NCBI RefSeq assembly: GCF_004028155.1
Contig: NZ_SBII01000002.1
Span: forward strand, 186,001-250,000
Origin: Flavobacterium cerinum
GTDB taxonomy: Bacteria; Bacteroidota; Bacteroidia; Flavobacteriales; Flavobacteriaceae
Length of the DNA stretch: 64,000 bases
Direction: 5' to 3'
Position numbers and translations under genes: made by a program. Shown piece by piece: positions 1 to 64,000 of this stretch. Positions within the stretch are counted from its first letter, which is position 1, and every line of letters begins with the position of its first letter. The notes under the pieces are model-generated. The model had not been told where the DNA came from, did no database searches, and worked only from the letters and a program-made list of their open reading frames with translations.

Positions 1-456
1 GAAGAGCTGTTAATTGAGTTTTGTGAAGACTTTGAATACACACCTATTATATTTGAAGCCTATCAGACTGTAGATGGTGAACGTAAACTTATTTATCATA
101 CAAATGTAATGATGTGTGTAGGTGAAACATTTGCTGTTATTTGCGCTGACTGTATCGACGATAAGAAAGAACGCAAAATGGTACTTGATAATCTTAAACA
201 AGATGGTAAAGAAGTTATATTGTTGACAGAGGCTCAACTTAATAACTTTGCTGGGAACATGCTGCAGGTAAGAGGTGCTGATAATAAGAGTTATCTTGTA
301 ATGAGTGATTCGGCAAGACAGGTGCTTACTAAAGACCAGGTGGCGAAAATTGAAAAACACACAGAAATACTAACTGCTAACCTTGATACTATTGAGGCTT
401 GCGGTGGTGGAAGTGCACGTTGTATGATGGCCGAAGTATTTTTACCGACTAAATAA
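1..456 (+). CDS. ctlX: CtlX-type amidinotransferase-superfamily hydrolase (C-terminal part)
   Basis: The reading frame is open from base 1, so the true start lies outside the window and only the last 151 codons are present. The C-terminal motif GGGSARCMMAEVF, with its cysteine eleven residues from the end, is the nucleophile region of the guanidine-modifying (arginine deiminase/amidinotransferase) superfamily. It closely resembles the Bacteroidetes proteins named citrulline utilization hydrolase CtlX. The likely role is hydrolysis of a guanidino or ureido substrate in arginine/citrulline catabolism in the cytoplasm. The stop codon lies one base before the start of the Rrf2 gene, so the two are probably co-transcribed. 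The exact substrate cannot be told from this fragment. Confidence 0.8.
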   Translation, partial: EELLIEFCEDFEYTPIIFEAYQTVDGERKLIYHTNVMMCVGETFAVICADCIDDKKERKMVLDNLKQDGKEVILLTEAQLNNFAGNMLQVRGADNKSYLVMSDSARQVLTKDQVAKIEKHTEILTANLDTIEACGGGSARCMMAEVFLPTK

Positions 457-457
457 T

Positions 458-871
458 ATGCTATCTAAAAAAACAAAATACGGGTTAAAGGCGCTTATCT
501 TCATTGCAAAGCAATCGGAGACGGCGCCTGTGCTCATATCTGATATCTCTGAAAAAGAAAAAATTCCTAAAAAATTTTTAGAAGCTATTCTGCTTGATCT
601 TAAAAAGTTTGGCATTTTAGGTTCGAAGAAAGGAAAGGGTGGAGGGTACTATCTTATGAAAGACCCTAAAACCGTTACAGCCGCAACACTTATACGTGTA
701 CTTGATGGCCCTATTGCTATGCTGCCTTGCGTGAGCCTTAATTATTACGAGAAGTGTGATGACTGCCCTCATGAAGAGGTTTGTTCGCTTAATAAATTTT
801 TGGCCGAAGTACGTGATAATACCCTTAGTTTACTGCAGCAGAAAACATTATATGACTTAACGCAGTTGTAG
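458..871 (+). CDS. Rrf2-family transcriptional regulator
   Basis: This is a 137-residue protein of normal Rrf2 length. Residues 1-80 form the winged helix-turn-helix, including a glycine-rich wing (GKGGGYY, near residues 60-65). Four cysteines lie at about positions 91, 100, 103 and 109, the region where IscR and other Rrf2 members bind an Fe-S cluster or sense redox state or metabolites. It starts one base after the ctlX stop, which suggests a shared transcript and possible feedback on that gene. The cysteine spacing differs from classical IscR (three Cys), so cluster binding is plausible but not shown. The regulon is unknown. Confidence 0.85.
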   Translation: MLSKKTKYGLKALIFIAKQSETAPVLISDISEKEKIPKKFLEAILLDLKKFGILGSKKGKGGGYYLMKDPKTVTAATLIRVLDGPIAMLPCVSLNYYEKCDDCPHEEVCSLNKFLAEVRDNTLSLLQQKTLYDLTQL

Positions 872-1121
872 CATTTTTTTTATTCAATTAGCATACTATT
901 TCTATAGAGTAATAGTTTTATTCAAGAAAAAATAGTATTATTGAAGTATGTGATTGATAAAGTTCAAACAAGAGTTTTTCAATACAAATAAAAAAATGTA
1001 GTCACCAATTTTTAGATATTTTAAAGCCCATAAGGCCAAAGATGATTTATCCTTATTCAGTTTTTATTATACTGAGATAATAGGATTTTGGAGCGAGTTT
1101 ATGTTTTGTTATATAGTTTGT

Positions 1122-1158
1122 ATCAGGCTGTTTTGTAATGAAGGCAGCCTGATTTTTT
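1122..1158 (+). terminator. Intrinsic terminator hairpin
   Basis: A perfect 9-bp stem pairs ATCAGGCTG (1122-1130) with CAGCCTGAT (1144-1152), with a 13-base loop, and is followed directly by six T on the plus strand. It is oriented to stop plus-strand transcription, yet the nearest plus-strand gene (Rrf2) ends 250 bases upstream. The same stem lies just past the stop of the convergent marC gene but lacks a T run in that direction. Confidence 0.7.
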
Positions 1159-1792
1159 ATTTAAAACTTATAGAGCTTAAAATATTTACTATCGAACTGC
1201 TGATGTACTGCACACCTATAGCAATTACTATAAAGCCGATTATTCTCGAAATAGCAACGATTCCTGATGCTCCTAATATTCTGGATAGGTAGTGGGCACT
1301 TCTCATCGTTAAGAAAATAACAAACGCTACAGCAATAATAGCAAGACATGCAATGACCTGCTGTTCTATGGATTTGTTGTAATCCTGATACATCGCGATA
1401 AGCAGCGATATAGAACCAGGACCCGCAAGCATCGGGATAGCAAGTGGCGTTAAAGCTATGTCATTCCTTTTTTGAGCATCATTTTTTACTTCTTTATTAA
1501 CTCCCCTCTTTTTACTGAACTTTCCTGTTAGCAAGGAAAAACCTGAACTCACTATTATAAGTCCTCCCGCAATTCGTAAAGCATCGATGCTGATACCAAA
1601 AAAGGCTAAAACATACTGTCCTACAAAAAATGAAATAATAAGAATTATAAAGACATTTACAGCTGCCCAAAATGATATGCGTGATCGCTCTTCTTTAGTA
1701 TCGTCCTGAGTTAAGCCAACAAATATTGGTACCGCACCTAGTGGATTGATAACAGAGAAAAGGGCTGCAAAGATGTAAATGAATAATTCCAT
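1157..1792 (-). CDS. marC: MarC-family integral membrane protein
   Basis: This 211-residue, highly hydrophobic protein has about six predicted membrane segments and the N-terminal signature FSVINPLGAVPIF typical of the MarC/UPF0056 family. A second conserved stretch (PLAIPMLAGPGSI) lies near the middle. The family is located in the inner membrane. Its transport function is unsettled, and the old link to multiple antibiotic resistance has not held up in general. The gene stands alone, converging with the Rrf2 unit. Just upstream on its own strand a TACCTTTA sequence is a 7/8 match to the Bacteroidetes -7 box. The length is typical of the family. Confidence 0.85.
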   Translation of the reverse strand: MELFIYIFAALFSVINPLGAVPIFVGLTQDDTKEERSRISFWAAVNVFIILIISFFVGQYVLAFFGISIDALRIAGGLIIVSSGFSLLTGKFSKKRGVNKEVKNDAQKRNDIALTPLAIPMLAGPGSISLLIAMYQDYNKSIEQQVIACLAIIAVAFVIFLTMRSAHYLSRILGASGIVAISRIIGFIVIAIGVQYISSSIVNILSSISFK

Positions 1793-2068
1793 AGGTTGGT
1801 TTTTATAAAGGTAAAATTACATTTTTATATGAGTGCTGGTTTTTCCAAATCATTAAATTCATTGCCGGTATACCAGCAAAAAAAAGGCAATGGTAACGAT
1901 AGGTTGATGTATCTAAAATATAAATATTTTCTTAAACAGAGCCTTTCTATTCAATGATATAATTTTATTGTGGGGAATAGGATAAAATGAGCTGATCTTA
2001 TTTGTGTTAATATACCGGCTATCCTTCTTTGATTACTATTTCTTGTTAAATTAGTAAAAAAAAATGTA

Positions 2069-3148
2069 ATGATAAATAAGGCCTTGTTTTTATTCTTTTT
2101 CATGTTTGGTTTTTATAGCCTGAATGCTCAAACCATATCAGGATACGTTTATGATGATGTGGAGAAAAAGCCTCTTGAAGGTGCTCTGGTATATTTAGAT
2201 GGTACCACTCTTAAAACGAATACTGATGCTAAAGGCTTTTTTAGTCTTACCTCATTACAGGATATTAGTGGAGTATTAGTTGTAAGTTATCTGGGATATC
2301 AAAACTATCTACTAAATAATCCTTTTACTAATACCAAACCTGTTACTGTCCTATTAAAAGAAAATACGACGAGACTTGATGAGGTTGTTATTAATAAAAC
2401 AAAAGGTCCTTTTTCGAGAAAAGAAATGCTTAAAGCTTTTAGGGAGCAATTTTTAGGACAGTCGGCAGCGGGGTCTTCCTGTAAAATTGTAAACGAAAAA
2501 GACATTTATTTTGATTATGATCCTGCTGCAAGAACATTGAAGGCAATGAGTACAAAACCTTTGCAGATCATTAATAAGCGGCTTAAATATACTTTAGTAT
2601 TTGATCTTGCCGGTTTTGAGGTGGCTTATAAAACAAAAAGTCTTAATAGGGCCTATATAAATACGAGCTTTTTTGCAGGAACCACATTTTTTACTGATAC
2701 ATCTGAAAAAGGTAATGCTGATAAAAAGAGAAAGGCAGCTTATCAGGGTTCTCAGGTTCATTTTTTAAAAGCTCTTACCCAAAAGCAATTGAAGAAAGAG
2801 AAGTATGATTTTTATGTTGATAAGCTTCCGGATGATCCCGAGAAATACTTTATTATAAAAGACACCCTTAATGTAAAAAAGGTAACGGTAGTGCCTCTTC
2901 CGGAACAGCAACGAGAAGAGACACTTAATTCGGTTAAATATAACCCGGAGCGATCAAAGTATCACAATATGCGTTATACTTTTTTGCATGATAAGAAAAA
3001 TCAGTCTTTCCTTAATTTTGACAAAGGTGTTTTTTATGTAGATGAAAACGGGTTATTTGGACCGGTTACCGAAGTTGTGTTTGGCGGATATATGGGAAAC
3101 CTTAAAGCAGGTGACATGCTTCCTGCCGACTATAAATATACCGAGTAG
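2069..3148 (+). CDS. Secreted carboxypeptidase-like regulatory domain protein
   Basis: This 359-residue protein begins with a signal peptide of about 20 residues ending in SLNAQ. Residues 22-105 form a carboxypeptidase D regulatory-like beta-sandwich (ISGYVYDDVEKKPLEGALVY, then an NTDAKGFFSL turn and SYLGYQNYLL). That domain is common at the N-terminus of Bacteroidetes envelope proteins and TonB-dependent receptors. The remaining 250 residues resemble no enzyme I can name and carry no TonB plug or barrel. It is probably periplasmic or anchored at the outer membrane. It has its own upstream gap of 276 bases with no clear promoter match. Function is unknown. Confidence 0.7.
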   Translation: MINKALFLFFFMFGFYSLNAQTISGYVYDDVEKKPLEGALVYLDGTTLKTNTDAKGFFSLTSLQDISGVLVVSYLGYQNYLLNNPFTNTKPVTVLLKENTTRLDEVVINKTKGPFSRKEMLKAFREQFLGQSAAGSSCKIVNEKDIYFDYDPAARTLKAMSTKPLQIINKRLKYTLVFDLAGFEVAYKTKSLNRAYINTSFFAGTTFFTDTSEKGNADKKRKAAYQGSQVHFLKALTQKQLKKEKYDFYVDKLPDDPEKYFIIKDTLNVKKVTVVPLPEQQREETLNSVKYNPERSKYHNMRYTFLHDKKNQSFLNFDKGVFYVDENGLFGPVTEVVFGGYMGNLKAGDMLPADYKYTE

Positions 3149-3194
3149 ATGTTATAGTAACTATAAAACTGAAGGATAAGAATACTGATTTAAG

Positions 3195-3202
3195 TAAATT
3201 TG
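3195..3202 (+). promoter_or_regulatory. Putative -7 promoter box (TAAATTTG)
   Basis: A perfect match to the Bacteroidetes TAnnTTTG -7 element lies 17 bases before the start of the CoA-binding protein gene. I see no convincing -33 TTG at the usual spacing, so this is a candidate only. Confidence 0.4.
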
Positions 3203-3219
3203 AGTAAAAAGAATTTGTT

Positions 3220-3588
3220 ATGGCTGCATCAAAAAAAACATTGGTAATGGGAGCTTCTTCAAATCCCGACAGATACGCTTATAAAGCAATTAAAATGCTG
3301 CAACGCTTTGGACATCCAGTTGTGGCTGTTGGTAAAAAGGAAGACGAGGTTGACGGACTGAAAATTGAAAAACAGCAAATTCCTTTCGAAAATATTGATA
3401 CTGTTACGCTATATCTTAATCCAATGAACCAAAAGCAGTACTATGACTATATAGTCGCGCTTAAGCCAAATAGGGTTATTTTTAATCCGGGTACCGAAAA
3501 TCCTGAACTTTATACACTCCTAAGACAAAATGGTATTGAGGTAGAAATAGCCTGTACGCTGGTATTACTTTCTACTAACCAATACTAA
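3220..3588 (+). CDS. CoA-binding (Rossmann) domain protein
   Basis: This 122-residue single-domain protein opens with a beta-strand and nucleotide-binding loop (TLVMGASSNPDRYAYKAIKML). It later carries the NPG-containing segment IFNPGTENPEL, typical of the CoA-binding family related to YccU/COG1832 and to the N-terminal domain of acyl-CoA synthetases. The family binds CoA or an acyl-CoA, but the physiological role is unknown. The last 14 bases overlap the convergent symporter gene. The length is usual for the stand-alone family. Confidence 0.8.
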   Translation: MAASKKTLVMGASSNPDRYAYKAIKMLQRFGHPVVAVGKKEDEVDGLKIEKQQIPFENIDTVTLYLNPMNQKQYYDYIVALKPNRVIFNPGTENPELYTLLRQNGIEVEIACTLVLLSTNQY

Positions 3589-5077
3589 CTGTTTTCTTTT
3601 TACTAATGCATAACAGTAGTAAGAAAGTGATCAGTCCGTTTACAATGATAAGCTCGCTGTCAAACACATAATCTCCAAAAAGAAGAGAAGAGTTAAGGCT
3701 TATAAGTAATGTAAGCAGGGGTGATGCTACGCATACAAAAGGTACTATTTTGTCTTTTATAGCATAGTTTTTCATAAACAACCCAAAGGAGTATAATCCA
3801 AGGAGTGGTCCATAAGTGTATGATGCGATCCTGAATATCATACTCACTACAGATGAATCGTTTATAGCATTGAATATGATTATAACCAAGAACATTAGGA
3901 GTGAGAATGAAACGTGAACCATATGTCTTGTTCTTACCATATTAGGCTTGTTTGCATTCTTTTCTTTATCCATTCCTAAAAAGTCTACACAAAACGACGT
4001 TGTAAGTGCTGTAAGAGCAGAATCAGTAGTGGCAAATGTAGCAGCGGTTAATCCTAAAAGAAAAATAACAGACGGTATAATTGTTAGGTGATTAAAGGCA
4101 ATTTCTGGGAAAAGAAGATCGGTTCTGGTTTTTCCCATAGCATCTACAGGTATACTGATTCCGTTATTATTTGCATAGATATAAAGTAAAGCACCTACGC
4201 CTAAAAAGAACAGGTTGATGATAACAAAAATACCTGTAAACGTAAACATGTTCTTTTGTGCTTCTCCTATGTTTTTACAGCTAAGGTTCTTCTGCATCAA
4301 ATCCTGATCAAGACCTACCATAGCAATAGTGACAAATATTCCGCCCAGTATTTGTTTTACAAAGTGATACTTACTGGTTATAAAATCTTCAAAGAAAAAG
4401 ATCTTGGAGTAGTTGCTTTTTTTTACGGTCTCGAAAGCTTCAGGCAGACTTAAATGCAGGCTGTCGCAAATAAAGTAGATGGTAAAGAATACCGATGATA
4501 CAAGGAAGAATGTTTGTAGGGTATCTGTAATTATAATAGTCTTAAGTCCGCCTTTATAGGTATATGCGAATATCAATAAGAGTGATATCAGTACAGTAAC
4601 CCAGAACGGAATCCCAAATTCATCAAATACATAACGCTGTAATACAATAACGACCAAATAGAGTCTAAAAGCTGAACCTATGGTACGACTTATAAGGAAT
4701 ATCATTGCAGATGTCTTATAGCTGTAATAGCCTAACCGTTCTTCAATATACCCATAAATGGAGGTAAGGTTGAGTCTGTAATATAGTGGCAGCAGTACCT
4801 TGGCAATAATTATAAAACCAATAGCATTACCTAATATGAACTGAAAGTATTTAAACTGTTCTCCATTAGGTGAACCAACTTCTCCTGGTACTGATATGAA
4901 GGTAACACCGGAAAGCGCAGTACCGATCATACCAAAGGCAACCAGATACCATTTAGAATTTTTGTTGGCTTTAAAAAAAGTATCGTTACTGCTGTCTTTT
5001 TTGCTAACTACTCTTGAGATAAGAATCAGGATACCAAAATAAATAACAATGATGGATAGTATGGTTAACGGCTGCAT
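3575..5077 (-). CDS. Sodium:solute symporter (SSS family)
   Basis: This polytopic membrane protein of 500 residues has about 13 hydrophobic segments, in keeping with the SSS/LeuT fold. Conserved stretches include GTALSGVTFISVPGE near residue 50, the YGYIEERLG loop, and the GLTAATFATTDSALTAL segment of the sodium site region. I chose the start at 5077 (MQPLTILSII) rather than the upstream ATG at 5134, because the extra 19 residues are not typical of the family and approach the divergent recR promoter. It imports a solute using the sodium gradient. The substrate (sugar, sialic acid, amino acid or other) cannot be assigned. Its 3' end overlaps the CoA-binding gene by 14 bases. Confidence 0.85.
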   Translation of the reverse strand: MQPLTILSIIVIYFGILILISRVVSKKDSSNDTFFKANKNSKWYLVAFGMIGTALSGVTFISVPGEVGSPNGEQFKYFQFILGNAIGFIIIAKVLLPLYYRLNLTSIYGYIEERLGYYSYKTSAMIFLISRTIGSAFRLYLVVIVLQRYVFDEFGIPFWVTVLISLLLIFAYTYKGGLKTIIITDTLQTFFLVSSVFFTIYFICDSLHLSLPEAFETVKKSNYSKIFFFEDFITSKYHFVKQILGGIFVTIAMVGLDQDLMQKNLSCKNIGEAQKNMFTFTGIFVIINLFFLGVGALLYIYANNNGISIPVDAMGKTRTDLLFPEIAFNHLTIIPSVIFLLGLTAATFATTDSALTALTTSFCVDFLGMDKEKNANKPNMVRTRHMVHVSFSLLMFLVIIIFNAINDSSVVSMIFRIASYTYGPLLGLYSFGLFMKNYAIKDKIVPFVCVASPLLTLLISLNSSLLFGDYVFDSELIIVNGLITFLLLLCISKKKTVSIG

Positions 5078-5175
5078 AATAATGGGTTTGTAGTACAAAA
5101 CAACTAAAAAATATTTCAAAAAGCTACTACTCATGAAATTTGTATTGTGATAAATGCAAATACGCCCTTGTTTAG

Positions 5176-5183
5176 TACCTTTG
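5176..5183 (+). promoter_or_regulatory. -7 promoter box (TACCTTTG) of recR
   Basis: This exact TAnnTTTG match is separated by only six bases from the chosen recR ATG (5190). If transcription starts at the usual distance, the mRNA would begin at or next to the start codon. No clear -33 TTG is seen at 17-23 bases upstream. Confidence 0.55.
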
Positions 5184-5189
5184 CACTAT

Positions 5190-5810
5190 ATGGAAATGTC
5201 TTCAAAACTACTGGAAAGAGCCGTTGCCGAAATATCCCAGCTGCCGGGTATTGGTAAAAGAACTGCTTTACGGCTGGCACTGCATCTTTTAAAACAACCG
5301 GTTGATCAAACGCAGCTGCTTGCCGGTGCATTGCTAAAAATGAGGGAGGAAATTCAGTTTTGTAAAAAATGCCATAATATATCTGATGTAGAGATCTGTG
5401 AGATCTGTGCTAACGGTACGCGTGATCAATCGATTATTTGTGTAGTTGAGGATATAAGGGATGTAATGGCAATTGAGAATACCAATCTTTTTAAAGGAAT
5501 CTACCATGTCCTGGGAGGGAAAATATCTCCCATGGATGGTGTTGGTCCAAGCCAGCTTAATATAACTACATTGGTAGAGAAAGTGCGAACTGGTATAGTG
5601 AAAGAACTGATATTTGCTTTGAGTTCTACTATGGAAGGTGATACGACTAACTTTTATATTTACAAACAGATAAAAGACCAAAACATTATAACATCTGCTA
5701 TTGCAAGAGGTATAGCCGTTGGTGATGAACTTGAGTTTGCCGATGAGGTAACACTTGGGCGAAGCATATTACATCGGGTACCGTTTGAAAGTTCGATGAA
5801 AAACCATTAA
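5190..5810 (+). CDS. recR: Recombination mediator RecR
   Basis: This 206-residue protein has the full RecR plan. An N-terminal helix-hairpin-helix ([19 protein letters not shown]) is followed by a four-cysteine zinc knuckle (CKKC...CEIC, spacing C-x2-C-x8-C-x2-C) and a TOPRIM domain containing [14 protein letters not shown]. With RecF and RecO it loads RecA at single-strand gaps. I placed the start at the ATG at 5190 ([12 protein letters not shown]) because family members begin here and the -7 box lies just before it. A longer frame from 5154 would run through that promoter. ATG 5196 is a second possible start. It ends 8 bases from the convergent usher-like gene. Confidence 0.97.
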
Positions 5811-5818
5811 GTAATAAT

Positions 5819-8644
5819 TTATTTCTTTTTGTCTTTAGCCGGAGCCGGAGATGGTCCGTTTTTGAAACCGCTGGAGCTGAATTTTCTTGTTTCCACACGT
5901 TTTTCCTTAATGTTTAAAGTGAATTTTACTTCTTTAATATCATTAGGTTCGGCGTTGATAACTTGATTGTTATCTTCTATTTCAACATATTCAGAGATAC
6001 CGGCTTTTTCAAGAGTAACAGTATATGATCCTTTAGGTACATACAATACAAAGTTTCCGTTTTCATCAGTTTTAGTTGTAAAAACATTACCACTGTCGTC
6101 GATTGCAATTATTGGGAGTCCTCCTTTTTTTCTGGTTATGTCGAAACTTTTTTCAGTAAAAATATACGATAGAGATCCTTTAATAGTGGCTGTTTTGTTC
6201 AGGCCAATGGCAATTTTGGTGTCGGCATTTATAACCACTGTTACGGCGTTAGAATACCATTCATTGGTGTTAACAGGTTTTATTGAATAGGTTCCCAGTG
6301 GAAGTGATTTGTATTTTAAAATTCCTTTGTTGTCTGTTCTAAATGCTTTTCCATCAATAATTACAACTTGGTTAGCAGCAGCCAAACTTTTGGATGTCAT
6401 TTTGTCTTTACTTCCTGTTTCATAATACACATAAACTTCAAGCTCGCTTCTTGTCCTGTCAATCTTTATCGGATTAAAACGTTTTGTAAGTCCTACCTGA
6501 ATCGTGTTTAAAGAATTTACACTTGTTGAAAAATCGCTGTAGTAATTGTAGGCGAAAAGGGTAAAATCCTGTGAAACATCATATTCTACACGACCGTTAA
6601 ACTGTAACGATTCACTAATAAGACTGTTTTTAGAATATACCATTCCTACACTCACGTTAAGCTTATCGTTAAAAAATTTTTGTTGTAAAGTAGGTGAGAT
6701 CGTAAGGTTAGTGTATTTTTCTTTTACGCCAAATTGTGAGTTGGCAATAATCTCTCCCAGGTAGAAATTATTGTATTGATAAAAAGCTAAAAGATTAAAC
6801 ATTTTCCAACTGTAGATAAAATTCGTCTTAAAGTGAAATTCTTTCTTTTCTATTGTATTGGTTGTAAAAAGGCCACCTTCAAAAGATAAGGATACATTCT
6901 GTCTTGTGGGAGTGTTGTAATAGGTTAATCCTAAAGACATCCGGGCAGCCTTCATGGTATATTCTTCCGGAGAAATAGTTCCAATAAACTGTTCCTTGCG
7001 ATTTTCGGTATAATAATATGGGGATAAAGACACTATTACCGATGAAAAACGTCTTGATACTCCAATATCATAACGTGCTGTAGAAAAATGGGTTGAGGTA
7101 AATTGATTGGCGAACGATTCTGGTTTGGCAGAGAGATAATTGTATACTCCCCAAAAATTGAATTTACCAACAGGAAGGTTAATACGTTCGTTAAGGTTTA
7201 CCACACCTTTTCTCATTCCTGAAAAATAACCGGAGCTAAGGTAATTGGAACTGCTGTAAAATAAACTTTTTACCTTACCGTTAAACTGAACTTCTCCTGC
7301 ACCACCAGCTTTGTTTACCGATTCAATATCAGAAGTAAGATTACTTACTGCACCTCCGGCTCTAAGATTAAAATTTTCAGATGTGTATAATGAAAAGCGT
7401 GATGACGCCAGATAATTTTTTGTACCATAATACGTATCACTATCATAAATAATCGTGTTTTCATAACCATTTTTCTGCATCCATCCACCATTATGCGTGA
7501 ACATTCCCCATGCCGATTTTCCGAAGGATAAGTTTGAATTGTCGATCAGGTTGAAAGTTTTATCGATAGCACCGGCTTCAATGGTGTTTTTCTCGTTTGG
7601 TTTGTAAAAACCTTCGGCACCTCTACCAATAAGGTTAAGCTCGAAAAACTTTGATATGTTACCTATGGTAGCCCCAAAGTTTTTTTCTTTATAGCCAAGC
7701 CATGTGTTTCTAAGGAAAACCTGATTTGAGTTTTCCCACCAGTTCATATCTATATTGGCCTGAAGTACACCTTCATTGATTTCTGCCTCGGCATTAGCAT
7801 ATAAAAAGTAAGCATTTGTATTATCGCTGTTGTGCTGCATGCTTGCTGTAACCTGATTGGTTTGGTTAAAAGCCAGATTGTAATCGGGGTTGTAGGGAGC
7901 TGCATATTTTCTGTCCTGACGTATGGAGCTAGCTCTTACAGTACCATTATTAATAATATCGCCATTCTTATACAATGCGGTAATATTAATGGTGAAATCT
8001 TCTTGTTTTAGTATGTTTTTGTTGACTACTTTTTTTAATACAACAATAGTGTCTGTAAATGCCCTAATGCTGATATCGGTGTTTTCAATTGCATTTCGGG
8101 TTATAAAATCGGGGTAGCGGGCTAAAACGGTAATTTTTTGAGCAGTATTTCCTTCGTTAGAAATACGTATAGGAATGGAGAGGCTGTCGCCGGCTCTTTC
8201 GTAGATCAGGTTTGTTTCGAGCAGCATTACTTTTACCAGTTTTCTTTCGCGTATAAGAACGGGAAGGAAAACACTCTTAGTTTCCTGTGTGCCGTTAAGT
8301 GAAAATACACCTTCTATGGTACTTTTGTTACCAGCTTTTGCTGTGGCAGCAACAATAGCTTTTATCGGAATAAAAATGCTGTCCCTGGAAGGTAATGTTA
8401 TGGTTTTAGATTTTCGTTGAGAAAGGTAAAGGTCTTCGTGGCTGCTGTGCGCATCAAAAGTTCCTTCTATAGTGTGGCTGGTAGTATTTACTATTCTAAC
8501 ATAAGCATCTACAATGCCTGTGCTGTTTGTCTCGATTTTTTTGCTGGTAAATTCTATACTAAAGCTGTTATTTTGTGACCATGCAGTAAAGCCTGATACA
8601 AAAACAGCAAAGAATAGTAGTATTTTATAGCATTTAGCCGACAT
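5819..8644 (-). CDS. Usher-like outer-membrane beta-barrel protein
   Basis: This 941-residue protein has a signal peptide of about 24 residues (ending AWSQ). Residues 25-245 look like periplasmic Ig-like beta domains, including a NEW3-like stretch (DSLSIPIRISNEGNTAQKIT). Residues 255-722 are rich in alternating aromatic and hydrophobic strands and close with a barrel-like end (IQVGLTKRF). Residues 735-911 hold two carboxypeptidase-regulatory-like modules (TDNKGILKYKSLPLGTYSI and TDENGNFVLYVPKGSYTV). N-terminal domain, barrel, then two C-terminal beta domains is the order found in fimbrial ushers, though the length exceeds FimD/PapC and I cannot identify the internal plug. The C-terminus is a short proline/lysine tail. 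It is the last gene of the pilus-like operon, 12 bases after the adhesin-like gene. Family membership is inferred from architecture and context. Confidence 0.6.
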   Translation of the reverse strand: MSAKCYKILLFFAVFVSGFTAWSQNNSFSIEFTSKKIETNSTGIVDAYVRIVNTTSHTIEGTFDAHSSHEDLYLSQRKSKTITLPSRDSIFIPIKAIVAATAKAGNKSTIEGVFSLNGTQETKSVFLPVLIRERKLVKVMLLETNLIYERAGDSLSIPIRISNEGNTAQKITVLARYPDFITRNAIENTDISIRAFTDTIVVLKKVVNKNILKQEDFTINITALYKNGDIINNGTVRASSIRQDRKYAAPYNPDYNLAFNQTNQVTASMQHNSDNTNAYFLYANAEAEINEGVLQANIDMNWWENSNQVFLRNTWLGYKEKNFGATIGNISKFFELNLIGRGAEGFYKPNEKNTIEAGAIDKTFNLIDNSNLSFGKSAWGMFTHNGGWMQKNGYENTIIYDSDTYYGTKNYLASSRFSLYTSENFNLRAGGAVSNLTSDIESVNKAGGAGEVQFNGKVKSLFYSSSNYLSSGYFSGMRKGVVNLNERINLPVGKFNFWGVYNYLSAKPESFANQFTSTHFSTARYDIGVSRRFSSVIVSLSPYYYTENRKEQFIGTISPEEYTMKAARMSLGLTYYNTPTRQNVSLSFEGGLFTTNTIEKKEFHFKTNFIYSWKMFNLLAFYQYNNFYLGEIIANSQFGVKEKYTNLTISPTLQQKFFNDKLNVSVGMVYSKNSLISESLQFNGRVEYDVSQDFTLFAYNYYSDFSTSVNSLNTIQVGLTKRFNPIKIDRTRSELEVYVYYETGSKDKMTSKSLAAANQVVIIDGKAFRTDNKGILKYKSLPLGTYSIKPVNTNEWYSNAVTVVINADTKIAIGLNKTATIKGSLSYIFTEKSFDITRKKGGLPIIAIDDSGNVFTTKTDENGNFVLYVPKGSYTVTLEKAGISEYVEIEDNNQVINAEPNDIKEVKFTLNIKEKRVETRKFSSSGFKNGPSPAPAKDKKK

Positions 8645-8656
8645 TTATCGAGGAAG

Positions 8657-9676
8657 TTAATTAGGCATTATTACAAAATACACACGGGTACTATAGGTTC
8701 CCGGTGATACATTTAATCCCGGGCTATTTGCAGGAATGAAGAATTTTATATTATATGTGATATCCTGAGCAGTATTACTTGATCGCATAGCTACGGGCTG
8801 GGTTGTTGTTGCCAGAGTTATTGGCGAGATAATTTGTAATCCCTGATAGGCCTGATTCGTGCTTAACTGTAATTTTAAATTAGAAAGCGGTATGGTTTGT
8901 GAGGAAGATGACGAAATGAAATCGCCTGAAGCTTCTACTGCTAATTGAGTATTGTAAGTGTTCACTCTTAAAGCATTAGCAATTGTAACCGATTTTTCTG
9001 AGGCATAATCTGCAGGACTGCTGTAATTCAGGTTAAACTGTTGGGCGCCATTTTGTAGAATAACACTTTGTCCGCCATAATTCCCGCCAAAAGAAAGCTG
9101 AAACCTTGCGTCACCCAGAGGTGATGTGTAAATTCCGATTAGCTGCTCTGTACCTCCCGATATTTTATAAAGTTTGAATTCATAGGATGAATTATACATT
9201 CCGTTTGGGGTTACCAGTAAATGATTGCCACCCTGAACAGTTAAGTTATAACGAAAAACCCTGTTTACAGAACCGTTTAAATTAACATTGCTATGGATAA
9301 GAGTAACTTCGTTGTATTTGCTAAGTTGTATTGCCTGGGTTGGGACATTTACCAGAATGCTATTTGCAGAACCGCCATTTTCCTGACTGTTAAATTTCAG
9401 AAAACTGTATTGCGCACCTACAGTATATGAACCGTTAACTTCATTAGTGTAATCCTGTGTTAGTCGTGCAGTAAGCTTCCATTCGTTTACATTCATATTA
9501 GTGCCATAATACTGTATGGGAATTGAGATCTGGTTATTGAGTGTTTTTCCCGATACCATTTCTGGATAGGTATTAAATGTTGGCTGGCCACCATTATATG
9601 CACCCAGCGTATATTGAGCATTCGCTGCATATAGGGTAAACAGGAAAAAACATAAAATGGTTGTTATTTTTTTCAT
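8657..9676 (-). CDS. Two-domain adhesin-like pilus subunit
   Basis: This 339-residue protein has a clear signal peptide (residues 1-21, ending ANAQ). The C-terminal half (about 212-339) follows the same strand pattern as the three small subunits encoded upstream, including an IP-containing strand and the ending SPGTYSTRVYFVIMP. The N-terminal half (about 22-205) is a separate beta-rich domain with no family I recognise. Two-domain subunits with an N-terminal binding domain and a C-terminal pilin domain are typical tip adhesins of chaperone-usher pili such as FimH, so I infer a tip role. Its start overlaps the chaperone stop by four bases (ATGA), showing translational coupling with the chaperone. 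The ligand is unknown. Confidence 0.6.
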   Translation of the reverse strand: MKKITTILCFFLFTLYAANAQYTLGAYNGGQPTFNTYPEMVSGKTLNNQISIPIQYYGTNMNVNEWKLTARLTQDYTNEVNGSYTVGAQYSFLKFNSQENGGSANSILVNVPTQAIQLSKYNEVTLIHSNVNLNGSVNRVFRYNLTVQGGNHLLVTPNGMYNSSYEFKLYKISGGTEQLIGIYTSPLGDARFQLSFGGNYGGQSVILQNGAQQFNLNYSSPADYASEKSVTIANALRVNTYNTQLAVEASGDFISSSSSQTIPLSNLKLQLSTNQAYQGLQIISPITLATTTQPVAMRSSNTAQDITYNIKFFIPANSPGLNVSPGTYSTRVYFVIMPN

Positions 9677-10470
9677 AGACTAAATTCTAGTTCTGCAATT
9701 TTTATAACATCGTTTTCACCATAGGTCATAATGGCCGAAACAGTATAATTACCTTTAGCAAGATCAGCAGGTAATTGTTGTTTTAATACTCTAATATCTT
9801 TGGGAAGTGTGTAGAATTCTGATTCTTTTAGTGTACTTTTTTTACCGGTACTGTTGTTAAATAGTTCCCATTTTACTTTCCCATCGGCCCATAAATTGCC
9901 TTGGTTCTCTATTTTTAATTCAATGACCTTGTTTTTGTTTTCGTCGCTATAGCTTGTGAAATCTGTAAAGTCAAGAAGAACTTTATTTTCTTTTATAAAG
10001 GTGTGGTATATTTTTACACCCATTCTTACGGTTACCTGTATAGCAGCACCGTTTTGGTCTTTAGAAGTTCCCGGGTTAAGCTGGGTAAAGAAGATCATAC
10101 CTGTATGAACTGGTATTGAAGTATTGGCATTTGCCGGAACTTTAAAAAGTACTTCTATTTGTTTGGTTTCTCCCGGTTTAACAACAAAGTAGGAAGAAGG
10201 TAATATTTGTATCCAGTCGCTGCATGATGTCGGAAGTGTATTTGCTTCAACAATTTTATTATTACCTGATGGCTCATATTCCCAATCGCTAAATGAAACA
10301 CCTACTTCAAGCTCTTTCTCTGTAGGGTTTGTTAAGCTAACATACTGGGAACCGTTTGCTCCTGCATTTAATTTGTAATATAAACGTCCTGGTGATACAG
10401 ATATACCTGCCTGAGCCTGTACTTGGTTTACCATGAATAATCCAACCAGAGCCAATAGAAAATTTTTCAT
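9673..10470 (-). CDS. PapD-like periplasmic pilus chaperone
   Basis: This 265-residue protein has a signal peptide (1-20, ending QVQAQ) and two Ig-like domains, the size and plan of fimbrial chaperones. The N-terminal domain starts with ISVSPGRLYY and continues with the family-like segments YVSLTNP, CSDWIQILP and VVKPGETKQIEV. The arginine at about 29 (SPGR) and the lysine at about 153 (GVKIYH) sit where PapD has Arg8 and Lys112, the cleft residues that anchor the subunit C-terminus. The C-terminal domain (160-265) is a second beta-sandwich. It is encoded between the small subunits and the adhesin-like/usher-like genes. The expected role is to bind and cap subunits in the periplasm before delivery to the usher. 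Confidence 0.75.
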   Translation of the reverse strand: MKNFLLALVGLFMVNQVQAQAGISVSPGRLYYKLNAGANGSQYVSLTNPTEKELEVGVSFSDWEYEPSGNNKIVEANTLPTSCSDWIQILPSSYFVVKPGETKQIEVLFKVPANANTSIPVHTGMIFFTQLNPGTSKDQNGAAIQVTVRMGVKIYHTFIKENKVLLDFTDFTSYSDENKNKVIELKIENQGNLWADGKVKWELFNNSTGKKSTLKESEFYTLPKDIRVLKQQLPADLAKGNYTVSAIMTYGENDVIKIAELEFSL

Positions 10471-10503
10471 TTTTGTATTGTTTAATATCAGTAAAGATAC
10501 CGT

Positions 10504-11064
10504 TTATTGAGGAATTAAAGTATACATAACCGTAGTGCTATATGTACCTGCTTCACGATTAAGGTAACTCGGTGACTTCGTTTCGGGGATTACATAATTA
10601 ACATGAAAGCCGCGACCCCATTCGCCTGACGGAGATGTTATTATTGTGGTTGGCAATGCAGAAAGCATAATTTGTGGCACTACCTGAAGACCTGCCGGTG
10701 GGGCAGTGTTTGAGTTGGTAAGATTTCCTGTAGCTGTTTTTACGGCAATTGTATTTACAGGCAAAGTAGTATTGTTCCCATTATAGGAAAAATATTGTGT
10801 GCTTGCTTTTACAGTTACCTGATAAGCAGTACTTGAACTCACCCTTATATGGTTAGATTGCTGACCTGAAGAATTTCCCAAAATAAAATGAGAAGGCTGG
10901 GTCATATTTATATTAACCGTAGGCTGAGAAACCTGTATGCTTTGTACCTGAGCTATAGTAACGTTTACCTGTGTTTGTGCAGAGCCTATGTTTTGTGCCA
11001 TAGCGGCTATAGGGCAAAGTAGTAACAACAGAAATAAATTACGTATGAATTTTGGGGGTGTCAA
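10504..11064 (-). CDS. Pilin-like subunit (third of three)
   Basis: This 186-residue protein has a signal peptide ending AAMAQ. The mature N-terminus carries an alternating hydrophobic stretch (TQVNVTIAQVQSIQV) that could act as a donor strand. The body has the shared pattern HIRVSSSTAYQVTVKAS, and the C-terminus is YLNREAGTYSTTVMYTLIP, nearly the same motif as in its two neighbours. There is no cysteine pair, so folding would not depend on a disulfide. The gene follows a hairpin after the preceding subunit gene and precedes the chaperone by 33 bases. It is probably a minor or linker subunit. The family has no name I can give with confidence. Confidence 0.6.
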   Translation of the reverse strand: MTPPKFIRNLFLLLLLCPIAAMAQNIGSAQTQVNVTIAQVQSIQVSQPTVNINMTQPSHFILGNSSGQQSNHIRVSSSTAYQVTVKASTQYFSYNGNNTTLPVNTIAVKTATGNLTNSNTAPPAGLQVVPQIMLSALPTTIITSPSGEWGRGFHVNYVIPETKSPSYLNREAGTYSTTVMYTLIPQ

Positions 11065-11141
11065 ATGTAATTATGTTTCTAATTGTGAAGTGAAAACCTT
11101 CTAGAAGACAATGTAAGTCTGAATATCGAATATATAAAACA

Positions 11142-11168
11142 GCACTAACCTATAAATAAGATTAGTGC
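11142..11168 (-). terminator. Hairpin after the second pilin-like gene (partial terminator?)
   Basis: Read on the minus strand, GCACTAATC and GGTTAGTGC form a nine-pair stem (one G-U) around a nine-base loop, followed by TGTTTTATAT. It lies 25 bases past the stop of the 11193-11738 subunit gene and before the remaining pilus genes. That position would let it attenuate transcription so that the upstream subunit is made in excess. Confidence 0.5.
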
Positions 11169-11192
11169 CCTTTTATTATTAGTTATCGTGAT

Positions 11193-11738
11193 TTAGTTTG
11201 CTACGATAGTATAAGTAAGCAATGTGCTGTAAACAGCAGCTGGTTTGTTTAAGTATACCGGAGCACTAACTGCAGGAATTGTGTATTGTACGTTAAATCC
11301 ACGAACATCACCTTTAGCTGAAGCAATAAGCTGAACTGGTGCAGTTGCACTAAGTGCTGGAGCATTTGCAGGGAAAGTTGCAACAGATCCTGGATCAACA
11401 CTACCGGCAGCACCAGAGAAGGTACCAGGTGTAGTTGAAACAACAACTGTATTTACAGGGATAATGTCGTTAGCAGGAGATGTTAACTGGCTAGATGCCT
11501 GAACTGATACTTTGTAACCGCCTGTAGCGCTAACTTTAAGGTGGTTAGGTAAAGAACCTGTTGTGTTACCTTGTGTAAAGTTTGCAGCAGTGTTCATTAA
11601 GATAGTAACTGTTGGGTTAGTTACCTCGATAGAATAGATGCTTGCAAGGTTTACATTAAGATTTGTAGTTTGTGCGAAAATAGAATTTGCAGATAATGCA
11701 ATGATAGCAAATGATGCTGCTTTAACGAAATTTTTCAT
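11193..11738 (-). CDS. Pilin-like subunit (second of three; candidate major subunit)
   Basis: This 181-residue protein has a signal peptide ending SIFAQ. It shares with its neighbours the N-terminal alternating stretch (NLNVNLASIYSIEV), the central HLKVSATGGYKVSVQAS segment, and the C-terminal YLNKPAAVYSTLLTYTI. It is rich in Ala, Ser, Thr and Val with few charges, as structural pilins often are. It has its own perfect -7 box upstream (11823-11830) and a hairpin directly downstream, so it is the best candidate for the abundant shaft subunit. This is inferred from gene arrangement; no expression is known. Confidence 0.6.
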   Translation of the reverse strand: MKNFVKAASFAIIALSANSIFAQTTNLNVNLASIYSIEVTNPTVTILMNTAANFTQGNTTGSLPNHLKVSATGGYKVSVQASSQLTSPANDIIPVNTVVVSTTPGTFSGAAGSVDPGSVATFPANAPALSATAPVQLIASAKGDVRGFNVQYTIPAVSAPVYLNKPAAVYSTLLTYTIVAN

Positions 11739-11822
11739 TAGATTTTGGGGAATTTAAGTTCTAAATATTTAGGGGGGCTAAACATTTTAGATTACTTTAT
11801 TATTAATAGTAATTTAACGGTG

Positions 11823-11830
11823 CAAAAGTA
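11823..11830 (-). promoter_or_regulatory. -7 promoter box (TACTTTTG) upstream of the second pilin-like gene
   Basis: On the minus strand TACTTTTG is an exact TAnnTTTG match, about 85 bases before the start codon at 11738. The same octamer is found before the first pilin-like gene. A TTTTTGAC lies upstream but at about 26 bases, longer than the usual 17-23 spacing. Confidence 0.5.
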
Positions 11831-11932
11831 TGCCCATCGCTAATAATGATCACAGTCAAAAACGGAATTTTTGATGTCATTTTGCGACAGGTGCACTGCT
11901 AATTATAATAGTAGTATCTATTATATAGCTTG

Positions 11933-12460
11933 TTATGGCATTAGTATGGTGTAGGTAACTAATGTAGAATAGGTTCCGGGAGGCTGGTTTAAGTATGCCT
12001 GCCCGCCTGATACCTTATAATTTATATTAAAAGAACGCTGTGCATCTGCTTGTGAAGATTGTACTAAAGTAGTTTCTCCAAGAGCTAAGGCTACAGGGTT
12101 TAAATTAATTATTCCTGTTGATGCTCCTCCTACACTTCCCTGAGTTGGTGTAACAGTAACTGTTCCAATGTCTATTGTAGAGGTCTCACCAGTTAAGTGT
12201 GTAGCTGCCGAAACTTTTATTTCATAGTTAGAGCTGCTCATTATCTTAATATGGTCTTGCTGTAAGGCCGACTTTCCATTTACATATTCTGAAGCGTTAG
12301 TTAATGCTATTGCAACATTATTTTGGGCTTCATTAATTGTTATGCTTTGAATACTTTTTAGTTCTACGCTCAAATTTGCGCTTGCAGTTCCCTGAGTATA
12401 ACCAGTGGTTATGCAAGTGTAAAAAATAAAACTGTATAATGCTGCATGTATCTTTTTCAT
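11933..12460 (-). CDS. Pilin-like subunit (first of three)
   Basis: This 175-residue protein starts at the ATG at 12460 (MKKIHAALYS), with a signal peptide ending TGYTQ. An upstream in-frame ATG at 12499 is rejected because it lies inside the -7 promoter box and would place a charged segment before the signal peptide. The mature protein begins with an alternating hydrophobic stretch (NLSVELKSIQSITI), has the shared HIKIMSSSNYEIKVSAA core and ends YLNQPPGTYSTLVTYTILMP. It is the first gene of the pilus-like set. A 194-base gap with a second promoter box separates it from the next subunit gene, so the two could be expressed separately. Confidence 0.6.
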   Translation of the reverse strand: MKKIHAALYSFIFYTCITTGYTQGTASANLSVELKSIQSITINEAQNNVAIALTNASEYVNGKSALQQDHIKIMSSSNYEIKVSAATHLTGETSTIDIGTVTVTPTQGSVGGASTGIINLNPVALALGETTLVQSSQADAQRSFNINYKVSGGQAYLNQPPGTYSTLVTYTILMP

Positions 12461-12496
12461 AACTCGGCTTTTAAGTGAAACATCTTTAGGCCACGA

Positions 12497-12504
12497 CAAA
12501 AGTA
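12497..12504 (-). promoter_or_regulatory. -7 promoter box (TACTTTTG) upstream of the first pilin-like gene
   Basis: This is an exact TAnnTTTG match on the minus strand, about 36 bases before the start codon at 12460. It is identical to the octamer preceding the second pilin-like gene. No clear -33 TTG is seen. Confidence 0.5.
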
Positions 12505-12574
12505 AAAATCCAATGAAAAAACTATCTTAAATAGGTCCTTAAAACGATAAAAGGAGGGTATTTCTCGTTCAATG

Positions 12575-12610
12575 GTGTTTAAACACAGATTTTTATCTGT
12601 GTTTAAACAC
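12575..12610. promoter_or_regulatory. Twin palindrome, candidate operator
   Basis: The element is a perfect 16-bp inverted repeat around TTTT. Each arm also contains the perfect 12-bp palindrome GTGTTTAAACAC (12575-12586 and 12599-12610), with centres 24 bp apart. It overlaps the stop codon of the AraC-type gene and lies about 75-110 bases upstream of the first pilin -7 box. Neither strand has a T run after it, so a pair of protein-binding sites is more likely than a terminator. Confidence 0.5.
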
Positions 12611-13481
12611 TATATACCCTTTTTTCCTCAAATTGTGTCCTGTATTCTTTAGGTGACATCCCGGCTGCTTTGATAAAAAACCGGATAAAATTGCTGGGTT
12701 CCAGGAACATGAGTTCAAAAGCAATTTCTTTTATACTCATAGAACTGTATCGCAGCAAGCGTTTACTTTCGATTACAATTTGTTCTGTAATTATTTTTTT
12801 AGGCGACATGCCGTATATGTTATTGCATATTTCGTTTAAGCGTTTAACTGATATATTGAGCTTGTCGGCATATTCTTTTACCAGCTTCATATGTTTTAGG
12901 TTCTCTTTTACCAATTGCCTAAAATGACCCGCAATATCAACATCTGTTTTTTTAAACATTTCCATTGGACTGTAAGAACTGTCTAATAATTCTTTTTGAG
13001 AGAATAATAAAAGCCGCTCTACAGTATTGTGGGCAAATAAGTACATTAACTGATCAAAGGGCTGTCGGCATATGTGCAATAATGACTGATGATGCTGTTC
13101 AATGATCCTTTTTAAAGAATTATGTAACTTATATTTTAATGCCTGCTGTGAATTAAAAAATACACAGGATTCTAAAAATCGTCTGTCTATATCATTGCGA
13201 CAGTAAAAAGCTTCTTCAAAACAAACAAGCAGCACTTCAAAAGAAGAAGGTGTTGCTATGCTGAATACCTGATTTATACTAATGAATCCACATTCGAATT
13301 TATTTATATCTACTAAATTGTTGTCTAGCTTAAGTGTAAGCTCTCCTGATTTTACCCAAAACATTTGATAAAATGAGCTTCTGAATGATTTATTTAAGAA
13401 CGGACTTTCCTGGGATCTAATTAGGTGTGCGCTAAATCCGGTAGGGTATTGTTTTTTGTCAAGACTAAGAGTTTCGATCAT
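12603..13481 (-). CDS. AraC-family transcriptional regulator
   Basis: This 292-residue protein has an N-terminal beta-rich, cupin-like sensing region (about 20-100) and a C-terminal pair of helix-turn-helix motifs (about 190-285). It ends with the AraC signature around SIKEIAFELMFLEPSNFIRFFIKAAGMSPKEYR. It lies directly upstream of the pilus-like genes on the same strand, with a twin palindrome over its stop codon, so local control of that operon is a reasonable inference. No ligand can be predicted. Confidence 0.85.
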   Translation of the reverse strand: MIETLSLDKKQYPTGFSAHLIRSQESPFLNKSFRSSFYQMFWVKSGELTLKLDNNLVDINKFECGFISINQVFSIATPSSFEVLLVCFEEAFYCRNDIDRRFLESCVFFNSQQALKYKLHNSLKRIIEQHHQSLLHICRQPFDQLMYLFAHNTVERLLLFSQKELLDSSYSPMEMFKKTDVDIAGHFRQLVKENLKHMKLVKEYADKLNISVKRLNEICNNIYGMSPKKIITEQIVIESKRLLRYSSMSIKEIAFELMFLEPSNFIRFFIKAAGMSPKEYRTQFEEKRVYSV

Positions 13482-13772
13482 GATATTTTCTACAAAAATG
13501 AATCAGTTCTTAAAGATAAGGAAAACCAAATAAATAATGTGTAAAAAAATCAGTAAAATACTAGTAAATTAAGGCTTTTAAGCAGGTTTTTACTTTTAGT
13601 TATTTTATCGATCTTCTGTTGTAGGAATAAAGGTTTTAATGAATTGTAATAAAAACATTATTCTATTGTTTATACAGGCAGATAAGTATGTTTACAAATA
13701 ATTCATCGTTAAAATATTAGTATATATATTTGCAATCTATACATTCTATGTAGTTTAAATTTTAAGTAACTG
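13482..13772. other. Divergent intergenic region before the polysaccharide locus
   Basis: This 291-base AT-rich gap lies between the AraC gene and the first gene of the polysaccharide locus. It holds the -7 box at 13725-13732. I see no gene, no long inverted repeat that would suggest an invertible promoter, and no UpxY-type antiterminator gene. Confidence 0.6.
13725..13732 (+). promoter_or_regulatory. -7 promoter box (TATATTTG) of the polysaccharide locus
   Basis: This exact TAnnTTTG match lies 40 bases before the first gene of the locus, giving an expected leader of about 34 bases. It is followed by CAATCTAT, the same eight bases that follow the box at 45387. No clear -33 element is seen. 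Confidence 0.5.
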
Positions 13773-14777
13773 ATGCAGAATAAATTAAAGGCTAAAATCT
13801 TAATTACTGGAGGAGCAGGGTTTATAGGTTCAAATCTGTGTGATAACTTTATTGAAAAAGGTTATCAGGTGGTTTGTCTTGATAATTTTGCGACAGGTTT
13901 TAAGAAAAACATTCAGCATCATTTTTCTAACCCTGATTTTACACTAATTGAGGGTGATATCAGAAATCTTTCTGATTGTCAAAAAGCAGTTAAAGGTGCT
14001 GATTATGTTTTTCATGAGGCAGCATTGGGTTCAGTGCCCCGTTCAATTAATGATCCTATAACAAGTAACGAAGTGAATGTAGGCGGGTTTTTAAATATGC
14101 TTGTTGCCAGCCGTGATGCCGGAGTAAAAAGATTTATTTATGCAGCGAGCTCTTCAACTTATGGAGATTCTGAAGCCTTACCTAAGGTTGAAGATAATAT
14201 TGGTAAACCATTATCACCCTATGCTGTTACTAAATATGTAAACGAACTTTATGCTGATGTTTTTAGTAAGACGTATGGTATAGAGACTATTGGACTCCGC
14301 TATTTTAATGTTTTTGGAAGGCGTCAACATCCGGGAGGTGCTTATGCAGCTGTTATTCCCAAATTTGTTATGCAGTTCATGAAACATGAGAGCCCGGTAA
14401 TAAACGGAGACGGCAATTATTCCAGGGACTTTACCTATATAGATAATGTGATCCAGATGAATGAACTTGCTATGGAAACAAAAAATCCGGAAGCAGTTAA
14501 TACAGTTTACAATACAGCTTTTGGTGATAGAACCACACTTAAAGATCTTGTTGGTTATCTTAAAGAATTTTTATCTGAATATGATAATGAGATAGCGAAT
14601 GTAGAAGTAATATATGGACCTAACAGGGCAGGAGATATTCCTCATTCATTAGCTAGTATAGATAAAGCAAAAGGCAAATTAGGATATGATCCAAAGTTTT
14701 CAATACAGGAGGGTTTAAAAGAAGCTGTTGTATGGTATTGGAATAATTTAAAACAGACAGATAGAACGGTATTATAA
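13773..14777 (+). CDS. wbpP: UDP-N-acetylhexosamine 4-epimerase (WbpP/TviC type)
   Basis: This 334-residue extended short-chain dehydrogenase has the NAD-binding GGAGFIGSN near residue 12, the catalytic SSSTYGD segment, and YAVTK as the Tyr-x3-Lys pair. The stretches KPLSPYAVTKYVNELYADVF and YFNVFGRRQHPGGAYAA match the WbpP/TviC group, which interconverts UDP-GlcNAc and UDP-GalNAc (or their uronic acids). It is followed after 3 bases by a WbpO/TviB-type dehydrogenase, the usual partner for making UDP-GalNAcA-type precursors. It is the first gene of the locus. The substrate is inferred from family similarity. Confidence 0.85.
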   Translation: MQNKLKAKILITGGAGFIGSNLCDNFIEKGYQVVCLDNFATGFKKNIQHHFSNPDFTLIEGDIRNLSDCQKAVKGADYVFHEAALGSVPRSINDPITSNEVNVGGFLNMLVASRDAGVKRFIYAASSSTYGDSEALPKVEDNIGKPLSPYAVTKYVNELYADVFSKTYGIETIGLRYFNVFGRRQHPGGAYAAVIPKFVMQFMKHESPVINGDGNYSRDFTYIDNVIQMNELAMETKNPEAVNTVYNTAFGDRTTLKDLVGYLKEFLSEYDNEIANVEVIYGPNRAGDIPHSLASIDKAKGKLGYDPKFSIQEGLKEAVVWYWNNLKQTDRTVL

Positions 14778-14780
14778 AGT

Positions 14781-16052
14781 ATGAAGATAACTATTATAGG
14801 TTTAGGCTATGTTGGCTTGCCATTAGCTGTTGTTATGGCTAAGAAATATGCTGTTGTTGGTTTTGATGTCAACGAATCCAGAATAAAGGAGCTTAATAAA
14901 TATAATGATGTAACGTTGGAAGTAGACCATATTGCATTACAAGATGTTTTAAGTACAGAAAAGTCTTTAGAGAAAGGATTGTACTGTAGTTCTAATCCTG
15001 AAGATATAAAAGATTCTACCTATTATATAGTCACTGTGCCAACGCCTGTTGATAAAAATAATAAACCTGATTTAACGGCGCTTTACAAAGCTAGTGAAAC
15101 GGTAGGTAAGGTGCTTAAAAAAGGAGATATTGTTATTTATGAATCTACGGTATATCCTGGAGCTACAGAGGAAGAATGTGTGCCGGTACTTGAACGGGTA
15201 AGCGGATTGAAATTTAATGAAGACTTTTTTGCAGGCTATTCGCCGGAAAGAATAAACCCGGGAGATAAAGAGCATACTGTTGATAAAATTCTGAAAGTAA
15301 CTTCTGGTTCTACACCTGAAATAGGTTTAAAAGTTAATGAGTTATATAAGTCGGTAATTACAGCGGGTACACATTTAGCGCCATCGATAAAAGTTGCCGA
15401 AGCGGCAAAAGTGATCGAGAATTCGCAACGTGACATCAACATTGCGTTTGTTAATGAACTGTCTAAAATATTTAATTGTTTAGGAATAGATACTTATGCT
15501 GTTTTAGAAGCAGCAAGTACAAAGTGGAATTTTCTTCCGTTTAAACCGGGGCTTGTTGGCGGACATTGCATAGGTGTAGATCCTTATTATTTGGCACAGA
15601 AAGCACAGCAGGCAGGCTATCATCCGGAGATAATACTGGCAGGAAGAAGGCTTAATGATAGTATGGGCGAGTATGTGGCAAGCCAGGTTGTTAAACTGAT
15701 GATAAAAAAAGACATTGAGGTTAAGGGGGCAGTACTTTTAATGCTTGGAATTACCTTTAAAGAAAATTGTCCTGATGTGCGTAATACTAAAATTGTAGAT
15801 GTAATAAAATCTTTAAATGAGTATGGCGTTGAGGTTGTAGTATATGACCCTTGGGCAAAACCATCAGAGGTTTTACATGAATATGGTCTGCAAACCGTGA
15901 ATATACTGCCTGTAAGAAAATTCGATTCAATTATTTTGGGTGTTGCTCATAAAGAATTTATGGATATTGATTATAATGCACTGAGACAGGATAATAGTGT
16001 TCTGTATGATGTTAAAGGCGTTTTGGGTAAAATTGCAGATGGTAAATTATAA
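14781..16052 (+). CDS. wbpO: UDP-N-acetylhexosamine 6-dehydrogenase (WbpO/TviB type)
   Basis: This 423-residue nucleotide-sugar dehydrogenase starts with the Rossmann motif GLGYVGLPLA. It carries VPTPVD, YSPERINPGD and the catalytic cysteine motif GGHCIGVDPYYL. The two-step NAD-dependent oxidation at C6 converts UDP-GlcNAc or UDP-GalNAc into the matching uronic acid. The YSPERINPG signature places it with WbpO/TviB/WbpA rather than with UDP-glucose dehydrogenase, and a separate Ugd is encoded next. It likely works with the epimerase before it. Confidence 0.88.
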   Translation: MKITIIGLGYVGLPLAVVMAKKYAVVGFDVNESRIKELNKYNDVTLEVDHIALQDVLSTEKSLEKGLYCSSNPEDIKDSTYYIVTVPTPVDKNNKPDLTALYKASETVGKVLKKGDIVIYESTVYPGATEEECVPVLERVSGLKFNEDFFAGYSPERINPGDKEHTVDKILKVTSGSTPEIGLKVNELYKSVITAGTHLAPSIKVAEAAKVIENSQRDINIAFVNELSKIFNCLGIDTYAVLEAASTKWNFLPFKPGLVGGHCIGVDPYYLAQKAQQAGYHPEIILAGRRLNDSMGEYVASQVVKLMIKKDIEVKGAVLLMLGITFKENCPDVRNTKIVDVIKSLNEYGVEVVVYDPWAKPSEVLHEYGLQTVNILPVRKFDSIILGVAHKEFMDIDYNALRQDNSVLYDVKGVLGKIADGKL

Positions 16053-16124
16053 AAATAGCCATTTTTTTGTTAAAATAAGTGCTATAAAACGGTCGTTGAT
16101 TTAGATATACAGTCAAAAAGGTTG

Positions 16125-16132
16125 TAAGTTTG
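16125..16132 (+). promoter_or_regulatory. Putative -7 promoter box (TAAGTTTG) before ugd
   Basis: An exact TAnnTTTG match lies in the 236-base gap between the WbpO-type gene and ugd, about 157 bases upstream of the ugd ATG. It suggests that ugd can begin a second transcript inside the locus. The rest of the gap is AT-rich with no gene seen. Confidence 0.4.
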
Positions 16133-16288
16133 CCGACTAAAAAATAAACATAAATATAATTGTTGCACAGACACATTATTTGAGTTTAAAAAAAGATAAA
16201 AATATACCCTGATAGGGAAGTAGATAGCCATTAATACAAATCAAATGGACTATTGAACAGTGAATTGAATAAATTAAATTTTAATTTA

Positions 16289-17683
16289 ATGACTAAGATT
16301 AAAAATATATGTTGTATTGGAGCAGGATATGTAGGAGGGCCGACTATGGCTGTAATTGCTCATAAATGTCCTGATGTAAAAGTTACTATCGTAGATCTTA
16401 ATGCTGAGAGAATTGCAGCATGGAACGATGAAGACGTTAACAATATTCCAATTTATGAACCTGGACTAGCAGAAGTTGTCGCTTCGGCAAGAGGCAGGAA
16501 TTTGTTTTTTTCTACTGATGTTGAAAAAGCAATAGATGAGGCAGAAATGATATTCATATCGGTGAATACACCTACTAAAACCTATGGTGTTGGTAAAGGT
16601 ATGGCCGCAGATCTTAAATATATTGAGCTTTGTGCCAGGCAAATTGCTTCAGTTGCAAAAAATGATAAAATTGTGGTAGAGAAATCTACACTGCCTGTAA
16701 GAACAGCAGAAGCAATTAAAAACATATTAGATAATACAGGGAATGGTGCGAAGTTTCAAATACTTTCCAATCCTGAATTTTTAGCTGAAGGTACAGCAGT
16801 AGAAGATCTACTTAATCCGGATAGGGTATTAATAGGTGGTGATAATGATGAAGATGGACAAAAAGCTATTAAATCGCTGGTTGATATTTATGCAAATTGG
16901 ATTCCAGAAGAGAGAATACTAACTACAAATGTATGGTCTTCTGAACTTTCTAAACTAACTGCAAATGCATTTTTAGCGCAAAGAGTATCTTCGATTAATG
17001 CGATGTCTGAACTTTGTGAAAAAACAGGAGCAGATGTTAATGAAGTTGCAAGAGCTATAGGAATGGATAGTAGAATAGGCTCTAAATTTCTAAAAGCTTC
17101 TGTTGGTTTTGGGGGATCTTGTTTTCAAAAAGATATATTGAACCTTGTATATATAGCAAAATCATATGGTCTAAATGAAGTTGCAGATTATTGGGAACAG
17201 GTCGTTATAATGAATGATCATCAAAAGAAACGTTTTGCAACTAATATTGTAAGAACACTTTACAATACGGTTTCAGGTAAAAAAATAGCTTTTCTTGGTT
17301 GGGCATTTAAAAAAGACACAAACGATACCAGAGAATCTGCCGCTATATACATAGCCGATGCTCTATTATATGAGCAGGCAAATATTGCTGTTTATGATCC
17401 TAAGGTAGAAAAAGAAACTATTTATAAAGATCTGGATTATCTGGAGTCCAGGGAATCTGCCCAAAATAAAAAAGGGGTTGTGGTTTTTGAGAATTCTTAT
17501 GAAGCCTGTAAGGATGCACATGCTATAGCTGTTTTGACAGAATGGGATGAGTTTAGAACTTATGATTGGCAAAAAATATATGATCACATGAAGAAGCCTG
17601 CTTTTGTATTTGATGGCAGGAATATACTTGATGGAGAAAAGTTAAGAAAGATTGGATTTGTTTTTCAGGAAATAGGGAAGTAA
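16289..17683 (+). CDS. ugd: UDP-glucose 6-dehydrogenase
   Basis: This 464-residue enzyme oxidises UDP-glucose to UDP-glucuronate. It has the N-terminal Rossmann motif [14 protein letters not shown], the NTPTK and EKSTLPV segments, and the catalytic cysteine in [10 protein letters not shown]. The length and the [12 protein letters not shown] wording match the long, animal-like UGDH subgroup common in Bacteroidetes. I start at the ATG at 16289 (MTKIKNIC); a frame opening at a TTG 36 bases upstream adds nothing typical of the family. UDP-GlcA would feed the polysaccharide locus. Confidence 0.93.
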
Positions 17684-17722
17684 TTCATCTATGATTAGGT
17701 TTTAAAAAACACAAATTCTTAA

Positions 17723-18790
17723 ATGATTAAGGAGATGAAAAATATTCTAATTACCGGTGGTGCCGGCTTTATTGGTTCTCACGTAGTGAGGCGTTTTGTG
17801 AAAAATTATCAGGCAAGTCATATTTTTAATCTTGACGCACTTACTTATGCCGGTAATCTTGAAAATATTAAAGACATAGAGAACGAATCAAATTATACCT
17901 TTCTTAAAGGGGATATTACTGATGCTGAATATATAAATGAGATTTTTGAAAAATATCAATTTGATGGTGTTTTACATTTGGCAGCAGAATCTCATGTTGA
18001 CAGATCGATCACGGATCCGTTAGCGTTTGTGAAAACAAATGTTATTGGTACTATGAATCTTTTAAATGCGGCTAAAACGCTTTGGAAGAATGATTTTGAA
18101 GGGAAAAGATTCTATCATATAAGTACAGATGAGGTATATGGATCATTAGGTAGTGAAGGTTTGTTTACAGAAACTACTCCTTACGACCCTAATTCGCCAT
18201 ATTCTGCTTCAAAGGCAGCTTCAGATCATTTTGTTAGAGCTTATGGTGAAACGTATGGTTTGCCCTATGTAATAACAAATTGCTCTAATAACTATGGACC
18301 TTATCATTTTCCTGAAAAACTGATACCCCTATTTATTAATAATATTATTAATAATAAGCCACTACCGGTTTATGGTGATGGAAAATATACACGCGACTGG
18401 CTTTTTGTTGAAGACCATGCTGCGGCTATTGATCTTGTGTTTCATAAAGGGAATAATCATGACACCTATAATATTGGAGGTTTTAACGAATGGCAGAATA
18501 TAGACCTGGTTAAATTGCTTTGCAGTATTATGGATAAAAAATTAGGAAGAGCCGAAGGAACTTCAGTTCAACTTATTTCTTATGTTAAAGATCGTCCGGG
18601 ACACGATTTGCGATATGCAATTGATGCATCAAAAATCAATAAAGAATTAGGATGGAAACCATCTGTAACTTTTGAAGAAGGTCTTGAGCGCACAATTGAT
18701 TGGTTCTTAAACAATCAGGAGTGGCTGGACAATATAACATCAGGAGAATACCAAAGCTATTATAATAATCAATACAGCACATCGAAATAA
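17723..18790 (+). CDS. rmlB: dTDP-glucose 4,6-dehydratase
   Basis: This 355-residue SDR enzyme has the NAD motif GGAGFIGSHVV, the AAESHVDRSI loop, catalytic STDEVYG and YSASK, and NCSNNYGPYHFPEKLIP, all hallmarks of RmlB/RfbB. It converts dTDP-glucose to dTDP-4-keto-6-deoxyglucose, the second step to dTDP-L-rhamnose. Start 17723 (MIKEMKN) or the in-frame ATG at 17735 are both possible. Its stop overlaps the rmlC start by one base, opening a four-gene rmlBCDA block. Confidence 0.96.
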   Translation: MIKEMKNILITGGAGFIGSHVVRRFVKNYQASHIFNLDALTYAGNLENIKDIENESNYTFLKGDITDAEYINEIFEKYQFDGVLHLAAESHVDRSITDPLAFVKTNVIGTMNLLNAAKTLWKNDFEGKRFYHISTDEVYGSLGSEGLFTETTPYDPNSPYSASKAASDHFVRAYGETYGLPYVITNCSNNYGPYHFPEKLIPLFINNIINNKPLPVYGDGKYTRDWLFVEDHAAAIDLVFHKGNNHDTYNIGGFNEWQNIDLVKLLCSIMDKKLGRAEGTSVQLISYVKDRPGHDLRYAIDASKINKELGWKPSVTFEEGLERTIDWFLNNQEWLDNITSGEYQSYYNNQYSTSK

Positions 18791-19338
18791 TGGAAATAAT
18801 AAAAACTAAGTTAGAAGGATGTGTGATCTTAGAGCCGAGAAAATTTCACGATGAAAGAGGATATTTTTTTGAAAGCTTTAATGAAGCAAAATTTCAGGAA
18901 CTAACAGGTACACAAACTAAATTCGTTCAGGATAACCAGTCTTTTTCTACCTATGGGGTATTGAGAGGGCTGCATGCGCAGTCAGGTGAACATGCTCAGG
19001 CTAAATTAGTGCGTGTGCTAAAAGGCGAAGTTCTTGATGTTGCTGTAGATATTAGAGAGGGATCGCCTACTTTTGGTGAACATGTTGCTGTACGGTTAAG
19101 TGCAGAAAATAGTTTGCAGTTATTTATTCCGAGAGGATTTTTGCATGGATTTGTTGTGCTTTCTGAAACAGCAGAGTTTTTCTATAAATGCGATAATTAT
19201 TATAATAAAGAATCAGAAAGCGGCGTAGTATATAATGATCCTGCAATTAATATTGACTGGTTACTTCCTCAGGCAGATTTAAATTTGTCTGATAAAGATG
19301 TTATTTTACCTGTCTTAAACGAAATTTATAGTAAATAG
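18790..19338 (+). CDS. rmlC: dTDP-4-dehydrorhamnose 3,5-epimerase
   Basis: This 182-residue cupin has the RmlC hallmarks: the FHDERGYFFESF opening, the LRGLH motif with the catalytic His, and the IPRGFLHGFVVLS segment. It epimerises dTDP-4-keto-6-deoxyglucose at C3 and C5. The typical LRGLHYQ is LRGLHAQ here, a small variation. It overlaps rmlB by one base and is followed after one base by rmlD. Confidence 0.95.
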   Translation: MEIIKTKLEGCVILEPRKFHDERGYFFESFNEAKFQELTGTQTKFVQDNQSFSTYGVLRGLHAQSGEHAQAKLVRVLKGEVLDVAVDIREGSPTFGEHVAVRLSAENSLQLFIPRGFLHGFVVLSETAEFFYKCDNYYNKESESGVVYNDPAINIDWLLPQADLNLSDKDVILPVLNEIYSK

Positions 19339-19339
19339 A

Positions 19340-20194
19340 ATGAAGAGTATTTTAATTACAGGTGGAAATGGTCAGTTGGGTGAATGTATTCAATCTATTG
19401 AAAAGCAATTTGGCAATGGAAATACATTTTCATACTTAACGGTTGATGATCTGGATATTACAAACCCTTCACAAGTAGCGTCTGTAGTTGATAGTTATAA
19501 ACCGGATTACATTATTAATTGTGCTGCTTATACTGCAGTAGATAAAGCTGAGGCAGATAAAGATCTTGCTTACGCTATTAATGCACATGGGGCAGAAAAT
19601 CTTGCCAAAGTTTGTAAAGAAAAAGAGATCATTTTGATACATGTTTCTACTGATTTTGTTTTTGGTGATGCTCCACCTATTCCGTTAACTGAAGAAATGA
19701 CAGCTTACCCATCTGGTGTGTATGGAGCATCTAAATTAGCAGGGGAGCAATTGGTACAGCAAAATATGGACAATTATTTTATTTTGAGAACCAGTTGGTT
19801 ATACTCTGAATTTCAGAATAACTTTTTAAAAACGATGCTTCGCCTGGGTAAAGAAAGAGACGAGCTGTCTGTAGTATTCGATCAGGCAGGTACTCCTACC
19901 TATGCTAAAGACTTAGCAGAAGTTATATTATATATAATTAATTCTGGTTCGAATGCTTATGGTTTGTATCACTTTAGCAACGAAGGAGTTACTTCCTGGT
20001 ATGATTTTGCTTTTGAAATATTCAAACTAAGTAATACAGCAATAAATTTAAAGCCTATAACATCAGATCAATTTCCGACGCCGGCAAAGCGTCCAAATTA
20101 TTCTGTTATGAATAAGAATAAAATTAAACAGAATTTTGATATTCAAATTAAGCATTGGACAATAAGTTTAGCTGAGTGCATAAAAAATACTTAA
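19340..20194 (+). CDS. rmlD: dTDP-4-dehydrorhamnose reductase
   Basis: This 284-residue SDR protein has GGNGQLGE at the cofactor site, [12 protein letters not shown], the STDFVFGD strand with catalytic Thr, and YGASK with the Tyr/Lys pair, as in RmlD. It reduces the 4-keto group to give dTDP-L-rhamnose. It lies between rmlC and rmlA with spacings of 1 and 4 bases, so it is surely co-transcribed. Confidence 0.94.
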
Positions 20195-20198
20195 AATC

Positions 20199-21095
20199 AT
20201 GAAAGGAATTATATTAGCCGGAGGCTCTGGAACAAGATTATACCCATTAACAAAATCCATTTCAAAGCAAATGATGGCTATCTATGATAAGCCAATGGTA
20301 TATTATCCACTTTCAGTTTTAATGTTAGCCGGAATTAATGAAATCCTGGTTATTTCTACACCACACGACCTGCCAAATTTTAAAAACCTGTTGGGTAATG
20401 GAGAAGATTTTGGTATTAGGTTAGAGTATGCAGAACAACCAAGTCCTGATGGGCTGGCTCAAGCTTTTATAATTGGTGAAGAATTTATTGGCGACGATGA
20501 TGTTTGCTTGATTTTAGGTGATAATATTTTTTATGGACATGGTCTTACCGAGCTTTTGTCTACAGCTGTAAAAAATGTAACTGAAGATAAAAAAGCTACT
20601 GTTTTTGGTTATTATGTACAGGATCCAGAACGTTATGGCGTTGCTGAATTTGATAAATCAGGAAATGTTATTTCTATAGAAGAAAAGCCTTCAGACCCAA
20701 AAAGTAATTATGCTGTTGTGGGCTTGTATTTCTATCCTAATTCTGTGGTTGGAATTTCTAAAAGTATAAAACCTAGTGATAGAGGTGAATTGGAAATTAC
20801 AACTGTAAATCAGGAATACCTAATGAGTAAAGATTTAAAAGTCGAACTTATGGGCAGAGGCTATGCATGGCTTGACACAGGTACACATGAGTCTTTATTA
20901 GAAGCGTCTAATTTTATACAGACAATTGAAAAAAGGCAGGGCTTAAAAGTAGCTTGTCTTGAAGAAATTGCATATGAAATGGGGTACATATCAAAAGCCA
21001 AATTAATTGAACTTGCGACACCTTTAAAAAAGAATGAATATGGGCAGTATCTTTTGAGATTGGCTGCTAAAACAGATAGAATTAAATTGTGGTAG
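20199..21095 (+). CDS. rmlA: Glucose-1-phosphate thymidylyltransferase
   Basis: This 298-residue nucleotidyltransferase has the signature [17 protein letters not shown], the [10 protein letters not shown] segment, and the [11 protein letters not shown] and [11 protein letters not shown] motifs. It makes dTDP-glucose from dTTP and glucose-1-phosphate, the first step of the dTDP-rhamnose pathway. It closes the rmlBCDA block. A 7-bp A/T-rich inverted repeat follows its stop (21096-21116), without a T run. Confidence 0.96.
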
Positions 21096-21246
21096 GTTTA
21101 TATGTTAAGTATAAACAGCCCAAATGTTAGCTGTAGAGTATGTTAAAAGAAATGATGTGTATGCCATTTTAATAGGCAATTAATTTTTTTTAATATAGTT
21201 TTACAGTGTTTTTCAAACAAAATTAGTAGTTTTTTAAAATTTAGTT

Positions 21247-23667
21247 ATGAATAAAATAATAGCCTTTTTACTTTTTTTTACAATTTGCATTTCTATTCCG
21301 GTTCACGGACAGGATCTGTTGAAAGGTAATGATTTAAAGGCAGTAGTGGTCGATGATTTATCTGATGTACAGATTGCGGAATTACAATCACAGCTTTCAG
21401 GTAAGAACATGACTATTGATCAAGTGGAGCCTATGGCCCTGTCTAAAGGAATGTCTCCCTCAGAATTTTCAAAGTTAAGAGCCCGATTACAGGCTTTAAA
21501 ACCCGAAGCAAATGTATCTACTGGGGAAGTATCAGCAGGAGATTCGAAAGATCCCTCTGTTTCTAAAAAAAATAAATTATCAGATTCACCCGCAACAATA
21601 AAAAGATCAAACCCACAAATTTTTGGTTCAGAACTCTTTAATAATGCGGCGTTAAGTTTTGAGCCAAATTTAAAGCTGGCTACTCCACTAAATTATACCT
21701 TAGGACCTGATGATGAACTTCAGATAAGTGTTTATGGAGTGCAGGAATTTAATGCTTCTTTGAAAGTAAGTTCTGAAGGTAAAATCAGTATACCTTATGT
21801 TGGTCAGATTAGCGTGTCAGGAATGACTATTGAAGCGGCAACGCAAAAGATAAAAAGTGCAATGTCAAAAGTATACAGTACTGTTGCATCAGGACAATCT
21901 ACAGTGACTGTGAGTTTGAGCAGGATAAGAACAATAAGGGTTACTATAATTGGTAGTATGCAGCCGGGTAATTATGCTGTATCTTCATTATCAACAGTTT
22001 ATAATGCTTTGCATTTGGCTGGCGGACCCGCTGAAAATGGAAGTTATAGAAACATAGAACTTATAAGAAATAATAAGATATTTAAAAGTATTGACATTTA
22101 TCGTTTTTTAATTAATGGTGACCAGTCTGATGATGTTGGTTTAAAAGATAATGATGTAATAAGAATACCTATATATAGAAACAGGGTAAAACTTGAAGGA
22201 GAAGTTAAGCGTGCAGGAATCTTTGAGATGAAAGGAGAGGAAACTTTTTTTGATCTACTAGGTTTTGCTTCCGGTTTCAGTGAAGAAGCATACACAGCTT
22301 CTGTAAACGTAGTTCAGAAAACGGATAAGGAATATAAAATTAAAGATATTCTATCTTCTGAATTCCTTACGTATAAACCTCTTTCTGGAGATGTATACAA
22401 AGTATCTAAAATTCTAAGTCGATATGAAAATAGAATAACAATTGAAGGAGCTGTTTTCAGGCCTAATTTTTATTCATTTTTTACAGGAATGAAAGTTTCT
22501 GACTTAGTATCAAAAGCTGAGGGTATAAGAGAAGATGCTTACACAAAAAGAGCAAGAATAGTAAGGGTAAAAGAAGATCTGACTACAGAGATGGTAGAGG
22601 TTGACCTTGAAAAGGCTCTTGCCGGTGACGCAACAGCAAATATAGAACTTAAAAAAGAGGACATACTTACCATATACTCGCTCTTAGATTTCAAGGAAAA
22701 TTTCAAGATTACAATTGATGGGGAGATTAAAAAGCCCGGTACTTATGATTATTTTGAAAACCTTTCTTTAAATGACCTTTTAATCGAAGCGGGCGGGCTT
22801 ACAGGTGCTGCATCAAAAAAAGTTGAGATAGCCCGAATGCTAAAATCTGAAGATGTTGATAAAGACGGCAAAAAAAGAGTTGAAGTAATAAATCTTGAAA
22901 TTAATGTTCAAAATAACGAACAGCTAGAGAATATAAAGCTTTTCCCTTTTGATGTAATTAATATCAGAAAGCTGCCTGTTTATGAACATCCGGAAATGGT
23001 TGTGATAAAAGGTGAGGTTAATTATCCTGGCAAATATGTTTTAGCTAATAAGGAGGAAAGAATTTATGATGTTATTACTAAGGCTGGTGGATTAACCAAT
23101 CAGGCTAATATTGACGGGGTAAAGATTAAACGACCTATAAAGGCGGAGCAGATTGAAGACTTGGATAGAATTGACCTAAATTTAGGAAAAGGTGATTCTA
23201 TACAAAAAGATCTTACTGATAAAGTAATAAAGTTAAAATATGCTACCATTCCTGTTGATTGGCAAAAAATAAAAGCAAATAAGAACCATTATTCTAATAT
23301 AATGTTGCTTCCTGGTGATGAGATTGAGGTTATGGCATATGATGAGGCTGTGAAAATCTCCGGGAATGTACTTTTAACTTCAGAAATTCCGTATAGAAAA
23401 GGAAAAGGATTTAATTATTACCTGGATGCTGTGGGTGGACTTGATAATAAAGGCTGGAAGAGAAAATCTTATATAATTTATCCTAACGGAAAAGCAGCGA
23501 CTTCAAGTTCGTTCCTTTTCTTTAGATCATATCCGGATGTTGAACCCGGATCTCAGATCGTTGTACCGGCCAAGCCGGAAAGTAAAAAAATGAGTACTGC
23601 AGAAGTTGTTACAATTGCAAGTGTACTTACCAGTTTAGCAGGTGTTATAATCGCGATATTAAGATAG
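21247..23667 (+). CDS. Polysaccharide export protein with multiple SLBB domains (Wza-like)
   Basis: This 806-residue protein has a signal peptide ending PVHGQ. A polysaccharide-export (Poly_export) domain starts at LGPDDELQISVYG (about residue 152). Around six SLBB-type beta-grasp repeats follow, recognisable by G-x-V/I-x-x-PG-x-Y segments and GG endings. A C-terminal hydrophobic helix (AEVVTIASVLTSLAGVIIAIL) comes last. It is much longer than E. coli Wza and lacks a lipobox cysteine. It should form the outer-membrane/periplasmic channel for the polymer. It lies 151 bases after rmlA and 7 bases before the Wzz-like gene. Confidence 0.88.
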   Translation: MNKIIAFLLFFTICISIPVHGQDLLKGNDLKAVVVDDLSDVQIAELQSQLSGKNMTIDQVEPMALSKGMSPSEFSKLRARLQALKPEANVSTGEVSAGDSKDPSVSKKNKLSDSPATIKRSNPQIFGSELFNNAALSFEPNLKLATPLNYTLGPDDELQISVYGVQEFNASLKVSSEGKISIPYVGQISVSGMTIEAATQKIKSAMSKVYSTVASGQSTVTVSLSRIRTIRVTIIGSMQPGNYAVSSLSTVYNALHLAGGPAENGSYRNIELIRNNKIFKSIDIYRFLINGDQSDDVGLKDNDVIRIPIYRNRVKLEGEVKRAGIFEMKGEETFFDLLGFASGFSEEAYTASVNVVQKTDKEYKIKDILSSEFLTYKPLSGDVYKVSKILSRYENRITIEGAVFRPNFYSFFTGMKVSDLVSKAEGIREDAYTKRARIVRVKEDLTTEMVEVDLEKALAGDATANIELKKEDILTIYSLLDFKENFKITIDGEIKKPGTYDYFENLSLNDLLIEAGGLTGAASKKVEIARMLKSEDVDKDGKKRVEVINLEINVQNNEQLENIKLFPFDVINIRKLPVYEHPEMVVIKGEVNYPGKYVLANKEERIYDVITKAGGLTNQANIDGVKIKRPIKAEQIEDLDRIDLNLGKGDSIQKDLTDKVIKLKYATIPVDWQKIKANKNHYSNIMLLPGDEIEVMAYDEAVKISGNVLLTSEIPYRKGKGFNYYLDAVGGLDNKGWKRKSYIIYPNGKAATSSSFLFFRSYPDVEPGSQIVVPAKPESKKMSTAEVVTIASVLTSLAGVIIAILR

Positions 23668-23674
23668 GATAATT

Positions 23675-24748
23675 ATGGAAGATAATCGTATTGAGTCTAA
23701 TACTGGTGAAATTACTCTAAAAGAAATATATTTTACGATAAAAGAATGGTTTCAGTATTTACTGTCTAATTATAAGTTAATTGTCTTAGTAGGTATTGTT
23801 GGGGCGCTTTTAGGGCTGGGCTATTCCTACACTAAAAAACCAAAGTATACAGCTGTTTTATCATTTGCATTGGAAGACGATAAACCTTCAGGATTGGGAG
23901 GAGCTTTAGGTCTTGCCGGACAATTTGGTTTAGACGTTGGCGGAGGTGGAGGCGGTGTTTTTTCAGGCTCAAATTTAATTGAACTCTTTAAATCCCGTAG
24001 TATGGTTGAAAAGACCTTGCTTACTCCTATTCTGCAAAACGGAAAGACCATTTCTTTAGCGGAAATGTATATTCAAAATAACAAATGGAGAAAAGGTTGG
24101 GCGAAAGATGAAAAATTAAAATCTATTCAATTTTTACCTAATGCTAAAAGAGAGACTTTTACCAGAGCCCAGGATAGTATTTTAGAAATTATTTATAATA
24201 GTTTATCTGCATCCGGACTTTCTGTATTGCAAAAGGATAAAAAGATTTCGATAATAACTGTAGAGGTCAAATCTGAAAATGAAGTGTTCTCTAAAGTTTT
24301 TAATGAAGCTCTGGCTGATGTTGTATCTGATTTCTATATAGATTCTAAGAGTGAGAAATCCAGGCTTAATATGACAATTCTGCAAAGGCAGCTGGATTCT
24401 ATCAGGGGTGAATTAAATGGTTCTATAACCGGTGTTGCTGTAGCAAATGACAGGACTTTTAATTTAAATCCGGCATTGAATGTTAAAAGAGTGCCATCTG
24501 CACGTAAACAGGTAGATGTACAGGCAAATACTGCAATACTTACTGAATTAGTTAAACAAACAGAATTAGCCAAGGTTACTTTGAGAAAAGACACACCTTT
24601 GATACAAATTATTGATAAACCAATTTATCCTTTGAAGAAGGAAAAATTTGGTAAAGCAAAGGGGATAATTATGGGTGGCTTTTTAGGTGGCTTTTTTATT
24701 GTAGCATTTCTTATTTTGAAGAGACTATGGAAAATGCTGCTAAACTAA
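23675..24748 (+). CDS. Wzz-type chain-length determinant / polysaccharide co-polymerase
   Basis: This 357-residue protein has two membrane helices, one near residues 34-52 and one at about 330-348, flanking a large periplasmic part with a glycine-rich stretch and coiled-coil-like helices. That is the Wzz topology. The C-terminus ends about ten residues after the second helix, so there is no cytoplasmic tyrosine kinase domain as in Wzc. It would set chain length and link Wzy to the SLBB exporter encoded just before it. Confidence 0.85.
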   Translation: MEDNRIESNTGEITLKEIYFTIKEWFQYLLSNYKLIVLVGIVGALLGLGYSYTKKPKYTAVLSFALEDDKPSGLGGALGLAGQFGLDVGGGGGGVFSGSNLIELFKSRSMVEKTLLTPILQNGKTISLAEMYIQNNKWRKGWAKDEKLKSIQFLPNAKRETFTRAQDSILEIIYNSLSASGLSVLQKDKKISIITVEVKSENEVFSKVFNEALADVVSDFYIDSKSEKSRLNMTILQRQLDSIRGELNGSITGVAVANDRTFNLNPALNVKRVPSARKQVDVQANTAILTELVKQTELAKVTLRKDTPLIQIIDKPIYPLKKEKFGKAKGIIMGGFLGGFFIVAFLILKRLWKMLLN

Positions 24749-24770
24749 TCGTTAAATTTTATTTAGAACA

Positions 24771-25958
24771 ATGGATATTACCAAGCTTATAGGAAGAAGC
24801 ACTGAGATATTTGAAGATGATATATCAAAACATGAAGAAGAGTTAAGACAAATTGTTAGCTGTTCTTCTTTTTTAGTTATTGGCGCAGCCGGGTCTATTG
24901 GGCAGGCGGTAACAAAAGAAATATTTAAAAGAAACCCATTAAAGCTTCATGTTGTAGACATAAGCGAAAATAATATGGTAGAGCTGGTTAGAGACCTAAG
25001 AAGCTCTTATGGATATATTGATGGCGATTTCCAGACTTTTGCTTTAGATATCGGATCTGTCGAATATGATGCATTTATTAAGTCGGATGGTAAATATGAT
25101 TATGTTTTAAACCTTTCTGCTTTAAAACATGTCAGAAGCGAGAAAGACCCTTTTACTTTGATGAGGATGATCGATGTTAATGTTTTTAATACTGAGAAAA
25201 CATTACAACAGGCTATTGACAATGGAGCGAAAAAATATTTTTGCGTTTCTACTGATAAAGCTGCTAATCCTGTAAACATGATGGGGGCTTCGAAGCGCAT
25301 AATGGAAATGTATTTAATGCGCAAAAGCAGGGAAATAAAAATTTCTACTGCAAGATTTGCTAATGTAGCTTTTTCAGACGGATCTCTTTTACACGGTTTT
25401 AACCAAAGAATTCTAAAGAAACAGCCTATTGTGGCGCCTAATGATATTAAACGGTATTTCGTAACTCCTAAAGAGTCTGGAGAGCTATGTTTGATGTCAT
25501 GTATTTTTGGAGATAACAGAGATATTTTCTTTCCTAAATTAAGTGAAAGCCTGCATTTGATTTCTTTTGCTGATATAGCTGTTAAGTATTTATCGGAGAT
25601 AGGATATGAACCTTATTTGTGTGAATCTGAAGATGAAGCACGAGCAAAGGTTAACGAATTGACTGGGCAGAAGAAATGGCCTTGTTTGTTTACAAATAGC
25701 GATACTACAGGAGAGAAAGATTTTGAAGAGTTTTTTACTGACAATGAAACTCTTGATATGGAACGTTTTGAAAATTTAGGAATTATCAAAAACGATGAAG
25801 ACTTTGATCAGTTGAAACTTGAAGACTTTACTAAAAGAATTCAACAGATGAAAGCTAATGGTACATGGAATAAGAATGAAATTGTAGACCTATTTCATGA
25901 TATGATACCAAATTTTGGACATAAGGAAACAGGTAAATATTTAGATTCAAAAATGTAA
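24771..25958 (+). CDS. legB: Nucleotide-sugar 4,6-dehydratase (LegB/PglF type)
   Basis: This 395-residue soluble SDR of the polysaccharide-biosynthesis dehydratase family has the NAD motif VIGAAGSIGQAV, an SALKHVRSEKDP segment, STDKAANPVNMMGASKR in the catalytic region, and a C-terminal extension of about 120 residues after the SDR core. It is the first gene of the nonulosonate module. In the legionaminic pathway this enzyme dehydrates NDP-GlcNAc (GDP-GlcNAc in the Campylobacter route) to the 4-keto-6-deoxy sugar. The nearby PtmE gene favours the GDP route here. The following aminotransferase starts one base after its stop. Confidence 0.8.
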   Translation: MDITKLIGRSTEIFEDDISKHEEELRQIVSCSSFLVIGAAGSIGQAVTKEIFKRNPLKLHVVDISENNMVELVRDLRSSYGYIDGDFQTFALDIGSVEYDAFIKSDGKYDYVLNLSALKHVRSEKDPFTLMRMIDVNVFNTEKTLQQAIDNGAKKYFCVSTDKAANPVNMMGASKRIMEMYLMRKSREIKISTARFANVAFSDGSLLHGFNQRILKKQPIVAPNDIKRYFVTPKESGELCLMSCIFGDNRDIFFPKLSESLHLISFADIAVKYLSEIGYEPYLCESEDEARAKVNELTGQKKWPCLFTNSDTTGEKDFEEFFTDNETLDMERFENLGIIKNDEDFDQLKLEDFTKRIQQMKANGTWNKNEIVDLFHDMIPNFGHKETGKYLDSKM

Positions 25959-25959
25959 T

Positions 25960-27102
25960 ATGAGCGATTTTAATTCTGTTATAGCATTTATAAAAGAGCA
26001 GCATAATAATAAAGATTTTACGCCGCTGCACGCTCCTGTATTTAATGGGAACGAAAAGAAATATTTACTGGATACAATAGATTCTACTTTTGTATCGTCT
26101 GTAGGTGCTTATGTAGATCGTTTTGAAGAAATGATGTGCAGTGTAGCACAAACTGAAAAAGCAGTCGCAGTGGTAAATGGTACTGCAGCCATACAGGTCG
26201 CATTAAGACTGGTAGGAGTTAAGCCGGGTGATGAAGTAATAACTCAGGCACTGACTTTTATCGCAACTGTAAACGCGATTGTTTATAATGGCGCAACCCC
26301 TGTTTTTGTTGATGTTGATCTAGATACTATGGGACTTTCTCCAAAAGCACTTGAAGCATTCCTTGTTGAAAATGCTGAACTAAGGGAAGATGGTGCTTAT
26401 AATAAGAAAACCGGCAAAAAAATAAGTGCTTGTTTACCGATGCATACTTTTGGTTTTCCGGTTCATTTAGATGAACTGTTGACTGTTTGCAATAATTGGA
26501 AAATAACTCTTGTAGAAGATGCTGCAGAATCTTTAGGTAGTATGTATAAAGGCAGACCTACAGGAAGTATTGGTAAATTAGGAGCATTCTCTTTTAACGG
26601 TAATAAAATTGTTACCAGTGGAGGCGGAGGTACAATAGTTACGAATGATATTGAACTGGGTATAAAAGGAAAATATTTAACGACTACTGCAAAAGTTCCA
26701 CATCCGTATGAGTTTGTGCATGACGAGATGGGTTACAATTTTAGAATGCCTAACCTAAATGCTGCATTAGCATGCGCGCAGTTAGAGCAATTGGATGGCT
26801 TCTTAGAAGATAAAAGAAAACTAGCAAAAGAATACCAATCATTCTTTGCTGGAAAAGGAATAAATTTTAGAACAGAAACTCCCGATACAAAGGCTAACTA
26901 TTGGTTAATGTGTGTTGAGCTTGAGAACAGACAGGAAAGAGATTTGTTTTTGAACGATACAAACAAAAATGGAGTAATGACAAGACCAATATGGCAATTG
27001 ATGTTCAGACTGCCTATGTATGCTCATTGCCAGAAAGATGCACAGCAAAACGCATTGTTTTTAGAAGAAAGAATTATAAATATACCAAGTAGTGTCCGTT
27101 AA
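25960..27102 (+). CDS. legC: LegC-type PLP-dependent sugar aminotransferase
   Basis: This 380-residue DegT/DnrJ/EryC1-family aminotransferase has NGTAAIQVALRLVGVKPGDEV at the PLP phosphate region, VEDAAESLGS and SFNGNKIVTSGGGG, where the lysine holds PLP. The last two segments match the LegC subgroup, which aminates C4 of the 4-keto-6-deoxy-GlcNAc nucleotide. It directly follows the LegB-type dehydratase and overlaps the acetyltransferase gene by 11 bases. Confidence 0.88.
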   Translation: MSDFNSVIAFIKEQHNNKDFTPLHAPVFNGNEKKYLLDTIDSTFVSSVGAYVDRFEEMMCSVAQTEKAVAVVNGTAAIQVALRLVGVKPGDEVITQALTFIATVNAIVYNGATPVFVDVDLDTMGLSPKALEAFLVENAELREDGAYNKKTGKKISACLPMHTFGFPVHLDELLTVCNNWKITLVEDAAESLGSMYKGRPTGSIGKLGAFSFNGNKIVTSGGGGTIVTNDIELGIKGKYLTTTAKVPHPYEFVHDEMGYNFRMPNLNAALACAQLEQLDGFLEDKRKLAKEYQSFFAGKGINFRTETPDTKANYWLMCVELENRQERDLFLNDTNKNGVMTRPIWQLMFRLPMYAHCQKDAQQNALFLEERIINIPSSVR

Positions 27103-27718
27103 TCAATCCATATTGATAGGTTATTCGGGACATGCTTATGTAGTTGCCGAAGCAGCATTAGAAATCGGTGTTGATATAATTGGCTACTCAGATAAAAATC
27201 CAGTACCTAATAATCCTTTTAATCTGGAGTATCTTGGATTTGAAAATAACCCGGATTTTATAGGCTGGCAGCTGGCAGCGTCATTTATTCTTGGCATAGG
27301 TGATAATTCAATAAGACAAAAAATAGCTGAACTTGTAATTACCAATGGGAAAGAACTACTTACTGTAATAAGTAAGTCGGCATCTGTTTCAAAAACAGCA
27401 AAAATAGGATACGGTACATTTATTAATAGGAATGCAGCAGTTAACGCCTTGTCAATTATTGGTAATAATGTTATTTTAAATACAGGCTGCATTGTGGAGC
27501 ACGAATGTGTGCTTGGAGATGCAGTACATATTGCTCCCGGAGCTGTACTTGCCGGAAATGTAACGGTAGGTGAAAGAAGCTTTATAGGGGCAAATTCGGT
27601 TATTAAACAGGGAGTAGCAATAGGAAAAGATGTAATAATCGGAGCTGGTACTGTTATTATTCATGATATTCCTGACGGAAAAAAAGTAGTTGGGAATCCG
27701 GGGAAATATATAGAGTAA
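27092..27718 (+). CDS. legH: NeuD/PglD-type sugar O- or N-acetyltransferase (LegH role)
   Basis: This 208-residue protein has an N-terminal Rossmann-like PglD domain (ILIGYSGHAYVVAEAA) and a C-terminal left-handed beta-helix of hexapeptide repeats from about residue 95. The start is a GTG at 27092, inside the end of legC. No in-frame ATG would preserve the first strand. In the legionaminic route this acetyltransferase adds the 4-N-acetyl group to the aminated nucleotide sugar. A 94-base gap follows. Confidence 0.82.
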   Translation: MSVNQSILIGYSGHAYVVAEAALEIGVDIIGYSDKNPVPNNPFNLEYLGFENNPDFIGWQLAASFILGIGDNSIRQKIAELVITNGKELLTVISKSASVSKTAKIGYGTFINRNAAVNALSIIGNNVILNTGCIVEHECVLGDAVHIAPGAVLAGNVTVGERSFIGANSVIKQGVAIGKDVIIGAGTVIIHDIPDGKKVVGNPGKYIE

Positions 27719-27812
27719 AACATGCCTGTCATTTAAAGGTAATTGATGTTATAAGATATATTAAAGGCAACGATTATAACTCACAAAATATAAATTGATT
27801 AATATTTAAATA

Positions 27813-28841
27813 ATGATATTAAAAAAAGATAAAGTATTTATTATTGCTGAAGCAGGAGTAAATCATAATGGTAGTATGGATTTAGCAAAGAAGCTAATAG
27901 ATGCTGCAATTGAAGCTAAAGTAGATGCAGTAAAATTTCAAACTTTTATCGCTGAAAATATTGTTTCTAAAGATGCTGAAAAAGCAGATTATCAAAAAAA
28001 CACTACTGGTGAGAGCGAAAATCAATTAGAAATGATTAAAAAGCTTCAGTTGAGTTTTGATGATTTTATCGAATTAAAAGATTATTGTGAATTAAAAGGA
28101 ATTATGTTTCTGTCAACCCCATTTGATATGGATAGTGTTGAATTCCTTAAAACTCTTAACATGGGATTGTGGAAAATTCCATCGGGTGAAATAACAAATT
28201 TAACTTATTTGCAAAAAATTGGAGCATACAATGAGGAGGTTATTTTTTCTACAGGTATGTCAACCATGGAAGATATAAAAATTGCTCTTGAAGTATTGAC
28301 TAAAGCAGGTACAGCCAAAGAAAATATTTCTGTATTACATTGTAATACAGAATACCCAACTCCGTTTGGACAAGTTAATCTTGAAGCAATGCTTCATATA
28401 AAAAATGAATTTGATGTAACAGTTGGTTATTCAGATCATACTCTGGGTATTGAAGTTCCAATTGCTGCTGTAGCCTTAGGAGCTAAAATAATTGAAAAGC
28501 ATTTTACTTTAGACAGGAATATGGTAGGGCCTGATCATCTGGCATCTTTAGAACCAGAAGAATTAAAGCAGATGGTTAGTTCTATAAGGAATATTGAATT
28601 AGCAATCTCTGGAAGTGGCGTTAAAGAGCTTAGCGAATCTGAAAAGAAAAATATTTTGATTGTAAGGAAAAGTCTTCACTTTAATTCTGATTTAGAATCG
28701 GGACATATTCTTACGGATAAAGATTTTATAGCAATGAGACCGGGAACAGGAATAAGCCCAATGAGGATCTCTGAATTTATTGGTAAGAAATTAAAAGTTT
28801 CTGTAAAGGAAAAAACACTTTTAACTGAGAACTGTTTCTAA
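27813..28841 (+). CDS. legI: Nonulosonic acid synthase (LegI/NeuB)
   Basis: This 342-residue protein has a NeuB-type TIM barrel (IIAEAGVNHNGSMDLAKKLI, VKFQTF, STPFDMDSVEF, GYSDHTLG) and a C-terminal SAF antifreeze-like domain (about 285-340, including RPGTGISP). It condenses a 6-carbon N-acetylated sugar with phosphoenolpyruvate to form the 9-carbon nonulosonate. The neighbours point to legionaminic rather than sialic acid as the product. The stop overlaps the epimerase start by one base. Confidence 0.9.
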   Translation: MILKKDKVFIIAEAGVNHNGSMDLAKKLIDAAIEAKVDAVKFQTFIAENIVSKDAEKADYQKNTTGESENQLEMIKKLQLSFDDFIELKDYCELKGIMFLSTPFDMDSVEFLKTLNMGLWKIPSGEITNLTYLQKIGAYNEEVIFSTGMSTMEDIKIALEVLTKAGTAKENISVLHCNTEYPTPFGQVNLEAMLHIKNEFDVTVGYSDHTLGIEVPIAAVALGAKIIEKHFTLDRNMVGPDHLASLEPEELKQMVSSIRNIELAISGSGVKELSESEKKNILIVRKSLHFNSDLESGHILTDKDFIAMRPGTGISPMRISEFIGKKLKVSVKEKTLLTENCF

Positions 28842-29998
28842 TGAGAAAGATATGTGTAATAACAGGAACGAGAGCTGAATACGGTCTATTATATTGGACT
28901 ATGAAAGCTTTACAGGCTGACAATGATATTGATTTGTCAATTTGTGTGACAGGTATGCATTTGTCTCCTGAGTTCGGTTTAACGTACAAAAAGATACTTG
29001 AAGACGGTTTCATAATAAATGAAAAAGTAGAAACTTTACTTTCTTCAGATACTACTATAGGTGTTTCCAAGAGCATTGGTCTTGGAACTATTAGTTTCTC
29101 GGAGGTTTTTGAACGAATTAACCCAGATTTGGTATTAGTGTTAGGAGATAGATATGAGATTTTTGCTGCATGTACAGCAGCAATGATTTCCAGAATACCA
29201 ATAGCGCACTGCCACGGAGGCGAAGCTACCGAAGGTTTAATTGATGAAGCGATCAGGCATTCAATCACAAAAATGTCTCAAATTCATTTTACAAGTACTG
29301 AAGAATATAAAAATAGGGTAATTCAGCTTGGTGAACAACCCAAAAATGTTTACAATGTTGGAGCCCTGGGCATTGAAAACATTAATAAACTGAAATTATT
29401 GACTAAACCTGAATTTGAGGAGTCAATTGATTTTAAGCTAAAAAAAATAAATTTTTTAGTCACTTTTCATCCGGTTACTCTGGATAATTTATCAGCAGAA
29501 GCTCAATTTAAAGAGCTTTTAAAAGCGCTGGATAAATTTGAAGATACCGCTATTATTTTTACAAAACCGAATTCTGATACCGATGGCAGGATAATTATTC
29601 AATTGATTGATGAATATGTAAAAGAGAACAGTGGAAAAGCAGTTGCTTTTACTTCCCTGGGACAATTAAGATATTTATCTGCAATACAATACATGGATGT
29701 AGTTGTAGGTAACTCGTCCAGTGGGCTTATAGAAGTACCATCATTTAAAAAGGCTACAATAAATATTGGAGACCGACAGCAGGGACGCGTAAAAGCGGCT
29801 TCTGTTATTGATTGTGATACGAACAGTGAGGATATTGAAAAGGCTATAATGAAAGCCCTTTCTTTAGAATTTAAAGAAGAATTGAAATCGTCAAAAAATC
29901 CTTATGGAGAGAAAAATTCTTCTATTGAAATAGTCGAAGTTTTGAAAAATACCGATTTAAATGGTATCGTTAAAAAACAATTTTACAATTTAAAGTAA
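28841..29998 (+). CDS. legG: NDP-N-acetylhexosamine 2-epimerase, hydrolysing (LegG/NeuC)
   Basis: This 385-residue UDP-GlcNAc 2-epimerase-family protein has GTRAEYGLLYW, VLGDRYE, AHCHGGEATEG, VTFHPVTL and VGNSSSGLIEVPSF, which mark the hydrolysing NeuC/LegG subgroup. It releases the nucleotide and inverts C2, giving the substrate for the synthase encoded just upstream. It has a one-base overlap on both sides, so translation is probably coupled. Confidence 0.9.
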   Translation: MRKICVITGTRAEYGLLYWTMKALQADNDIDLSICVTGMHLSPEFGLTYKKILEDGFIINEKVETLLSSDTTIGVSKSIGLGTISFSEVFERINPDLVLVLGDRYEIFAACTAAMISRIPIAHCHGGEATEGLIDEAIRHSITKMSQIHFTSTEEYKNRVIQLGEQPKNVYNVGALGIENINKLKLLTKPEFEESIDFKLKKINFLVTFHPVTLDNLSAEAQFKELLKALDKFEDTAIIFTKPNSDTDGRIIIQLIDEYVKENSGKAVAFTSLGQLRYLSAIQYMDVVVGNSSSGLIEVPSFKKATINIGDRQQGRVKAASVIDCDTNSEDIEKAIMKALSLEFKEELKSSKNPYGEKNSSIEIVEVLKNTDLNGIVKKQFYNLK

Positions 29999-30888
29999 TG
30001 AGGATAGCTTATATAGGTTCGGTATTTTTTTCGGCAAAAGCGTTAGAAAAATTAATTTCGATCAAGGCTGATGTTGTTGGTGTTGTTACAAAAATGGAAT
30101 CGGCATTTAATAGTGACTTTTTTGATCTGTCATCTATAGCTCAATTTAATGACATACCTTATCATTATACTTCTAATATTAATTCACCCGAAACTGTAAA
30201 CTGGATAAAGGAATTAAATCCTGATGTTGTTTTTTGCTTTGGCTGGTCGAACTTGATAAAGAAAGAAGTACTTGATATTTCCCGTTTAGGGGTAATTGGT
30301 TATCATCCTACTTTATTGCCCTATAATAAAGGCAGACATCCTTTAATTTGGGCAAAGGTACTAGGTTTGGAAAAATCAGGATCTACCTTTTTCTTTATGG
30401 ATGAGGGAGCGGATACCGGAGATATTTTGTCGCAAAAGGAATTTGTGATTAACTTTGAAGATGATGCTAATGTTTTGTATAATAGATTGATAGAAAATGC
30501 TTTGATTCAAATTGAAGAATTTTGTAGTCAATTAGAGAACGGAGATTATACAAGAATACAACAAGATACAACAAAAGGAAATTCCTGGAGAAAAAGAGGT
30601 AAAAAAGATGGAATAATCGATTTTAGAATGAATTCTTCAGTAATATGTAATCTAACAAGAGCTTTAACAAAGCCTTATGTAGGTGCACATATTGAATATA
30701 ATGGTACAGATATTAAAATTTGGGGAGTAGAAGTAAGTGAATATGATACTACTAACGATAATATAGAACCTGGAAAAGTACTAAGTATTTTAGAAAATAA
30801 AATAGAGGTAAAAACAGGTGATTCTGCTATTTGGTTAGTAAATCATGAGTTTAAAGAATTACCACAAGTTGGAACTTATATTATTTAA
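29998..30888 (+). CDS. Formyltransferase-family protein (sugar N-formyltransferase-like)
   Basis: This 296-residue protein has an N-terminal formyltransferase fold with HPTLLPYNKGRHPLIWA and the DEGADTGDILSQ segment carrying the catalytic Asp. Its C-terminal domain resembles that of methionyl-tRNA formyltransferase. The usual N-x-H catalytic pair reads G-Y-H here, so the classical Asn is replaced by Gly while His and Asp remain. Embedded between legG and a PIG-L deacetylase, it more likely N-formylates an amino sugar than initiator tRNA. Substrate and activity are inferred. Confidence 0.72.
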   Translation: MRIAYIGSVFFSAKALEKLISIKADVVGVVTKMESAFNSDFFDLSSIAQFNDIPYHYTSNINSPETVNWIKELNPDVVFCFGWSNLIKKEVLDISRLGVIGYHPTLLPYNKGRHPLIWAKVLGLEKSGSTFFFMDEGADTGDILSQKEFVINFEDDANVLYNRLIENALIQIEEFCSQLENGDYTRIQQDTTKGNSWRKRGKKDGIIDFRMNSSVICNLTRALTKPYVGAHIEYNGTDIKIWGVEVSEYDTTNDNIEPGKVLSILENKIEVKTGDSAIWLVNHEFKELPQVGTYII

Positions 30889-30907
30889 TAACGTTCAATA
30901 GGAGTTT

Positions 30908-31579
30908 ATGAAAAATGTTATAGTTATATCTGCTCATCCTGATGATGAAACATTAGGAGCGGGTGGAACAATATTAAAACATGTTGCTAATGGCGATAAT
31001 GTTTATTGGCTTATTGTTACCAATGTTTTTGAAAATCAAGGATTTTCAAAAGAAAGAGTAGAAAGTAGACAGGATGAGATTAGAGAGGTAGAAAAATTAT
31101 TAGGAATAACTAAAACGTATTTATTGGATTACCCAACGATGACGCTATCATCAAGTAGTTTAATTAAAATGGTTCCTGAAATTTCAACCGTGTTTTCAAA
31201 AGTACAGCCTGAAATTATTTATACTTTAAATCGTTCTGATGCTCATTCAGATCACAGGGTTATTTTTGATGCTGTAATGGCTTGTACAAAATCATTCAGA
31301 TACCCTTTTATCAAACAGATACTAATGTATGAATGTATATCTGAAACTGAATTTGCACCGGCTTTAGCTGAAAAGGCTTTTTTACCAAATTATTTTGTAG
31401 ATATTACAGACTATCTTGATAGAAAAAATGAGATAATGAAAGTTTTTGAATCTGAAATAGCAGAACATCCTTTTCCACGATCTTTAGAAAATATCAGGGC
31501 TTTAGCTCATTTTAGAGGTGCGAGTGTAGGAGTGAAGTATGCAGAAGCATTCCAATTGTTAAAATACATCGATAAATAG
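30908..31579 (+). CDS. PIG-L family deacetylase
   Basis: This 223-residue protein has the metal-binding HPDDE motif near residue 10 (SAHPDDETLGAGG) and a downstream HSDH motif, as in zinc-dependent LmbE/PIG-L N-acetylglucosamine deacetylases. In this setting it may remove an N-acetyl group from a nonulosonate precursor and expose the amine for the formyltransferase encoded 19 bases upstream. That coupling is inferred from gene order. Length and motifs are normal for the family. Confidence 0.85.
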   Translation: MKNVIVISAHPDDETLGAGGTILKHVANGDNVYWLIVTNVFENQGFSKERVESRQDEIREVEKLLGITKTYLLDYPTMTLSSSSLIKMVPEISTVFSKVQPEIIYTLNRSDAHSDHRVIFDAVMACTKSFRYPFIKQILMYECISETEFAPALAEKAFLPNYFVDITDYLDRKNEIMKVFESEIAEHPFPRSLENIRALAHFRGASVGVKYAEAFQLLKYIDK

Positions 31580-31628
31580 AATACAGGGTTTAGTAAACAA
31601 TAGGTTAATCCTGTTTAATTTAAAAAGA

Positions 31629-32675
31629 ATGAGAATATACAAAGACCATTTAATCCTTACCGGCAGTACTGTAAGACAGGCATTAATATTACTTAATGAA
31701 CTGGCTCAGGATGCTATTCTTTTTGTAGTAGATGAGAATGAAAAATTAATTGGAGCACTTACAGATGGTGATGTAAGACGTGGACTAATTAAAGGTTTTA
31801 CAATTGACAGTATTGTTAATGAAATTATACAAAATAATCCAAGGTACATTACTAAAGGAGAAAATAGTTTAGATAAAATTATTGAATACCGTGAAGGCCA
31901 TTTTAAGATAGTACCAGTACTTGATGAAAACCACAGGGTTGTTAATATTATAAATTTCAGAAAAATTAGGTCATATTTACCGATTGATGCTGTTATAATG
32001 GCGGGTGGACGTGGACAACGTCTTCAGCCTTTAACAGATACTGTTCCAAAACCACTCTTAAAAGTTGGTGATAAAGCTATAATGGAGCATAATCTTGATC
32101 GTTTGGCTTTATATGGTGTAGACGATTTTTGGGTTTGTGTAAAATACCTAGGTGAACAGATTGTAGATCATTTTGGAAAAGGCAGCGATAAAAATATTGA
32201 AATAGAATATACATGGGAGGATGAACCTTTAGGAACTATTGGGGCTGTCTCTAAAATAAAAAATTTCAAGCATGATTATATTTTGGTTACCAATTCGGAT
32301 ATCTTAACCAATATAGATTATGAACAATTCTTTTTAGAGTTTATTGAAGAAGATGCAGATCTGGCAGTACTTACCATTCCTTATCAGGTGAGTATACCGT
32401 ATGCTGTTCTTGAAACGGATAAAAGACATGTGAAAAGTTTTAAGGAAAAACCAACTTATACCTACTATTCTAATGGGGGTATTTACCTTATGAAAAAGAA
32501 GGTTTTGGAAAGCATACCAAGCAATACTTTTTTTAATGCTACTGATTTGATGGAAAGCCTTATTGAAAATAACTTTAAAGTAATTTCTTTTCCATTTTCA
32601 GGGTATTGGCTTGATGTAGGAAAACATGAAGATTTTGAGAAAGCACATATTGATATTCATAATATAAAATTTTAA
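31629..32675 (+). CDS. ptmE: CBS-nucleotidyltransferase fusion, PtmE type
   Basis: This 348-residue protein has two CBS motifs in residues 1-120 (ILFVVDENEKLIGALTDGDV and FKIVPVLDENHRVVNIINF). A sugar nucleotidyltransferase domain follows from about residue 121 (VIMAGGRGQRLQPLTDTVPKP). This fusion is characteristic of PtmE, which in Campylobacter jejuni makes GDP-GlcN from glucosamine-1-phosphate at the start of the legionaminic acid route. Its presence suggests GDP-linked rather than UDP-linked intermediates here. Confidence 0.85.
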   Translation: MRIYKDHLILTGSTVRQALILLNELAQDAILFVVDENEKLIGALTDGDVRRGLIKGFTIDSIVNEIIQNNPRYITKGENSLDKIIEYREGHFKIVPVLDENHRVVNIINFRKIRSYLPIDAVIMAGGRGQRLQPLTDTVPKPLLKVGDKAIMEHNLDRLALYGVDDFWVCVKYLGEQIVDHFGKGSDKNIEIEYTWEDEPLGTIGAVSKIKNFKHDYILVTNSDILTNIDYEQFFLEFIEEDADLAVLTIPYQVSIPYAVLETDKRHVKSFKEKPTYTYYSNGGIYLMKKKVLESIPSNTFFNATDLMESLIENNFKVISFPFSGYWLDVGKHEDFEKAHIDIHNIKF

Positions 32676-32681
32676 CCGGGG

Positions 32682-33386
32682 ATGGAAAAAAACATTTTAT
32701 GGTTGGTAACTGCTAGAAGTGGATCCAAATCTATTCCGGATAAAAACATTAAGATTTTAGGAAATCAGCCATTGATTAGTTATCGAATTCAATCGGCACT
32801 TACAACCAACATTGTTGGAGATATTTGGGTTAGTACTGATTCGGAAAAATATGCTGAAATAGCAAAAGAGTACGGAGCAGAAATACCATTTATTAGACCG
32901 GATTATTTGTCGACAGACGATGCTTCATCTATGGATGTTGTATTACATGCTATGGAGTATGCATCTAGTCTTGGTAAAAAATATGATTTTATAGGTTTGT
33001 TAGAACCTACTTCGCCATTTATACGAAGCTCAGATCTTGATAAAGCGATTGTGCAGCTTAATGAAAAAGAAAATGCTTCGGCTATAGTTGCCACAAAAGA
33101 AAGCAGGCCCAATAGGATATTTATACAAAAAGAAGACGAGTATTTAAGTGAATTAGCAGATAATCTGAAATTGTATAAAAAATTAGGCAGACAGGCATTT
33201 GGTAAAGAGATAACTCCTTCAGGGGGTTTTTATATTAGTAAATGGGATGATTTTTTGAAAAACAAATCGTTTTATACAAGAGAAACATTAAGTTACTTAG
33301 TAGACGATATTTCCGGATTAGAGATTGACGAACCTTTAGATTGGCAGTTTGCAGAGTTTATTATTAATACAACATACTTGAAATAA
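32682..33386 (+). CDS. legF: CMP-nonulosonate cytidylyltransferase (LegF)
   Basis: This 234-residue acylneuraminate cytidylyltransferase opens with the CTP-binding segment VTARSGSKSIPDKNIK. It also has ISYRI, WVSTDSEKYAEIA and LLEPTSPFIRSSDL. It activates the nonulosonate as the CMP sugar for transfer. It lies between ptmE and the class III aminotransferase with short spacers. NeuA and PseF are close relatives, and the context supports the LegF role. Confidence 0.88.
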   Translation: MEKNILWLVTARSGSKSIPDKNIKILGNQPLISYRIQSALTTNIVGDIWVSTDSEKYAEIAKEYGAEIPFIRPDYLSTDDASSMDVVLHAMEYASSLGKKYDFIGLLEPTSPFIRSSDLDKAIVQLNEKENASAIVATKESRPNRIFIQKEDEYLSELADNLKLYKKLGRQAFGKEITPSGGFYISKWDDFLKNKSFYTRETLSYLVDDISGLEIDEPLDWQFAEFIINTTYLK

Positions 33387-33400
33387 AATATTCAGATAAG

Positions 33401-34699
33401 ATGAAAGATATTTATTCAGAAAGACTACATAAAGTTATTCCCGGAGGGGCACATACTTATTCAAGAGGAGATGATCAATTTCCATCTAATGCACCTTCTA
33501 TTTTAGAAAGAGGAGAAGGAGCTTATGTTTATTCTCCGGAAGGAAAAAAATATTTGGATTACGGAATGGGACTACGTTCTGTGAACATTGGTTATGGCAA
33601 TAAAGAAATAGGAGATGCCTGTTATGAAGAGATCTTAAAAGGAAATAACCTTACAAGAGCATCTTTGACAGAATTGAAAGCTGCAGAATTATTATGTGAA
33701 TTAATCCCGTCTGTAGACATGGTTAAATTTGCAAAACACGGTTCTACAGTAACAACTGCTGCCGTTAAGCTGGCAAGGGCTTATACCGGAAAGAAATTTG
33801 TTGCTATCCCGGTGGAACAGCCTTTCTTTTCATATGATGACTGGTTTATTGGTTCGACGGTTATCAGCCGTGGTACAGTTGATGAAGCTAGCCAGTTCAC
33901 TTTAAAGTTTAATTATAATGATATTGACTCTTTAAAAGCGCTTTTTGAAAAATATCCTGATCAAATCGCTGCTGTAATGCTGGAAGCTGCAACAACGGTA
34001 GAGCCAAAAGCTAATTTTTTACACGAAGTTCAGGCTTTATGTAAAGCAAATGGAACAGTGTTTATTATTGACGAGATGATTACTGGTTTTAGATGGCATT
34101 TACAGGGCGCTCAAACCTATTATGGAATTGAACCAGACTTATGTACATTTGGTAAAGCTATGGCTAATGGTTTTGCAGTTGCTGCCTTAGCAGGAAAAAA
34201 AGAAATTATGCAGATTGGCGGTATATTAGAAGAAGGAAAAGAAAGAATATTCCTTACTTCTACAACTCACGGCGCGGAAATGAGTGCGCTTGGTGCTTTT
34301 ATAAAAACTATGGAAATCCTTAAAAGGGATCTGGTTGTTGAACATTTTTGGAACTACGGAACTAAATTGGTTAATGGTATAAATACAATTTCTAAGGAAT
34401 TGGGAATACAAGATCAATTTTATGTAGAAGGTTATGCTTGTTCTCCAAATTATGTTGCTAAAGATAAAACAGGTAATGTGTCCTTAGCAATGCGTACTTT
34501 ATTTGCTCAGGAAATGTTAGAGAAAAATATTATGATGCCTTATGTAGCTGTTTCTTATTCTCATCAGGATACTGAATTGGATATGACACTATCAGCAGCT
34601 AAGCATGCCTTGACGATCTATCAAAAGGCATTAGAAAGCGGCTTGGAAGGGTATCTAAAATCTCCGGTTATCAAACCGGTATTCAGAAAATATAATTAA
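33401..34699 (+). CDS. Class III aminotransferase / glutamate-1-semialdehyde aminomutase-like
   Basis: This 432-residue PLP enzyme has IPGGAHTYSRGDDQFP at the N-terminus, MVKFAKHGSTVTTAAVKLARAYTG near residue 110, IIDEMITGFR, and FGKAMANGF with the PLP lysine. It resembles glutamate-1-semialdehyde 2,1-aminomutase but sits in a sugar pathway. Heme synthesis is an unlikely role here. It probably acts on a nonulosonate or supplies an amine side group. Its stop overlaps the nitrilase start by one base. The substrate is unknown. Confidence 0.78.
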   Translation: MKDIYSERLHKVIPGGAHTYSRGDDQFPSNAPSILERGEGAYVYSPEGKKYLDYGMGLRSVNIGYGNKEIGDACYEEILKGNNLTRASLTELKAAELLCELIPSVDMVKFAKHGSTVTTAAVKLARAYTGKKFVAIPVEQPFFSYDDWFIGSTVISRGTVDEASQFTLKFNYNDIDSLKALFEKYPDQIAAVMLEAATTVEPKANFLHEVQALCKANGTVFIIDEMITGFRWHLQGAQTYYGIEPDLCTFGKAMANGFAVAALAGKKEIMQIGGILEEGKERIFLTSTTHGAEMSALGAFIKTMEILKRDLVVEHFWNYGTKLVNGINTISKELGIQDQFYVEGYACSPNYVAKDKTGNVSLAMRTLFAQEMLEKNIMMPYVAVSYSHQDTELDMTLSAAKHALTIYQKALESGLEGYLKSPVIKPVFRKYN

Positions 34700-35481
34700 T
34701 GAAGGTAGCTGTCGTTTCTTTAAATTCAATTTGGGAAGATAAAAAAGCTAATTTGGAAGAAGTTGAACATATCGTTAGGGCGTTAAGCCAAAAAGTAGAA
34801 TATGTTATTTTTCCAGAGATGTCATTGACCGGTTTTTCGGTATCTAATTTGGCTTTAGCTGAAGATCTTGAAAACTCGGATTCAATTTTAGCCATTCAAA
34901 AACTGGCCAAAGAATATCAGATGAATATTGTATTTGGGTTGATGACCTCTAAAGAAGATAAAAAGTATAACAGTTGTATTGGCATAAATGCCAAGGGTGA
35001 AGTAGAAGGCAGTTATGAAAAAATACATCTTTTTTCCTATAGTGGTGAAGATGAATTAATATCCGGCGGTAATGAAGTTAAGAGCCTTCCCTGGGAAGGG
35101 GGCTGGGGGTTAAGCATTTGTTTTGACTTAAGATTTCCGGAGCTTTATCAGGAATTATCAAAAGAGAACTTAATTTTGCTTAATATAGCGAATTGGCCTA
35201 AAGCAAGAGTTGCTCATTGGAGAACTCTCTTGAATGCCAGAGCCATAGAAAACCAAAGCTTTATGATTGGTGTTAATCGGACCGGTAGTGATGGAAATGG
35301 CTTAGAATATGAAGAAAGTTCCTGTGTTTTCTCGCCCAATGGTGAAAAGTTAGAGTCGATTGCGGTTTCAGATACGATTAAAATATTTGATCTGAACCTC
35401 GAAGAGGCGATAGAGTACAGAAAAAATTTTCCAATAAAAAAAGATAGACGGGAAGGTTTTTATAAAGAGTTTTATAGTTAA
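34699..35481 (+). CDS. Carbon-nitrogen hydrolase (nitrilase superfamily)
   Basis: This 260-residue protein has the Glu-Lys-Cys triad of the nitrilase superfamily visible in VIFPEMSLTGF, YEKIHLFSY and ICFDLRFPELY. Members hydrolyse amides or nitriles, or run the reverse acyl transfer. It is coupled by a one-base overlap to the aminotransferase gene and lies inside the nonulosonate module. It may release ammonia or trim an amide on the sugar, but no substrate can be assigned. Confidence 0.82.
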   Translation: MKVAVVSLNSIWEDKKANLEEVEHIVRALSQKVEYVIFPEMSLTGFSVSNLALAEDLENSDSILAIQKLAKEYQMNIVFGLMTSKEDKKYNSCIGINAKGEVEGSYEKIHLFSYSGEDELISGGNEVKSLPWEGGWGLSICFDLRFPELYQELSKENLILLNIANWPKARVAHWRTLLNARAIENQSFMIGVNRTGSDGNGLEYEESSCVFSPNGEKLESIAVSDTIKIFDLNLEEAIEYRKNFPIKKDRREGFYKEFYS

Positions 35482-35497
35482 AAAAAATAAAATTATC

Positions 35498-36235
35498 ATG
35501 TTTTCAATAAACGATAAAGTAATAGTAATAACAGGGGGGAACGGATTATTAGGAAAACAGATGGTTTCTACATTTCGTGAGCAGGGAGCAACAGTTGTTG
35601 CTGCCGATATTTATTTTGAAGAAAAAAGTGCAGATGATTTTATAATTGATATTACTGATGAAAATTCAGTAAAAGAGGGTATTGCAGCTATAGTTAAAAA
35701 GTATAATAGAATAGATGGCTGGGTTAACAATGCTTATCCTAGAACGAAAGATTGGGGAAATAAATTTGAAGATATATCTCCCGAATCATGGCGTAAGAAT
35801 GTTGATATGCATTTGAACGGCTATTTTTTATGTTGTCAAGTGGTTTTAGAACAAATGAAAAACCAAAAATTTGGTTCGCTTATTAATATGTCATCCATTT
35901 ACGGATTAGTAGGTCCTGATTTTACAGTGTATGAGGGTACAGAAATGACTATGCCTGCTGCGTATTCTGCAATTAAGGGAGGATTGAATAATTTTACGAG
36001 ATATTTAGCCTCTTACTATGGTGCATATCAAATACGGGTAAATACAGTTTCTCCGGGCGGGATTTTTGATAATCAGCCGGAATCATTTGTGAATAATTAC
36101 AATAAAAAAGTTCCGATGAAGCGAATGGGAAGTCCGAAAGATATTGTATCTGCGGTTTATTTTTTACTTACCGATGATTCATCTTATGTAACCGGGCACA
36201 ATCTGGTGGTTGATGGTGGATGGTCTGCTATATAA
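35498..36235 (+). CDS. ptmA: SDR-family oxidoreductase, PtmA-like
   Basis: This 245-residue classical SDR has the cofactor motif GGNGLLGKQM, the segment VNNAYPRTKDWG, the catalytic Ser (NMSSIYG) and Tyr-x3-Lys (YSAIKGG), and the C-terminal VDGGWSAI. The VNNAYPRTKDWG wording is typical of PtmA from the Campylobacter flagellin-glycosylation cluster, where it goes with legionaminic acid synthesis but has no firm reaction. It closes the nonulosonate module. Confidence 0.75.
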   Translation: MFSINDKVIVITGGNGLLGKQMVSTFREQGATVVAADIYFEEKSADDFIIDITDENSVKEGIAAIVKKYNRIDGWVNNAYPRTKDWGNKFEDISPESWRKNVDMHLNGYFLCCQVVLEQMKNQKFGSLINMSSIYGLVGPDFTVYEGTEMTMPAAYSAIKGGLNNFTRYLASYYGAYQIRVNTVSPGGIFDNQPESFVNNYNKKVPMKRMGSPKDIVSAVYFLLTDDSSYVTGHNLVVDGGWSAI

Positions 36236-36284
36236 AAGTAGTCAATCTATATCAACAACTTTTTTAAACAAATAATAAAACTAT

Positions 36285-36848
36285 ATGCTATTAACAGATA
36301 TAATAGATAGAATAAAATATAATAATAAGGCCGACAGGATTGGCCCTGATCATCCATTTACTCATTGGCAGCTATACTTTAAAAAAAGAATGCTGCGTTT
36401 GTGCAAGAAAAAATTCAAGCATTTTGCAGATACAGCAGATTTTAGGTCGGGGGCATATGCAGTTTGCTGCTCAAAAATTAGCATTGGTGAGCGAGTTGTA
36501 ATAAGACCGGGATCTATGTTATTTGCAGAAGCAGATAATTTAGAAACCTCTATTACTATTGAAGATAATGTAATGTTAGGAAGTGGGATTCAAATTTATG
36601 TGCATAATCATAGGTTTGATCGTGTAGATATACCGCTGATTGATCAGGGGTATTATGAAGCTAAACCTGTTATTTTAAAAAATGGATGCTGGCTTGGTGC
36701 AAATGTAATCGTACTGCCCGGAGTTGTTATTGGAGAAAATTCGGTTATAGGCGCAGCTTCGGTTGTTACCAAGTCAATTCCTCCGGGAGTTGTGGCAGCA
36801 GGTAACCCTGCCAGAGTAATTAAAAATATCGGTAAGAATGAAATTTGA
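36285..36848 (+). CDS. Hexapeptide-repeat acyltransferase (left-handed beta-helix)
   Basis: This 187-residue protein has hexapeptide repeats from about residue 65 to the end (ISIGERVVIRPG, ITIEDNVMLGSG, CWLGANVIVLPGVVIGENSVIGA) and the closing AAGNPARVIKNI. This is the fold of CoA-dependent sugar O-acetyltransferases. The YVHNHRFDR segment holds the likely catalytic His. It probably O-acetylates a residue of the repeat unit. The stop overlaps the next gene by 11 bases. Confidence 0.82.
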   Translation: MLLTDIIDRIKYNNKADRIGPDHPFTHWQLYFKKRMLRLCKKKFKHFADTADFRSGAYAVCCSKISIGERVVIRPGSMLFAEADNLETSITIEDNVMLGSGIQIYVHNHRFDRVDIPLIDQGYYEAKPVILKNGCWLGANVIVLPGVVIGENSVIGAASVVTKSIPPGVVAAGNPARVIKNIGKNEI

Positions 36849-38019
36849 AAAAGTTGTTTATGTATCATATTTTCCTCTAACAAAGAGAACGTATACTAAT
36901 TTTTATTTTGAAGAATTACTTCAAAATAACATTCAGGTTGATTATTTGGATATTACCAATTTATTTTACCCGGATAGAGTAACATTAGATTCAATCGATT
37001 ATGAGAGGACTGTGAAAATGAGTTCTTATAAACAGCTGAAAGATTATTTAAAAGAGCAAAATAATAGCACAACATTATATATTTCTATAATGACCTTTGA
37101 ATGGAGGGTCTTTAAATTGTTTAGAATATTTACAAAGTATAATTTGAATTTGGGTGTTTTTGGTGCGGGTGTTTTTCCAAATAGCCCAACCAATAATACA
37201 TCCAGGGTAATTCGATTTATCAAAGCAATAAGCTATGAAAGAATTAAATCTCTTTTTACTAATAAATTAATTCTCTTTTCAAAAAAATGGGGTTTTATAA
37301 AAACATATGATCACATTTTTATGGCGGGAGAATATGGATACTGGGGACTTGGAATTGGGTGTGATATAGATTATAAAAAGGCAAAAGTAATACATGTAAA
37401 TACTGTAGATTACGACCAGTTTTTACTTCATAAAGAATTACCTTCTATAGGTGCAGGAAAGGATATTGTTTTTTTAGATCAATATTTGCCCTATCACCCA
37501 GATGCCAGTTATTTCAAAATAAAAACGGTACAACCTGAACCCTATTTTAAGGAAGTAAATAAATTTTTAGACAGATTAGAACAGGTAACAGGTAAAAAAG
37601 TGGTTATTGCAGCACATCCTAAAGCAAAACGCTACAATGAATTTAATCCATATAATGGCAGGCCCATTTTTTTTAATCAGTCAAATGATCTGGTTAAAGA
37701 GGCTTCGCTTGTTTTAACGCATGCCAGCACTGCTGTATGTTTTCCTATTTGTTATCAGAAGAAGTTAGTTTTGCTAATGAGTGATTACCTTAGTGAGAGG
37801 TTACCCTATTTTTTAGTAATTGCTAAATCTATTGTACAGGCTTGCGGCGCAACTTTAATAGCAATGGATAATGAAGATGATATTAATATTCCGGAAGAGA
37901 TAGATTTGGTAAAATACAATGATTTTAAATATAAATATTTGACTTCTAAAGAAAGTGAGAATCAACTATCGGCAGATATTGTTATTAATTATATAAAAAA
38001 TAACCATGGAGTTACCTAG
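36838..38019 (+). CDS. Probable glycosyltransferase, candidate nonulosonate transferase
   Basis: I do not recognise a named family for this 393-residue protein. It has no signal peptide or clear membrane segments. An HP motif (IAAHPKAKRYNEF, about residue 259) and a downstream ST motif (LTHASTAVCFP, about residue 299) recall the HP and S/T motifs shared by several bacterial sialyltransferase families. A FLDQYLPYHPD segment precedes them. Its place right after the nonulosonate pathway and just before the flippase fits a transferase that adds the CMP-activated sugar. This is a hypothesis from motif and context only. Confidence 0.5.
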   Translation: MKFEKVVYVSYFPLTKRTYTNFYFEELLQNNIQVDYLDITNLFYPDRVTLDSIDYERTVKMSSYKQLKDYLKEQNNSTTLYISIMTFEWRVFKLFRIFTKYNLNLGVFGAGVFPNSPTNNTSRVIRFIKAISYERIKSLFTNKLILFSKKWGFIKTYDHIFMAGEYGYWGLGIGCDIDYKKAKVIHVNTVDYDQFLLHKELPSIGAGKDIVFLDQYLPYHPDASYFKIKTVQPEPYFKEVNKFLDRLEQVTGKKVVIAAHPKAKRYNEFNPYNGRPIFFNQSNDLVKEASLVLTHASTAVCFPICYQKKLVLLMSDYLSERLPYFLVIAKSIVQACGATLIAMDNEDDINIPEEIDLVKYNDFKYKYLTSKESENQLSADIVINYIKNNHGVT

Positions 38020-38022
38020 CTA

Positions 38023-39570
38023 ATGAAACAATTTTTAAAAATATACCTATGGCAATTCATTTCGATATTATTTAATTTCGCTGCTATTTTTGTGGTTACA
38101 CCTTACCTGTCCTCTAATAAAACAATATACGGGATTTACACGCTTATTGTAGCGGCATACATGTTTTTGTCGTATGCAGATTTTGGGTTTTTGGGTGCAG
38201 GTATGAAATTTGCTTCGGAGTGTTATGCCCTCAAAGATTTAAAACAGGAAATTAAGATAATAGGATTTACAGCCTTTATTTTTTTGGTATTTGTTTTAGT
38301 GTATGCTTTAGGTGTGTTACTTCTTTCCTTTTGGCCCGAGATGCTTGTAAAAAGCCTGAGTGATAGTGAAGAAAGGTCTATTGCAAGTAATCTTCTATTA
38401 ATATTAGCCTTGTTTTGTCCTGTTTTTGTGATGCAGAGAATTGTGCAAATTATATTTGCAGTACGTTTAAAAGATTATATATTCCAAAGGATAATAATAG
38501 TGTCCAGTGCAATAAAAATTATTTTTGCACTTATATTTTTCAGTAATGAGAGTTACCCAATTGTAACCTATTTTCTATTTTCACAATTCTGTACCCTTGC
38601 AGCTGTCTTAATAGGCTTATATATTGCCAAAAAAGAATTTGGCTATAATTTTAAACTCTTTTTTGGGTCTTTTCGATTTTCAAAAGAGATATATGAAAAA
38701 ACCAAAAGACTTGCTTTTGTCTCCATCTTTCTTACCATCTGCTGGATCTTGTATTATGAATTGGATCCCTTTGTGATCTCAAGATTATTGGGTGCTAAAT
38801 ATTTAGCTGTTTTTGCAATAGGTTTTACTTTGATGGAATATTTCAGAGGTGTTTTTGGAATCATCTTTAGTCCTTTTATAGCAAAGTTCAACCACTTTGT
38901 TGGTTTAAAAGATCATGAAGGCTTGCATACTTTTTTTAATAAAGTTTTGGTTTTGGCATTACCCTTAACTGTATTTCCGGTTCTGGCAATTTCTATAACG
39001 ATTAAAAATTTTATTTTCTGCTGGGTCGGAGATCAATATGCCGATTCTGTTCCAATAGCCCAAGTGTTAGTTTTAAGTTTCTTATTTAGCTTTTTGTCTT
39101 CACCTACGGGAATTTTAATAATGGCATATGAGCAGGCTAAACTTTTGTATATTACAAATGCCCTGCTTCCAATAATATACTGGTCTGGAGTTTTAATAAC
39201 TTTTAAATTTATAGGTTTACAAGCTTTTGCTGATTTTAAAGCGGCAGCCTTTTTTGCTGTAGCAATTGTTTATTTGAACATAATTGTAAAGCTGTTGAAT
39301 GTAAAATTTTGGCCTTTTTTATGGAGGTTGTGTGCCCCAGCAATAGTGCCGGTTTTGTTTATTCTGATTGTTACGTTTTTCACAAAATCATATCTTCCTC
39401 TTGAAAAGAATAAGATAAATTTGCTGCTTTATTTTATATATAATGGATTTGTAATTGGTATTGCGTTTATTATTTATTATTTTTTCTCTAATGAATATAG
39501 AAAAACTATAAATTCGATAGTATCTCCAATTTTAGGAAGGTTTAATATTATAAAAGCAAAAACTTTATAA
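38023..39570 (+). CDS. wzx: Oligosaccharide flippase Wzx
   Basis: This 515-residue polytopic protein has about 14 membrane segments and no soluble domain, starting IYLWQFISILFNFAAIFVVTPYLS. That is typical of the MOP/PST flippases that translocate undecaprenyl-linked repeat units across the inner membrane. Together with Wzy (43911-45350) and the Wzz-like protein it defines a Wzx/Wzy-dependent locus. It lies three bases after the candidate transferase gene. Confidence 0.87.
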   Translation: MKQFLKIYLWQFISILFNFAAIFVVTPYLSSNKTIYGIYTLIVAAYMFLSYADFGFLGAGMKFASECYALKDLKQEIKIIGFTAFIFLVFVLVYALGVLLLSFWPEMLVKSLSDSEERSIASNLLLILALFCPVFVMQRIVQIIFAVRLKDYIFQRIIIVSSAIKIIFALIFFSNESYPIVTYFLFSQFCTLAAVLIGLYIAKKEFGYNFKLFFGSFRFSKEIYEKTKRLAFVSIFLTICWILYYELDPFVISRLLGAKYLAVFAIGFTLMEYFRGVFGIIFSPFIAKFNHFVGLKDHEGLHTFFNKVLVLALPLTVFPVLAISITIKNFIFCWVGDQYADSVPIAQVLVLSFLFSFLSSPTGILIMAYEQAKLLYITNALLPIIYWSGVLITFKFIGLQAFADFKAAAFFAVAIVYLNIIVKLLNVKFWPFLWRLCAPAIVPVLFILIVTFFTKSYLPLEKNKINLLLYFIYNGFVIGIAFIIYYFFSNEYRKTINSIVSPILGRFNIIKAKTL

Positions 39571-39618
39571 ATTGATTTTCAGACAATGTGATGGATCACT
39601 TTTTTTAATTTAAAACAA

Positions 39619-40308
39619 ATGACTATGTTGATAATATACTTAATTAAGAATTCTTTTTTACATTTTAAAAGACTCTGCGGCTCATTATATAGAAATGCCA
39701 AATTGAAACAACAGAATCCAACAGGAATGTTTGATTTGACAAGTCAGGTTATAGAATGCGAACTGGAAAAATATGTAGTGATCTTTGATAATACAAAAGT
39801 GTATAATTGTAAAATCGGAGCTTACAGCTATATTCAAATGAATGGAAGGATCTTCCATTGTGAAATAGGTAAATTCTGTTCTATTGCCGCATCGGTAAGT
39901 ATTGCTCCGGGTATGCATGACATGAGCAGAGTAACAACTCATCCAAGCTTTTATTTCAATACAGATGCTTTACCTAAGATCTTTGTTACCGAAGATAAAT
40001 TAGAATTATATAAGAGGGTACATATAGGCCATGATGTTTGGATAGGAGAAAAAGTAGTAATTATTGACGGTATAAAAATTGGAAATGGTGCTGTTATTGC
40101 TTCCGGGGCTATTGTTGTAAAAGATGTAGAGCCTTATTCTGTAGTAGGTGGTGTACCTGCAAGACATCTTAAATACAGGTTTGATGAGGAAACTATAGAA
40201 CTTTTCCAAAAAAGCGAATGGTGGAATTATTCGGATGAGTGGTTCGAAAAAAATGCTGATATGATGTTAGATGTTGACAGATTTAAAGAGTATTTAAAAG
40301 GGTTATAA
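39619..40308 (+). CDS. CatB-type hexapeptide O-acetyltransferase
   Basis: This 229-residue protein has a beta-helix with hexapeptide repeats (CKIGAYSYIQMNGRIFHCEIGKFCSIA... in two pieces), the APGMHDMSRVTTHPSF loop with the catalytic His, and HIGHDVWIGEKVVIIDG. It resembles CatB-related xenobiotic acetyltransferases, which in polysaccharide loci act on sugar hydroxyls. The role is likely O-acetylation of the repeat unit. It follows wzx after 48 bases. Confidence 0.82.
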   Translation: MTMLIIYLIKNSFLHFKRLCGSLYRNAKLKQQNPTGMFDLTSQVIECELEKYVVIFDNTKVYNCKIGAYSYIQMNGRIFHCEIGKFCSIAASVSIAPGMHDMSRVTTHPSFYFNTDALPKIFVTEDKLELYKRVHIGHDVWIGEKVVIIDGIKIGNGAVIASGAIVVKDVEPYSVVGGVPARHLKYRFDEETIELFQKSEWWNYSDEWFEKNADMMLDVDRFKEYLKGL

Positions 40309-40320
40309 AAGGTTTAATTT

Positions 40321-40911
40321 ATGCAAACGATAATAAACTATCTAAAAATAATACCGCGCCTTTTTTATTTTCTATTTAATTTTTCCAGTTATAAGAATCT
40401 TAATTTAAGGGCTGTAGTTTTTTTTTCGGTGAGAGTACAGGGAAAAAAGCATATATCTATTGGGCGAAATAGTGTAGTCCAGAGAGGTGGGTGGCTGCTG
40501 GCTTTAAAAATAGATGAGAATGAACCGGTGCTTTCAATTGGAGATAATTGTGCAATTGGCGATTACTGTCATATCATATCAGTAAGAAAGGTAATTTTTG
40601 AGGATAATGTTTTAATGGCTAATAATGTATATGTATCTGATAATCTACATGGTTATGAAGATGTTACTACTGCAATAAAAGATCAGCCAATAAAATTTAA
40701 AAAAGAAGTAGTTTTACAATCTGGTTGTTGGATTGGTGAAAACGTATGTATAATAGGAGCAAGTATAGGTAAAAATAGTATAATTGGAGCCAACTCTGTA
40801 GTTACTAAGGATATTGACGATTATTGCATTGCAGTGGGAAGCCCTGCAAGAGTTATAAAAAAATATGATTTAGTAACTAAAAAGTGGAATTCAGTAAACA
40901 CAAATAATTAA
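40321..40911 (+). CDS. Hexapeptide-repeat acyltransferase
   Basis: This 196-residue protein has beta-helix repeats from about residue 45 (ISIGRNSVVQRGGW, LSIGDNCAIGDYC, CWIGENVCIIGASIGKNSIIGA) and ends in VGSPARVIKKYD, the usual finish of sugar O-acetyltransferases. The VSDNLHGYED segment should hold the catalytic His. With those at 36285 and 39619 it makes three soluble acyltransferases in this part of the locus, so the polymer is likely O-acetylated at several positions. Confidence 0.82.
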   Translation: MQTIINYLKIIPRLFYFLFNFSSYKNLNLRAVVFFSVRVQGKKHISIGRNSVVQRGGWLLALKIDENEPVLSIGDNCAIGDYCHIISVRKVIFEDNVLMANNVYVSDNLHGYEDVTTAIKDQPIKFKKEVVLQSGCWIGENVCIIGASIGKNSIIGANSVVTKDIDDYCIAVGSPARVIKKYDLVTKKWNSVNTNN

Positions 40912-40919
40912 TTATAATT

Positions 40920-42056
40920 ATGAAAAAGGTTTTAATTACGGGAGGGGCTGGCTTTATTGGTTCCAATGTAGCGAGAGTATTAGTTAAAGAAGGATATGAA
41001 ATTACAATTCTGGACAATTTTCTTCCACAGATCCATGGAGACAAAAATGAGTTGTCAGAAGATCTAAAAGGTAAGGTAAAGCTAATTGTAGGCGATGTTT
41101 CCGATAAGGCAGTACTTTATTCGGCCCTTAAAGGGCAGGATGCCGTAATTCATTATGCAGCAGAAACCGGTACAGGACAATCTATGTATGCTGTTTCGCA
41201 TTATACAAATGTAAATATCCAGGCAACGGCAGATTTATGTGATTACATAATTAATGAAGCTCACGAAATAAAAACTGTAATTGTTGCTTCTTCGCGCTCA
41301 ATATATGGAGAAGGAAAGTATAATTCTCCCGAATATGGAGTTGTTTATCCTAATTCGAGAACTTTTCAAAATGTAAAAGAAAGTTTTGAAGTTTGCTGCC
41401 CAATATCGGGTAAACACAATTTAGAGGTTAAAGCGACAGATGAGTCGTCTAAAATTCATCCTTCTTCTTTTTATGGAATTACCAAACAGGTTCAGGAGCA
41501 GATGATTATTCTGGCTGCACAATTAAAGAACATTAATGGTTTTGCATTGAGATATCAAAATGTATATGGGCCAGGGCAGTCACTGAAAAATCCATATACA
41601 GGTATTTTATCTATTTTTACACGTTTAGCTTTGCAAAATGAAGAGATAAATATTTTTGAGGATGGGCTTGAAAGCAGAGATTTTGTGCATATCCAGGATG
41701 TTGTTAATGCAACTGTAAGCTGTTTAAAATTAGAGCAAAAAGGACAGCACATTTTAAATGTTGGCAGCGGAGTACCTATAAATGTACTTGAGGTAGCTCA
41801 GGAGATTGTGTCTTACTTAAAAAGTGATTCTGAAATAAAAATTTCGGGTGCTTTTAGAGAAGGAGATATCCGTCATAATTTTGCTGATCTGGAACTAATT
41901 AAAACGATAGTTGGTTTTGAACCAAAATGGAGTTTTAAAGATGGATTGCATAGCTTTATAGACTGGGCATTACAGCAGAATGATATTCCAAAAGATACTA
42001 CAGATTATAAAAAATCTTTAGGCGAATTAAAAGAAAAAGGACTACTTAATGGATAA
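40920..42056 (+). CDS. SDR sugar epimerase, dTDP-L-rhamnose 4-epimerase-like (WbiB type)
   Basis: This 378-residue extended SDR has GGAGFIGSNVARVL, the SSRSIYGEGKY segment, YGITKQVQEQM with the Tyr/Lys pair, and the YQNVYGPGQSLKNPYTGILSIF stretch (here in part) that marks WbiB-type dTDP-L-rhamnose 4-epimerases, which make dTDP-6-deoxy-L-talose. Members usually carry a Cys/His knuckle inserted after GEGKY. Here it reads NSPEYG and CCPISGK, so most metal ligands are missing. With rmlBCDA in the same locus, dTDP-rhamnose is available as substrate. The stop overlaps the next gene by 8 bases. Confidence 0.7.
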   Translation: MKKVLITGGAGFIGSNVARVLVKEGYEITILDNFLPQIHGDKNELSEDLKGKVKLIVGDVSDKAVLYSALKGQDAVIHYAAETGTGQSMYAVSHYTNVNIQATADLCDYIINEAHEIKTVIVASSRSIYGEGKYNSPEYGVVYPNSRTFQNVKESFEVCCPISGKHNLEVKATDESSKIHPSSFYGITKQVQEQMIILAAQLKNINGFALRYQNVYGPGQSLKNPYTGILSIFTRLALQNEEINIFEDGLESRDFVHIQDVVNATVSCLKLEQKGQHILNVGSGVPINVLEVAQEIVSYLKSDSEIKISGAFREGDIRHNFADLELIKTIVGFEPKWSFKDGLHSFIDWALQQNDIPKDTTDYKKSLGELKEKGLLNG

Positions 42057-43023
42057 TGTGAACAAGCCACTGGTTAGTATTGTTTTTACCAGTTATAATC
42101 ATAAAGAATATCTTAAACAGGCATTGGATAGTTTGGTGAATCAAACCTATCCTAATCTTGAAATTATAATTATTGACGATTGTTCTACAGATGGAAGCCA
42201 GGAAATTCTAAAGGAATATGAACATATTCAAAATATAAATTTACAGTTAAAAACTCAAAATTCCGGGAGTTATGTAAAGGCCAGTAATTATGGTGCTTCT
42301 TTTGCAAAAGGTGAATATATCCTTTTTGCACAGTGTGATGATTTTGCAGAGGCAAATCAAATTGAAATACTTTTGGAGGCATTTGAGAATAATCCTTCAG
42401 TTGGTGTGGTCTTCTCTAAAAGTAATCTTGTTGATGAAAAGGGAATTACATTTACAGATGATTTCGTTGGAAGAGAAAGAAGCTTTAAAAGATCGGTGAA
42501 AGAAAATGGATTAATTAAAGGTGATAAAATGAAAGAATTTCTTTCTTTTTCCTGTGTTATTCCAAATTTGAGTGCTGCTTTAATTAAGCATGATTTATTT
42601 AAAGAGATTAATGGCTTATCTGAACAATATCTTGTTGTGGCCGATTGGGAATTTTGGTTGGATCTTTCTGAAAAGACAGATTTTTATTATATAGAGCAGC
42701 CTCTTAATTACTTTAGGCAGCATGGTACTACCATTAGAAGCAGTATAAAAATGAAGACTCAAATCATTGAGATCTATAAAATGTTTTATAATCATATTTC
42801 TAAGAATCAATTGACCCCGCTTCAAAAGCATAAAATAAAATTAGGTGCCGGTGCAGTATGGTTTTCTTATTTTATAGAAAATAAAAAAGCATGGCTTGAA
42901 TGTTATAGTTCAGTATATCCTGAAATAAAACAGATAGAAAAAAGAGGTCGTTATTATTTGTTTCTTGGTGTAAAAAAGCAGATTACCGAATATATATATC
43001 ATAAAATCGATACGAATGAATAG
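42049..43023 (+). CDS. Glycosyltransferase family 2
   Basis: This 324-residue GT-A enzyme has an N-terminal GT2 domain: VSIVFTSYNHKEYLKQALDSL, IIIIDDCSTDGS, then FAQCDDFAEANQIE with the metal-binding DD pair. WEFWLDLSEKTDFYY lies in the acceptor region. It adds a sugar to the growing lipid-linked repeat unit at the cytoplasmic face. Donor and acceptor are unknown. It overlaps its neighbours on both sides by 8 bases. Confidence 0.87.
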   Translation: MDNVNKPLVSIVFTSYNHKEYLKQALDSLVNQTYPNLEIIIIDDCSTDGSQEILKEYEHIQNINLQLKTQNSGSYVKASNYGASFAKGEYILFAQCDDFAEANQIEILLEAFENNPSVGVVFSKSNLVDEKGITFTDDFVGRERSFKRSVKENGLIKGDKMKEFLSFSCVIPNLSAALIKHDLFKEINGLSEQYLVVADWEFWLDLSEKTDFYYIEQPLNYFRQHGTTIRSSIKMKTQIIEIYKMFYNHISKNQLTPLQKHKIKLGAGAVWFSYFIENKKAWLECYSSVYPEIKQIEKRGRYYLFLGVKKQITEYIYHKIDTNE

Positions 43024-43897
43024 TATTGTTCCCAAGGTCTCTATAATTATTCCAACTTATAATAGAGGGAATCAATTGAGAATTTGTCTTAAATCACTTC
43101 AGGAGCAAAGTTTTAAAGACTTTGAAGTTCTTGTTTGTGATGATGGTTCTACGGATAATACTTTTAAGATTGTTGAGGAGTTTAAAGATGTATTAAACTT
43201 AAATTATATTAAGGACGTCAATTTTGGCGGACCTGCAAAACCCAGAAATAATGGGATAAAACAAGCCAAAGGAGAGATCATTGCTTTTTTAGATTCTGAC
43301 GATTGGTGGTATCCAAATAAATTAGAAGTTTCTCTTCCCTATTTATCTGATTATGATTTAGTTTATCATGATCTGGATATTTACAGCAATATAGAAAAAT
43401 CGAATGGTGTCGCAAAGGGTAGAATTTTGAGCGGAAATATTGCGAAAGATCTAATTCTTAACGGCAACGGAATTATAAATTCGAGTGTTTTAATTAAAAA
43501 AAACATTGTTGATCTTGTAGGTGAAATTACAGAAGATAAAAATTTAATAGCTGTTGAAGATTTTGATTATTGGATCAGGGCAGCTAAAGTAACAGATCGT
43601 TTTAAGTATATCAATCAAAGTCTGGGAGCTTATTGGGAAGGAGAAAATATTTCATATTCTACTAAACAAATAGATAGGGCAAAGAGTTTATTGGATAAAT
43701 ACATGTCAGAACTTTCTATGGATGAACAAAAAGCGGCGGTTTCGCTTCATCATTTTAACTCAGCGCGAATGTATCACACTTTAGGCTTCTATCCTGAAGC
43801 TAAAGCGTCTTATGTAAAAGCACTGCATGCCTCTAATTTGAGCAGGATATTGAAAGCAACATCAGGTTATTTAATGTGTTGTTTCAAAATAAAATAA
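43016..43897 (+). CDS. Glycosyltransferase family 2
   Basis: This 293-residue GT2 enzyme has VSIIIPTYNRGNQLRICLKSL, VLVCDDGSTDNT and the metal site AFLDSDDWWYPNKLE. Further on, AVEDFDYWIRAAKV is the ED-type catalytic base region. It is a second family-2 transferase, clearly different from its upstream neighbour. It starts inside the end of that gene and precedes the polymerase gene by 13 bases. Confidence 0.88.
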   Translation: MNSIVPKVSIIIPTYNRGNQLRICLKSLQEQSFKDFEVLVCDDGSTDNTFKIVEEFKDVLNLNYIKDVNFGGPAKPRNNGIKQAKGEIIAFLDSDDWWYPNKLEVSLPYLSDYDLVYHDLDIYSNIEKSNGVAKGRILSGNIAKDLILNGNGIINSSVLIKKNIVDLVGEITEDKNLIAVEDFDYWIRAAKVTDRFKYINQSLGAYWEGENISYSTKQIDRAKSLLDKYMSELSMDEQKAAVSLHHFNSARMYHTLGFYPEAKASYVKALHASNLSRILKATSGYLMCCFKIK

Positions 43898-43910
43898 AGT
43901 AGTAAACTTA

Positions 43911-45350
43911 ATGATCCAAAGTATAAAAGCCATAGATCTTAATAAAATTTTAAAAGTAACCAGCTTTGGTCTTTTGATTTTATTGTGGTATTCCTATTCG
44001 AAACATGGGGATGGATTATATGTTGATCTTACTACTGTCTTACTGGGAACTGCGCTATCTATTCAAATAGTGACTTTCCTGTTTTTTGAAAGAAAAAGAA
44101 GAGATCCTTTTGTCTTGCTGTTATGTTTGCAAATGACTGTCTATTTTTTACTCCGGATTGTTACGTTATTGAACTACGAGTTTTCTAATGTCTTTACGCG
44201 ATTTCCATTTACCGCAAATGATCTTAATCATGCGTTGGTTTTCATTTTAGTAGCCAACCAGGTTTTTTATTTTGGGCTGACAATAAATGGTTTGAGACCA
44301 AATATACTTAGTGCTACTTTAACTATCAGGCCTGTTAAAACATATTTAGTGGTTGTTTTTATTGGAATTGGTTACTTTTTTGCCTTTTATCAGAAAGTAG
44401 GTTTAGGTTTTTTAGAAGGAATTATGGGCATGGTTCAGAGTTTGTTTGTGAACTTAGGAACAATGCTATTTATGGCAATCGTTTTTTTAATTCTTTTTAA
44501 GGGCAGAATTGATAGTAAGACAAAAAGAATTGTGTTTGCCGGGATTTTACTTATGGTACTAATACAAACACTTACAGGAAGCAGATCTGCTATTTTATCT
44601 ATTGTAAATTATTTAATCTTTGCATCATTAGCTATTCATGACTGTATAAAAGTTGAAAAGAAATATTTAGTATTAGGCAGTATTTTGCTGCCAATAATGA
44701 TTATTATATTTGCTTTGTCTACTTTCCTTAGACCAAGACTTGAAAACAGAGAGACAATTGGAAGCGAAACTTTTGAAGTTATGAAAGAGTTTGATGTAAA
44801 CGAAGTTGTCGTAGAAGGATCGGATCTGGTTTTAATGGGTGTTTTTGATAGAATTGGCTTTTTAGATTATTGTGCAGAAACAATTTCTAATTCGGATAAA
44901 TATTCAGGAATATTTAATCCATGGTATTATTTTAAAAGTATTGTTGATAATATTTTGACACCCGGTTTTACAGTTTTTGATACGCCCAGGGTTTCAAATG
45001 CAACAACGTTTGTATATAATGAAAGAGGTACACCAAGTTTAGCAAGAGTAGGTGAAGGATATCAATCGGATGAGTTTACAATGTTTGGAGAATTTTATGC
45101 CTTATTTGGAAAGTGGTTTTCTTTAATTCCAATATTTTTTACGGGTTATTTTTTTAAAAGCATATATCTAAATATAAATCAAAGTAATATTTATTTATTT
45201 TATTTAAAGAGAGCTCTTATTCTATTTGTATTTTATTCTACCTTGAATAGCTTCGGATTAGATTGGGTTTTACTAGATGTTGTAGCAATATTTTTTACGT
45301 ATAAAATTTTTAAAAGGTTTTTCAAATTTCAACATATAGATAAAGTTTAA
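43911..45350 (+). CDS. wzy: O-antigen/capsule polymerase Wzy
   Basis: This 479-residue membrane protein has about 12 hydrophobic segments and a long loop near residues 280-370 that contains ETIGSETFEVMKEFDV and RPRLENRE. Wzy proteins are recognised mainly by this topology and by being the single such protein in a locus. The TGSRSAILSIVNYLIF segment is typical of O-antigen polymerase-like proteins. It would link flipped repeat units in the periplasm. Confidence 0.78.
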   Translation: MIQSIKAIDLNKILKVTSFGLLILLWYSYSKHGDGLYVDLTTVLLGTALSIQIVTFLFFERKRRDPFVLLLCLQMTVYFLLRIVTLLNYEFSNVFTRFPFTANDLNHALVFILVANQVFYFGLTINGLRPNILSATLTIRPVKTYLVVVFIGIGYFFAFYQKVGLGFLEGIMGMVQSLFVNLGTMLFMAIVFLILFKGRIDSKTKRIVFAGILLMVLIQTLTGSRSAILSIVNYLIFASLAIHDCIKVEKKYLVLGSILLPIMIIIFALSTFLRPRLENRETIGSETFEVMKEFDVNEVVVEGSDLVLMGVFDRIGFLDYCAETISNSDKYSGIFNPWYYFKSIVDNILTPGFTVFDTPRVSNATTFVYNERGTPSLARVGEGYQSDEFTMFGEFYALFGKWFSLIPIFFTGYFFKSIYLNINQSNIYLFYLKRALILFVFYSTLNSFGLDWVLLDVVAIFFTYKIFKRFFKFQHIDKV

Positions 45351-45386
45351 AGTAAAAAAGATGAAAATAATTTATTTAACAATTAT

Positions 45387-45394
45387 TAAGTTTG
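45387..45394 (+). promoter_or_regulatory. -7 promoter box (TAAGTTTG) six bases before an ATG
   Basis: This exact TAnnTTTG match is followed by CAATCT and then the ATG at 45401, the same geometry as recR. It would give a leaderless or nearly leaderless transcript for the acyltransferase gene inside the locus. No -33 TTG is seen. Confidence 0.4.
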
Positions 45395-45400
45395 CAATCT

Positions 45401-46462
45401 ATGGATGAATATTTAAGTTTAAAATTAAAGGTAATCTCATTTGTTTCTATGTTATTGGTTGTGTTTTTACACTCTTATAATTTAGTGGTTAATTTAGATT
45501 CAGAAGTTATTTTATTAGATCAGGGTTATAGCTCTTTTATTCAGAATTTTTTTAGCCAGGGTATTTGTCGAGTTGCAGTGCCTTTATTTTTTTCTATATC
45601 AGGGTATTTATTTTTTTTAAATACCAAGGGAACCTTAAATGAATTCGTTTCAAAATTTAATAAGAGATTAAAAACAATAGTTGTTCCTTACCTGTTTTGG
45701 TCGGTCAGCTGGCTTTTGTTTTTTCTTTTTTTACAATCGATTCCTCAGTTAGCAATGTTTTTTTATAATAAGAATATTATTGATTACACAGCTAAAGAAA
45801 TCGTTACTGCTATTTTGATTCATCCCATCCCATATCAATTGTGGTTTTTAAGAGATTTAATGTGTTTGGTCATTCTTGCACCCTTGTTGTTTTTTCTAAT
45901 TAAGAAAACTAAGTATTTCGCTCTTGCTCTTGTTTTGATTATCTGGTTCTTTGATTTGAACTTAATTGTTCTTGGAAATGAATCATTATTTTTCTTTGTA
46001 GTAGGTTCTTTTATCAGTATTCATAAAAACGAGATTCTGGCAAAAAAAATCACGAAGGGAGCATTGGTTTATACATTAATTTGGCTCGCAATTCTACTGA
46101 TTAAAACATTGTTAATGCAGTACAGGTATGACGATGCTTTTGTTATAAGTTTTTTGCATAAAGTGAGCGTTTTGATAGGGATCTTAGCTGTTTGGAGTTT
46201 GTATGATAGCCTGGTATTCAACTCGGGGATGAAAACCAATAGTAAGGTTTTGAATTATTCGTTTTTTATTTTTGTTTTACATGAGCCGATGTTGCAGTTT
46301 TTGAAAAAGATCCTTTTTTATTTAACTTATAAAAATGAATTGATATCTTTGATCATATACTTTGCAGCTCCTATAATAACAATCATAATTTGTCTTTTTG
46401 CCGGATTTATTCTGAAGCGGATTGCGCCTAAATTCTATCTATTTATATGTGGAGGAAGATAG
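45401..46462 (+). CDS. Acyltransferase family 3 membrane protein
   Basis: This 353-residue polytopic protein has about ten membrane segments with the acyltransferase-3 hallmarks: VVFLHSYNL (catalytic His region) near residue 20, RVAVPLFFSISGYLFF, and YQLWFLRDLMC further on. Such enzymes transfer acetyl or other acyl groups to sugars across the inner membrane. I use the ATG at 45401 rather than a TTG nine bases upstream that lies within the -7 box. It is probably a polymer O-acetylase. Confidence 0.85.
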   Translation: MDEYLSLKLKVISFVSMLLVVFLHSYNLVVNLDSEVILLDQGYSSFIQNFFSQGICRVAVPLFFSISGYLFFLNTKGTLNEFVSKFNKRLKTIVVPYLFWSVSWLLFFLFLQSIPQLAMFFYNKNIIDYTAKEIVTAILIHPIPYQLWFLRDLMCLVILAPLLFFLIKKTKYFALALVLIIWFFDLNLIVLGNESLFFFVVGSFISIHKNEILAKKITKGALVYTLIWLAILLIKTLLMQYRYDDAFVISFLHKVSVLIGILAVWSLYDSLVFNSGMKTNSKVLNYSFFIFVLHEPMLQFLKKILFYLTYKNELISLIIYFAAPIITIIICLFAGFILKRIAPKFYLFICGGR

Positions 46463-46494
46463 AATTGTTGACTTTAAAATAGAAATTTATTAAA

Positions 46495-47640
46495 ATGATT
46501 AATAAAAAAATAAAAATAGGAATTGACGCTTCACGTAATCGTTCAGGAGGTGCAAAGGCACACGTTATTGGACTAATTTCTGAAGGCAATCCGGAAAATT
46601 ATGGAATTGATGAGGTGCATATATGGGCTTTTAAGTCTTTGTTAGATTCACTTCCTGATAAACCTTGGCTTTTTAAACATAATCCTGCTGAGTTAGAACA
46701 ATCGTTGTTTAAACAGATTCTATGGCAGTGTTTTAAATTAAAAAAGGAAGCTAAGAGCGAAGAAATAGATGTTTTATTTACAACTGATGCAAGTACTTTT
46801 TCATCTTTTTCTCCTATGGTTGTAATGAGCCAGGATTTAATCCAGTATGAGCCGGGGATGATGAAAATATATGGATGGGGGAAATCCCGTTTAAGTAATA
46901 TTATGAAGTTAATTGTTCAGAATAAGGCGATGCGTAATGCTAAAGGCGTTATATTCCTTACTGAATATTCTATGAACGCAGTTCAAAAAGTTACGGGTTC
47001 ACTTAATAATACGACTATAATTCCTCATGGAGTAGGTGATCTTTTTAAAAATAAAATTCATCTGCCGAAAGAAAGCCTGATCAACAAGGAAACCATTAAA
47101 TGTATTTATGTATCAAATACTGAAATGTACAAATATCAATGGAATGTTGTAAAAGCTATAGCAGGTTTAAGAAAAAAGGGTTTTCCTGTTGAACTTATAC
47201 TAGCCGGAGGCGGAGGTGGGGAATCAAGAAAAATGTTGAATGATGAAATACTTAATTCTGATCCTAATAATGAATTTGTTAAGGTTATTGAGTTTGTTAC
47301 TCCTTTACAAATGCCGGATTTGTTAGCGGATTGTGATATATCTATTTTTGCATCCAGCTGTGAAAATTTACCGGTAACACTTTTAGAATCTATGGCAGTA
47401 GGTTTACCAATAGCCTCTTCTAACCTGGGGCCAATGCCCGAGGTTTTAAAAGATGCGGGTGTTTACTTTGATCCAAAAGATCCAAAATCGATTGAATTGG
47501 CTGTTGAAAGATTAATAAAAGAAGATGCAACCCGCCTATTAAGTGCTAAACAGGCAAAACAATTGGCACATGATTATTCATGGAGTTCATGTTCAAATAA
47601 AACTTGGAATTATTTAGTTGAAAATATTAAAAATTTATGA
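46495..47640 (+). CDS. Glycosyltransferase family 4
   Basis: This 381-residue GT-B enzyme has the N-terminal segment IKIGIDASRNRSGGAKAHV, the central FLTEYSMNAVQ and IIPHGVG, and the C-terminal domain with SSCENLPVTLLESMAVGLPIAS, which contains the E-x7-E type donor-binding motif. It transfers a sugar to the repeat unit. Its stop overlaps the start of the amidotransferase gene by four bases (ATGA). Confidence 0.87.
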   Translation: MINKKIKIGIDASRNRSGGAKAHVIGLISEGNPENYGIDEVHIWAFKSLLDSLPDKPWLFKHNPAELEQSLFKQILWQCFKLKKEAKSEEIDVLFTTDASTFSSFSPMVVMSQDLIQYEPGMMKIYGWGKSRLSNIMKLIVQNKAMRNAKGVIFLTEYSMNAVQKVTGSLNNTTIIPHGVGDLFKNKIHLPKESLINKETIKCIYVSNTEMYKYQWNVVKAIAGLRKKGFPVELILAGGGGGESRKMLNDEILNSDPNNEFVKVIEFVTPLQMPDLLADCDISIFASSCENLPVTLLESMAVGLPIASSNLGPMPEVLKDAGVYFDPKDPKSIELAVERLIKEDATRLLSAKQAKQLAHDYSWSSCSNKTWNYLVENIKNL

Positions 47641-48779
47641 AAAAAAGAGCTTATCAAATTTGCGCAAAAACTATAATGGATACTACAGATCCAAATATTG
47701 TTTTTGATGAAAACGGTATTTCGGATTACTACCATAATTTTCATAGCGCAATATTACCTCACTGGCATACTGATGAGAAAGGTTTTGAGGAATTAATGAA
47801 TGTCGCTGAAAAAATTAAAAAAGAAGGTGTAGGTAAAGAATTTGATTGTATAATAGGACTAAGTGGAGGCCTTGATAGTTCTTATGTTGCTTATGTTGCG
47901 AAAGAAATTATGGGACTTCGCCCATTACTATTCCATGTAGATGCAGGCTGGAATACGCAGCAGGCAGTTGGAAACATTGAAAAACTGGTAAACGGACTTG
48001 GATTAGATCTGTTTACTGAAGTTATTAACTGGGAAGAGATTAAAGATCTTCAGGTAGCTTTCCTTAAGTCGCAAATTGCAGATCAGGATCTTCCGCAGGA
48101 TTATGCTTTCTTTTCTGCATTATACAAGTTTGCACGAAAAAATAAGATAAAATATGTCTTAACCGGAGGTAATTTTTCTACAGAATGCTGTAGAGAACCT
48201 TTAGAATGGGGTGGTTTTCCCGGAATTGACAAGACATTGTTAAACGATATTCACTCTAAATTTGGAAAAAGAAAATTAAAGTCATTTCCATTAGTTGATA
48301 TTTTACAATATAAGCTCTACTATAAATATGTTTTAGGGATGCAGGTATTTAAACCTTTAAACCTTCTTCCATATATTAAAAAGGATGCTGAAGAACTTCT
48401 TGGGAGCAGGTTTGGATGGGAGAAATTTCAGCATAAGCACCATGAGTCAAGGTTTACAAGATTTTATGAAGACTTCTGGTTGCCGAAAAAGTTTGGTTAT
48501 GACAGAAGAAAATCTCACTTTTCAAGTTTAATCCTTACAGGTCAGCTTGATAGGGATGAGGCTTTAGAAAGAGTTAAGCAACCTGTTATGAGTGAGCAGT
48601 TTATGAGACAGGAGTTTGAATATATAGCTAATAAATTAGACCTTACGGTTCCAGAACTGCAGGCTATATTTGATGGTGAAAACAAGACATTTAAAGATTA
48701 TAAAAGTAAATACGGACTAATTAGTTTCGGCGCTAAGGTGATGATGAAATTGGGACTTGAAAAAAGATTGATTCGATGA
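47637..48779 (+). CDS. wbpG: N-acetyl sugar amidotransferase (WbpG/WbuX/PseA type)
   Basis: This 380-residue protein has the PP-loop ATP-pyrophosphatase motif GLSGGLDSSYVAYVA near residue 78 and a C-terminal family-specific region (TGGNFSTECCREP, then FWLPKKFGYDRRKSHFSSLILTGQL). Such enzymes turn an N-acetyl group into an acetamidino group on sugars such as the ManNAc derivative of Pseudomonas O5 or nonulosonates. It is coupled by four-base overlaps to the transferase before it and to the HisH-like gene after it, which should supply ammonia. Confidence 0.9.
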   Translation: MKKRAYQICAKTIMDTTDPNIVFDENGISDYYHNFHSAILPHWHTDEKGFEELMNVAEKIKKEGVGKEFDCIIGLSGGLDSSYVAYVAKEIMGLRPLLFHVDAGWNTQQAVGNIEKLVNGLGLDLFTEVINWEEIKDLQVAFLKSQIADQDLPQDYAFFSALYKFARKNKIKYVLTGGNFSTECCREPLEWGGFPGIDKTLLNDIHSKFGKRKLKSFPLVDILQYKLYYKYVLGMQVFKPLNLLPYIKKDAEELLGSRFGWEKFQHKHHESRFTRFYEDFWLPKKFGYDRRKSHFSSLILTGQLDRDEALERVKQPVMSEQFMRQEFEYIANKLDLTVPELQAIFDGENKTFKDYKSKYGLISFGAKVMMKLGLEKRLIR

Positions 48780-49390
48780 TTGTAATAATAAATTATGGAT
48801 TAGGGAACCTGAATGCTTTTGTAAATATTTTTAAAAAGCTGGACATTCCCGTTAAAATTGCTACCCAGGCTTCTGATTTAGAAAATGCCACTAAAATTGT
48901 CCTTCCCGGTGTTGGTGCTTTTGACCATGCTATGGCAAAGCTGAATGAATCTGGGATGAGGGAAACTTTAGACGATTTGGTATTGAATAAAAAGCTGCCT
49001 GTAATTGGAATTTGTGTAGGTATGCAGATACTTGCCAAATCCAGTGACGAAGGTGTTATGCCTGGACTTGGCTATATTGACGGTGTGGTTAGAAAGTTTG
49101 ATACTTCCAATTTTAAACAGAAAACACGCCTGCCTCATATGGGGTGGAATGATATTGTTCCAAAACAGGGACACAGCCTGTTTAAAGATCTTGAAAAAGT
49201 ACCGTTATATTATTTTTTGCATTCTTATTATTTTGAATGCAACAAAAGTGAAGATGCTATTGCAACGGCTGATTATGGGGTTGAATTTGTTTGTGCTGTA
49301 AATAACGAAAATATTTATGGTGTTCAGTTTCATCCTGAGAAAAGCCACCACTATGGTGTTCAATTATTAAAAAACTTTGCAGAACTATAA
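48776..49390 (+). CDS. hisH: HisH-type glutamine amidotransferase for sugar amidation
   Basis: This 204-residue class I glutamine amidotransferase has GLGNLNAF at the N-terminus, PGVGAFDHAM, the nucleophile cysteine in GICVGMQ, and the His/Glu pair in QFHPEKS. It is the glutaminase half of an IGP-synthase-like pair. No other histidine biosynthesis gene is nearby, and it sits between the WbpG-type gene and a HisF-like gene, as in Pseudomonas and E. coli O-antigen loci. It therefore probably feeds ammonia to sugar amidation. Confidence 0.9.
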   Translation: MIVIINYGLGNLNAFVNIFKKLDIPVKIATQASDLENATKIVLPGVGAFDHAMAKLNESGMRETLDDLVLNKKLPVIGICVGMQILAKSSDEGVMPGLGYIDGVVRKFDTSNFKQKTRLPHMGWNDIVPKQGHSLFKDLEKVPLYYFLHSYYFECNKSEDAIATADYGVEFVCAVNNENIYGVQFHPEKSHHYGVQLLKNFAEL

Positions 49391-49391
49391 T

Positions 49392-50171
49392 ATGTTAAGA
49401 CCCAGAATTATTCCATGCCTGTTGGTTCACGAAAAAGGATTAGTAAAATCTGTAAATTTTAAGAATCATAAATATGTAGGAGACCCTATCAACGCTGTCA
49501 GGATTTTCAATGAAAAAGAAGTTGATGAGTTGATGGTGATCGATATTGATGCAACTGTTGAAAACAGAGAGCCGGATTACAAAATGATTGAAAATTTGGC
49601 TGCAGAATGCAGAATGCCATTATGCTATGGCGGTGGTGTGAAAACGGTTGAGCAGGCACAAAGGATATTTAGTCTTGGGGTAGAAAAAATTGCGGTTAGT
49701 TCTGCAATTATTGAAGACCCTGATTTTATTACCAGAATGGCCGAAAAAGTAGGAACACAAAGTGTTGTTGCTGTGCTTGATGTAAAAAAGAAGCTATTGG
49801 GAGGCTATGAGGTGTATACTCATAACGGAAAGAAAAAGACGGGAAAAAACCCTGTAGAATTTGCAAAAGAGCTTGAGAAATTGGGAATAGGAGAGATTGT
49901 GATTAACTCTATTGACAACGATGGGGTTATGAAAGGTTATGATATGGGAATCATTGAAAAAGTTCGTGATGCCGTAAGTATACCTATGACTGTTTTAGGA
50001 GGCGCAGGATCTTTAGAAGATATAAAACAACTGATAAAAAAGTTTGGTATCATAGGGGCTTCGGCAGGAAGTCTTTTTGTATTTAAAGGTGTATATAAAG
50101 CAGTACTTATAAATTATCCATCGAGAGAAGAAAAAGACACTCTTATTATGGATAATTATATTTCTATGTAA
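49392..50171 (+). CDS. hisF: HisF-like amidation-associated protein (WbuZ type)
   Basis: This 259-residue TIM-barrel HisF homologue is the partner of the HisH-type protein encoded one base upstream. I use the ATG at 49392; a TTG start 15 bases earlier overlaps hisH. The sequence RIIPCLLVHEKGLVKSVNF aligns with the HisF start RIIACLDVKDGR, so the catalytic Asp11 is Leu here, while the second Asp (VLDVK) is kept. Loss of Asp11 is expected if it no longer makes imidazole glycerol phosphate and serves as an ammonia channel to the WbpG-type enzyme. Confidence 0.88.
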   Translation: MLRPRIIPCLLVHEKGLVKSVNFKNHKYVGDPINAVRIFNEKEVDELMVIDIDATVENREPDYKMIENLAAECRMPLCYGGGVKTVEQAQRIFSLGVEKIAVSSAIIEDPDFITRMAEKVGTQSVVAVLDVKKKLLGGYEVYTHNGKKKTGKNPVEFAKELEKLGIGEIVINSIDNDGVMKGYDMGIIEKVRDAVSIPMTVLGGAGSLEDIKQLIKKFGIIGASAGSLFVFKGVYKAVLINYPSREEKDTLIMDNYISM

Positions 50172-50191
50172 TAATTAAATAGCACAAGTTA

Positions 50192-51235
50192 ATGTTAATA
50201 AAAAATAAAACACTTTTAATTACGGGAGGAACGGGATCTTTTGGACATGCTGTTCTTCACCGTTTTCTTCATACTGATCATTTTGATGAGATACGTATTT
50301 TTTCCCGTGACGAAAAGAAACAGGATGACATGCGTAACCAGTTAAAAAGTGATAAGTTAAAATTCTACATTGGCGATGTGCGGGATTTTCACAGCGTAGA
50401 AAGAGCTATGCATGGTGTTGACTATGTGTTTCATGCAGCAGCACTTAAACAGGTGCCTTCATGCGAGTTTTTCCCTATAGAGGCAACTAAAACAAATGTT
50501 TTTGGAACTCAGAATGTTATTGATGCCGCAGTTGCTAATAATGTAACTAAAGTTATATGCCTTAGTACTGATAAAGCAGCTTACCCAATTAATGCAATGG
50601 GAATATCTAAGGCATTAATGGAAAAGGTTGCTATTGCTGCATCCCGAACTATAAAAAATAATACTACTACAGTTTGCTTAACACGATATGGCAATGTAAT
50701 GGCATCGCGTGGCTCTGTAATTCCTCTGTTTTTAAAACAGATACAATCGGGAAAAGATATCACTATAACAGATCCTTCAATGACACGTTTCCTTATGTCT
50801 CTTGAAGAAGCTGTAGAATTGGTGTTGTTTGCCTTTGAACACGGAAATCAGGGCGATTTGTTTGTAAATAAAGCTCCGGCAGGAACAATAGGTGATTTGG
50901 CTATTGCCCTTAAAGAATTATGCAATGCAGATAATGAGATAAAAATAATTGGCACACGTCATGGTGAAAAGCTTTATGAAACGCTTTGTACACGTGAAGA
51001 GATGATCAAGGCTGAAGATATGGGCGATTTTTATCGTATCCCTGCGGATAATCGTGACCTGAATTATGCGAAGTATTTTTCTGAAGGTGAAGTAGATATT
51101 TCTAAAGTAGAAGACTACCACTCGCATAATACACAACAGCAGGATGTAGAAGGCATGAAAAAGCTTTTGTCTGATCTTCCTTTAATCAGGAAGCAGGTAT
51201 TTAATGAAGAATTTATAGATTACTATTTTGACTAA
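50192..51235 (+). CDS. fnlA: UDP-GlcNAc 4,6-dehydratase/5-epimerase (FnlA/WbjB/CapE type)
   Basis: This 347-residue soluble SDR has GGTGSFGHAVL, FSRDEKKQDDMR, AAALKQVPSCEFFP, and the catalytic STDKAAYPINAMGISKALMEK. These are specific for FnlA/WbjB/CapE, which dehydrates UDP-GlcNAc and inverts C5 to start the UDP-L-FucNAc or UDP-L-QuiNAc routes. It is followed after 2 bases by a small cupin gene, then a 2-epimerase and a reductase that can complete the pathway. Confidence 0.92.
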   Translation: MLIKNKTLLITGGTGSFGHAVLHRFLHTDHFDEIRIFSRDEKKQDDMRNQLKSDKLKFYIGDVRDFHSVERAMHGVDYVFHAAALKQVPSCEFFPIEATKTNVFGTQNVIDAAVANNVTKVICLSTDKAAYPINAMGISKALMEKVAIAASRTIKNNTTTVCLTRYGNVMASRGSVIPLFLKQIQSGKDITITDPSMTRFLMSLEEAVELVLFAFEHGNQGDLFVNKAPAGTIGDLAIALKELCNADNEIKIIGTRHGEKLYETLCTREEMIKAEDMGDFYRIPADNRDLNYAKYFSEGEVDISKVEDYHSHNTQQQDVEGMKKLLSDLPLIRKQVFNEEFIDYYFD

Positions 51236-51237
51236 TT

Positions 51238-51663
51238 ATGGAAAAACCACAGTTAATTAGTGGCAATGTTCATGAAGATCCAAGAGGGAAACTGTTCTTT
51301 AACAATGAGGTAGATTTATCTCCAATAAAGCGTTTGTATTTTATTGAGCATCCCGATACTATAACGGTAAGGGCATGGCAGGCACACAAAATTGAAGAAA
51401 AATGGTTTCAGGCAGTTCAGGGTAAATTTGAAATTAGCCTTATAAGAGTAAACTGGGATAACCCATCAGACTCTTTACCTGCATTTAAATATGTGCTCGA
51501 TGCTTTAAAAAGCGAAATATTACATGTTCCCGGAGGATATGCTTCCGGATTCAGGGCATTAGAAAATAATTCTAAAATAATGGTTTGTTCTAATTTTACA
51601 CTTGACGAATCTAAGGGAGATGATTTTCGTTTTCCTTTAGAGCATTGGGAGTTAGACAATTAA
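51238..51663 (+). CDS. Small cupin sugar isomerase/epimerase-like protein
   Basis: This 141-residue protein has an RmlC-like or WxcM-like cupin core: NVHEDPRGKLFF, then RAWQAHKIEEKWF, ILHVPGGYASGFRAL and a C-terminal FPLEHWEL. It probably acts on the 4-keto-6-deoxy nucleotide sugar made by the FnlA-type enzyme. In CapF a cupin domain is fused to a reductase; here a cupin and a reductase are separate genes. I cannot say whether this cupin is equivalent to that domain. Confidence 0.7.
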   Translation: MEKPQLISGNVHEDPRGKLFFNNEVDLSPIKRLYFIEHPDTITVRAWQAHKIEEKWFQAVQGKFEISLIRVNWDNPSDSLPAFKYVLDALKSEILHVPGGYASGFRALENNSKIMVCSNFTLDESKGDDFRFPLEHWELDN

Positions 51664-51671
51664 TTAATTAT

Positions 51672-52793
51672 ATGAAAAAACTTAAGGTTGTTACTGTTGT
51701 AGGCACAAGGCCGGAAATCATCAGATTAGCAGAATGTATAAAAAAATGTGATCAGTTTTTTGATCACGTACTTGTTCATACAGGACAAAATTATGATTAT
51801 GAGCTTAATGAGATCTTCTTTGAAGACCTTCAATTAAGAAAACCGGATGTGTTTCTTAATGCTCCCGGGAATCATTTAGGTGAAACAATTGGTAATATAA
51901 TCGCTAAATCATTTGAGGTGTTTACCGATGTAAAGCCGGATGCTTTGCTGGTACTTGGAGATACGAATAGTGTTCTATGTACAATTGCTGCTAAAAGGCT
52001 TAAAATTCCTATATTCCATATGGAAGCAGGAAACAGATGCTTTGACCAAAATGTACCTGAAGAAATAAATAGGAAGATATCCGATCATATCTCTGACATA
52101 AACCTTACTTATACAGAGCACAGCAGGAGATACCTGCTTAGCGAAGGATTTAGGAAAGACCACGTATTTGTTACAGGCTCACCATTATGGGAAGTGCTTA
52201 CCAAGTACATGACAAAGATCAATGAAAGTGATGTAGTAGAGAGGCTAAAGTTAACTCAGGGTGGTTACTTTGTAGTAAGTGCACATCGTGAAGAAAATAT
52301 AGATTTAGGAAATAATTTCGAAATATTGGCAGAATCGCTTAATACAGTAGCGGAACAATACAATATGCCGATAATATTTTCTACACATCCAAGAACAAAG
52401 AAGAGGATAGAAGCGAATAATATAAAGTTCCATCCCCTAATACTGAATGTTGCTCCGTTAGGTTTCTTCGATTATGTAAATCTTCAGAAGAATTCATTCA
52501 TGGTATTATCTGACAGCGGTACTATAAGTGAAGAATCTGCAATGATGGGCTTCCCTGCAATAAGCATAAGAACAAGTACTGAGCGTCCTGAAGCTGTAGA
52601 TGCCGGTACAATAATTATTGGTGGTATACAAAAAGACCAGATTCTTAATGCTATTGAGATTACAAAAGCCTTAAGCCCCAACGATTCAACACAATTACCG
52701 GTAGAATATCTGGTAAATAATACTTCTGAGAGAGTTGTTAAGGTTATTCAGAGCTACACCTCAATCGTTAATAAAGTGATCTGGAATAAATAA
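51672..52793 (+). CDS. fnlC: UDP-HexNAc 2-epimerase, non-hydrolysing (FnlC/WbjD/WbvD type)
   Basis: This 373-residue WecB-family protein has VVGTRPEIIRLAECI, HTGQNYDYELNEIFF, VLGDTNSVLC, HMEAGNRCFDQNVPEE and SDSGTISEESAMMGFP. The NRCFDQNVPEE wording is typical of the FnlC/CapG/WbjD group acting on 6-deoxy-talose/rhamnose-type N-acetylamino sugars. I use the ATG at 51672 (MKKLKVV); the longer frame overlaps the cupin gene. It gives UDP-L-FucNAc or UDP-L-QuiNAc depending on the reductase. Confidence 0.9.
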   Translation: MKKLKVVTVVGTRPEIIRLAECIKKCDQFFDHVLVHTGQNYDYELNEIFFEDLQLRKPDVFLNAPGNHLGETIGNIIAKSFEVFTDVKPDALLVLGDTNSVLCTIAAKRLKIPIFHMEAGNRCFDQNVPEEINRKISDHISDINLTYTEHSRRYLLSEGFRKDHVFVTGSPLWEVLTKYMTKINESDVVERLKLTQGGYFVVSAHREENIDLGNNFEILAESLNTVAEQYNMPIIFSTHPRTKKRIEANNIKFHPLILNVAPLGFFDYVNLQKNSFMVLSDSGTISEESAMMGFPAISIRTSTERPEAVDAGTIIIGGIQKDQILNAIEITKALSPNDSTQLPVEYLVNNTSERVVKVIQSYTSIVNKVIWNK

Positions 52794-52801
52794 ATTTTGC
52801 T

Positions 52802-53653
52802 ATGAAGAAAGTTTTAGTATTAGGAGCAAAGGGTATGGCGGGCCATGTCGTTTTAAAATTATTACCTCAGTTAGGGTCTTATGATGTTTGGGGAGTTGCC
52901 CGAAATATTGATGAATCTGAAAGACTCATCAATCTTGATGTTAAGGATACCGACAAGCTGAGCGCTATAGTTGCTTCTCATAACTTCGACTACGTTATAA
53001 ATTGTATAGGGATATTAAATAAAGATGCCGAGGATAATCCTGATAAAGCAATATGGTTTAACAGTTACTTTCCTCATTTTCTTGAAGCAATTACAAGAAA
53101 TACTTCAACTAAAGTTATTCATATCAGTACAGATTGCGTTTTTTCGGGAAAACGGGGAGCGTATACAGAAAAGGATGTTAAAGACGGATATGGTTTTTAT
53201 GCCCAATCTAAAAATCTGGGTGAATTAGACAATACAAAAGACCTTACTCTCAGGACTTCTATTATAGGTCCTGAAGTTAATGAAAACGGAATTGGGTTAT
53301 TTCACTGGTTTATGTCACAAAACAATGATGTACAGCTAAAAGGTTTTACCCATGCTTTTTGGTCGGGGATCACTACAATTGAACTGACTAAAACAATTCA
53401 TGCGGCTATTGAGCAAAATATTACAGGGTTAATCCAGATTACCCAAAAGAATAAGATTGATAAATACAGCTTATTACAGCTTTTTAATAGGATATTTAAA
53501 AACGGTTCGATAACTATAGAACCGAATTCTGACTATCATGTAGATAAAAGTATGGTATCAATAAGGACAGACTTTAATTATACTGTTCCTGAATATGATG
53601 CAATGCTTTTAGAGATGAAGCAGTGGATAGAGCAGAATAACTATAAATATTAG
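52802..53653 (+). CDS. RmlD-like nucleotide-sugar reductase (WbvR/FnlB role)
   Basis: This 283-residue SDR has LGAKGMAGHVVLKLL, the STDCVFSGKRGAYTEKD strand and FYAQSKNLGE with the Tyr/Lys pair, all RmlD-like. In UDP-L-QuiNAc synthesis WbvR, an RmlD-like enzyme, reduces the 4-keto intermediate made by the FnlA homologue. In the UDP-L-FucNAc route the CapF/FnlB reductase does this. The RmlD-like wording favours a WbvR-type step, but the product stereochemistry is uncertain. Confidence 0.75.
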   Translation: MKKVLVLGAKGMAGHVVLKLLPQLGSYDVWGVARNIDESERLINLDVKDTDKLSAIVASHNFDYVINCIGILNKDAEDNPDKAIWFNSYFPHFLEAITRNTSTKVIHISTDCVFSGKRGAYTEKDVKDGYGFYAQSKNLGELDNTKDLTLRTSIIGPEVNENGIGLFHWFMSQNNDVQLKGFTHAFWSGITTIELTKTIHAAIEQNITGLIQITQKNKIDKYSLLQLFNRIFKNGSITIEPNSDYHVDKSMVSIRTDFNYTVPEYDAMLLEMKQWIEQNNYKY

Positions 53654-53654
53654 T

Positions 53655-54860
53655 ATGAGGATCCTGGTAGTATCACAATATTTCTGGCCTGAAAATTTTA
53701 AAATAAATGACCTTTGCCTTGGCTTGAAAGAGCGGGGGCATACTGTTACCGTACTTACAGGAATTCCTAATTATCCTAAAGGGAAATTTTATGATAATTA
53801 TAGTTTTTGGAAAAGTAATGATGAAGAATGGAATGGAATAAAGATATACCGTTCAAAACTATTTTCAAGAGGCAATAATGGAATACGGTTAATGCTCAAT
53901 TATGGATCGTTTGTACTATTTGGAGCATTGAAGTCTCTTTTTATAAAAGAAAAATTCGATAAGATCTTTGTTTTTGAGCCTTCTCCCGTAACTGTAGGTT
54001 TGCCTGCTATGTTTGTAGCGAGAAAGATGAAAATACCTTATTATTTCTGGGTACAGGATTTATGGCCGGAAAGCCTTTCTGCAGCCGGAGGTATAAATAA
54101 TAAAACCATTTTGTCTTTTTTTGACAAAATAACAAGATCAATATATAAAAGTGCTGAGAAAGTTTTAGTACAGTCTGAGGGCTTTATCGAGTATATTGTA
54201 AAACAGGGTATTCCCAGAGAAAAAATTATATACTACCCTAATTCAACAGAAAGTTTTTATAAACCTGTAGCTGTTTCTGAAGTTCATCAGCAGAAAATGC
54301 CTAAGGATGGTCTTAAAGTATTATTTGCAGGGAACCTTGGCGAAGCACAAAGTTTAGATACACTCGTTGATGCGGCCAAAATACTTAAAGATAAACAGAT
54401 ACATGTAAATTGGATATTGTTAGGAGACGGCCGTCAGAAAGAACATTTAGTAAGCGAAATAAAAAGAAAAGGGTTAGAAGAAAATTTCCATTTACTGGGA
54501 TCTTATCCATCTGAAGAAATGCCGCTATTTTTCGGCTGCGTGGATGCACTAGTAGTATCGCTTAAGAAAAATGATATTTTCGCACTTACTATACCTTCCA
54601 AACTGCAATCTTATATGGCATGTGGAAAGCCAATTATAGCATCACTTGAAGGTGAAGGAGCAAAGATTGTTGAAGAATCTAAATCCGGTTTTGTTTCTCC
54701 TCCGGATGATGCCGATGGGCTGGCAGAAAACATTATCAAGCTGTATAATTCAGACGATGATCAAAGAGCGGAAATGAGCCAAAATGGTTTAAAATATTTT
54801 AATGAACAGTTTGAAAGGGAATTTTTGCTGGACAAATTAATAGAAATCCTGAAACAATAA
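53655..54860 (+). CDS. wbuB: Glycosyltransferase WbuB-like (L-FucNAc/L-QuiNAc transferase)
   Basis: This 401-residue GT4 enzyme has an N-terminal segment MRILVVSQYFWPENFKINDL, LTGIPNYPKGKFYDNY, then FWVQDLWPESL and the C-terminal SKLQSYMACGKPIIAS. These match the WbuB group that usually follows fnlABC and transfers the L-6-deoxy-HexNAc residue. Its place directly after that pathway supports the same role here. It is one base after the reductase gene. Confidence 0.85.
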   Translation: MRILVVSQYFWPENFKINDLCLGLKERGHTVTVLTGIPNYPKGKFYDNYSFWKSNDEEWNGIKIYRSKLFSRGNNGIRLMLNYGSFVLFGALKSLFIKEKFDKIFVFEPSPVTVGLPAMFVARKMKIPYYFWVQDLWPESLSAAGGINNKTILSFFDKITRSIYKSAEKVLVQSEGFIEYIVKQGIPREKIIYYPNSTESFYKPVAVSEVHQQKMPKDGLKVLFAGNLGEAQSLDTLVDAAKILKDKQIHVNWILLGDGRQKEHLVSEIKRKGLEENFHLLGSYPSEEMPLFFGCVDALVVSLKKNDIFALTIPSKLQSYMACGKPIIASLEGEGAKIVEESKSGFVSPPDDADGLAENIIKLYNSDDDQRAEMSQNGLKYFNEQFEREFLLDKLIEILKQ

Positions 54861-54861
54861 T

Positions 54862-55761
54862 TTGAAAATGAAAGTAACTATTACCGGGGCTTCCGGCTTT
54901 GTGGGTCAAAATCTTTCTGCTTATCTTAAAGCGAATAATTTTGCAGTTAAACCGCTTTCATTGCGTACTCAGGATTGGGCGGCTAAAATTGACGGCGATG
55001 AGCAGGCGATTATACATTTAGCAGGAAAGGCACACGATACTAAAAATACCAGTGAATCATTGGAATACTTTAAAATCAATACGACTCTTACTAAAGAGTT
55101 GTTTGATGAATTTATAAAAAGTGACATCAAGGATTTTATATATTTTAGCAGCGTTAAAGCTGCAGCAGATACGGTTGAAGGTATTCTTACTGAAGAGATG
55201 CCTGCCGATCCGAAAACACCTTACGGACAATCTAAATTACAGGCTGAGAACTATATTATGTCTGTAAAACTGCCGGAAAACAAAAGGGTATTCATTATCA
55301 GGCCTTGTATGATTCATGGACCAGGAAATAAAGGAAACTTAAACCTGCTGTTTTCGGTAGTAAAAAAAGGAATTCCATATCCTTTGGCAGCTTATAAAAA
55401 CAAACGTTCTTTTTTAAGTATAGACAACCTGTGCTTTGGCGTTGAGCAGTTAATGCTGCAGCCTATTCCTTCCGGGGTTTATCAATTTGCCGACGACGAG
55501 GCTTTATCTACAAATGAGCTTATTTCTCTTATTGGGCAAAGTTTATCGGCTAAAGTTAAGCTATGGAGTGTACCAAAGGGATTAATTAATACTTTAGCTA
55601 AAGTTGGAGACGTTACAAAACTGCCTTTAAATTCGGAACGACTTAAAAAGCTAACCGAAGATTATATCGTGAGTAATGAAAAAATAGTAAAAGCTATAGG
55701 TAAACCTTTTCCGGTATCAGCGAGAGAAGGTCTTATCAAAACGTTTAATTCTTTTAAATAA
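54862..55761 (+). CDS. NDP-4-keto-sugar reductase/epimerase, WbpV-like
   Basis: This 299-residue extended SDR has ITGASGFVGQNLSAYL, IIHLAGKAHD, FSSVKAAAD, and DPKTPYGQSKLQAENYI with the Tyr/Lys pair. The SSVK...YGQSK wording and its position just before a WecA/WbpL-type transferase match the WbpV/WbpK group. Those enzymes reduce the WbpM product UDP-4-keto-6-deoxy-GlcNAc to UDP-D-QuiNAc or UDP-D-FucNAc. It would make the donor for the initiating transferase. A simple UDP-GlcNAc 4-epimerase role is the alternative. Confidence 0.75.
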   Translation: MKMKVTITGASGFVGQNLSAYLKANNFAVKPLSLRTQDWAAKIDGDEQAIIHLAGKAHDTKNTSESLEYFKINTTLTKELFDEFIKSDIKDFIYFSSVKAAADTVEGILTEEMPADPKTPYGQSKLQAENYIMSVKLPENKRVFIIRPCMIHGPGNKGNLNLLFSVVKKGIPYPLAAYKNKRSFLSIDNLCFGVEQLMLQPIPSGVYQFADDEALSTNELISLIGQSLSAKVKLWSVPKGLINTLAKVGDVTKLPLNSERLKKLTEDYIVSNEKIVKAIGKPFPVSAREGLIKTFNSFK

Positions 55762-55767
55762 AAATTA

Positions 55768-56730
55768 ATGCATTATTTAATAATCGTTGTATTGTTGTTT
55801 GCTTTAGAACTGCTTTACTTTAAAATAGCAGATCGTTACAATATTATCGATAAACCCAATCATAGGTCATCTCATACTTCTATAACACTGAGAGGCGGAG
55901 GTGTTATTTTCCCTGTAGCAATGCTTATTGCCTGTGTAATGGGCGAAGCTTCTATTGCTTTTACGGTTGCCGTAGTGTTAGTTGGAGTTGTAAGTTTTAT
56001 AGATGATATTAATCCGCTTCATCAATTGCCAAGAGTTATATCTCATTTAATTGCTATTGCTTTAGTTTTATTTGACCTCGATTTATTGCAGGGAACAGCT
56101 TTGTTTTGGTTGCCGGTACTTGTGGTTTTAGCTATTGGATGGATCAATGCATTCAATTTTATGGATGGTATTAATGGTATTACGGTATTGTATGCTTTAG
56201 TTACTATTGCTTCATTTGCATGGATGTATCAAAATGAATCATCGTTGAATGTTTTAATAACTATGGGACTTGCCTGCATAGTCTTTGGATTCTTTAATAT
56301 TAGAAAAAGAGCCAAAACATTTGCTGGTGATGTGGGAAGCGTAAGTATGGCACTGTTTCTGGCTTATTTTATGATAAAATTAATTGCAGAGACAGGTCAA
56401 ATAGGGTATCTGCTATTTTTTGGTGTTTATGGTGTGGATGCAGTAATCACAATTTTGTACAGACTGAAGAATAAAGAAAATATATTCCAGCCGCATAGAA
56501 GTCATTTGTATCAATATTTAGCAAATGAGATGAAATGGACGCATGTTTTAGTTTCTTTAGCTTATGCTGTACTACAACTTATTATTAATGGATGTGTTAT
56601 TCTGCTTAATGATAAGGGGCTATTAAGTATTTGGGTATTTATAGTTTTATTAATTATTTTGGCAGTTTTATATATGGCAATAAGAATTTCTGTAAAGAAA
56701 AAAATTGCTGTAGAAAGTATGAGTAATTAA
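55768..56730 (+). CDS. wbpL: Undecaprenyl-phosphate HexNAc-1-phosphate transferase (WbpL/WecA type)
   Basis: This 320-residue polytopic protein of the MraY/WecA family has about 10 membrane segments, DKPNHRSSHTSITLRGGG near residue 26, the Mg-binding FIDDIN, NAFNFMDGINGI, FAGDVGS, and PHRSHLYQYL. It starts repeat-unit assembly by moving a HexNAc-1-phosphate onto undecaprenyl phosphate. With the WbpV-like gene before it and the WbpM gene after it, the first sugar is likely D-QuiNAc or D-FucNAc. Confidence 0.9.
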   Translation: MHYLIIVVLLFALELLYFKIADRYNIIDKPNHRSSHTSITLRGGGVIFPVAMLIACVMGEASIAFTVAVVLVGVVSFIDDINPLHQLPRVISHLIAIALVLFDLDLLQGTALFWLPVLVVLAIGWINAFNFMDGINGITVLYALVTIASFAWMYQNESSLNVLITMGLACIVFGFFNIRKRAKTFAGDVGSVSMALFLAYFMIKLIAETGQIGYLLFFGVYGVDAVITILYRLKNKENIFQPHRSHLYQYLANEMKWTHVLVSLAYAVLQLIINGCVILLNDKGLLSIWVFIVLLIILAVLYMAIRISVKKKIAVESMSN

Positions 56731-57243
56731 TGTCTATATGGGGTTAATTAGTTCTTTTATTTTGTCAAACTATAAGTAAAAAACTACGAATTATGACGGT
56801 TTTAGAATGTAAAATACCCTGTGTTATATTTTTGTGAAAGATGTGGGTTTTGTTATTTAATTCATTTTATGATCAATCTGGCGATTTTTTGTAAATATTA
56901 ATTGATAATTGGCAAAAAATTAATAAAAATTTTCCTTTATAAATTCATAATTTGTTGTGAATTTGAGGCGAAAAATAAAAATGAAATATAGTTTTTAGCT
57001 TACATTTGTAATACTCCTTATCAGGAGACTTTAAATTGTATAATTGTATCGTCTTTTTAATGATTGTGTTTTAATGATTTCTACTTCATTTGCAGGAGAA
57101 TTTGGCGCTGAATACAAAGAATTAATAGACTGCAGTTATCAGGTTTTTTTAAAAGCTTGCCCCCTTTTAGACTAATTTGGATAGATGTTTAGAGAGAGTT
57201 AAAAGTGAAGAGTTTAAAATGAGTTAGTTTAATTGCTAATATA
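56731..57243 (+). other. 513-base intergenic region with candidate promoter and leader of wbpM
   Basis: This is the longest non-coding stretch in the window. It is AT-rich and holds a perfect -7 box at 57001-57008. Shortly after it lies a small inverted repeat (CTCCT-TATC-AGGAG, 57014-57027). A short open frame of 33 codons at 57074-57175 has no recognisable homology. The leader from the predicted start to the GTG would be about 230 bases. I see no RNA family I can name. Confidence 0.55.
57001..57008 (+). promoter_or_regulatory. -7 promoter box (TACATTTG) upstream of wbpM
   Basis: This is an exact TAnnTTTG match about 236 bases before the wbpM GTG start. The nearest TTTG upstream is 35 bases away, too far for a standard -33 element, so the promoter call is tentative. 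Confidence 0.4.
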
Positions 57244-59202
57244 GTGAGTGAAAAAAATAGACTAAGTACTCTTAGAATTTGGGAGTCATTACATAGCCTT
57301 GGTTACCTGCCAAGATGGATAATCCTACTATTGGATCTACTAGTCATTTCTGTAACAGGAATACTATCCTATTTGTTGATATACAGAACCGGTATTTTGT
57401 ATGTTAAGCCTTCGCTATACAGTATAAGTATCCCTGTGTATCTGGTAATTAGTCTCTTATCTTTTAGGGCATTTAGAACATACGCAGGTATTATAAGGCA
57501 TTCTTCTTATATCGATGCTGTAAAAATATTTTTTGCCCAATTTACTACTGCATTTCTTTTACTGGCCATCAATAGTTTGTATTGGAGTATTACCGGTCGT
57601 TTATTATATCTTAATATAGGTATCCTTATAAATGCTGTTTTCTCGTTTACTTGTTTGTTTTTATACAGGGTATTGGTAAAACAGGTTTTTGAGAATTATT
57701 TTAATCACAATCAGGGGAATAAATTATCACGTGCTATTATATATGGATCGGATGCTAATGCAATTGCCGTAGTAAACGCACTAAAGTCTGAAATGCCGGC
57801 GAGATTTAAGATAGTTGGTTTTGTAGATAAGTCGAGTCACAATAAATCTAAGATGATATTGGGACTTCCTATTTTACAGCATAAAAAACGGGTATCTGTG
57901 CTAATGCGTATTTTTAATGCTGAAGCACTAGTAATAGCCGATAAAAGTTTATCTAAAGAAGAGAAGCTGGCAATTGTGGATGAATGTCTTGAATTTAACT
58001 ACAAGGTATATACAGTTCCATTGATATCGGATTGGGAAGACCAAAAAGAAATTTCAAAGAAAGTAAAGAATTTCCAAATTCAGGATTTATTAGAAAGAAA
58101 GCCAATTGTGCTTGATAACAAATCTATATCGTCACAGCTTAGAGGTAGAACAGTTTTAATTACAGGAGCAGCCGGTTCGATAGGTAGTGAAATCGTTAGG
58201 CAGGTATTACAGTTTAGCCCTAAGAATATTATTATGCTTGATCAGGCTGAAACGCCATTGCACCATCTTGGATTAGAGATTAGCAAATTTGATTCTGCCG
58301 CAAATGTATGTAGTGTTATATCTGATGTAAGAGATAGAATCGCTCTCGATAATGTCTTTAGGAAATACAGGCCTGAGGTGGTATATCATGCTGCAGCTTA
58401 CAAACATGTACCTTTAATGGAAGAAAACCCTTCGCAGGCTATTTTTGTAAATGTACAGGGAACTAAAAATGTAGCAGAACTTGCCTGTGAATATAATGTA
58501 GATAGTTTTGTAATGGTATCTACAGATAAGGCTGTTAACCCTAGTAATGTAATGGGGGCCAGTAAACGTATTGCTGAAAAGTTTGTACAGGCACTTCACA
58601 ATAATATTTTATTGCAAAACCGCAATTGTAAAACAAAGTTTATAACAACCCGTTTTGGAAATGTTTTAGGATCAAATGGGTCGGTAGTTCCATTGTTTAC
58701 AAAACAGATCGAAAGTGGTGGTCCAATAACTTTAACCCATCCTGATATCATCAGATATTTTATGACCATACCTGAGGCCTGTCAGCTTGTATTAGAAGCA
58801 GGTTCTATGGGTAAAGGAGGGGAGATCTACATCTTTGATATGGGTAAGCCTGTTAAGATTATAGATCTTGCGAAAAAGATGATTATGCTTGCCGGTTTTG
58901 TGCCGGATAAGGATATTGAAATTAAAATTGTTGGACTTCGCCCAGGTGAGAAGCTTTATGAAGAATTGTTAAATGATACTTCTAAAACACTGCCTACCCA
59001 TAATGAGAAGATCATGATTGCTCAGGAAACCTATGATGACTTTGTGATACTTAATGAAATGCTGGATGGTTTGATCGCTTCTGCAAGTCAATACTGTGTT
59101 GACGATGTCGTTTCAAGAATGAAACAGATCGTTCCTGAATTTATCAGTATGAATTCGAATTATGAAACGCTTGATAAATCAGCGGTAGTATTGCAAAAAT
59201 AA
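57244..59202 (+). CDS. wbpM: Membrane-anchored UDP-GlcNAc 4,6-dehydratase (WbpM/FlaA1 type)
   Basis: This 652-residue protein has about four N-terminal membrane helices (residues 25-150), a first Rossmann domain (IYGSDANAIAVVNAL), and a second SDR domain from about residue 300 (VLITGAAGSIGSEIVRQVL). The catalytic region is STDKAVNPSNVMGASKR, and the C-terminus has GLRPGEKLYEELL. It starts at GTG 57244; no in-frame ATG precedes the first helix. It makes UDP-4-keto-6-deoxy-GlcNAc, the precursor for D-QuiNAc or D-FucNAc. It is the last gene of the polysaccharide locus, apparently with its own promoter. Confidence 0.93.
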   Translation: MSEKNRLSTLRIWESLHSLGYLPRWIILLLDLLVISVTGILSYLLIYRTGILYVKPSLYSISIPVYLVISLLSFRAFRTYAGIIRHSSYIDAVKIFFAQFTTAFLLLAINSLYWSITGRLLYLNIGILINAVFSFTCLFLYRVLVKQVFENYFNHNQGNKLSRAIIYGSDANAIAVVNALKSEMPARFKIVGFVDKSSHNKSKMILGLPILQHKKRVSVLMRIFNAEALVIADKSLSKEEKLAIVDECLEFNYKVYTVPLISDWEDQKEISKKVKNFQIQDLLERKPIVLDNKSISSQLRGRTVLITGAAGSIGSEIVRQVLQFSPKNIIMLDQAETPLHHLGLEISKFDSAANVCSVISDVRDRIALDNVFRKYRPEVVYHAAAYKHVPLMEENPSQAIFVNVQGTKNVAELACEYNVDSFVMVSTDKAVNPSNVMGASKRIAEKFVQALHNNILLQNRNCKTKFITTRFGNVLGSNGSVVPLFTKQIESGGPITLTHPDIIRYFMTIPEACQLVLEAGSMGKGGEIYIFDMGKPVKIIDLAKKMIMLAGFVPDKDIEIKIVGLRPGEKLYEELLNDTSKTLPTHNEKIMIAQETYDDFVILNEMLDGLIASASQYCVDDVVSRMKQIVPEFISMNSNYETLDKSAVVLQK

Positions 59203-59387
59203 TACGCTGTATTCTCAGATGTGATTTATTCGCTAGAATATGCTGCTGTTTCAAGAATAGATAGAGCTGTAAAAGAGTATCTTATCTTAGTGATTTCCCT
59301 TGTTTATTTCTTTTATTCAGTTTATACGGGTACAAATGTGTTTAGTAAAAAACCTTTGTATCTAATTCAATACCTGGATAAATTGTT

Positions 59388-60524
59388 TTATGAATTAAAA
59401 ACTACTCTTTGCCTATTGTCTAAAATTATCCTTAGCAATATTACTACTGTAGGTGTAATTAACGGTAATACAAGAGCCAGATGAGGTTTATTAAACATCA
59501 TTATTATATATAGTGTAATAAAGGCCAAAGAGATGTAAGAAGTCATTAAAATGGCTTTGGTCTTTTTTGCGAAAATAAAATATAATAATAGCAGGAATAG
59601 CGGATTGATAAGAAGTATGTTATAATTTAGTTTTAATTCCGGATGGGAAGAATAAAACGCAACAAAACAAAAGAAAATCCCTAATAGCCCAAAGATTGCT
59701 AAGAAAGACCGCTGTACTAATTCCTTTTTAGAAAATAGTATTAAGAGTAAGCAAACAGCACTTAACGTATATATGTTGTTCCATGCTGAACTACTGCTTT
59801 CTTCAGAAGCTTCGTTAACTGAGATTGTGGATTTTGCCAAGGGTCCCATTGTAGTTGTAGTATTGTTAACACCTTCCATTAATCCATTCGGTAAAAACAG
59901 TTTTTGTGCTACTTCATCGGTCTTATGGCCAAAAACAAGGCTGATCCCTAAGTTTTCATAGTAATGACTGTGCAGGGCATCAAATAGCATTTCTCTGTAG
60001 GTTTTACCTTTATTGGTATTTTCAAGTGAGATCTTTGGGTCTATGTGATTGTTTATAATGTCGGCAACCATAGTAGTGCAGTTGCGATGAATAAACTGAT
60101 AGGTGTAAAAACGTTTATCGCTAAGGATGATGCTGTTGAGTTCGTTTGCAATGTTTTGCTTTTGTGTCTGCGTCAGGTTTAATACCTGTTCAAAAACATC
60201 TCTTTTGTAATATACATAGGTATAAACAAAATCGTCAAAAGAGCTTGTGGTAACAAAGTACTGCAAATCGCCTTTTACAAATTTTCCGTAAAAATTAGGG
60301 GTATCAAAATCGAATGAACCAAAGTTGTATACCACATCAAAGCGGGTAGTGGGATCGTAAACTCTTATGGCGGTATGTCCAAACACAGAATACATTTCGT
60401 CGCCGGGTCCGCAGGTGAGCAGGCTCACATTTGCCTGATCTGATAATTGTGTTTGTGCAAAAGTTTTAGCGGAAACCGATAGTAGTGTTAGAAGTAATAC
60501 TATTAAAACTTTAATGTTGCGCAT
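59388..60524 (-). CDS. DUF4105 membrane protein (possible lipoprotein N-acyltransferase-like)
   Basis: This 378-residue protein has a signal peptide ending TFAQ, a periplasmic DUF4105 domain (about 30-190) and about five C-terminal membrane helices (from about residue 250). The domain has SVFGHTAIRVYD with a conserved His and FIHRNCTTMVADI with a conserved Cys, which look like a catalytic pair. DUF4105 proteins of Bacteroides have been linked to lipoprotein N-acylation; whether this holds here is uncertain. It is co-transcribed with the PorV/PorQ-like gene, 6 bases downstream of it. Confidence 0.8.
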   Translation of the reverse strand: MRNIKVLIVLLLTLLSVSAKTFAQTQLSDQANVSLLTCGPGDEMYSVFGHTAIRVYDPTTRFDVVYNFGSFDFDTPNFYGKFVKGDLQYFVTTSSFDDFVYTYVYYKRDVFEQVLNLTQTQKQNIANELNSIILSDKRFYTYQFIHRNCTTMVADIINNHIDPKISLENTNKGKTYREMLFDALHSHYYENLGISLVFGHKTDEVAQKLFLPNGLMEGVNNTTTTMGPLAKSTISVNEASEESSSSAWNNIYTLSAVCLLLILFSKKELVQRSFLAIFGLLGIFFCFVAFYSSHPELKLNYNILLINPLFLLLLYFIFAKKTKAILMTSYISLAFITLYIIMMFNKPHLALVLPLITPTVVILLRIILDNRQRVVFNS

Positions 60525-60530
60525 GATGTG

Positions 60531-61604
60531 TTAGTTTCTGAAAATCCCCAAATCTACCTTAACAGAGAAGATGTTTGAGTACAGGGCTGCACTCTGGTCA
60601 CCAATATCGGTAAGGGCATAGTCTACCTGAATACCTTTGTATTTAAAGCCAAGACCTATATTAGGCTGAAAGCTAAGAGAACGGGAATTGTCTATTTCTG
60701 TAATATTTTGAAAGTTACCTACACCGGCTCTAAGATATACAAGATCTACATAGCCAAATTCAAATCCAATAGCAGGGTCAATACTTACTGCTTTGGTAGA
60801 GATAATATCATTGGTTTGGGCAAACTGCATATTCAGATTGGCTGCTGCCAATATGCTGTAGTCGTAACGAATAATGAATTTTTTTGAAACACCAAATTGT
60901 GCTTTAGGTAAGGTGATCTCGGTCGTTTCAGGTAATTCCTGATTTTGTCCGGGTATGGCACCTTTTATAGTCTCATATTCGTCTTCGTCAATATTCCAAA
61001 CGTTGTAAGTTGTCGTGATGTCACGAAGCATAAGTCCGAATTTCCATTCGTCTTTAGATTCATACTGGAAACCTATATCAAATCCAAAACCCCATGAGTT
61101 GGCAAATTTTCCAATCATCCTGCGGATAACTTTGGCATTTATACCATAATTTAATCCATCAAGCGGTAATTTACGGGCATAGGATACGGTAACACCATAA
61201 TCGGCAGCAGAGAAAAGACTGATACGATTGTAATCGATATTACCTTCTTTGTCAATAAGTTGGGTGGTGTTAAGGATATCATCTACTCCAAAACGAATGA
61301 TAGAGATACCAAAAGCACTTCGGTCGTCAATAGGCATTGCAAAAGCGGCATAGTCGTACTGCGCTATATTGGCAAAGTAGCTGGCGTGCATTAATGCAAG
61401 CTGCTTATCTTCTACTTTTATTAGCCCTGCCGGATTCCAGTAACCCGAATTCACATCGGAAGTATGTGCCGTAACAGCATTGCTCATACCCAGTGCTGCA
61501 GCATCAACCCCAATATTCATAAATTCATTGGAGTATTTCCTAACAGTTTGGCTATAAGCGGAAATGGTGAGTAAAAAGGATAAAATAAAAAGTATCTTTT
61601 TCAA
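60531..61604 (-). CDS. PorV/PorQ-family outer-membrane beta-barrel protein
   Basis: This 357-residue protein has a signal peptide ending SAYSQ, a first strand region with GVDAAALGMSNAVTAHTSDVNSGY (in part) and the WNPAGL motif, then repeated amphipathic strands to a C-terminal aromatic end. This is the FadL-like barrel of the PorV/PorQ family connected with the type IX secretion system. WNPAGL is the usual family mark. It lacks other T9SS genes nearby and may be a PorV paralogue. It precedes the DUF4105 gene in a two-gene operon. Confidence 0.82.
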   Translation of the reverse strand: MKKILFILSFLLTISAYSQTVRKYSNEFMNIGVDAAALGMSNAVTAHTSDVNSGYWNPAGLIKVEDKQLALMHASYFANIAQYDYAAFAMPIDDRSAFGISIIRFGVDDILNTTQLIDKEGNIDYNRISLFSAADYGVTVSYARKLPLDGLNYGINAKVIRRMIGKFANSWGFGFDIGFQYESKDEWKFGLMLRDITTTYNVWNIDEDEYETIKGAIPGQNQELPETTEITLPKAQFGVSKKFIIRYDYSILAAANLNMQFAQTNDIISTKAVSIDPAIGFEFGYVDLVYLRAGVGNFQNITEIDNSRSLSFQPNIGLGFKYKGIQVDYALTDIGDQSAALYSNIFSVKVDLGIFRN

Positions 61605-61676
61605 TAGCTGTTATTTTGTGCAAATATGATATAAAATTCTCAATTACTAAACTCCAATTCTATTAACTTATTGTAT

Positions 61677-61684
61677 TAACTTTG
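61677..61684 (+). promoter_or_regulatory. -7 promoter box (TAACTTTG) of pssA
   Basis: This exact TAnnTTTG match lies 23 bases before the pssA start codon, giving a predicted leader of about 17 bases. A -33 TTG at standard spacing is not seen. Confidence 0.5.
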
Positions 61685-61707
61685 TCCTTATAAAAATAAT
61701 TACGACT

Positions 61708-62457
61708 ATGTCTATAAAAAAATATGTTCCTAACCTTATAACGCTATGTAACCTTGCATCCGGACTGATCGCTTTAGATTATGCCTACAATACAAATTTA
61801 GTGATGGCTTTTGTTTGGGTATGTATAGGAATATTTTTTGATTTCTGGGACGGTTTTTTTGCCCGCATATTTAAAGCGCAGAGTCCACTTGGTTTACAGT
61901 TAGATTCATTAGCCGATATGGTTACCAGTGGCGTTGTTCCTGGTGTAGCTATGTTCCAGTTACTGGCTAACATTGCCGATCTTCAGGATGATTACAATTT
62001 GTCGTCTGATAATTTTTATTTAGGTATACTGCCTTATGCAGGATTCATCATAACACTTGCATCGTGTTACAGACTGGCTAAGTTTAATGTAGATACCCGC
62101 CAGACGGATTCTTTCATTGGGCTGCCTACACCTGCAAATGCATTGTTTATTATGAGTCTTCCAATTATCCTGCACCATTCCGATGGTGAAGGTTTTGTGT
62201 TTGATACCTTAAGTAATCCATATATACTAATTGGGATAAGCCTTTTAAGTGCTTATATGCTTAATGCGGAAATACCATTATTCTCACTAAAAGTAAAATA
62301 CTTTAACTGGGAGACAAACAAAATTCAGGTTGTATTCCTGATATGGTCAATATTGATGCTGTTCTTTTTCCAATACTTAGGAATACCACTTATCATATTG
62401 TCTTATGTTCTGTTGTCGGTGATCAATAACAGGTTTTTAACGAAAGCCGCTCATTAA
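61708..62457 (+). CDS. pssA: CDP-diacylglycerol-serine O-phosphatidyltransferase
   Basis: This 249-residue polytopic protein has about seven membrane helices and the CDP-alcohol phosphatidyltransferase motif D-x2-D-G-x2-A-R-x8-G-x3-D-x3-D, seen in DFWDGFFARIFKAQSPLG and the following LQLDSLAD. The N-terminal PNLITLCNLASGLIA is typical of PssA. It makes phosphatidylserine, the precursor of phosphatidylethanolamine, at the inner membrane. It opens a short run with the GH25 gene, 3 bases later. Confidence 0.92.
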   Translation: MSIKKYVPNLITLCNLASGLIALDYAYNTNLVMAFVWVCIGIFFDFWDGFFARIFKAQSPLGLQLDSLADMVTSGVVPGVAMFQLLANIADLQDDYNLSSDNFYLGILPYAGFIITLASCYRLAKFNVDTRQTDSFIGLPTPANALFIMSLPIILHHSDGEGFVFDTLSNPYILIGISLLSAYMLNAEIPLFSLKVKYFNWETNKIQVVFLIWSILMLFFFQYLGIPLIILSYVLLSVINNRFLTKAAH

Positions 62458-62460
62458 TAG

Positions 62461-63327
62461 ATGAAATATCAGCCGTCTAAACCCGTAAGAAGGAAGACGA
62501 AATCTAAGAAATCCACCAAAAAAATAACGCCAGGAATGATACTTAAGTACTCATTCCTGGTTTTGTTTGTGTCCTTTTTAGTGACGGGTATTTACCAGTA
62601 TCGTCATGGATTTTTGTATTATTTAGGCTTTAAAACCAATAAGAGGATCGAAGCGCTTACAGAGAAAAAAGGCAAACTGGCTAACCTGCGTATCTATGAA
62701 ATACTGGATCGCCATAAGGATAAAGTGTATGGTATAGATGTGTCGCACTATCAAGGAGAAATTGAGTGGGAGACTGTAGAAAAGGAGAACCCCGAATTTC
62801 CACTACACTTTGTTTTTGTGCGTTCTACTACAGGGAGCAATGGTTTAGATACGGAGTATAAAACCAATTGGAAAAGTGCCAAGAAACATGGGTATGTTCG
62901 TGGAGCTTATCATTATTATCGCCCTGACGAGAATTCAGTGCAACAGGCTGAAAATTTTATTAAGACCGTTAAGCTTTCTAAAGGGGATCTTCCTCCAGTA
63001 TTGGATGTTGAAAAGATTCCAAACAGGCAGAGTATGGATAGCCTGAAAAACGGACTTAAACGCTGGCTTTCCATAGTAGAAAAGCATTATGGCGTAAAGC
63101 CGATTATTTACAGCGGTGAAAGTTTTTATACTGATTTCCTGGAAGAAGAATTTGAGGACTATGACCTTTGGATCGCCAATTACAGTTTTTTTGAAGATGA
63201 GATACGTAAAGAATGGCTCATTTGGCAGTTTACGGATAAAGGCACAGTGAAAGGGATTAAAGGAAATGTAGATGTTGATATCTATAATGGAGATTTGACG
63301 AGGTTTAATGAATTAGTGATAAAATGA
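62461..63327 (+). CDS. Membrane-anchored GH25 lysozyme-like protein
   Basis: This 288-residue protein has a basic N-terminus (residues 1-25, rich in Lys/Arg), one membrane helix (about 29-45) and a glycoside hydrolase family 25 domain (about 85-285). Marks are YGIDVSHYQGEIEW, FVRSTTG, GAYHYYRPDENS with the catalytic-region residues, PPVLDVEK, and IWQFTDKG. It is expected to cleave peptidoglycan from the outer face of the inner membrane. The next gene starts inside its stop (four-base overlap). Confidence 0.9.
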   Translation: MKYQPSKPVRRKTKSKKSTKKITPGMILKYSFLVLFVSFLVTGIYQYRHGFLYYLGFKTNKRIEALTEKKGKLANLRIYEILDRHKDKVYGIDVSHYQGEIEWETVEKENPEFPLHFVFVRSTTGSNGLDTEYKTNWKSAKKHGYVRGAYHYYRPDENSVQQAENFIKTVKLSKGDLPPVLDVEKIPNRQSMDSLKNGLKRWLSIVEKHYGVKPIIYSGESFYTDFLEEEFEDYDLWIANYSFFEDEIRKEWLIWQFTDKGTVKGIKGNVDVDIYNGDLTRFNELVIK

Positions 63328-63698
63328 CAATAGAAGACTTTACTGTAAAATTTTCAGAGATTATCAATAGTATTCAGAATACCAATTATGGATATGTAGT
63401 AGCACAGTTCAAAATAGTTACACTTATTCAGGAGTTTTATCTGACCAGTACTTTTAACAGGGAAGATATCGTTCAGTTGGTTGAGGTTTATCCTTACGAA
63501 GAAATTAGTTCGAAAGCACAGGATGAAGCCATAGGTGAAATTATAAGTAACCTGAATGGGTTTCATAAATGCAGGCCTATAACCGATGATTTTGGCGATG
63601 AGTACAGTCAATATCTCTTTGCAATGCTCAACCGTCTGCATTTTTTAAATGCACTTTTTGATGAATGCACGGGAGAAAGAAATATAGATTTACTTTAG
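63324..63698 (+). CDS. Conserved-looking small hypothetical protein
   Basis: This 124-residue, acidic, mainly helical soluble protein has no signal peptide or membrane segment. I do not recognise the family. It overlaps the GH25 stop by four bases (ATGA), which supports it as a real translationally coupled gene. Its 3' end overlaps the convergent acetyltransferase gene by 9 bases. Confidence 0.65.
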   Translation: MTIEDFTVKFSEIINSIQNTNYGYVVAQFKIVTLIQEFYLTSTFNREDIVQLVEVYPYEEISSKAQDEAIGEIISNLNGFHKCRPITDDFGDEYSQYLFAMLNRLHFLNALFDECTGERNIDLL

Positions 63699-64000
63699 TG
63701 TTTTCTCAAAACAAACACTGTTTTCTATACCGGTATATTGTCCGTAATTGATGATGATGCTGTAATTGTTCTTTTTGTAAAGGGCAATGGCTTCAGGCTG
63801 CCTGATTCCGGTTTCCAATATGCATTTATTATAGCCCAGTTGTGCCGTCCATATCTCCAGTTCTTTTAATATAGCAGAGGCAATGCCTGATCCGCGTTTA
63901 TCTTCACTTACATACATACGCTTTACTTCCATTGTACCCTGCTCGTATTCTTTGATAGCACCGCAGCCTACAGGCTCATCGTTCTGGTAGGCAACTACTA
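63690..64000 (-). CDS. GNAT-family N-acetyltransferase (C-terminal part)
   Basis: The frame stays open upstream of the ATG at 63932 to the window edge, reading VVAYQNDEPVGCGAIKEY before it, so that ATG is internal and the true start lies outside. The acetyl-CoA loop is seen in KRMYVSEDKRGSGIASAILKELE, and ALYKKNNYSII follows, both typical of GNAT enzymes. The substrate is unknown. Confidence 0.85.
   Translation of the reverse strand, partial: VVAYQNDEPVGCGAIKEYEQGTMEVKRMYVSEDKRGSGIASAILKELEIWTAQLGYNKCILETGIRQPEAIALYKKNNYSIIINYGQYTGIENSVCFEKTLK

Follow-up and report, generated by a model that had tools for sequence, protein, structure and literature searches.

Chaperone-usher pili are the textbook fibres of Proteobacteria, and the plug of the usher is held to be important for gating. 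FGL-type chaperone-usher systems make non-rod products, and the Csu system has a conventional plug-bearing usher. The Bacteroidota use type V pili and the T9SS. Another large barrel, the 26-stranded MtrB, is the sheath of an electron conduit and has no chaperone, pilins or C-terminal modules. Filaments of the TLP-1 type are reported to come from pond water, and TLP-1 is said to be a helical fibre in which protomer n+4 provides the donor strand. According to the CryoSeek work, neither the source organism nor the assembly genes of the cryo-EM filaments TLP-1a and TLP-1b are known to have been identified.

Here we describe an operon at positions 5819-12460 of a 64,000-nucleotide stretch of Flavobacterium cerinum DNA (the window) that probably encodes a donor-strand-assembled surface pilus, known here from its genes and from structure models. 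Its mode of action is likely to be that of a chaperone-usher pilus, with the strand exchange known from the type 1 pili of E. coli. A preliminary description had called it a divergent chaperone-usher lineage. The homology of the chaperone, the incomplete Ig folds of the modelled pilins and the pilin domain of the tip protein speak for this name, and its "usher" part is unsupported. We consider "chaperone-usher-like, with an unorthodox barrel" to be the defensible wording.

Results

Organization of the operon

All six ORFs of the proposed one-strand, pilus-type operon were confirmed, on the minus strand (Table 1). The ORFs of the tip subunit and the chaperone overlap by 4 bp. Signal peptides were assigned by eye only. 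For s3, the TTG start is preferred because it retains a signal peptide by eye, which a start at the ATG at 11001 would drop. An alternative in-frame TTG for s1 is found at 12499; in the pilin alignment set, s1 was taken as 11936-12463, one codon longer upstream.

Table 1. Genes and other features of the operon and its upstream region (window coordinates).
Feature	Length (aa)	Position	Strand	Basis and remarks
AraC-type regulator gene		12603-13481	minus	Directly upstream of the operon
s1, pilin-like subunit	175	11933-12460	minus	ORF call, ATG start; signal peptide by eye; N-terminal extension
s2, pilin-like subunit	181	11193-11738	minus	ORF call, AlphaFold2 model
Terminator-like hairpin, s2-s3 gap		11141-11169	minus	Possible attenuator favouring the first two pilin genes
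s3, pilin-like subunit	186	10504-11064	minus	ORF call, TTG start
PapD-like periplasmic chaperone	265	9673-10470	minus	Cleft Arg29 and Lys153; G1 donor strand 144-152
Two-domain tip subunit, putative adhesin	339	8657-9676	minus	Pilin domain is the C-terminal half
Usher-like outer-membrane barrel protein	941	5819-8644	minus	AlphaFold2 model, HHalign, Foldseek, VIA

Relatives were retrieved via the chaperone, and the gene order was read in the best 80 of 134, as far as the contigs extend. In these 80, which span three Bacteroidota orders, the chaperone gene is always followed by the tip gene (80/80) and the tip gene by the barrel gene in 79, the exception being L132 at a contig end; a pilin gene lies upstream in 78, with no room for one in L118 and L133. 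The barrel frame is incomplete in L102 and L125, where it runs off the contig end, and is split in L079. The same gene set and order in the best 80 of 134 relatives argue that the operon is not a chance arrangement, and the survey of gene order suggested in the preliminary description found it kept across three orders. Alignments thinned by length and redundancy held 58 barrels, 46 chaperones, 49 tip proteins and 89 pilins (74 aligned); members of subtypes B and C stand outside these and were included in other alignments, profile seeds and HHalign sets.

With the chaperone profile, 28 of 296 Bacteroidota genomes yield relatives belonging to several subtypes, and PF00577 scores above its cut-off in none of 247 (among 14 controls, E. 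coli was the one positive), so surveys based on PF00577 undercount such systems. A relative that has the window-type N-domain is found on a Deinococcus plasmid. Viral contigs, when scanned, gave 43 pattern matches, none of which was confirmed. No description of the Bacteroidota operon lineage was found in the literature searched, in keeping with the earlier suggestion that it is possibly undescribed.

Two further loci, L036 and L038, were inspected for an AraC-type gene, and both have one upstream of the pilin genes. Of 71 pilin-to-chaperone gaps scored (gaps >30 nt only, window included), 41 hold a hairpin comparable to that in the s2-s3 gap, with 0-3 in ten shuffles; the 41 are not independent, because the loci are related. 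A hairpin inside the pilin part of the operon would probably place pilin mRNA in excess.

The chaperone

Judged by its sequence, the chaperone is a genuine, very divergent relative of PapD. Its profile aligned with ten E. coli K-12 chaperones over 224 columns (HHalign probability 95.4, E 1.7e-8; reversed control, E 0.086), pairing Arg29 and Lys153 with the cleft Arg and Lys of FimC (the Arg8/Lys112 equivalents). An alignment of 46 chaperones, that of the window among them, has Arg (38) or Lys (8), always a basic residue, at position 29 and Lys throughout at position 153. Counted from the cleft Lys, offsets -9, -7, -5 and -1 are hydrophobic in 46/46, in the same register as in FimC; offsets -8, -4 and -2 never are, and -6 and -3 are so in 20% and 33%, respectively. 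The two-Ig, PapD-like chaperone of the preliminary description was thereby corroborated through homology and both cleft residues. Its proposed match to PapD-family models held for the E. coli chaperones and was weak for Pfam PapD_N, with 9 of the 46 chaperones matching at E up to 1 (best 0.0099). In the subtypes the cleft varies: the Lys is replaced by His in all three aligned subtype B chaperones, and both residues are lost in subtype C (n=8; the Arg is uncovered in one). We count these losses against the donor-strand pilus. Pfam and NCBIfam searches assigned no family to the chaperone or pilins of the window, PHROGs gave no result (tip, chaperone and s2 only), and a search of PDB sequences with the chaperone, as single sequence and as profile, returned nothing useful.

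Pilins and tip subunit

The three small proteins, earlier described as secreted and as sharing a C-terminal motif, are mutually homologous (phmmer E 1.2e-16 to 4.4e-28, in a small ORF set) and do have signal peptides by eye and, near the C-terminus, the common motif YLN(Q/K/R)xx(G/A)xYST (YLNQPPGTYST in s1). In 74 aligned pilins, the extension that follows the signal peptide is hydrophobic at positions 27 (100%), 29 (99%) and 31 (100%) and mostly polar at the positions between; Tyr176 is kept in 73/74. The AlphaFold2 model of s2 (pLDDT 89.8) has an Ig-like fold, in which the last strand, 174-180, extends to the C-terminus and residues 22-34 lie outside any strand. On this model, the pilins are incomplete Ig folds that end at strand F and carry a predicted N-terminal donor strand. 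A complete Ig fold, which the preliminary description had named as evidence against its reading, was not found, the model of s2 lacking the last strand.

After the TLP filaments discussed below, the VIA matches of the s2 model are mainly chaperone-usher pilins, i.e. CfaE, CsuE, CsuA/B and FimA (Z 5.6-7), aligned mostly over residues 29/36-181. They are rivalled by non-pilins, e.g. CEP192 (Z 6.8) and a plant hexosaminidase (Z 6.5), and a family missing from the VIA list is not thereby excluded. Foldseek gave no match of the s2 model at E 0.001, and TLP was absent among the 50 matches listed. The pilin profile reached an HHalign probability of 6.8 against E. coli pilins, s1 alone had no match in the PDB, and the tip profile found nothing useful there. 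Within the operon, the pilin profile matched the C-terminal half of the tip subunit (HHalign probability 99.6, E 5.9e-24), as had been proposed for this two-domain protein.

The barrel protein

As modelled by AlphaFold2 (mean pLDDT 85.8, pTM 0.53), the barrel protein contains the parts that had been anticipated: two N-terminal beta domains (28-246), putatively Ig-like, a barrel, and two C-terminal modules, prealbumin-like, at 760-912. DSSP assigns 25 long strands and one broken strand to residues 264-722. One long strand is separated from the next by at most 20 residues, such that the model leaves no room for a plug, and no plug was seen by eye when 21 barrels from subtypes A, B and C were aligned. 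At E up to 1, the window barrel has no match to PF00577 or to the PapC N- and C-domain families. The preliminary description had taken the protein to be an usher and had named a missing plug and a missing subunit-binding N-domain as evidence to the contrary. Neither a plug nor a recognisable usher N-domain is found in the model, and in the absence of a PF00577 match or of significant similarity of the barrel alone the identification as an usher was not borne out.

Structure comparison gives a mixed picture. In Foldseek, FimD and PapC take all of the first 12 ranks (E 6.6e-14 to 7.8e-11); unrelated multi-Ig phage proteins reach E 1.9e-11, so that the E-values of the ushers separate only moderately. 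A viral fold library, used as negative control, gave no usher-like match of note. By VIA, MtrB is the best match (Z 20.4, 416 residues, rmsd 5.1), and ushers follow at Z 13.6-16.2, with OprD-type porins similar to the ushers. The barrel profile found nothing useful in the PDB, its best match being a prealbumin-like stretch of NOMO2.

At the sequence level, the full-length barrel family matches plug-bearing Bacteroidota ushers with an HHalign probability of 97.6. Descent from ushers on this ground was rejected: cutting of the profile traced the signal to the C-terminal domains (97.4, E 1.4e-11), and the barrel part alone was unmatched (intermediates, E 0.24; E. coli ushers, 0.042; TonB receptors, 0.027). 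The outcome was the same for the usher of L223, where the match came from the C-terminal domains and the barrel alone was unmatched. This type of C-terminal domain is widespread (CarboxypepD_reg, SdrD) and may therefore have been recruited twice. Against E. coli ushers, the full-length window barrel reached an HHalign probability of 10.7, level with TonB receptors at 8.5. A pooled full-length profile of 78 barrels of the different subtypes did better (probability 88.9 at E 2.4e-6, with E 0.01 for the reversed control). Its alignment falls in the barrel, placing GNIS...GRGAE of the window on GDGYT...FRGAQ of FimD. We treat this match as a hint only, because the profile cut to the barrel falls to E 0.071 and because the alignment continues into the stretch that holds the plug in FimD, of which no counterpart is expected here. 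The barrel is usher-like in position, size and end modules, and is at most a candidate usher.

Discussion

The following mechanism would fit the donor-strand pilus. In the periplasm, the chaperone would lend its G1 strand (I144, V146, V148, V152) to each pilin and grip the pilin C-terminus by Arg29 and Lys153. The complexes may then be delivered to the outer-membrane barrel, where the two Ig-like N-domains and the two C-terminal modules would receive them and pass them on, these end domains taking the place of the N-domain, plug and C-domains of an usher. The N-terminal strand of the next pilin would displace that of the chaperone, and the fibre would grow outward through the pore of the barrel with the tip protein leading. 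The least supported step is the presumed role of the barrel as export pore, together with its kinship to ushers. With no plug, sealing of the resting state is left unexplained, which we count against the donor-strand pilus.

One possibility, which we rather doubt, is that the chaperone and the pilins are of genuine chaperone-usher type and that an unrelated, MtrB- or porin-like barrel was recruited to them as a fibre anchor or as an independent export pore. The ~26 strands, the missing plug, the best structural match to MtrB and the barrel-only profile without significant usher similarity all fit this view. It is opposed by the match of the C-terminal domains to those of plug-bearing ushers and, as a hint, by the pooled full-length match to E. 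coli ushers described above. Since an independently evolved pore would leave the proposed mechanism as it is, this alternative overlaps with the explanation that we prefer.

It is improbable that the product is not a fibre but a capsule-like coat or a set of short surface oligomers, as the FGL-type precedent might suggest. The sequence gives no proof of a rod; however, the solved structures that VIA places nearest to the pilin are filaments (TLP-1a/1b), and one or more pilin genes with a two-domain tip gene are the layout of a rod with an adhesin. It is very unlikely that we are dealing with an ordinary archaic chaperone-usher system, the usher and plug of which are merely hidden by divergence: the chaperone homology and the first places of ushers in Foldseek would agree with this, but successive long strands of the model are nowhere more than 20 residues apart, the 21 aligned barrels of three subtypes have no plug by eye, and the plug-bearing ushers that the phylum does have form a clearly separate set. 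A type V pilus or a set of T9SS-exported adhesins, although both systems are used by the phylum, is extremely unlikely: Pfam at E up to 1 lists no fimbrillin or Por_Secre_tail match for the six proteins, which by eye begin with ordinary signal peptides, and the best 80 of 134 relatives, themselves found via the chaperone, all co-encode a PapD-like chaperone.

The donor-strand pilus encoded here would extend the logic of chaperone and pilin through a second major phylum, where the standard Usher family model missed it, and its pore, seemingly without a plug, makes it a natural test case for the parts that an usher cannot do without. More tentatively, the operon could belong to a separate pathway, ranging from Bacteroidota to Deinococcota, in which a PapD-type chaperone and a plug-less, ~26-stranded barrel with Ig-like N-domains, not descended from ushers, make filaments of the TLP-1 type.

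Comparison with known systems

With the classical pathway (FimC/FimD/FimA, PapD/PapC) the operon has in common the homologous chaperone with its cleft Arg and Lys and G1 register, incomplete Ig pilins with an N-terminal extension (here in the model), a two-domain tip, a large barrel flanked by beta domains at both termini, and the gene order. It differs in that the barrel has no PF00577 match or plug, two Ig-like N-domains and, as counted in the model, ~26 rather than 24 strands, and the pilins resemble the classical ones in fold only. From the archaic Csu system, CsuA/B and CsuE rank with the better matches to the pilin fold (VIA Z 5.8-6.5), whereas the pilin profile, run against the PDB at E up to 10, hits no Csu chain. 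MtrB has in common with the window barrel that it is its best single VIA match. For the six proteins, neither Pfam nor NCBIfam listed a fimbrillin family of type V (Fim/Mfa) pili at E up to 1.

Plug-bearing, PF00577-related ushers (i-type, e.g. L137 and L138) belong to another Bacteroidota class. Their chaperone is homologous to that of the window (HHalign 98.8, E 8.2e-17), with its gene directly before the barrel gene, and their C-terminal domains are similar to those of the window barrel. In contrast, their barrel part matches E. coli ushers (92.5, E 4.9e-7, FimD columns 175-412) and has a plug by eye, and their N-domain does not match that of the window barrel (E 0.43). A PDB search with an i-type pilin gave no useful match.

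A 255-residue ORF in L218 was considered as a TLP-1 relative and rejected, having no PDB match of note. For the window pilins, TLP-1a and TLP-1b (PDB 9ikj, 9ikk) are the top VIA matches of the s2 model (Z 9.3 and 9.0, residues 18-181). They again come first when two separate pilin profiles are run against 177,635 PDB sequences, at weak E-values (0.056 and 0.008). In the reverse direction, the best 50 matches of a 60-residue TLP fragment among 2247 ORFs of the examined loci are all pilin-profile ORFs (best E 0.0022), of which the set holds 382, tips and repeated places included; across 296 genomes the fragment matched nothing at E 0.001, with four matches at E 0.045 to 0.066. The similarity is remote, the TLP protomers having 236-237 residues against ~160 in the mature window pilins. 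Nevertheless, the model suggests that TLP-1 filaments and the window pilins share a pilin fold in which the donor strand is N-terminal, and TLP-1a/1b is probably the kind of fibre that is made here. The operon provides a genetic handle on TLP-1, an orphan environmental filament.

Operon content and conservation

The pilus operon is real and widespread. In the direction of transcription its genes encode three pilin-like proteins (s1, s2 and s3), a chaperone, a two-domain tip protein and a 941-residue barrel protein, with a 4 bp overlap between the chaperone and tip genes and 12 nt between those for tip and barrel. The window chaperone is 88-90% identical to chaperones of six Flavobacterium records, including F. 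frigoritolerans, F. oncorhynchi and F. hydatis. Searching genome contigs with an alignment of six chaperones yielded 134 relatives, the best 80 of which were kept. They include Flavobacterium, Mesonia, Arenibacter, Cellulophaga, Myroides, Paenimyroides, Chryseobacterium, Pedobacter, Arcticibacter, Sphingobacterium, Dysgonomonas, Proteiniphilum and Fermentimonas, which represent three orders (Flavobacteriales, Sphingobacteriales and Bacteroidales). The survey of gene order that the preliminary description had called for found, among these best 80 of 134, the tip gene after the chaperone gene in 80/80, the barrel gene after the tip gene in 79 (the exception, L132, is a contig end) and a pilin gene before the chaperone in 78 (in L118 and L133 the sequence does not reach that far). 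The barrel reading frame runs off the contig end in L102 and L125 and is split into two ORFs of 763 and 172 residues in L079. With the window chaperone alone as query, 40/296 genomes of the order have a chaperone match; in a profile search of the phylum 28/296 do, G000 among them, weak matches counted.

Features of the window and of related loci (L-numbers denote relative loci)
Feature	Location	Remarks
Pilus operon	window 5819-12460 (-)	six genes
AraC-type regulator gene		directly upstream of pilus operon
Terminator-like hairpin	window 11141-11169	between s2 and s3
Polysaccharide cluster	window 13773-59202 (+)	adjoins pilus operon
Layout B	L044-L046	pilins, chaperone, barrel, protein of about 478 aa
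Layout C	e.g. L047, L052-L054	pilin, chaperone, barrel, two small proteins
Layout D	L218:5351-11640	chaperone on strand opposite to pilins and barrel
121-residue ORF	L038:6871-7236	Chryseobacterium; between AraC gene and pilin; no Pfam family
Usher and PapD-like chaperone	L137:6598-10412; L138:312-5506	another Bacteroidota class; divergent; plug by eye; just under PF00577 cut-off
620-residue protein	L137:4708-6570	flagellar-motor-like; FliG-type domains (FliG_M E 7.3e-13); near i-type pilus operon
i-type chaperone and 847-residue usher-like ORF	L224:2426-6682	window's own genus
Plasmid relative	L246:6963-12565	Deinococcus sp. D7000 plasmid p_2

Several loci have an ORF of similar size in the same position as that in L038, with weak pilin-profile matches. 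In the polysaccharide cluster, protein starts read by eye suggest sugar epimerases, UDP-sugar dehydrogenases, rml-type proteins, glycosyltransferases, NeuB/NeuC-like proteins and a flippase; on either side of the junction are a recR-like gene and sugar genes, an arrangement that seems conserved in L036, judged by ORF lengths only.

Chaperone

Profile comparison places the window chaperone in the PapD family, and at the level of sequence both its homology and its donor strand are established. A Pfam scan of the window protein gave no match of note, and PapD_N is matched by 9/46 family members with E no higher than 1 (best 0.0099). The family profile aligns with ten E. coli K-12 chaperones over 224 columns (HHalign probability 95.4, E 1.7e-8; reversed control E 0.086), placing Arg29 on the cleft Arg of FimC (Arg8) and Lys153 on its cleft Lys (Lys112). 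The PapD-like cleft proposed from these two residues is borne out in the window type: position 29 is Arg in 38 and Lys in 8 of the 46 aligned chaperones, position 153 is Lys in all 46, and all 46 have hydrophobic residues at -9, -7, -5 and -1 from Lys153, in the register of FimC. Against this reading count subtype B, in which His replaces the cleft Lys in three of three aligned chaperones, and subtype C, in which both cleft residues are lost in all eight chaperones (Arg not covered in one).

Pilins and tip protein

The pilins belong to the chaperone-usher/TLP-1 kind of fold, TLP-1a and TLP-1b being filaments solved by cryo-EM (PDB 9ikj, 9ikk). In the 74 pilins aligned, the signal peptide is followed by an extension of alternating pattern, hydrophobic at positions 25 (65%), 27 (100%), 29 (99%) and 31 (100%) with mostly polar residues between, and Tyr176 near the C-terminus is conserved in 73/74. 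The AlphaFold2 model of s2 (pLDDT 89.8) shows an Ig-like sheet that runs to the C-terminus with its final strand (174-180), and residues 22-34 lie outside any strand; the incomplete Ig fold anticipated for the pilins is thus shown in a model. Foldseek returned chaperone-usher pilins among the first rows (best E 6.5e-3, CfaB), nothing at E 0.001 and no TLP among its 50 rows. When VIA realigned the first 1000 Foldseek chains, s2 residues 18-181 matched TLP-1a first (Z 9.3) and TLP-1b second (Z 9.0), followed mostly by chaperone-usher pilins (Z 5.6-7), level with which score the non-pilins CEP192 and a hexosaminidase. Most chaperone-usher pilins align from residue 29-36 on, without the extension; the exceptions 7zl4_B, 3jwn_G and 6e14_G align from residue 20-21.

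Sequence searches form a second leg of the TLP link, no single E-value being strong alone. The best PDB hits of the pilin profiles are TLP-2 and TLP-1, at E 0.056 and 0.14 for A9, the window-type profile, and slightly better, at 0.008 and 0.017, for A10, built from the pilins of L218 and related pilins. The first 50 hits of a 60-residue TLP fragment against 2247 ORFs of the loci are all pilin-profile ORFs (best E 0.0022), a class of 382 with tips and repeated places counted in. A PDB search with s1 alone gave no match, and across 296 genomes the TLP fragment had no hit at E 0.001.

As had been proposed, the C-terminal half of the tip protein fits the small subunits, matching the pilin profile from column 43 on, after the extension (HHalign probability 99.6, E 5.9e-24). 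Single-sequence scans of Pfam, NCBIfam and PHROGs named no family for the tip.

Barrel protein

The window barrel fails two defining usher features as tested here. The best Pfam matches, CarboxypepD_reg (E 2.1e-6) and SpaA, lie in its C-terminal part and stay below threshold. The AlphaFold2 model (pLDDT 85.8, pTM 0.53, which makes domain placement uncertain) begins with two beta domains (28-246) and ends with two beta modules; between these, residues 264-722 contain 25 long strands and a broken one. The N-terminal domains are probably Ig-like, the first aligning to a complement C3 domain (VIA Z 13.7, rmsd 1.8). Consecutive long strands lie at most 20 residues apart, and the model therefore has no plug, one of the findings named beforehand as speaking against an usher.

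The profile search against ushers, proposed at the same time, did not confirm the usher reading. At full length the family does match plug-bearing Bacteroidota ushers (HHalign probability 97.6), but the match is carried only by the C-terminal domains, which are of a common type (97.4, E 1.4e-11), and full-length similarity to E. coli ushers (10.7) is level with that to TonB receptors (8.5). The barrel part alone gave no match (E 0.24 against intermediates, 0.042 against E. coli ushers, 0.027 against TonB receptors). Foldseek listed FimD or PapC as the first twelve PDB matches of the model (E 6.6e-14 to 7.8e-11), values tempered by phage multi-Ig proteins reaching E 1.9e-11 in the viral library; in VIA, MtrB came top (Z 20.4, rmsd 5.1, 416 residues), and ushers (Z 13.6-16.2) scored like OprD-type porins. 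Pooling 78 barrels raised the match to E. coli ushers to 88.9 (E 2.4e-6; reversed E 0.01), placing window GNIS...GRGAE on FimD GDGYT...FRGAQ, which lies immediately ahead of the usher plug. Since this alignment continues into the plug region and the pooled profile cut to the barrel again finds no usher (E 0.071), usher descent is only a plausible hint.

Related lineages

PF00577 exceeded its cut-off in 0/247 Bacteroidota genomes (E. coli, one of 14 controls, did exceed it). Two sub-threshold hits led to i-type ushers, plug-bearing by eye, in another Bacteroidota class, matched at E 0.001 in 69/117 genomes with short partial matches counted. In all 30 distinct loci taken (from 32 records, two places occurring twice) a homologous chaperone gene precedes the usher on the same strand, from a 4 bp overlap to 64 bp upstream. 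Profile comparison links these ushers to those of E. coli (HHalign probability 94.0, E 1.5e-7) and the accompanying chaperones to the window type (98.8, E 8.2e-17). A small protein neighbouring the L137 usher has a weak DUF4402 match (E 0.00097). Because L224 carries an i-type system, both pathways occur in the window's genus.

A tblastn search of plasmids found one relative, L246, which is a relative of the window system outside Bacteroidota. Its genes, all annotated hypothetical, encode a protein that looks pilin-like by eye, a chaperone (profile E 3e-21), a small protein and one of 1018 residues. This large protein matches the window family in its N-terminal domains (residues 81-186; N-domain profile alone E 1.6e-6) and weakly in the C-terminal domains, with no match through the barrel; Pfam finds Ig-like (132-221) and SdrD_B (828-899) stretches in it and no Usher. 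As i-type ushers do not share the window-type N-domain (E 0.43), the window-type N-terminus marks a separate lineage.

Regulation

In the window and the 80 loci (L055-L134), with only gaps >30 nt scored, 41/71 pilin-to-chaperone gaps contain a stem of 9 bp or more with T's after it, against 0 to 3 in ten dinucleotide shuffles; the 41 are not independent, because the loci are related. The hairpins vary in sequence. They are a candidate conserved attenuator, which would likely yield more pilin mRNA than chaperone and barrel mRNA.

Discussion

The operon most likely works as a chaperone-usher pilus system. The chaperone-usher lineage of the preliminary description holds for the PapD-family chaperone and the pilin fold; the barrel departs from it. 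The chaperone would donate a strand to the pilin, this strand would be exchanged with the next pilin, and the fibre would be exported through the barrel, tip first. The unplugged pore may be sealed by the N-terminal domains or by the helix at 629-638.

In the literature searched on chaperone-usher systems in Bacteroidota, TLP, DUF4402 and CryoSeek, mostly outside subscription journals, no title or opening of an abstract among the papers listed reports such a system for the phylum, in keeping with the suggestion of a possibly undescribed lineage; given that coverage, a description may exist. PMC12967142 has the CryoSeek paper in its reference list.

The tip resembles two-domain adhesins in that its pilin domain matches without the extension, and the pilin domain of such adhesins has no donor strand of its own. 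The TLP-1a and TLP-1b filaments were reportedly obtained from Tsinghua Lotus Pond water (CryoSeek, PNAS 2024) and are said to be held together by donor-strand exchange to protomer n+4; we know of no maker of these filaments, whose fold is of the same kind as that of the pilins described here.
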